Source of the DNA: a candidate division TA06 bacterium DG_78
GTDB taxonomy: Bacteria > Hydrothermota > Tepidihabitantia > SM23-42
NCBI GenBank assembly: GCA_001303225.1
Contig: LJNI01000027.1
Span: forward strand, 1 to 19,065
Length of the DNA: 19,065 nucleotides
Direction of reading: 5' to 3'
Shown: positions 1 to 19,065 of the stretch, in pieces
Layout of the letters: each line of letters opens with the position of its first letter
How positions within the stretch are numbered: the stretch's first letter is position 1
Translations under genes and position numbers: made by a program
Notes under the pieces: generated by a model
Databases searched by the model: none
What the model was told of the DNA's origin: nothing
What the model saw: the letters and a program-made list of their open reading frames with translations, nothing else

Positions 1-621
1 AGCAAGATTCAATTCTTTTTGTGTCCTTGAAACAACATATACTTCTAAACCGTGATGACGTGCAATTTGAATCACAATATGGGCAGACGATCCAAACCCG
101 AATAACCCGAGTGTACCTAACTGCCTGAGCCCTGTTTTTTGAAACGCCTGATACCCAATAACACCAGCACATAAGAGCGGTGCCACCTCAGTATCTGTAT
201 AGTTTTCTGGGAGAGCATATGCGAAATCTTCCTCAACGATTGTATATTCTGCAAAACCACCATCAGCATCATACCCAGTGAATAGTGCACTTTTACACAA
301 ATTTTCTTTACCTACTTTACAGTATTTACATCTCCTGCAGGTTTTAAATAACCACGGAACACCAACCCGGTCACCTAAATGGTAATGGTACGCATTTTTT
401 CCTATTCTGTCTACTGTGCCGACAATTTGATGACCGATGATTACCGGCATTTTGTGCGCTGGTAATTCACCTTCAGCAATATGAAGATCAGTCCTGCAAA
501 CACCACAGACATGTATTTTTATCCTTATTTCATTTTCCTTTGGTTCAGGAATAGGTACGTCCTTCATTTTTAATGGGTGCTTTTCGAGTGGCTGCTGTTG
601 CTCTAACACCATTGCCTTCAT
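1..621 (-). CDS. Zinc-dependent alcohol dehydrogenase, 3'-truncated by window edge
   Basis: Medium-chain zinc alcohol dehydrogenase, expected to oxidise alcohols or reduce aldehydes with NAD(P) in the cytoplasm. The first 207 residues are visible and the C-terminal part lies outside the window. Catalytic zinc ligands are C42 (in CRTDLH), H64 (in GHQ) and C151 (in PLLCAGVIGY). The structural zinc site is C95, C98, C101 and C109 (C-x2-C-x2-C-x7-C). The Rossmann loop reads GFGSSA at 175-180 instead of GxGxxG, as I recall for the 'zinc-binding alcohol dehydrogenase family' subgroup near TIGR02822. GHQ replaces the commoner GHE. The ATG at 621 has no Shine-Dalgarno sequence but sits 5 nt after a TATAAT box, so the mRNA is probably leaderless. 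The gene diverges from the beta-barrel gene at 728 across a palindromic operator-like site. Substrate cannot be told. Confidence 0.93.
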   Translation of the reverse strand, partial: MKAMVLEQQQPLEKHPLKMKDVPIPEPKENEIRIKIHVCGVCRTDLHIAEGELPAHKMPVIIGHQIVGTVDRIGKNAYHYHLGDRVGVPWLFKTCRRCKYCKVGKENLCKSALFTGYDADGGFAEYTIVEEDFAYALPENYTDTEVAPLLCAGVIGYQAFQKTGLRQLGTLGLFGFGSSAHIVIQIARHHGLEVYVVSRTQKELNLA

Positions 622-626
622 ATTCA

Positions 627-654
627 ATTATATAAAATTATAAGCACAAGTCAA
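627..654 (-). promoter_or_regulatory. Sigma70-type promoter of the alcohol dehydrogenase gene, probably leaderless
   Basis: On the minus strand, -35 TTGACT (654-649), a 16-nt spacer and -10 TATAAT (632-627). Only five bases (TGAAT) separate the -10 box from the ATG at 621, so transcription should start at or within a base or two of the start codon. No ribosome binding site is present. Confidence 0.8.
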
Positions 655-661
655 TTCTGAT

Positions 662-691
662 CCCCGTTAGATGTAATTACATCTAACGGGG
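662..691. promoter_or_regulatory. Perfect 30-bp palindrome between divergent promoters, putative operator
   Basis: The left arm CCCCGTTAGATGTAA is followed without spacer by its exact reverse complement. The site lies between the alcohol dehydrogenase -35 box (649-654, minus) and the TTGACT at 692-697 (plus), and abuts the latter. It is upstream of both genes, so an operator for a dimeric regulator is more likely than a terminator. The cognate regulator is not recognisable in the window. Confidence 0.7.
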
Positions 692-722
692 TTGACTTTT
701 GATTATTTCCAGGTATTATAAT
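692..722 (+). promoter_or_regulatory. Probable promoter of the beta-barrel gene fragment
   Basis: TTGACT at 692-697 is followed after 16 nt by TATTAT (714-719), or after 19 nt by TATAAT (717-722). The 16-nt reading matches the other promoters of the window. The ATG at 728 is 8 or 5 nt downstream, giving at most a very short leader. The -35 box directly touches the palindrome ending at 691. Confidence 0.55.
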
Positions 723-727
723 TAAGT

Positions 728-1079
728 ATGCTTTTGTATGTCTTAATCGCCCTGTCTGTCGGCATTGAGGGTGGATACAACTTTTCTGCTGTTGGTTTTG
801 ACAACCTACATTCTGGACCAGTGCTGAGCATATATTCATACCTTCAAAAGTACGTGGCGATTTTCACCGGTTATAGAATTCGGTGCTGAATACATGACAA
901 GAAACCTCAATACAGCGAAGGAATCTGGCTATGTTTTCACGTACGGTATTGGTCTTGTAATCAACTTCACTGTTGACCGTCTCCGTATATATCCAAAATT
1001 GTGTTATGATGGTATTACCGATTTCAAAGAACACGCAGGTTTTATTGGAATGAAAATAGGAATTGCTTATGACATATAG
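728..1079 (+). pseudogene. Small outer-membrane beta-barrel protein, frameshifted
   Basis: From the ATG at 728, one frame encodes a hydrophobic start (MLLYVLIALSVG) and beta-barrel-like sequence (GGYNFSAVGF), then stops at a TGA near 885. The continuation lies in another frame and reads TWRFSPVIEFGAEYMTRNL onward to the TAG at 1077-1079, with alternating hydrophobic strands. Deleting one base in the AAAA run at 846-849 joins the two into a protein of about 116 residues. I read this as a single-base insertion, either a real inactivation or a sequencing/assembly error. The restored protein resembles the small beta-barrel encoded at 15208-15750 in general design only. Its stop overlaps the start of the next gene, suggesting co-transcription. 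Confidence 0.6.
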
Positions 1080-1761
1080 GTGCACAGGGCGAAGAGCGTA
1101 TAGCGTACTGCGTAGGGCGTACGGCGTATTGTGTTTTATAATAGCAGTTGTTTTACTACTCACCTTTTGTGACAATCGCATCATTGAGCGAGCAACGATT
1201 AATTATTTCCCTTACGAAGAAGGTAATTGGTGGCGTTATCTTGGTGATAGTGACACATTACTCGTTGAAGTCGAGCCTTCAGACACACTCCTTCAAACTG
1301 AAGTCACCCCAGTAAGTTTTGGTGGCAATATTAAGTATTTTGTAGAAGACGATAGAGCTCTTTCTGAGTATGTTAATATCGTATATAATTTCTCAGGCGA
1401 TGATTATACGATAATCGAAAATTTTATAACGAGAATTGAATTACCCCTCGTATACGATAATGTCTATCAAGACTCGCTCATCGACTCTCTCAATGTTTTT
1501 GGTCAGTGGGTAACAGCACAATACCGCATGAGTGGTGCAATCTCTGAATGGGAAAATACTGATATCACAGAAGTCTTCGATACTTTGTATTCAGAAGCGG
1601 GTTACAAAATCGAACTCGTAACTATTTATAATCTCACTTCACAAGATACGACAATAACTGACACAACTTATCTGGAAGAATATTATGTGCCGAATAAAGG
1701 CCTCGTTCGATTCTATGATGGTGAAACCTGGTACGACCTCATCGAATATGAAGTTCGTTGA
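1069..1761 (+). CDS. Putative exported lipoprotein, function unknown
   Basis: I do not recognise the family. From the ATG at 1069 the product has 230 residues. The N-terminus is arginine-rich (RRAYSVLRRAYG) followed by a hydrophobic core CFIIAVVLLLTFC, which looks like a signal peptide. The Cys after LLTF could be a lipobox cysteine, but Phe at -1 is unusual. The rest is rich in Asp, Thr, Tyr and Trp (for example EEGNWWRYLGDSDTLL and a C-terminal GLVRFYDGETWYDLIEYEV), typical of surface beta-sandwich proteins with repeated Y-x-x-G-like strands. The ATG overlaps the preceding stop by 11 nt and has an AGGA about 10 nt upstream. A TTG at 1129 is an alternative start that would remove the part coded by the heptamer repeat. 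Confidence 0.65.
   Translation: MTYRCTGRRAYSVLRRAYGVLCFIIAVVLLLTFCDNRIIERATINYFPYEEGNWWRYLGDSDTLLVEVEPSDTLLQTEVTPVSFGGNIKYFVEDDRALSEYVNIVYNFSGDDYTIIENFITRIELPLVYDNVYQDSLIDSLNVFGQWVTAQYRMSGAISEWENTDITEVFDTLYSEAGYKIELVTIYNLTSQDTTITDTTYLEEYYVPNKGLVRFYDGETWYDLIEYEVR
1089..1130 (+). repeat. Tandem heptamer repeat, six units of GCGTANN
   Basis: Six consecutive 7-nt units read GCGAAGA, GCGTATA, GCGTACT, GCGTAGG, GCGTACG and GCGTATT. Three units make 21 nt, so the translation in the lipoprotein frame shows a 7-residue period (RRAYSVL, RRAYGVL). The repeat lies exactly at the 5' end of the gene starting at 1069 and differs in composition from the surrounding AT-rich sequence. Confidence 0.8.
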
Positions 1762-1766
1762 ACTTC

Positions 1767-1798
1767 GATTACAGTGATTAAAAATAGATTACAGTGAT
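1767..1798 (+). repeat. Dispersed repeat, copy 1: two 20-nt direct units
   Basis: GATTACAGTGATTAAAAATA (1767-1786) is followed directly by GATTACAGTGAT (1787-1798). Related pairs with the same orientation of units and A-rich linker occur at 4863-4895 and 16565-16598 on the minus strand. The right unit also supplies GATAAT (1796-1801), 6 nt before the TTG start of the next gene, which could act as a -10 box. Confidence 0.75.
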
Positions 1799-1807
1799 AA
1801 TTCATAT

Positions 1808-2512
1808 TTGAAATTACGAAGAAATTTTTCTAAGCACCTTCTTACAATATACAAAACTCTCTATAATTCATTCGGACCCCAAGACTGGTGGCCTGGTGAT
1901 TCACCATTTGAGATCATAATCGGTGCAATTCTCACTCAGAACACGAACTGGCGAAATGTCAGTAAGGCAATCAATAACATTAAAAGAGCACGACTCTTAG
2001 AACCGAAAAAACTACTGAAACACAAAAGAGTGATTCCGCGATTAATACGGCCATCTGGTTTTTACAAATTGAAGAGCCAAAGGCTCATTGGCTTTTTGAA
2101 TTATTACATAAAAAACTATCAGGGTTCTGTTGAAGAAATGGACAGGCAGAAAACAGAAATTTTAAGAAAAGAGCTATTACAGATTTCAGGTATTGGCAAT
2201 GAGACTGCTGATGCAATCCTTCTCTATGCACTGTCGCGACCAGTATTTGTCGTCGATACATACACGCGCAGAATATTTTCCCGCCATAAGATTTTTAACT
2301 ACCACGTACCGTATGATGAAATTCGGTATTTCTTTGAAATAAATCTACCTAACGATGTGCAACTCTATAATGAGTACCATGCGTTGCTTGTGAAATTAGG
2401 CAAAGAATATTGTAAGATAACGAAACCGCTGTGTAATACATGTCCTATCCGGGATATCAAGACCTGGATATCAGGTTACGTAATTCAATCCGAGTGCAAT
2501 CCGTTCAGATGA
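1808..2512 (+). CDS. HhH-GPD base-excision DNA glycosylase (endonuclease III-like)
   Basis: Removes damaged bases from DNA; closest to the endonuclease III-like/MagIII-like group (COG2231 type). The 234-residue protein carries the helix-hairpin-helix LLQISGIGNETADAIL (123-138) and the catalytic aspartate D150 in VVDTYTRR. The lysine that endonuclease III uses for its lyase reaction is replaced by E132, so a monofunctional glycosylase is likely. C202, C209 and C212 match the first three ligands of the C-terminal [4Fe-4S] loop, but K218 occupies the position of the fourth. The reading frame has only a TTG start (1808) before the conserved region. No Shine-Dalgarno sequence is present; GATAAT ends 6 nt upstream, so this start may also be leaderless. 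The last 42 nt overlap the convergent PorV-like gene. Confidence 0.88.
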   Translation: MKLRRNFSKHLLTIYKTLYNSFGPQDWWPGDSPFEIIIGAILTQNTNWRNVSKAINNIKRARLLEPKKLLKHKRVIPRLIRPSGFYKLKSQRLIGFLNYYIKNYQGSVEEMDRQKTEILRKELLQISGIGNETADAILLYALSRPVFVVDTYTRRIFSRHKIFNYHVPYDEIRYFFEINLPNDVQLYNEYHALLVKLGKEYCKITKPLCNTCPIRDIKTWISGYVIQSECNPFR

Positions 2513-3436
2513 ACCCAGATATCCGTATTTGATGAGGAGTGCGCCGATCTCGAGGTACAATCCCTTGGTCATCAGTAATTCAAGAGAGAATCCGAGAGAC
2601 AAGCCTGACCACGCGCCTAATTGATAACCTGTCTGGTAACCTGCCATAATAGCAAATCCAGAAATTCTCTCACCACTCAGCTGTTCCATAAATTCTGGCG
2701 CACGGATACGGACCTCACCACCAACTGAAATCGTTGGGTCGATATCCGGATAGATTGAATAATCAATACTCAGGGTGAACTGATTTTCCCAAAAAGGAAA
2801 CTTAAATGCAAAACCTTGTCTGAAATTGACTGGTGGCCATTCCCATTTTTCAATGAACCTACGGGGCGTGCCGACATTTCTTATTACTGTCCCAAAGTAG
2901 AAGTACTTGATAGGATTAAGAATGACACCAAAATCAGCGAGTACTCCATAGGTGCTGTAGCGGTATAATTGACTCCGCACTATCTTCACTGTACCACCGA
3001 GTGAAACAAATTTTTTCTTTCCAATTGCCTTACCGTAACCGACATTCAAGAGCATATCATAATTCTTGAATTCACTACCTTGTTCACCCCGTTCCGAGTA
3101 TTCGATATCAGATGATGTAAGGTATGACAGCCCAACACCAATACCTCCATACTTTCCAATCGGAATTGCCGAGCTGAGATTATAGTAACCAAAGTAGACC
3201 AGGTGATTCATAGCCATACCAGAAACGTAGTAGCTACTAACAATACCGAGTCCTGCAGGATTCCAGAATATTGCATTACCATCGTCGCTCAATGCTGTAA
3301 AGGCGTTACCCATTGCAACTGGCCGTACGCCAACACCGAGTTTGAGGAATGTGTAACCCGTAGCACCTGGATCAACAAGCTGACTGAAAAGAGCTAACGG
3401 TAATAAACAGAGTGCACATATCATTTTATGAGGCAT
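2471..3436 (-). CDS. PorV/PorQ-family outer-membrane protein
   Basis: Secreted protein of 321 residues with a signal peptide (MPHKMICALCLLPLALFSQ) and the family signature near the N-terminus: GVGVRPVAMGNAFTALSDD followed by NAIFWNPAGLG. The remainder is rich in alternating, glycine- and tyrosine-containing strands expected of a 14-strand FadL-like barrel. In Bacteroidota relatives, PorV is an outer-membrane component linked to type IX secretion; here no other such genes are visible, so that role is not implied. The ATG at 3436 is chosen over an upstream GTG at 3466 because it directly precedes the signal peptide and follows a purine-rich AGAGGCAAGAAG stretch. The gene lies 92 nt downstream of the FBP aldolase/phosphatase gene on the same strand and may be co-transcribed with it. 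Confidence 0.85.
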   Translation of the reverse strand: MPHKMICALCLLPLALFSQLVDPGATGYTFLKLGVGVRPVAMGNAFTALSDDGNAIFWNPAGLGIVSSYYVSGMAMNHLVYFGYYNLSSAIPIGKYGGIGVGLSYLTSSDIEYSERGEQGSEFKNYDMLLNVGYGKAIGKKKFVSLGGTVKIVRSQLYRYSTYGVLADFGVILNPIKYFYFGTVIRNVGTPRRFIEKWEWPPVNFRQGFAFKFPFWENQFTLSIDYSIYPDIDPTISVGGEVRIRAPEFMEQLSGERISGFAIMAGYQTGYQLGAWSGLSLGFSLELLMTKGLYLEIGALLIKYGYLGSSERIALGLNYVT

Positions 3437-3528
3437 ATCTTCTTGCCTCTTTCTGAAGGATCCCACTGTATACGAGGCACTCCCAGAGTCCGTGATAGTA
3501 CACGATAGGGAGAGACACCCGTAAAATT

Positions 3529-4617
3529 TTACTTAAATTTATCCTTCAACTTTGCCATAACTTTAGGAAATGTCGTGTATTCCATATCAGCGAGCGGTAA
3601 GCGCTGTGGTTCGAACGGACCATGCCTGCGAATATAATTGGCAATCTCATTTGCCTGTTGTCTCGCTAAGTCATAGCTCGGATCAGCAAACATGTCACGA
3701 GGACCGATGAGTGTACCATTTGTTACCTGAAAACCGAGCGCGATGACTCGCGGTGGTCCATCAAATCGTGTGGGGTTTGCGTCGCAGACCGGAACTGGCA
3801 TAAATGGACCCCAGTGTGAACCACGCATCCAACCTGCCACCATGTGGGGCATTGCGAATGGTTCTAACACCTCACCAACAGCTGGAAGTCCACTCTGACA
3901 CCGAACAATCATGACTGGATCATCTTTACCAACATATCGTCCAGCCATAAGATTCACCTTTTGGGTCGATGTTGTCGCTGCAATTTCACCGCTCTTCTTG
4001 TGTATACTGTTGATAATGTAGTGTTCTGATGCTCCGATGAGAAGGAGCAGGTCATATATATCCTCGGGTGAGTTCAACTTCACCTTCTTGTTCCCAAACA
4101 CATCGAGCACCTCAAAGGTAAACCCCTCATGCATTGATGGATCAATGATTAAACCAATGGTGTTGAAGGGATCGGCAAACATTTTATACAACGGCATATT
4201 CCAGGCACCAGGTGACGTCTTATCTGCAGCAAAGACAATGACTGGTTCACTCTTACGCTCTTCGAAAGTCATTTCTGCAACACCCGGACCCATACCCTTG
4301 ACATTACCGGAAAATGCATCAGAGAGTATATCCTGACCAGCACCATACAGTTTCATTTCTTTGGCGAGATTAGTGCATTCGATAAATATATCCCAGCACA
4401 TTTTATGAATCTCTTGTGCGTCAGCTCCGAGCCGGTGGGTCAAGATGAGTTCAAGGTCATCACCACAATTCGAAACATGAAAATCAACGATAGTGCCTTT
4501 TTTCTTGGGCCCTTCGAGCAACTGCATTGCTTTCGTCAATATATTAGGGTGTGAACTCGAATGACCGACATAACCTCCGATATCAGCCTTTATAACACTG
4601 ATAGTTATTTTGTCCAT
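3529..4617 (-). CDS. Fructose-1,6-bisphosphate aldolase/phosphatase
   Basis: Bifunctional gluconeogenic enzyme that condenses dihydroxyacetone phosphate and glyceraldehyde 3-phosphate and then dephosphorylates the bound FBP to fructose 6-phosphate. The 362-residue length is typical. Visible active-site residues are D12 and H19 (ADIGGYVGH), D53/D54 (NCGDD), D132/K133 (AADK), and the aldolase residues Y228 and K231 (RYVGKDD), with Y347 (MEYTTF) near the end. These match Y229, K232 and Y348 of the archaeal enzyme with a one-residue offset. The ATG has a strong AGGAGG seven bases upstream. The family is known mainly from archaea and deep-branching, often thermophilic bacteria. Its presence suggests gluconeogenic carbon flow from C2/C3 compounds. 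It is transcribed divergently from the Lon-like protease gene. Confidence 0.97.
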   Translation of the reverse strand: MDKITISVIKADIGGYVGHSSSHPNILTKAMQLLEGPKKKGTIVDFHVSNCGDDLELILTHRLGADAQEIHKMCWDIFIECTNLAKEMKLYGAGQDILSDAFSGNVKGMGPGVAEMTFEERKSEPVIVFAADKTSPGAWNMPLYKMFADPFNTIGLIIDPSMHEGFTFEVLDVFGNKKVKLNSPEDIYDLLLLIGASEHYIINSIHKKSGEIAATTSTQKVNLMAGRYVGKDDPVMIVRCQSGLPAVGEVLEPFAMPHMVAGWMRGSHWGPFMPVPVCDANPTRFDGPPRVIALGFQVTNGTLIGPRDMFADPSYDLARQQANEIANYIRRHGPFEPQRLPLADMEYTTFPKVMAKLKDKFK

Positions 4618-4649
4618 TATATTCCTCCTCTCAGTCAGTTTGCACAGGA

Positions 4650-4677
4650 ATTATAATCGAAAATACTACGGTGTCAA
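4650..4677 (-). promoter_or_regulatory. Sigma70-type promoter of the FBP aldolase/phosphatase gene
   Basis: Minus strand: -35 TTGACA (4677-4672), 16-nt spacer, -10 TATAAT (4655-4650). The expected start site leaves a leader of about 25 nt that includes the AGGAGG ribosome binding site. Confidence 0.85.
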
Positions 4678-4735
4678 TGCCAGAAGCGATTTTTTTGTTG
4701 TAATTTTAATAAAATCACGATAATCAGAGATAAGG

Positions 4736-4763
4736 TTGACATGAGATTTTTTTTTGCTATAAT
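4736..4763 (+). promoter_or_regulatory. Sigma70-type promoter of the Lon-like protease gene
   Basis: -35 TTGACA (4736-4741), 16-nt spacer, -10 TATAAT (4758-4763) preceded by TGC, an extended -10. Start near 4770 gives a leader of about 190 nt, by far the longest in the window. Confidence 0.85.
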
Positions 4764-4786
4764 AGTGTCATCTTCGACCTATTTGC

Positions 4787-4813
4787 AGGTATAGGATTTT
4801 CAATCCTATACCT
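4787..4813 (+). promoter_or_regulatory. Hairpin at the start of the Lon-like mRNA leader
   Basis: AGGTATAGGATT (4787-4798), loop TTC, then the exact complement AATCCTATACCT (4802-4813). It begins about 17 nt after the predicted transcription start and lacks a following U-tract, so it is not a typical terminator. It could protect the 5' end or regulate expression. Confidence 0.6.
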
Positions 4814-4815
4814 TT

Positions 4816-4895
4816 GATTACGGTGATGTCTTTAAGATTACAGCGATGACCAGAAGTTGAGTATCATCGTAATCTATGTTTTAATCATTGTAATT
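4816..4895 (+). repeat. Dispersed repeat, copy 2: two direct units followed by an inverted pair
   Basis: GATTACGGTGATG (4816-4828) and GATTACAGCGATG (4836-4848) lie 20 nt apart. They are followed by ATCATCGTAATC (4863-4874) and ATCATTGTAATT (4884-4895) in inverse orientation. In RNA the outer units can pair over 12 positions using G-U wobbles, and the inner ones with two mismatches, giving a stem-loop of about 80 nt in the leader of the Lon-like mRNA. The minus-strand reading of the inverted pair matches the copies at 1767 and 16565. Confidence 0.7.
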
Positions 4896-4963
4896 AAAAC
4901 TGAACGAAGTGAGGTTATTTGATTGTCACATATGAAATCTCGTCACTATGTTAAGGAGGAAAC

Positions 4964-7348
4964 ATGAAAAAGATCCGAGAATTGGACTACTCTGAACTAC
5001 GGTGGCAGTGTAATCCGAAAATTCTCAAGTTTAAAAGCATCAAGGATTTAAGTGTCTGTGAGGGTATCATTGGCCAACCAAGGGCAATCGAGGCAATTAA
5101 ACTCGGTATCAATGTGACGTATCCAGGCTACAATATATTTATAACCGGACCTGTTGGTACTGGCAGGACGACTGCTATAACAAAGCTTTTAGAAGAACTA
5201 AAGGTAAAAAAAGGAGACCTAAAAGACTTGATCTATGTAAATAATTTCAGGAATTCGGACATGCCAAAACTCATAGAACTTCCGAGTGGTGAAGGCAGAG
5301 ATTTCAAGCAAGCGATGTTCAATTTAATTAATAATTTAAAAAGCAATATCCCACAAGTTTTTAACAGCGAAGAATATCAAAAGAGAAAACAGAATATTGT
5401 CGATAAATATGAAAAGCAACACCGCACATTACTGAAAGATTTCGAGGAGCGGGTCGAACGTCAAGGGCTCAAAGTTATTCAAATCCAGATGGGACCATTT
5501 GTCCGGCCAGCAATCGTCCCCATCATCGATGGTAAACCAATAAGCTTAGATAAGTTCGGAGAAATGCTCAAAGCGGGCAAGGTAAGTGAAGAGGAGTATA
5601 ATAAGATAAAAGATGAAATCCACCAGCTGGAAAGTGATATGGCGTCTATCTATAGTAAGGTAAAGGAAATACAAGAGGCAGCAAATAACGAAATAATAAA
5701 ACTCAATGAGTGGATGGTTAAACCAGCTGTTTCACAGCTCATCCAGGCTATTAAGAAAAAGTTCCCAGGTAAGAAAATCGAGGAGTATCTCGACGATGTA
5801 CTCCACTCGATAATGAGTGATCTTGAAAGATTTTTAAAAAAAGAAACAAAAGACGATGAATTTAGAGAATACCTCGTTAACGTACTCGTCAATAATGCAG
5901 AAACCAAAGGCGTACCAATCATTTTTGAAACAACACCATCCTATAAGAATCTTTTTGGCACGATTGAGAGGCACACTGTTGGGCCAGGCGTCGTTATAAG
6001 TGACTTTCTCAATATCAAAGCAGGTTCACTCTTGCGTGCGAATGGTGGCTATTTGGTAATCAATGCATTCGACGCGCTGACTGAGCAAAGCGTGTGGCAG
6101 ACGTTGAAAAGGACACTGCGTAACGGAGTAGTCGATATTCAGGCATTCGATCCTTTCTATATTTTTTCAACAACCGCCCTCAAACCCGAACCAATAAGTA
6201 TCGATGTAAAGGTCATTATGATCGGAACACAGTGGCTGTACTATCTCCTCTACTCGTGGGACGAGGATTTCAAGAAGATATTTAAAGTCAAAGCAGATTT
6301 CGATACAGTAATGGATAAGAGTGCTGAAAATATCAATGAGTACGCATCATTCGTAAAATCGATATGCAATGCAGAGGGTCTTTTACCATTTACAAAACAA
6401 GCGATCGCTGAAATTATTGAATACAGCGTACGTATTGCTGGAACAAAGGATAAACTCTCGACGAGATTTCATATGGTTGCTGATATAATACGGGAGGCAG
6501 ATTATTGGGCACGACAAGAGAAGAAAAAAGAAATCCAACCACGTCATATTGAAAAAGCAATTCAGGGCTGGCGCCGCAGGGTGAATATGTATGAGGATAA
6601 AATTCAGGAGCTGATAGAAAAAGATATCCTCATGATCCAAACGAAAGGAGAGGTAGTCGGTCAACTCAATGGGCTCTCAGTGTATCAACTGGGGAGCTAT
6701 TCATTTGGCAAGCCGACAAAGATAACCGCCAAAGTATCATTAGGGAGAACAGGTATCATCAATATCGAACGCGAGGCTAATTTAGGAGGTCGTACGTATA
6801 ATAAAGGTATTTTAATCCTCAGCGGTTTTTTGCGATCACGGTATGCCCAGAATCAACCAATGGCTATTGACGCAACCTTAGGTTTTGAACAATCGTACAG
6901 TGAAGTCGATGGAGATTCTGCATCGAGTGCTGAAGTCTATGCCCTCTTATCTGCTCTCTCAGACTTACCGTTGTCTCAGGAAATTGCAGTAACCGGCTCA
7001 GTCAATCAGAATGGTGAAATCCAACCAATCGGCGGCGTTAATGAAAAAATCGAAGGATTCTATGAAGTCTGTAAAGCAAAGGGGTTTAATAAAAAACAAG
7101 GTGTTATTATCCCTGAGGCAAATATCGACCACTTGATGCTCAAACAAGAAATTGTCGATGCGGTTAAAAAGAACCTATTTCATATCTATACAGTGAAGAC
7201 AATAGATAAAGGAATTGAAATCCTCACTGGTGTCAAAGCAGGTAAACGTACGAAAACGGGTTGGCAGAAAGGCAGCGTCAACTATCTTGTTGAGAAAAAG
7301 ATGAATGAATATGCAGCGAAGATGAAAGGATTTGCTAAAAGCAAATAA
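4964..7348 (+). CDS. LonB-like ATP-dependent protease (AAA_32/Lon_C type)
   Basis: Cytoplasmic AAA+ serine protease of 794 residues in the COG1067 group. In order it has an N-terminal segment, a Walker A-like loop GPVGTGRTT at 62-70 (Arg where Lys is usual, which I recall as normal for this group), a long charged coiled-coil insertion at about 130-290, a Walker B-like GGYLVINAFDAL near 362-373, and a C-terminal Lon protease domain. The catalytic dyad is S652 (in DGDSASS) and K695 (in GGVNEK). They are 43 residues apart, as in E. coli Lon. The start is set by AAGGAGGAAAC before the ATG. It is a single-gene unit with its own promoter, a structured leader and a strong terminator directly after the stop. 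A quality-control role is likely; substrates are unknown. Confidence 0.93.
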   Translation: MKKIRELDYSELRWQCNPKILKFKSIKDLSVCEGIIGQPRAIEAIKLGINVTYPGYNIFITGPVGTGRTTAITKLLEELKVKKGDLKDLIYVNNFRNSDMPKLIELPSGEGRDFKQAMFNLINNLKSNIPQVFNSEEYQKRKQNIVDKYEKQHRTLLKDFEERVERQGLKVIQIQMGPFVRPAIVPIIDGKPISLDKFGEMLKAGKVSEEEYNKIKDEIHQLESDMASIYSKVKEIQEAANNEIIKLNEWMVKPAVSQLIQAIKKKFPGKKIEEYLDDVLHSIMSDLERFLKKETKDDEFREYLVNVLVNNAETKGVPIIFETTPSYKNLFGTIERHTVGPGVVISDFLNIKAGSLLRANGGYLVINAFDALTEQSVWQTLKRTLRNGVVDIQAFDPFYIFSTTALKPEPISIDVKVIMIGTQWLYYLLYSWDEDFKKIFKVKADFDTVMDKSAENINEYASFVKSICNAEGLLPFTKQAIAEIIEYSVRIAGTKDKLSTRFHMVADIIREADYWARQEKKKEIQPRHIEKAIQGWRRRVNMYEDKIQELIEKDILMIQTKGEVVGQLNGLSVYQLGSYSFGKPTKITAKVSLGRTGIINIEREANLGGRTYNKGILILSGFLRSRYAQNQPMAIDATLGFEQSYSEVDGDSASSAEVYALLSALSDLPLSQEIAVTGSVNQNGEIQPIGGVNEKIEGFYEVCKAKGFNKKQGVIIPEANIDHLMLKQEIVDAVKKNLFHIYTVKTIDKGIEILTGVKAGKRTKTGWQKGSVNYLVEKKMNEYAAKMKGFAKSK

Positions 7349-7374
7349 AAAAGGGGGCACAAGCCCCCTTTTTT
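7347..7374. terminator. Bidirectional intrinsic terminator
   Basis: GGGGGC (7353-7358), loop ACAA, GCCCCC (7363-7368), flanked by A6 on the left and T6 on the right, so it works on both strands. It lies between two convergent genes only 24 nt apart. The stop codon of each gene overlaps one edge of the structure. Confidence 0.95.
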
Positions 7375-7639
7375 ATCGCATGCGGTAGACTGCAGGTCTA
7401 ACCTTCTTGAAAATCTTGGGATAGCGGTTGATGATAATATAGACTGATCGCTCTGGATCTTTTCTGTGAAATTTATAACCCCGCTTCTTGAGTCTCTTAG
7501 TAATCTCACGGTAGTGCATTGCCTTTTTTGTTCTCTTCAAAATATCAGCAGTAAGCTCTCTGATTGATGGTTTTTTCTTTTTTCTCCTAATCTTTTTTTT
7601 CTTCATCCTCTTAATTTTTTTCTTTCTCTTCTTTTTCAT
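7373..7639 (-). CDS. Small basic winged-helix protein (HARE-HTH-like)
   Basis: Protein of 88 residues. The first 24 or so are almost entirely Lys and Arg (MKKKRKKKIKRMKKKK...), a nucleic-acid-binding tail. The rest (PSIRELTADILKRTKKAMHYREITKRL ... PAVYRMR) matches my memory of the HARE-HTH winged-helix domain: helix, short strand with 'MHYREI', helix, then a terminal wing. The same fold occurs in RNA polymerase delta subunits and some restriction and chromatin proteins. Ribosome binding site AAGGAGG is 4-5 nt before the ATG. It is the last gene of the holA-leuS operon, 23 nt after leuS, and stops inside the terminator. A nucleoid or RNA polymerase accessory role is plausible but unproven. Confidence 0.75.
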   Translation of the reverse strand: MKKKRKKKIKRMKKKKIRRKKKKPSIRELTADILKRTKKAMHYREITKRLKKRGYKFHRKDPERSVYIIINRYPKIFKKVRPAVYRMR

Positions 7640-7662
7640 TTCTCCTCCTTTTTACAAAATAT

Positions 7663-10110
7663 TTAATCCGAAAAAAGTACAATGTTAAGTATCTTTTCAG
7701 GCACGTATATTGTCTTTTTTATCTTTTTATCCTTTAGATGACGTTGTATTTTCTCATCATCGAGTGCCCCTTTTATTACTTCTTTTTCACCCACACCTCT
7801 TGCTAATTCTAAATGTGAACGCACTTTACCATTGATTTGTATTACCACAGTAATACTTTTGCCGTCAATATAATTTTTGTCATAGTCAAGCCAGTTCTTT
7901 TTCACCAAAGTTCCTCTACCTCCAATACTTGACCATAGTTCGTCCGCCAGATGAGGTACGAATGGTGAGAGTAAGTTGATCAGTACGTAGACACCATATC
8001 CAAACACATCGCTCCTTTTTTGCCAACCATACAATTCATTCAAGAGCTCCCACAGTGCTGCTATTGCAGTATTAAATTTAAATGACTCCAAATCATTTGT
8101 GACCTTTACTATCGTCTGGTTGATTTTAATAAAGAGGTGTTCTTCATCCTGTGACAATTTTTCTGGTTTAGTCTGAGTAATCGATGATTTATTTTCTATA
8201 ACGAGACGGTACATTCGATTAATAAACCTCTCAGCACCGATAACTCCTTCATTACTCCATTCCATCTCTCTCTCTGGTGGCGCAGCAAAAATAATGGCTA
8301 GACGGGCAACATCAGCGCCGCGTTGCTTAGCAAACTGCCCAATAGGGACTATATTACCTTTTGATTTCGACATCTTCACGCCGCCTTTCAACACCATTCC
8401 TAAATTAAAGAGGTTTTTTGTCGGTTCATCAACTGGAATAAAACCCGCATCAAAGAGAACCTTGGTAAAGAATCTAAAATATATCAAATGTCCTGTAGCG
8501 TGTTCACTACTACCGCCTATGTACTGATCAACGGGAAGCCATGTATCAGCATTTACTTTCGAACAGAATTCTCGATCATTCTTTGGATCCAAGTAGCGGA
8601 GAAAATACCATGACGAACAGACAAAGGTATCCATAGTATCAGGATCCCGTTTTGCCTCTGCATTACATGTTGGGCATCTGGTATGAATAAAGCTTTCGAC
8701 CGCGGCAAGTGGTGACTTGCCTCGTGGTACAAAATCGGTGACTTCCTTCGGAAGGAGAACAGGTAATGCACTCTCAGGGGTCGGAACAGTACCACATCTA
8801 TCACAATAGATGATAGGTATTGGTGCACCCCAATATCGCTGGCGTGAAATCAACCAATCTTTTAATCTATAATTGACGCTCGCACCGCCGAGCTTTTTTT
8901 GTGCTAAAAAGTCAGTAACCGCAGCAATGCCCTTTTCCGAATTCATGCCAGTAAACTGTCCTGACTGAACCATGACACCGGGTTCTTCATAGGCGTGTTC
9001 CATGGTATCCAATTTCAATGTTTCACCAGGCGGGTTGATGACGATTTTGATGGGAAGATTGTACTTGCGAGCGAATTGGAAATCGCGTTCATCGTGAGCC
9101 GGCACCCCCATAACAACTCCACTCCCGTATTCGTATAGAACATAATCGGCAACAAAGATTGGTATTTTTTCATTATTTATTGGGTTTATTGCATGACAAC
9201 CTGTAAAGATTCCATCTTTTTCTTTTTCAATACGTTCTCTGTCTGTCTTCTTTGTCGCTTCTTTAACGTACTTTCGTACTTCATCTTCAGTTGAATTTCC
9301 CTTGATAAGATCATCGATCATCTGGTGTTCAGGTGCTACTGACATAAATGTCACACCGTAAATTGTATCTGGCCTCGTTGTAAACACATTGAACACCGCG
9401 TCTTTACCCTCGACCTTGAACACAATGTCACACCCCTCGCTTTTTCCGATCCAATTTTTCTGTATGATCTTTACATTCTCAGACCAACCACCAAGTTTCT
9501 CAAGATCTTTGAGTAATCTCTCCGCATATTCAGTAATTTTAAAAAACCACTGTTTCAATTTTTTCTTCTCAATTACAGCATCACAACGATAACACTTTCC
9601 TTCATCAACCTGTTCATTCGCCAAAACAGTAAGACAACTAGGACACCAATTTACATATGCTTCTTTCTTATAAGCGAGTCCTCTTTTATACAAGAGGAGA
9701 AACATCCACTGGGTCCATTTATAATAATCAGGAGAGCAGGTTATGATTTCTCTCTCCCAATCATAGCTGATCCCAAGTAATTTCAATGATGCATCCGAAA
9801 TCTGAATATTTTCCATAGTCCACTTTTCAGGATGTACGCCAGCTTTAATCGCTTGATTTTCCGCTGGTAACCCAAAGGCATCCCACCCAAAGGGATGGAG
9901 CACATCATATCCTTGTCTCATTTTAAATCGAGCATAGACATCACCAATTACATAATTTCTACCTGTTCCCATGTGAATGTCGCCAGATGGGTACGCGAAC
10001 ATTACGAGGTTATAAAATTTGTTTTTGGGATCGTTGTTGGTGACAAACACGTTTTGCTCATCCCAATATTTTTGCCACTTCTTTTCTACACTACTATGGT
10101 TATATTTCAT
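7663..10110 (-). CDS. leuS: Leucyl-tRNA synthetase
   Basis: Attaches leucine to tRNA-Leu in the cytoplasm; class I synthetase of bacterial type, 815 residues. Seen in order: N-terminal catalytic half with YPSGDIHMGT (40-49) and HPFGWDAFGLPAENQAI; the first zinc module (CPSC ... CYRC); the CP1 editing domain with TTRPDTIYGV and GVPAHDERD; the second Cys cluster (CDRCG ... CPTC); the KMSKS loop (GGVKMSKSKGN); and the anticodon-binding and C-terminal domains. The HIGH motif, normally HMGH in this enzyme, reads HMGT here. The ATG at 10110 is chosen because MKYNHSSVEKKWQKYW is the conserved N-terminus; upstream in-frame sequence overlaps the preceding gene. No clear ribosome binding site is present. 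Second to last gene of the holA operon, 31 nt after the zinc-ribbon gene. Confidence 0.97.
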   Translation of the reverse strand: MKYNHSSVEKKWQKYWDEQNVFVTNNDPKNKFYNLVMFAYPSGDIHMGTGRNYVIGDVYARFKMRQGYDVLHPFGWDAFGLPAENQAIKAGVHPEKWTMENIQISDASLKLLGISYDWEREIITCSPDYYKWTQWMFLLLYKRGLAYKKEAYVNWCPSCLTVLANEQVDEGKCYRCDAVIEKKKLKQWFFKITEYAERLLKDLEKLGGWSENVKIIQKNWIGKSEGCDIVFKVEGKDAVFNVFTTRPDTIYGVTFMSVAPEHQMIDDLIKGNSTEDEVRKYVKEATKKTDRERIEKEKDGIFTGCHAINPINNEKIPIFVADYVLYEYGSGVVMGVPAHDERDFQFARKYNLPIKIVINPPGETLKLDTMEHAYEEPGVMVQSGQFTGMNSEKGIAAVTDFLAQKKLGGASVNYRLKDWLISRQRYWGAPIPIIYCDRCGTVPTPESALPVLLPKEVTDFVPRGKSPLAAVESFIHTRCPTCNAEAKRDPDTMDTFVCSSWYFLRYLDPKNDREFCSKVNADTWLPVDQYIGGSSEHATGHLIYFRFFTKVLFDAGFIPVDEPTKNLFNLGMVLKGGVKMSKSKGNIVPIGQFAKQRGADVARLAIIFAAPPEREMEWSNEGVIGAERFINRMYRLVIENKSSITQTKPEKLSQDEEHLFIKINQTIVKVTNDLESFKFNTAIAALWELLNELYGWQKRSDVFGYGVYVLINLLSPFVPHLADELWSSIGGRGTLVKKNWLDYDKNYIDGKSITVVIQINGKVRSHLELARGVGEKEVIKGALDDEKIQRHLKDKKIKKTIYVPEKILNIVLFSD

Positions 10111-10141
10111 TATGGTGCTAAAGTCAGTGAGGCAAAAATTA

Positions 10142-10864
10142 TTATTTTTCTGGTAGAGAGTCGAGTATTTCGGCACCACATTTTTCGCAGTACCATGAAT
10201 CTGCGGTATTTTTAAAACCACATTTTGGACACGTAACAGCCTTCTCTTCTTTTGCCTCTGCTGGTTCTTCCGGAGGAGAATCTTTCTTCTGTCGAGCTTC
10301 TGGCTTCACGGCTTCTTCAGGTACTAAGAGTTCATCAAGTTGTATGCCATCTGGAGGTTTTTCTTCTAGGATGTGTTCTTCGATCTGAATATCTGTTTCC
10401 TTTTTTGGTTCAGCCTCTTTCTCGAGCTCGAGGCTTTCCTCAATACCCTTAATTTCTACAAAATCTTCGTAGTACTTTATCTGTTCTTTTATTTTTTGCA
10501 AATTTCCAGCTATCGAGTTTAGTTGCACTTTATTTTCTTCACTCGCTTTCTTAAAAGCTCCATCGTCGTATTCACCAATTGAATAGCGCAACTCCATTTC
10601 TTCGTTTTTTAATTTTATTTCCTTTTCTTGCTCAATTAACTTTTCTTCTTCGCCCTTTAAACGGGTTATATCTTCTTTGATAAGATCAGTGTATTCGGCA
10701 AGACTGCTCTCAATCTTCTTCAGTTTATCATCATATTCCCGTTTGACCTTATTATAAACTTCATTACTGACGGTGGCCTTTTTTTCCTCAATCTTCTCCA
10801 ACTTCTCTATCACACTGGAACGCTGTACCTCGACTTCTCTCAGCTTACGCCATTTCTCTTCCAT
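10142..10864 (-). CDS. Coiled-coil protein with C-terminal zinc ribbon, function unknown
   Basis: Protein of 240 residues with no signal peptide. Residues about 1-150 are highly charged heptad-like sequence (Lys/Glu rich) predicted to form long coiled coils. A Glu/Pro-rich flexible linker follows at about 155-210. The end is a zinc ribbon with CPKC and CEKC separated by ten residues, finishing ...GAEILDSLPEK. The ribosome binding site AAAGGAG precedes the ATG at 10864. The gene overlaps the end of holA by 20 nt, so translation is probably coupled. The architecture resembles small bacterial coiled-coil/zinc-ribbon proteins often annotated only as hypothetical. Position between holA and leuS does not define a role. 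Confidence 0.8.
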   Translation of the reverse strand: MEEKWRKLREVEVQRSSVIEKLEKIEEKKATVSNEVYNKVKREYDDKLKKIESSLAEYTDLIKEDITRLKGEEEKLIEQEKEIKLKNEEMELRYSIGEYDDGAFKKASEENKVQLNSIAGNLQKIKEQIKYYEDFVEIKGIEESLELEKEAEPKKETDIQIEEHILEEKPPDGIQLDELLVPEEAVKPEARQKKDSPPEEPAEAKEEKAVTCPKCGFKNTADSWYCEKCGAEILDSLPEK

Positions 10865-11792
10865 ATAAAACTCCTTTACTAAACAAATTTGTCTTGGTAA
10901 GCAAAAAGAGTTCCACCATGAGATCGGCAAAATAGGAACTTCTCTTTATCTTTTTATCAATTATAGCCAGATCATCAAGAATATCTTTCATGTAGCTACC
11001 AGTATGCACATCTGTTCTTGTCTTAAAGTACTGTACTAAGCCCCTCGTGAGCACATCAACGATCTCGGCGTAAGAATGCAAATATGGTCTCAACTCCTCA
11101 AATCGTTCAAGCGCTTCTGTCTTTGCTTCTAAAAATGTATCAACCAATGAATATTTATCGAAATCACATAGTCCCTGTGCGAGATTTTTAATTCCTTCAG
11201 AACTCAGTGTTTTCGCCTCATAAAGGTAATTATCGATTTTCTCAAATTCATTTTTTAACCCAGTAATGTCATTTCTAAATTCCTCTTCTAAATAGTGTAC
11301 TATTGATGCAGATAAATTGAGTCCATCACGTTTATTTTTTCTAACAATCCACTTATGAATATGTTGTCGATCTGGTACAAGCGTCACGTGCGTGGCTTTT
11401 GTGAATGAACCGCTTAGCTTTTTAGACTTGTAGCTATATTTCTTCTTACCTTTCGGTATTGCGTATGTCATAATGACACAATTCGTGACATCAATTTTAC
11501 TCATTGCCTCTGCAAATGTAACTAAATCTCTATCACCTACCTCTTCAAGATGTTTTATAATAATAAGTCTCCGTGGCGAACCAAACGGTGTAATATAGAA
11601 CCTTGGTACAATATCTTCAAATGGCGTTTCAGAGAGTGAAAATGTCTCGAGGTCAAACGACTCATTTACGCCAATGGTTTTTTTAACGGCATTAATAGCA
11701 TTGTCTATGAGCAAAAATTCGTCACCGATAAACAAATACTGATTTGAAATCTCACCTCTTTTTAGTGTATTACGTAGTGCTTGATCCGTCAT
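10845..11792 (-). CDS. holA: DNA polymerase III subunit delta
   Basis: Clamp-loader subunit that opens the beta sliding clamp. The 315-residue length is usual. The N-terminal region YLFIGDEFLLIDNAINAVKK corresponds to the family's conserved 'Y-x-x-G-x-E/D' start, followed by SPRRLIIIKHLEEV and a helical C-terminal collar domain. Sequence conservation in this family is low, so the call rests on the N-terminal pattern, length and domain order. The ATG has no Shine-Dalgarno sequence and lies 6 nt after the -10 box, so a leaderless mRNA is likely. First gene of a four-gene operon with the zinc-ribbon gene, leuS and the HARE-HTH gene. Confidence 0.88.
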   Translation of the reverse strand: MTDQALRNTLKRGEISNQYLFIGDEFLLIDNAINAVKKTIGVNESFDLETFSLSETPFEDIVPRFYITPFGSPRRLIIIKHLEEVGDRDLVTFAEAMSKIDVTNCVIMTYAIPKGKKKYSYKSKKLSGSFTKATHVTLVPDRQHIHKWIVRKNKRDGLNLSASIVHYLEEEFRNDITGLKNEFEKIDNYLYEAKTLSSEGIKNLAQGLCDFDKYSLVDTFLEAKTEALERFEELRPYLHSYAEIVDVLTRGLVQYFKTRTDVHTGSYMKDILDDLAIIDKKIKRSSYFADLMVELFLLTKTNLFSKGVLYGREMA

Positions 11793-11798
11793 AGTGTT

Positions 11799-11826
11799 AT
11801 TTTATACAAATTCCACATCCTGTCAA
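11799..11826 (-). promoter_or_regulatory. Sigma70-type promoter of the holA operon, leaderless
   Basis: Minus strand: -35 TTGACA (11826-11821), 16-nt spacer, -10 TAAAAT (11804-11799), then six bases AACACT and the ATG of holA. A shifted TATAAA with a 14-nt spacer is less likely. Confidence 0.8.
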
Positions 11827-11874
11827 GTAGCAATTCATCTACACCACTTTTCTTTATATTATCATGAGAAAGTT

Positions 11875-13020
11875 TTATGACCAACGTCCAGGAATGTTCT
11901 TTTTGCAGAATGTACATTTCCCATTTTGGATATTGATTGTTTTAATATCATACCCTCTTCGTTCAATAATTACCATGCCACATTGCGGACAGTAGGTACT
12001 CTCCTCTGCAATGCCAGGGACATTGCCGATATACACATACTCCAGACCAACGTTGTGGGCAATGTGTGCTGCTCTTTTAAGTGTTTCGACCGGTGTGGGT
12101 GGGATATTTTGGAGTTTATATTGAGGATAAAATCGCGATAAATGAACTGGCGTTTCTTTACCTAATTGTTGTTTGACCCATGAGAATAGCTGTTCGAACA
12201 TATCGTCTGTATCATTCTTAGTTGGAATAACAAGATTGGTTATTTCAAACCATACCCCCTTTTCCTTCAACATTTTCAATGTCTCGAGCACTGGTGAGAG
12301 TGTACCACCTGTTATGTCTTTATAGAAATCATTACTATAACCCTTGAGGTCAATGTTGGCACCATCAAGATATGGTATCAATCCAGACAAAGGATCTCTG
12401 TTTATATAACCATTCGAGTGGTAGATATTAAGCACACCCTTATTTCTTGCAATCTTTGCCGTCTCGAGCATATACTCATAGAATATAGTAGGTTCAGTAT
12501 AGGTGTAGGCAATCGTAGGTGTTTTATGTTGTAATGCTAAATCAACGAGCTTTTGAGGCGAGACATGATAATTAATAGTTTCATCAGGCCGTGCTTGAGA
12601 AATATCCCAGTTCTGGCAATTTTTACACGTAAAATTACAACCAGCAGTAGCTATTGATAATGCAGTCGTGCCAGGCACAAAGTGGAAGAGTGGCTTCTTT
12701 TCTATCGGATCAATGTGTACTGCACAAGGATTAGAATGAACCAATGTATAGTATTCACCATCGCGATTTTCACGAACACGACAGAATCCCCTCTTACCCT
12801 TCGTGACGATGCAAACACGTGGACAGAGGAGACACCGGACTTTCTTGTTTGTCAGTTTTTCGTAATAGAGAGCCTTTTGTGCCTTTATGAAGCCGTATTG
12901 TGCCTCCTGGGCTTCAGCAAATCGTGTCAATTTTGGTAGAATGAGCCCACTCAGTGCAAGCATACTACACCGCTTTAAGAAATCACGCCTCGATAGTGTC
13001 TGCTCAAAGATAAGATTCAT
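11875..13020 (-). CDS. amrS: Radical SAM enzyme of the AmmeMemoRadiSam type with a Tat signal
   Basis: COG1180-type radical SAM protein of 381 residues matching the 'AmmeMemoRadiSam system radical SAM enzyme' family. The N-terminus SRRDFLKRC (10-18) followed by a hydrophobic stretch and FAEAQEA is a twin-arginine export signal. Next come a Cys-rich segment C63-x2-C-x3-C-x9-C80, the radical SAM cluster C128-x3-C-x2-C135 (CNFTCKNC), and a C-terminal zinc-ribbon-like pair (CPQC ... CTFC). The usual partner proteins Memo and AMMECR1 are absent from the window. The ATG at 13020 has no ribosome binding site but is 5 nt from a TATAAT box. Monocistronic as far as visible. The reaction catalysed is not established for the family. 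Confidence 0.88.
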   Translation of the reverse strand: MNLIFEQTLSRRDFLKRCSMLALSGLILPKLTRFAEAQEAQYGFIKAQKALYYEKLTNKKVRCLLCPRVCIVTKGKRGFCRVRENRDGEYYTLVHSNPCAVHIDPIEKKPLFHFVPGTTALSIATAGCNFTCKNCQNWDISQARPDETINYHVSPQKLVDLALQHKTPTIAYTYTEPTIFYEYMLETAKIARNKGVLNIYHSNGYINRDPLSGLIPYLDGANIDLKGYSNDFYKDITGGTLSPVLETLKMLKEKGVWFEITNLVIPTKNDTDDMFEQLFSWVKQQLGKETPVHLSRFYPQYKLQNIPPTPVETLKRAAHIAHNVGLEYVYIGNVPGIAEESTYCPQCGMVIIERRGYDIKTINIQNGKCTFCKKNIPGRWS

Positions 13021-13025
13021 AGTGT

Positions 13026-13053
13026 ATTATAATTGATAACAAACTATTGTCAA
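13026..13053 (-). promoter_or_regulatory. Sigma70-type promoter of the radical SAM gene, leaderless
   Basis: Minus strand: -35 TTGACA (13053-13048), 16-nt spacer, -10 TATAAT (13031-13026), then five bases ACACT and the ATG. Both boxes are perfect consensus. Confidence 0.88.
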
Positions 13054-13082
13054 TTATCCACCCTACACTATTTGACTCAATG

Positions 13083-13100
13083 TTAAACCTATTGGTTTAA
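13083..13100. promoter_or_regulatory. Short hairpin between the PPC-domain gene and the radical SAM promoter
   Basis: TTAAACC (13083-13089), loop TATT, GGTTTAA (13094-13100). No T-tract follows on either strand. It may be a weak terminator for the gene ending at 13115 or a regulator site 30 nt upstream of the amrS -35 box. Confidence 0.4.
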
Positions 13101-13114
13101 TGAATCCAGAGACA

Positions 13115-13534
13115 CTATACATCGAGTACTGGTAAATTAGTATCCCTATCTTTTTTTCGCTTCAGAATTCCCGTGAATGGAAAGATAACTATTTCACAGG
13201 TTGCAGGAACAGTTGCCTGAACCAAATGACCACCGACAGCATCGAAGTCTCTATTCGTTATGGTGACGTGGCAGTGAACTATTATGTCACCACTATACGT
13301 CGAAATATTACCGATGAAACTCGTAAATTCATATTCACCCTCAAAAACCTTTTTTATGTATGTTCTTTGGTCGACATCGAAATAACCGAGAACTACACTA
13401 CTCCCCACTCCGAGACCAAAAAAGAATGCACCATTGATTTTTTGATTCTCGGCTGCCTTTTTTAATGCGGTAATAATCTCATCATTCTTGTGTAATCGTA
13501 AAACATAATAATGGTCAAACTTTTTTATGAGCAT
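13115..13534 (-). CDS. PPC-domain (DUF296) protein
   Basis: Single-domain cytoplasmic protein of 139 residues. It fits the PPC/DUF296 fold: an N-terminal VLRLHKNDEIITALKKAA, the glycine-rich FFFGLGVGSSVVLGYFD, then SGDIIVHCHVTITNRDFDAVGGHL with the clustered histidines, and a final strand CEIVIFPF. In plants this domain is attached to AT-hook proteins; free-standing bacterial versions are common and their function is unknown. The ATG at 13534 follows GGGAGG with a short four-base gap. It has its own promoter and diverges from the sigma54 activator gene. Confidence 0.85.
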   Translation of the reverse strand: MLIKKFDHYYVLRLHKNDEIITALKKAAENQKINGAFFFGLGVGSSVVLGYFDVDQRTYIKKVFEGEYEFTSFIGNISTYSGDIIVHCHVTITNRDFDAVGGHLVQATVPATCEIVIFPFTGILKRKKDRDTNLPVLDV

Positions 13535-13552
13535 TCATCCTCCCATTATTCT

Positions 13553-13580
13553 ATTATAGTGAAAATCTGATTGAATTCAA
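13553..13580 (-). promoter_or_regulatory. Promoter of the PPC-domain gene
   Basis: Minus strand: -35 TTGAAT (13580-13575), 16-nt spacer, -10 TATAAT (13558-13553). The leader is about 11 nt and just fits a GGGAGG. The region is covered by an inverted repeat: GTGAAAA (13559-13565), a perfect ATTGAATTCAAT (13570-13581), and TTTCAC (13584-13589). Confidence 0.75.
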
Positions 13581-13608
13581 TAATTTCACATTTCAGTGTC
13601 TTCCTTAC

Positions 13609-13636
13609 TTGACTTCCTATGTGTCACAGCTATACT
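13609..13636 (+). promoter_or_regulatory. Promoter of the sigma54 activator gene, leaderless GTG start
   Basis: -35 TTGACT (13609-13614), 16-nt spacer, -10 TATACT (13631-13636), then six bases TGCTCT and an in-frame GTG at 13643. The upstream ATG at 13619 lies between the two boxes and would not be transcribed from this promoter. Confidence 0.75.
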
Positions 13637-13642
13637 TGCTCT

Positions 13643-15139
13643 GTGGAAAGTATTATTAGGAAAATTGGCCGAGAAGAGCTCGAAATGCTCTTCCAAATGG
13701 CTAGCTCACTCTCTTCGACTCTGGAACTCTCAAAGATACTGAATATCATCATCGAAAGTGCGAAAACGTTACTCAAGGCAGAAGCTGCTTCATTGCTGTT
13801 ATTAGATGAAGCAACTGACGAGCTGTATTTTGCCAGTGTAACCGGTGATGTATCAGAACGGTTAAAAAATCTTACGGTACCATTAGACAAAGGTATTGCG
13901 GGTGCGTGTGTACGCACTGGAAAGGTAAAGATTGTGAATGATACTTCACATGATCGAGATTTTTATCCACAAATCGATAAGCAGACTGGGTTTGAGACAA
14001 AATCGATTATCGCAGCACCACTCACCATCTCAGGAAAGACAATCGGTGTTATTGAGGTCCTCAACAAAAAAAATAATAAACAGTGGACCGACGAAGAGAG
14101 AGAGCTGTTAGTTATCATCGCACTCCAGTCGGCGCAGGTTATCCAAAATGCTCAGACACACCTCCTTATGTGTGAACAACAAAATTTGTTAAGGAGTGAA
14201 ATCGATGCACGTTATGCAATCATCTCTACGAGCACACAACTCAAAGAGGTACTAAAACTCGCTGAGAAAGTTGCCGCGAGTGCTACTACTGTTTTACTCA
14301 TCGGTGAAAATGGTACTGGTAAAGAATTAATCGCGCGCTCTATTCACCGCTTGAGTTCGAGGAAAGAAAGTCCGTTTATATCTGTAAATTGTGCGGCAAT
14401 TCCGAACACCCTACTGGAAAGCGAGCTCTTTGGCTACGAGAGAGGCGCTTTTACCGGCGCTACAAGTCAACGTAAAGGGAGATTTGAACTCGCTAATAAA
14501 GGAACAATATTTCTTGATGAAATTGGCGATCTACCACTCGAGACACAGAGTAAATTGTTAAGGGTATTACAGGAACGAGAATTTGAACGCCTCGGAGGTA
14601 CAAAAACCATCAAGATCGATGTACGAATTATTGCTGCGACAAATCAAAATCTCGAAGAGAAGATTGAACATAAATTGTTCCGCGAAGATCTTTTTTACAG
14701 ATTGAATGTATTCCCAATTAGAATTCCTCCACTTCGCGAACGTAAAGAGGATATTCCCCTCCTCGCTCATCATTTCCTATCGATCTATGCACGAGAGATG
14801 AATAAAAATGTAACAAGAATCAGTACCGATGTTATGGATCGATTACTCAATTATCCTTGGCCAGGCAATGTCAGAGAATTACAAAATGTTTTGGAAAGGG
14901 CTGTTGTATTAGCCAATAGTGAAACAATCGACAGCACATGTCTTATGCTTCCTTCAAAACCGAGTGCTGAACGTGCAGCACCTGGCGAAGGACTTAGAGA
15001 GGTTGTTGAGAGGTTCAAGATGAATTTCATCCGCGAAACGATCCAACGGTGCGGAGGTAACCAAACAGAGGCGAGTAAAATTTTGAAGATTCAACCGTCG
15101 TATCTTTCCCGTATGCTCCATAAGTCAAAAAAATCGTAG
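13643..15139 (+). CDS. GAF-domain sigma54-dependent transcriptional activator
   Basis: Bacterial enhancer-binding protein of 498 residues from the GTG at 13643. Domain order is a short helical lead, a GAF sensor domain (about 20-165), an AAA+ sigma54-interaction domain (about 185-415) and a C-terminal Fis-type helix-turn-helix (about 450-498, ending ...EASKILKIQPSYLSRMLHK). Walker A is GENGTGKE at 221, the sigma54-contact loop GAFTGA at 268, and Walker B GTIFLDEIGD follows. There is no receiver domain, so it probably senses a small ligand through GAF rather than phosphorylation. The GTG is preferred over the ATG at 13619 because of the promoter position. Its probable target is the convergent beta-barrel gene at 15750, which has a sigma54 promoter and twin upstream inverted repeats. 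Confidence 0.95.
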   Translation: MESIIRKIGREELEMLFQMASSLSSTLELSKILNIIIESAKTLLKAEAASLLLLDEATDELYFASVTGDVSERLKNLTVPLDKGIAGACVRTGKVKIVNDTSHDRDFYPQIDKQTGFETKSIIAAPLTISGKTIGVIEVLNKKNNKQWTDEERELLVIIALQSAQVIQNAQTHLLMCEQQNLLRSEIDARYAIISTSTQLKEVLKLAEKVAASATTVLLIGENGTGKELIARSIHRLSSRKESPFISVNCAAIPNTLLESELFGYERGAFTGATSQRKGRFELANKGTIFLDEIGDLPLETQSKLLRVLQEREFERLGGTKTIKIDVRIIAATNQNLEEKIEHKLFREDLFYRLNVFPIRIPPLRERKEDIPLLAHHFLSIYAREMNKNVTRISTDVMDRLLNYPWPGNVRELQNVLERAVVLANSETIDSTCLMLPSKPSAERAAPGEGLREVVERFKMNFIRETIQRCGGNQTEASKILKIQPSYLSRMLHKSKKS

Positions 15140-15207
15140 CTCACAAAAATCAATTATATATTCCACTCTATGAGAAAGATATAACCGGATTCGGGACACG
15201 AAGAAGA

Positions 15208-15750
15208 CTACCAATTAATGTAGTAATTTAATCCTGCCCATACCATTTCAATACCATATTCTTGTGTCAATCCACAATAACGATACTGACAATCGAGCGA
15301 CATCTTCTCGCCAAAGAGAATAGTTAGTCCAGCAAACGCTGTACTGTTGAGGCGTGGAGATGATGATTCGATATACTCATTCAACTGGCCATTCTTTATT
15401 GCATCAGCGATATCGACGTCATTGCAGAACAAAAGTGTTCCCTTAATACCGAAAGCCGGAGCAATGAAAAATCGACCAAGCCGTGGCCGAAGAGTAATGC
15501 CAAGACCGACACCAGCTGATGATGAGCTATGAGATGGATTATTAAGGTAAGTGATGAATGGTTCAAGATAGACATGTGGCAACGCCTCAGCCTGAACCGA
15601 AAGTTCAGCGCCGTAGTACAGGTCTAAAAACTGTTCAGGAGTGAGTGTTTCGTGGTGATTAGGATACTGGCCACCTCCAGCAAGACCAATTCCAAGTCTG
15701 CCTGCAAAGGTACATGAAACAATAATGAGGAAAAGTGTGATTTTTTTCAT
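15208..15750 (-). CDS. Small outer-membrane beta-barrel protein under sigma54 control
   Basis: Protein of 180 residues with a signal peptide MKKITLFLIIVSCTFAG. The mature part has alternating hydrophobic strands such as AGVGLGITLRPRLGRFFIAPAFGI and ends in an aromatic residue (...WAGLNYYINW), as outer-membrane barrels do. No specific family is recognised; length suits an 8-strand barrel of the OmpA-like or 'outer membrane protein beta-barrel' kind. GGAGGTG lies about four bases before the ATG. A -24/-12 sigma54 promoter is located 30 nt upstream of the start codon. The gene is convergent with the sigma54 activator gene, 68 nt from its stop, with no intrinsic terminator between them. Confidence 0.78.
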   Translation of the reverse strand: MKKITLFLIIVSCTFAGRLGIGLAGGGQYPNHHETLTPEQFLDLYYGAELSVQAEALPHVYLEPFITYLNNPSHSSSSAGVGLGITLRPRLGRFFIAPAFGIKGTLLFCNDVDIADAIKNGQLNEYIESSSPRLNSTAFAGLTILFGEKMSLDCQYRYCGLTQEYGIEMVWAGLNYYINW

Positions 15751-15780
15751 GCTACACCTCCATGCACATCATATGTGATA

Positions 15781-15796
15781 TGCAAAAGCCATGCCA
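15781..15796 (-). promoter_or_regulatory. Sigma54 promoter (-24/-12) of the beta-barrel gene
   Basis: The minus strand reads TGGCATGGCTTTTGCA (15796-15781). It fits TGGCAC-N5-TTGCA with one mismatch and exactly ten bases between the GG and GC dinucleotides. The predicted start near 15770 gives a leader of about 20 nt that contains the ribosome binding site. Confidence 0.85.
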
Positions 15797-15803
15797 CCCT
15801 TAA

Positions 15804-15815
15804 AGACTTAAGTCT
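15804..15815. promoter_or_regulatory. 12-bp palindrome just upstream of the sigma54 promoter
   Basis: Perfect palindrome AGACTTAAGTCT centred about 40 bp upstream of the predicted start site, between the -24 box and the twin inverted repeats. It could bind a second regulator or a DNA-bending protein. Confidence 0.4.
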
Positions 15816-15856
15816 ATTGAATATAGAACCATTCATTCCTTGATGTCTGCTTATAT

Positions 15857-15891
15857 TATACAAAAGTATAGCATCTTATCTAAAAAGATAA
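15857..15891. promoter_or_regulatory. Twin inverted repeats, putative enhancer sites for the sigma54 activator
   Basis: TATAC-AAAA-GTATA (15857-15870) and TTATCT-AAAA-AGATAA (15876-15891) share the pattern TATnYAAAARnATA. Their centres are exactly 20 bp apart, about two helical turns, and lie about 93 and 113 bp upstream of the predicted sigma54 start site. This is the normal distance range for activator-binding sites. Confidence 0.65.
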
Positions 15892-15923
15892 CATATGAAT
15901 GTTTTTTGAGTGGAAAATTGTGC

Positions 15924-16544
15924 CTATTGAATCAAACCTAACCAAGGACCGAGCAAAAATTGGATCCTACCAATGAGCAGGCTCACACGAGCCATTACTG
16001 TGTAGCCAAATGAAGCACCAAATCCTATCATAATAAAGATAATACCGAGTCGTGAGGTGTGTCCAAGAAAACCTTTATGTTCTCTTGAAAAGAAAAAGTA
16101 GATTAAGGTACAGACAACACCAATCAGAATAATCATTGCCCATATGCCATTGGTTGGATCGATAAAACTCTCGGGCGTTACTACAGTCCCTTGAAGTTGT
16201 CTGAGGATTTCAGCCTGGAAATACGCTGGGATCGAAATACCAGCACCCCATCCAATCATAAAACCTATAGGAATTCGCACAAGCCATGAAACTTTTGGAA
16301 TGAATCTCGTGAAGTACATGAGTCCTAAAAGTAGAGGCACAATGTAAATATAATTGCCTGCGGCGAGTTGATCGAAAAGGTTAGGTTTTAATGAATTATG
16401 CCAATACAGGGCAATGTAGTAACCATTTGCTACTCCAACGAAGAGGTGTTCACCAAATTTATAGAACGGATTGTCTTTGTACAAAAATGAAAATATCATG
16501 AGCGTCAAAAATGCGCCAATCCAAATCCAGGGATCAGGACTCAT
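15924..16544 (-). CDS. Six-TM membrane protein, last gene of the membrane operon
   Basis: I do not recognise the family. The 206-residue protein has six likely membrane helices at about 6-22, 32-49, 63-82, 84-106, 133-152 and 167-190, with little soluble sequence. A motif-like stretch WLVRIPIGFMIGWGAGISIP lies in helix 4. The last helix begins TSRLGIIFIMIGFGASFGY and resembles the last helix of the other six-TM protein (17457-18080, [14 protein letters not shown]). GGAGG precedes the ATG by about nine bases. The gene is separated from its upstream neighbour by 52 nt, most of which is a copy of the dispersed repeat. No terminator is seen after the stop. Confidence 0.8.
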   Translation of the reverse strand: MSPDPWIWIGAFLTLMIFSFLYKDNPFYKFGEHLFVGVANGYYIALYWHNSLKPNLFDQLAAGNYIYIVPLLLGLMYFTRFIPKVSWLVRIPIGFMIGWGAGISIPAYFQAEILRQLQGTVVTPESFIDPTNGIWAMIILIGVVCTLIYFFFSREHKGFLGHTSRLGIIFIMIGFGASFGYTVMARVSLLIGRIQFLLGPWLGLIQ

Positions 16545-16564
16545 TTGTCGTCCCTCCGGGATTC

Positions 16565-16598
16565 CTCATTGTAATCTATTTTTTTAATCACCGTAATC
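16565..16598 (-). repeat. Dispersed repeat, copy 3: two direct units
   Basis: On the minus strand, GATTACGGTGATT begins at 16598, and after an A-rich linker GATTACAATGAGG begins at 16576. It is nearly identical in plan to 1767-1798. The first GA of the repeat completes the TGA stop codon (16599-16597) of the upstream gene. Confidence 0.75.
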
Positions 16599-17460
16599 AT
16601 TTTTTTCGTGAGAAGAAATAACCAACGTTCCCGAGAATTATAAAAGCCATAATCAAAATATGAATCATCGACTGAGAATTCATTCCAGTCTCTGCGGTGC
16701 CTAATATCCTTGCGTAACCATGATCAAGTACTAGCTTTTCATATTCTGCTGCTCCCTTCATACCTGACATCATACCAGAAACCTGACCGGTTTGTACGTA
16801 GGGATAATACTGCGGTGCCATGACTGCAGTTAAACCAGCACCAACCTTCACACCGTAGCGCGTTTGAGGATACCGAATCCAGTCTATTGGATAATCCGCA
16901 GCAGCCAGAATAATTGCAATCGAGATATTTTTGTAGTTTGTAATACGCTGCATGAGTGGAAATGAATCCACAGCGTTTCTGAAATGATCTACCGGAAAAA
17001 CACTCACAATACTCTCACCCATTTCCAAGAGCGCTGCTAATCTTCCAGATTTCCAGCCCAGGTATACATAGTCCCGTCCGTACATGATTGAATCGCTACT
17101 ACTGGTTGCACAGCTATTAAGCTCGTCAACAACTGTAGCAAAAGCTTCTACAGCGAGACCAGGTCCCTGGGGATCGAAAGAGACACCGATAACGGGGATA
17201 TTGCGTGCAAAACAATGTTTGAGCAAGGCGATTGCCATGGGCCGACACTCAGGCATGGTCTGAGGTGTATAATCAAATGATATGATAACTGCTTTATCCT
17301 TAGGTGGTATGGATTCAACAAAATCAAAGAGTTTTCGGGTCTGTGGCATTATGTTTTGGGGTATCGTGAAAGGAATAAAAAATGGCAAGATAACAAATAT
17401 CGTCAGTAACAAATAAATAATACGACGATCAATCTTTGATATAATATCGTACCATTTCAT
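16597..17460 (-). CDS. Membrane-anchored alpha/beta-domain protein, function unknown
   Basis: Protein of 287 residues: basic N-terminus, membrane helix 14-32, a soluble domain at about 45-260, a membrane helix 264-284 and a basic SRKK end. The domain alternates strands and helices ([55 protein letters not shown]), suggesting a Rossmann-like fold, and ends [20 protein letters not shown] then [10 protein letters not shown] before the last helix. By the positive-inside rule the domain faces outward. C72, C83 and C117 lie in it. The start has GGAGGTAAGGA immediately upstream, and the ATG overlaps the previous stop (ATGA). It resembles the downstream half of the protein at 18077 in layout and several short motifs. 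Confidence 0.82.
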
Positions 17461-18080
17461 TCCTTACCTCCAAGCCATGAACGCTCAATACCGAGGATAA
17501 TCTTGAGTGCTGTTGCAATTGCACCGAAGGCGACACCAAGAATAATACCACGTTGAGATGCCATGTTAGGTACGCGCATCACCCACTCAGCAAATGCAGG
17601 AAATTGGCTGTGAATATATTGTCCAAACGGCATAAATCCTATCATAACGATAAAGGCTGCAACCAAAAGCAGCGTTGCTTCGAGACTCCTCGCTCGAAAC
17701 GCACGGTATGCAGCAGAAGCCATATAATAGGCAAGGAGTGCAAACATTGTCGCACTCAGTGGTGCAAAAATATTTAAATAAATTTTTTGAAAAAGCGAAC
17801 CAGCTTCAACCCCCCAGAAGAGTCCGGTGCAGGCCATTACCGTCATACTGGTCAGTGTTACAATACTGTAAGGCCAATTTTCTCGTTTCTTCTTAATTTT
17901 AGTACCGTGGTGCCTGATTAAATTACCGATAGCCAAGATCATTGCAAAGGCAGCAAGGATAATGACCCATTTAAGAATCATACTATTAAACTGTAGAGAT
18001 ACAGGATGGGGAATGAAAAATTGGACGATCATAGCGATACCCATGATCAAACAAATGGCGAGGGGCAGTGAACGCTTCAT
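17457..18080 (-). CDS. Six-TM membrane protein of the membrane operon
   Basis: Protein of 207 residues with six likely membrane helices at about 4-24, 34-56, 70-92, 104-126, 134-152 and 175-194. A basic loop [12 protein letters not shown] lies between helices 2 and 3. The C-terminal part [26 protein letters not shown] followed by [10 protein letters not shown] is the most motif-like region and I recall similar ends in uncharacterised membrane proteins next to DUF6754-type genes. GGAGG precedes the ATG. Its start and stop each overlap the neighbouring gene by four bases, so the three genes are translationally coupled. Function unknown. Confidence 0.8.
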
Positions 18081-19065
18081 TGAACCTCCAATAACGGCAA
18101 TAAATTGAACGTCAAAAATGAAAGAATAGTGAACCCCAGCAGGATCACGAGTACGATTAACTTACCATAGTCCTGCGCTTTTAAAGAACCAAGTAAGAGA
18201 GGTTCACGGGATAGATAGGCTGAGGCTGCATAGAGTTCTTCGCCAATGAGAGTATAGTCACACGATGTAATAAAAAATGGTAACTGGAGTACTGAATCAG
18301 TCCCGGCAATCTGAAATGCACCGGTCTGTGCACCGGTTTCCGCCATGATGAGCGATTCTGCCCAGAACCTGCCAATGAAAAAGTTGGTCGCTGGTTTTTC
18401 GCGAAGTATGATCCCATTGACCGCTGCAGCAAATCCAAATTGGGCTTCAGTCAGATAACGTACATAATCTTCTTTGAATTTATCTGGACTACCTTCGGTC
18501 ACAAATGCTTCTTTAACAACTTCCTTCGAAACAGTGTAAACAACTGACCAGCGATTAGGAACAATGAGCGGTGTATCATACAGAGCAATTTTTTTACCGA
18601 CTTCACCGAGAATATTCATCGAAGCGATCGTTGCAGTCCAATCGATATCACCTAAACCTGGAACATAGAGAATCGGCTTACCCATTTCAGTTGCCCTGCC
18701 AACCGCCTCTTCAACTGCGTCCAATCCAGGAATTTTCCTTATAAAAAGTCCTTTACCTCGCTTTGCCTGTGAAACAAAATAGCCTAAGAGGATCACAAAG
18801 ATAGCTATACAGACCAAAACATTAACCCTTCCCATATGGAAAATTTGTGGGTATGATTGTGCAATATCACTCGGCTCAGAATATGCAAGTTCACCATTCT
18901 TCATTGCAGCAACAATATATGAATACTCTTTGCCATCCTCAACAGTTTCATCCTCAAACAGCGAAACACCTCGAATGATAAAACCGATTCTCTGATAGGT
19001 AGTTTCAGGTAATTCTCTCCTCAAAAGTATATAGCCATCAACCAATGGATCATCTTCGGACAATT
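18077..19065 (-). CDS. fnIII and DUF6754-like membrane protein, 5' end outside window
   Basis: The last 328 residues are visible. They begin in what looks like the second half of a fibronectin type III domain (DGYILLRRE ... [17 protein letters not shown]). Then come a membrane helix at about 79-96, a basic turn ([10 protein letters not shown]), and an alpha/beta domain at about 110-300. It ends with a membrane helix at about 306-325 and a short tail. The domain contains [37 protein letters not shown] and [18 protein letters not shown], which I associate with the uncharacterised DUF6754 family; this is from memory and not verified. The positive residues after the first helix suggest the domain is cytoplasmic while the fnIII part is outside. 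First visible gene of the four-gene operon, with a 4-nt overlap to the next. Confidence 0.78.

Follow-up and report, generated by a model that had tools for sequence, protein, structure and literature searches.

The window, a 19,065-nt stretch of DNA that is contig C79 in an assembly of 2.09 Mb and 79.5% completeness, carries a GAF-type sigma54 activator gene next to the gene of a small predicted outer-membrane beta-barrel, and comparison with relatives turned the proposed circuit between them from a plausible idea into a prediction with good support. Named relatives of its proteins carry the label 'candidate division WOR-3 bacterium' or simply 'bacterium', and the source is thus probably a member of that lineage. 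Computation gave the parts themselves, how they are conserved and spaced, and the joint presence or absence of activator and barrel. The activator would be made from its own sigma70 promoter, would receive a small-molecule or partner signal through its GAF domain, and would then assemble on tandem enhancer sites lying on the same DNA face, remodelling RNA polymerase-sigma54 waiting at a -24/-12 element; the remodelled polymerase would transcribe the barrel gene. A small envelope regulon is proposed, with the barrel as its core target; in relatives, members of this activator family also seem to control a large exported protein, a lipoprotein and other proteins. The palindrome AGACTTAAGTCT, adjoining the -24 box, is probably where a second regulator acts. 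Taken as a whole, this mechanism is judged highly likely; within it, we infer binding and activation, as well as the signal and what the palindrome does.

The activator gene was located at 13643..15139 (+), with a GTG start and a stop ending at 15139. Its product scored above the Pfam cut-offs for GAF, Sigma54_activat (PF00158, 251.9 bits) and AAA_lid_14, and the GAFTGA motif of the AAA+ sigma54-interaction domain was read in the translation, which confirmed the class assigned in the first-pass annotation. A C-terminal Fis-type HTH was counted as present, with HTH_8 at 21.7 bits standing just under the cut-off of 22. The HTH segment IQP[ST]YLSR was identical in all 22 close and distant homologues read (the comparison took in 22 of 23 rows, the remaining one ending short of the HTH; L133-L135 were left out). 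Mechanical ORF calling placed the start at ATG 13619; the orthologues begin at the codon equivalent to GTG 13643, in agreement with the start chosen at first pass. A sigma70-like promoter (TTGACT, 16 nt, TATACT) was identified at 13609..13636 (+) by consensus scan and comparison of orthologues, with the TTGAC -35 in 16 of 16 orthologues and a TATAMT -10 likewise in 16 of 16, both read by eye. The -10 element ends 6 nt before the GTG in the window, and by eye its end lies 5-7 nt ahead of the start codon in 15 of the 16 orthologues, L123 differing. Since the -10 ends so close to the GTG, the activator mRNA may be leaderless (region 13609-13645, +).

The best NCBIfam scores of the activator were to NifA, followed by PrdR and NorR. 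The equivalog cut-offs were not reached for NifA (TIGR01817; 418.2 against 528.85 bits) or NorR (NF003451; 377.6 against 476 bits), and the score also fell under the FhlA cut-off. By sequence similarity, the solved GAF domains nearest to that of the activator were those of an adenylate cyclase (1ykd), a metal-dependent phosphohydrolase (4mcw) and phosphodiesterases (5w10, PDE2A). We infer ligand control of the circuit from the GAF domain; that the signal might be a cyclic nucleotide is a lead rather than a result. Among distant homologues, the activator gene was seen by eye directly downstream of a SurA/PpiC-like periplasmic protein gene at seven loci (L125-L131, families f4 and f8), a neighbour that would fit an envelope role. 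The genes form an apparent operon at all seven, and at six of them (L126-L131) the activator homologue is followed by a membrane-protein gene and then a geranylgeranyl-reductase-like gene (by eye).

The barrel gene, at 15208..15750 (-), is convergent with the activator gene and encodes 180 residues with eight predicted strands, a signal-peptide-like N-terminus and a C-terminal W. An AlphaFold2 model (pLDDT 85.2) resembled the OprF, NspA and OmpA folds, which supports the earlier proposal of a small outer-membrane barrel as target and points to an eight-stranded barrel with a signal peptide; identity to the eight-stranded barrels of the OprF N-domain, NspA and OmpA was just 11-14%. The fold alignment drew on 20 homologues, a 139-aa piece (P0004) being left out. 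Searches of the barrel against Pfam and NCBIfam returned 0 families, so no OmpA or OmpX sequence-family match, and a search against named genome contigs returned no relative. Upstream of the barrel is a 173-nt gap, the far end of which is the stop of the last of four same-strand genes, the first of these encoding a DUF6754 protein. Outward from the barrel start codon, the gap holds a GGAGG ribosome-binding site (15757..15761, -), the -24/-12 element, the palindrome AGACTTAAGTCT and two related sites.

The sigma54 element TGGCATGGCTTTTGCA lies at 15781..15796 (-) and is an exact consensus match, so that the exact -24/-12 spacing claimed for it earlier was borne out. Exact matches to TGGCAYRN4TTGCW number 18 across the 2.09 Mb, this one included, and with at most one mismatch 121 sites were found versus 35 for the reversed control. 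GG at -25/-24 and GC at -13/-12 were invariant in 12 of 12 representatives, which agrees with a sigma54 promoter, the conservation profile being built from 12 of the 16 orthologues (L049, L050, L051 and L057 left out). With the C of GC (15782) taken as -12, transcription is predicted to start at ~15770. A gene for RpoN is present in this genome.

The main, promoter-proximal enhancer site TATACAAAAGTATA occupies 15857..15870 and is the core of CTATACTTTTGTATAA on the - strand. The second site, TATCTAAAAAGATA (TTATCTTTTTAGATAA on the - strand), occupies 15877..15890, 20 bp upstream of the first. Their centres fall at ~-94 and ~-114, within one base of the ~-93 and ~-113 given previously, and the spacing of 20 bp stood. 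The inverted-repeat pattern of the first-pass annotation matched exactly at these two places in the window and nowhere else in it; among 20,000 random intergenic-like sequences none had two matches and 0.12% had one. Because that pattern was built from the sites themselves, conservation is the real test of the repeats. At 14 of the 16 loci the main site starts 75-78 bp ahead of the -24 box, and at the other two, both of one genus, 95 bp ahead of it. When the enhancer consensus was slid along each of the 16 loci, the second copy gave a single clear peak exactly 20 bp upstream (11.88 of 20 positions matched on average, the runner-up offset reaching 9.19). A second copy matching at 12 or more of 20 positions was present at -20 in 10 of the 16 loci and at +20, downstream, in one more; in L058 the second copy is on the other side of the main site. 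The outer site was weak in 5 to 6 of 16 loci, with poor matches (4 to 9 of 20) in L056, L057, L058 and L059. Palindromy followed the same order, with a mean of 5.1 paired positions of nine for the main site and 3.5 for the second, versus 2.4 for the control. By these comparisons the predicted tandem enhancer, two helical turns apart, is real, its outer copy being the weaker. A search of the window's genome for the single-site pattern with at most two mismatches gave no excess (164 places versus 168 for the control), and a lone enhancer site is therefore uninformative.

The palindrome AGACTTAAGTCT (15804..15815) went unmentioned at first pass. In 11 of the 16 orthologues it starts 19-20 bp ahead of the -24 box, with 11 or all 12 of its positions matched; in L053, L055, L056, L057 and L058 it is missing or only traces are present. 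Families f1 and f2 (27 genomes) hold 51 copies versus 7 of the reversed word, and the other 34 genomes 2 versus 6, so the enrichment is confined to the order. In the window's own genome, AGACTTAAGTNT was found at 17 places (L063-L079) versus 0 for the control; many of these precede genes with hydrophobic N-termini, some belonging to sigma54 promoters and others sitting right at sigma70-like -10 elements. Exceptions were found in other genomes, where the palindromes L177, L181, L182, L186 and L193-L195 precede genes without a signal-peptide-like start. The palindrome may be the operator of a second regulator, and it probably brings in a separate regulator common to many exported-protein genes. 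The circuit thus does not appear closed, as AGACTTAAGTCT looks like the operator of a shared, separate regulator.

DNA-bending proteins often sit in the stretch just upstream of the -24 box. The fixed position of AGACTTAAGTCT in the 11 orthologues would suit an architectural or accessory site of the same sigma54 circuit, with no second-regulator operator. This reading seems unlikely, as the palindrome is also found at sigma70-like promoters without a sigma54 site and in 7 of 8 genomes of genus g5, all of which are without this activator (in 2 of the 7 the control count was equal).

The distribution of the two genes was compared in 61 genomes, the window's own and 60 relatives. The barrel was found in 16 of them, namely 12 of the 23 genomes of the same family, counting the window's own, and all 4 of the sister family. 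The activator was found at 69% identity or more in exactly these 16. Homologues at 39-52% identity were found in nine further genomes, and the barrel was found in none of the 45 genomes without a close (at least 69%) activator. Fisher's test of co-occurrence, ignoring kinship, gave p values of 5e-15 overall and 7e-7 within the family. The two genes adjoin in 12 of 12 same-family genomes (in G014 the activator is split over two contigs). In all 4 sister-family genomes they occupy separate contigs, and there the unlinked barrel retains an enhancer, the palindrome and a -24/-12 element. The sister family provides the strongest evidence, since the association of activator and barrel outlives the loss of linkage. 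The description of the circuit as self-contained accordingly found no support as a general property: in the sister family the two genes are apart, and a third conserved palindrome, shared with other genes, probably brings in another regulator. Across the 15 other orthologous loci, none kept the activator while losing the promoter and main enhancer; conservation extended to the -24/-12 element and the main enhancer, and the outer site was the part that was weak in some loci.

Across 65 genomes of the class, a pattern combining the enhancer core with the -24/-12 element matched 16 times and its reversed control 0 times, by which a chance origin of the layout was rejected; 11 of the matches are at barrel promoters and 5 elsewhere. 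A second such pattern gave 25 matches versus 0, in 15 of the 25 genomes that have the activator family and 1 of the 36 that lack it. These comprised 8 barrel promoters, 1 second promoter copy (G003), 2 lipoprotein promoters, 2 of the large exported protein, 9 places in family f4, 1 weak match preceding a further exported-protein gene (L170) and 2 apparently intracoding matches, L166 and L167 appearing by eye to lie inside coding sequence. A looser pattern was found in 16 of 16 genomes of the order with the activator and 2 of 11 without it (27 genomes; control 0), several of its 29 rows looking like chance. The enhancer sites in the distant family f4 were much alike. In G003, near position 1929758 of C1 (L151, L172), a second copy of the promoter region and of the gene run upstream was observed, in which the stretch after the promoter reads N.

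The window's genome offers other candidates for the enhancers, the sigma54-interaction domain being whole at 13 places and partial at 2 contig ends; 2 further weak matches (25.6 bits) may be other AAA proteins. It is nevertheless improbable that the promoter is a sigma54 promoter whose enhancers serve one of these other activators, with the neighbouring activator controlling something else: in every one of the 61 genomes barrel and activator were either both found or both missing, also where unlinked, and the first pattern's enhancer-promoter matches tracked the activator family, being found in 14 of 25 genomes with it and 0 of 36 without it (61 genomes, kinship ignored). It is very improbable that a sigma70 promoter drives the barrel and that the repeats are chance AT-rich sequence, for, of the sigma70-like sites found by scan, the candidate inside the enhancer (TTTAGA-18-TATAAT, 15884-15855, -) was rejected with its TATAAT in just 2 of 16 orthologues, and the enhancer is conserved together with its spacing and the -24/-12 element.

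In relatives, the enhancer and sigma54 element, at the same spacing, were found before a lipoprotein gene in the sister family (L157, L158), and the same layout before a large, apparently exported protein in the same family (L159, L160, L143). For the large exported protein, 15 of 30 loci were taken into the comparison. A sigma54-like site was present at 8 of these 15, and at 5 of the 8 it was accompanied by an enhancer at -74 or -75 with at least 11 of 16 positions matched. Several loci also had a downstream sigma70-like promoter (L199, L201, L203, L206, L208 and others), and in the window's genome (L202) just a sigma70-like promoter was seen by eye. Of the nine places in family f4, five precede an ORF with a signal-peptide-like start (L152-L155, L169), L152 and L153 being the same gene in two species; the other four comprise one sugar-epimerase-like gene, one short frame without a signal-like start and two places with no called frame, all nine being assessed by eye. 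The wider regulon in relatives thus appears broader than the barrel alone.

In the window's genome, the loosest pattern search returned the barrel and a glutamate dehydrogenase-like promoter, which has its own activator and a different palindrome, and the barrel was the sole target found by the pattern searches of this 79.5%-complete assembly. The claim of one target stood to that extent, and gave way in relatives, where the layout precedes other, mostly exported, proteins. The glutamate dehydrogenase-like gene lies at ~8638-9683 of G000:C154 (L032, L010), with an exact sigma54 site and an adjoining activator gene, and its promoter carries the upstream palindrome TTATAGCAAAATGCTATAA. Exact sigma54 sites were found within ~2 kb of an activator domain on C23, C83, C110, C135, C154 and C164; with six further contigs showing such proximity, sigma54 promoters commonly have an activator as neighbour in this genome. 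At five other exact sigma54 promoters of the genome (L019, L024, L029, L030, L034) a AGACTTAAGTGTCTCATAATGAGACA-like motif was observed ~70-100 bp upstream, probably marking the sites of a different activator. Several of these promoters stand before long repeat proteins with signal-like starts.

A broader reading is a two-input envelope programme, in which the GAF sigma54 activator with its tandem TTATACTTTTGTATAA and a second DNA-binding protein at AGACTTAAGTCT would meet at the barrel promoter, and in which the GAF domain might read a cyclic nucleotide. This is a serious possibility that we would hold only tentatively. If true, AGACTTAAGTCT would be an order-wide mark, mostly before exported-protein genes, at both sigma54 and sigma70 promoters. 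The activator, two sites, promoter and target form an experimentally ready regulatory unit with a conserved footprint strong enough to predict which bases matter, and AGACTTAAGTCT, shared across the order, gives a handle on a probable second regulator.

Searches of the open-access literature for GACTTAAGTC returned nothing relevant by title, and searches covering WOR-3/Stahlbacteria sigma-54 and GAF with outer-membrane proteins found no description of this circuit among the matches listed, which for WOR-3 with sigma-54 made no mention of WOR-3; no open-access paper on Stahlbacteria with sigma-54 was found. Sigma54 has been described as a controller of the bacterial exterior, with exopolysaccharide, flagella, lipids, LPS, lipoproteins and peptidoglycan among the features named (PMC3162934). 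The predicted circuit fits this theme, the abstract of that work naming neither this barrel nor this lineage. Comparative genomics of sigma54 regulons, as outlined in PMC4641369, assigned conserved inverted repeats upstream of sigma54 promoters to their activators, and GAF one-component activators are listed among those regulons. The logic is the same as here; an example there, from Desulfovibrio, has the different motif yGTCA-N6-TGACr. The one-component activators NifA, NorR and FhlA share with the window's activator a GAF sensor, an AAA+ domain with GAFTGA and a Fis-type HTH, and the window's activator would, like them, act on a -24/-12 promoter from upstream sites. It differs from them in scoring under their cut-offs and in its target, and the sites of NifA and NorR differ from the enhancer TTATACTTTTGTATAA. 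The circuit is a fresh example of an already known type of switch.
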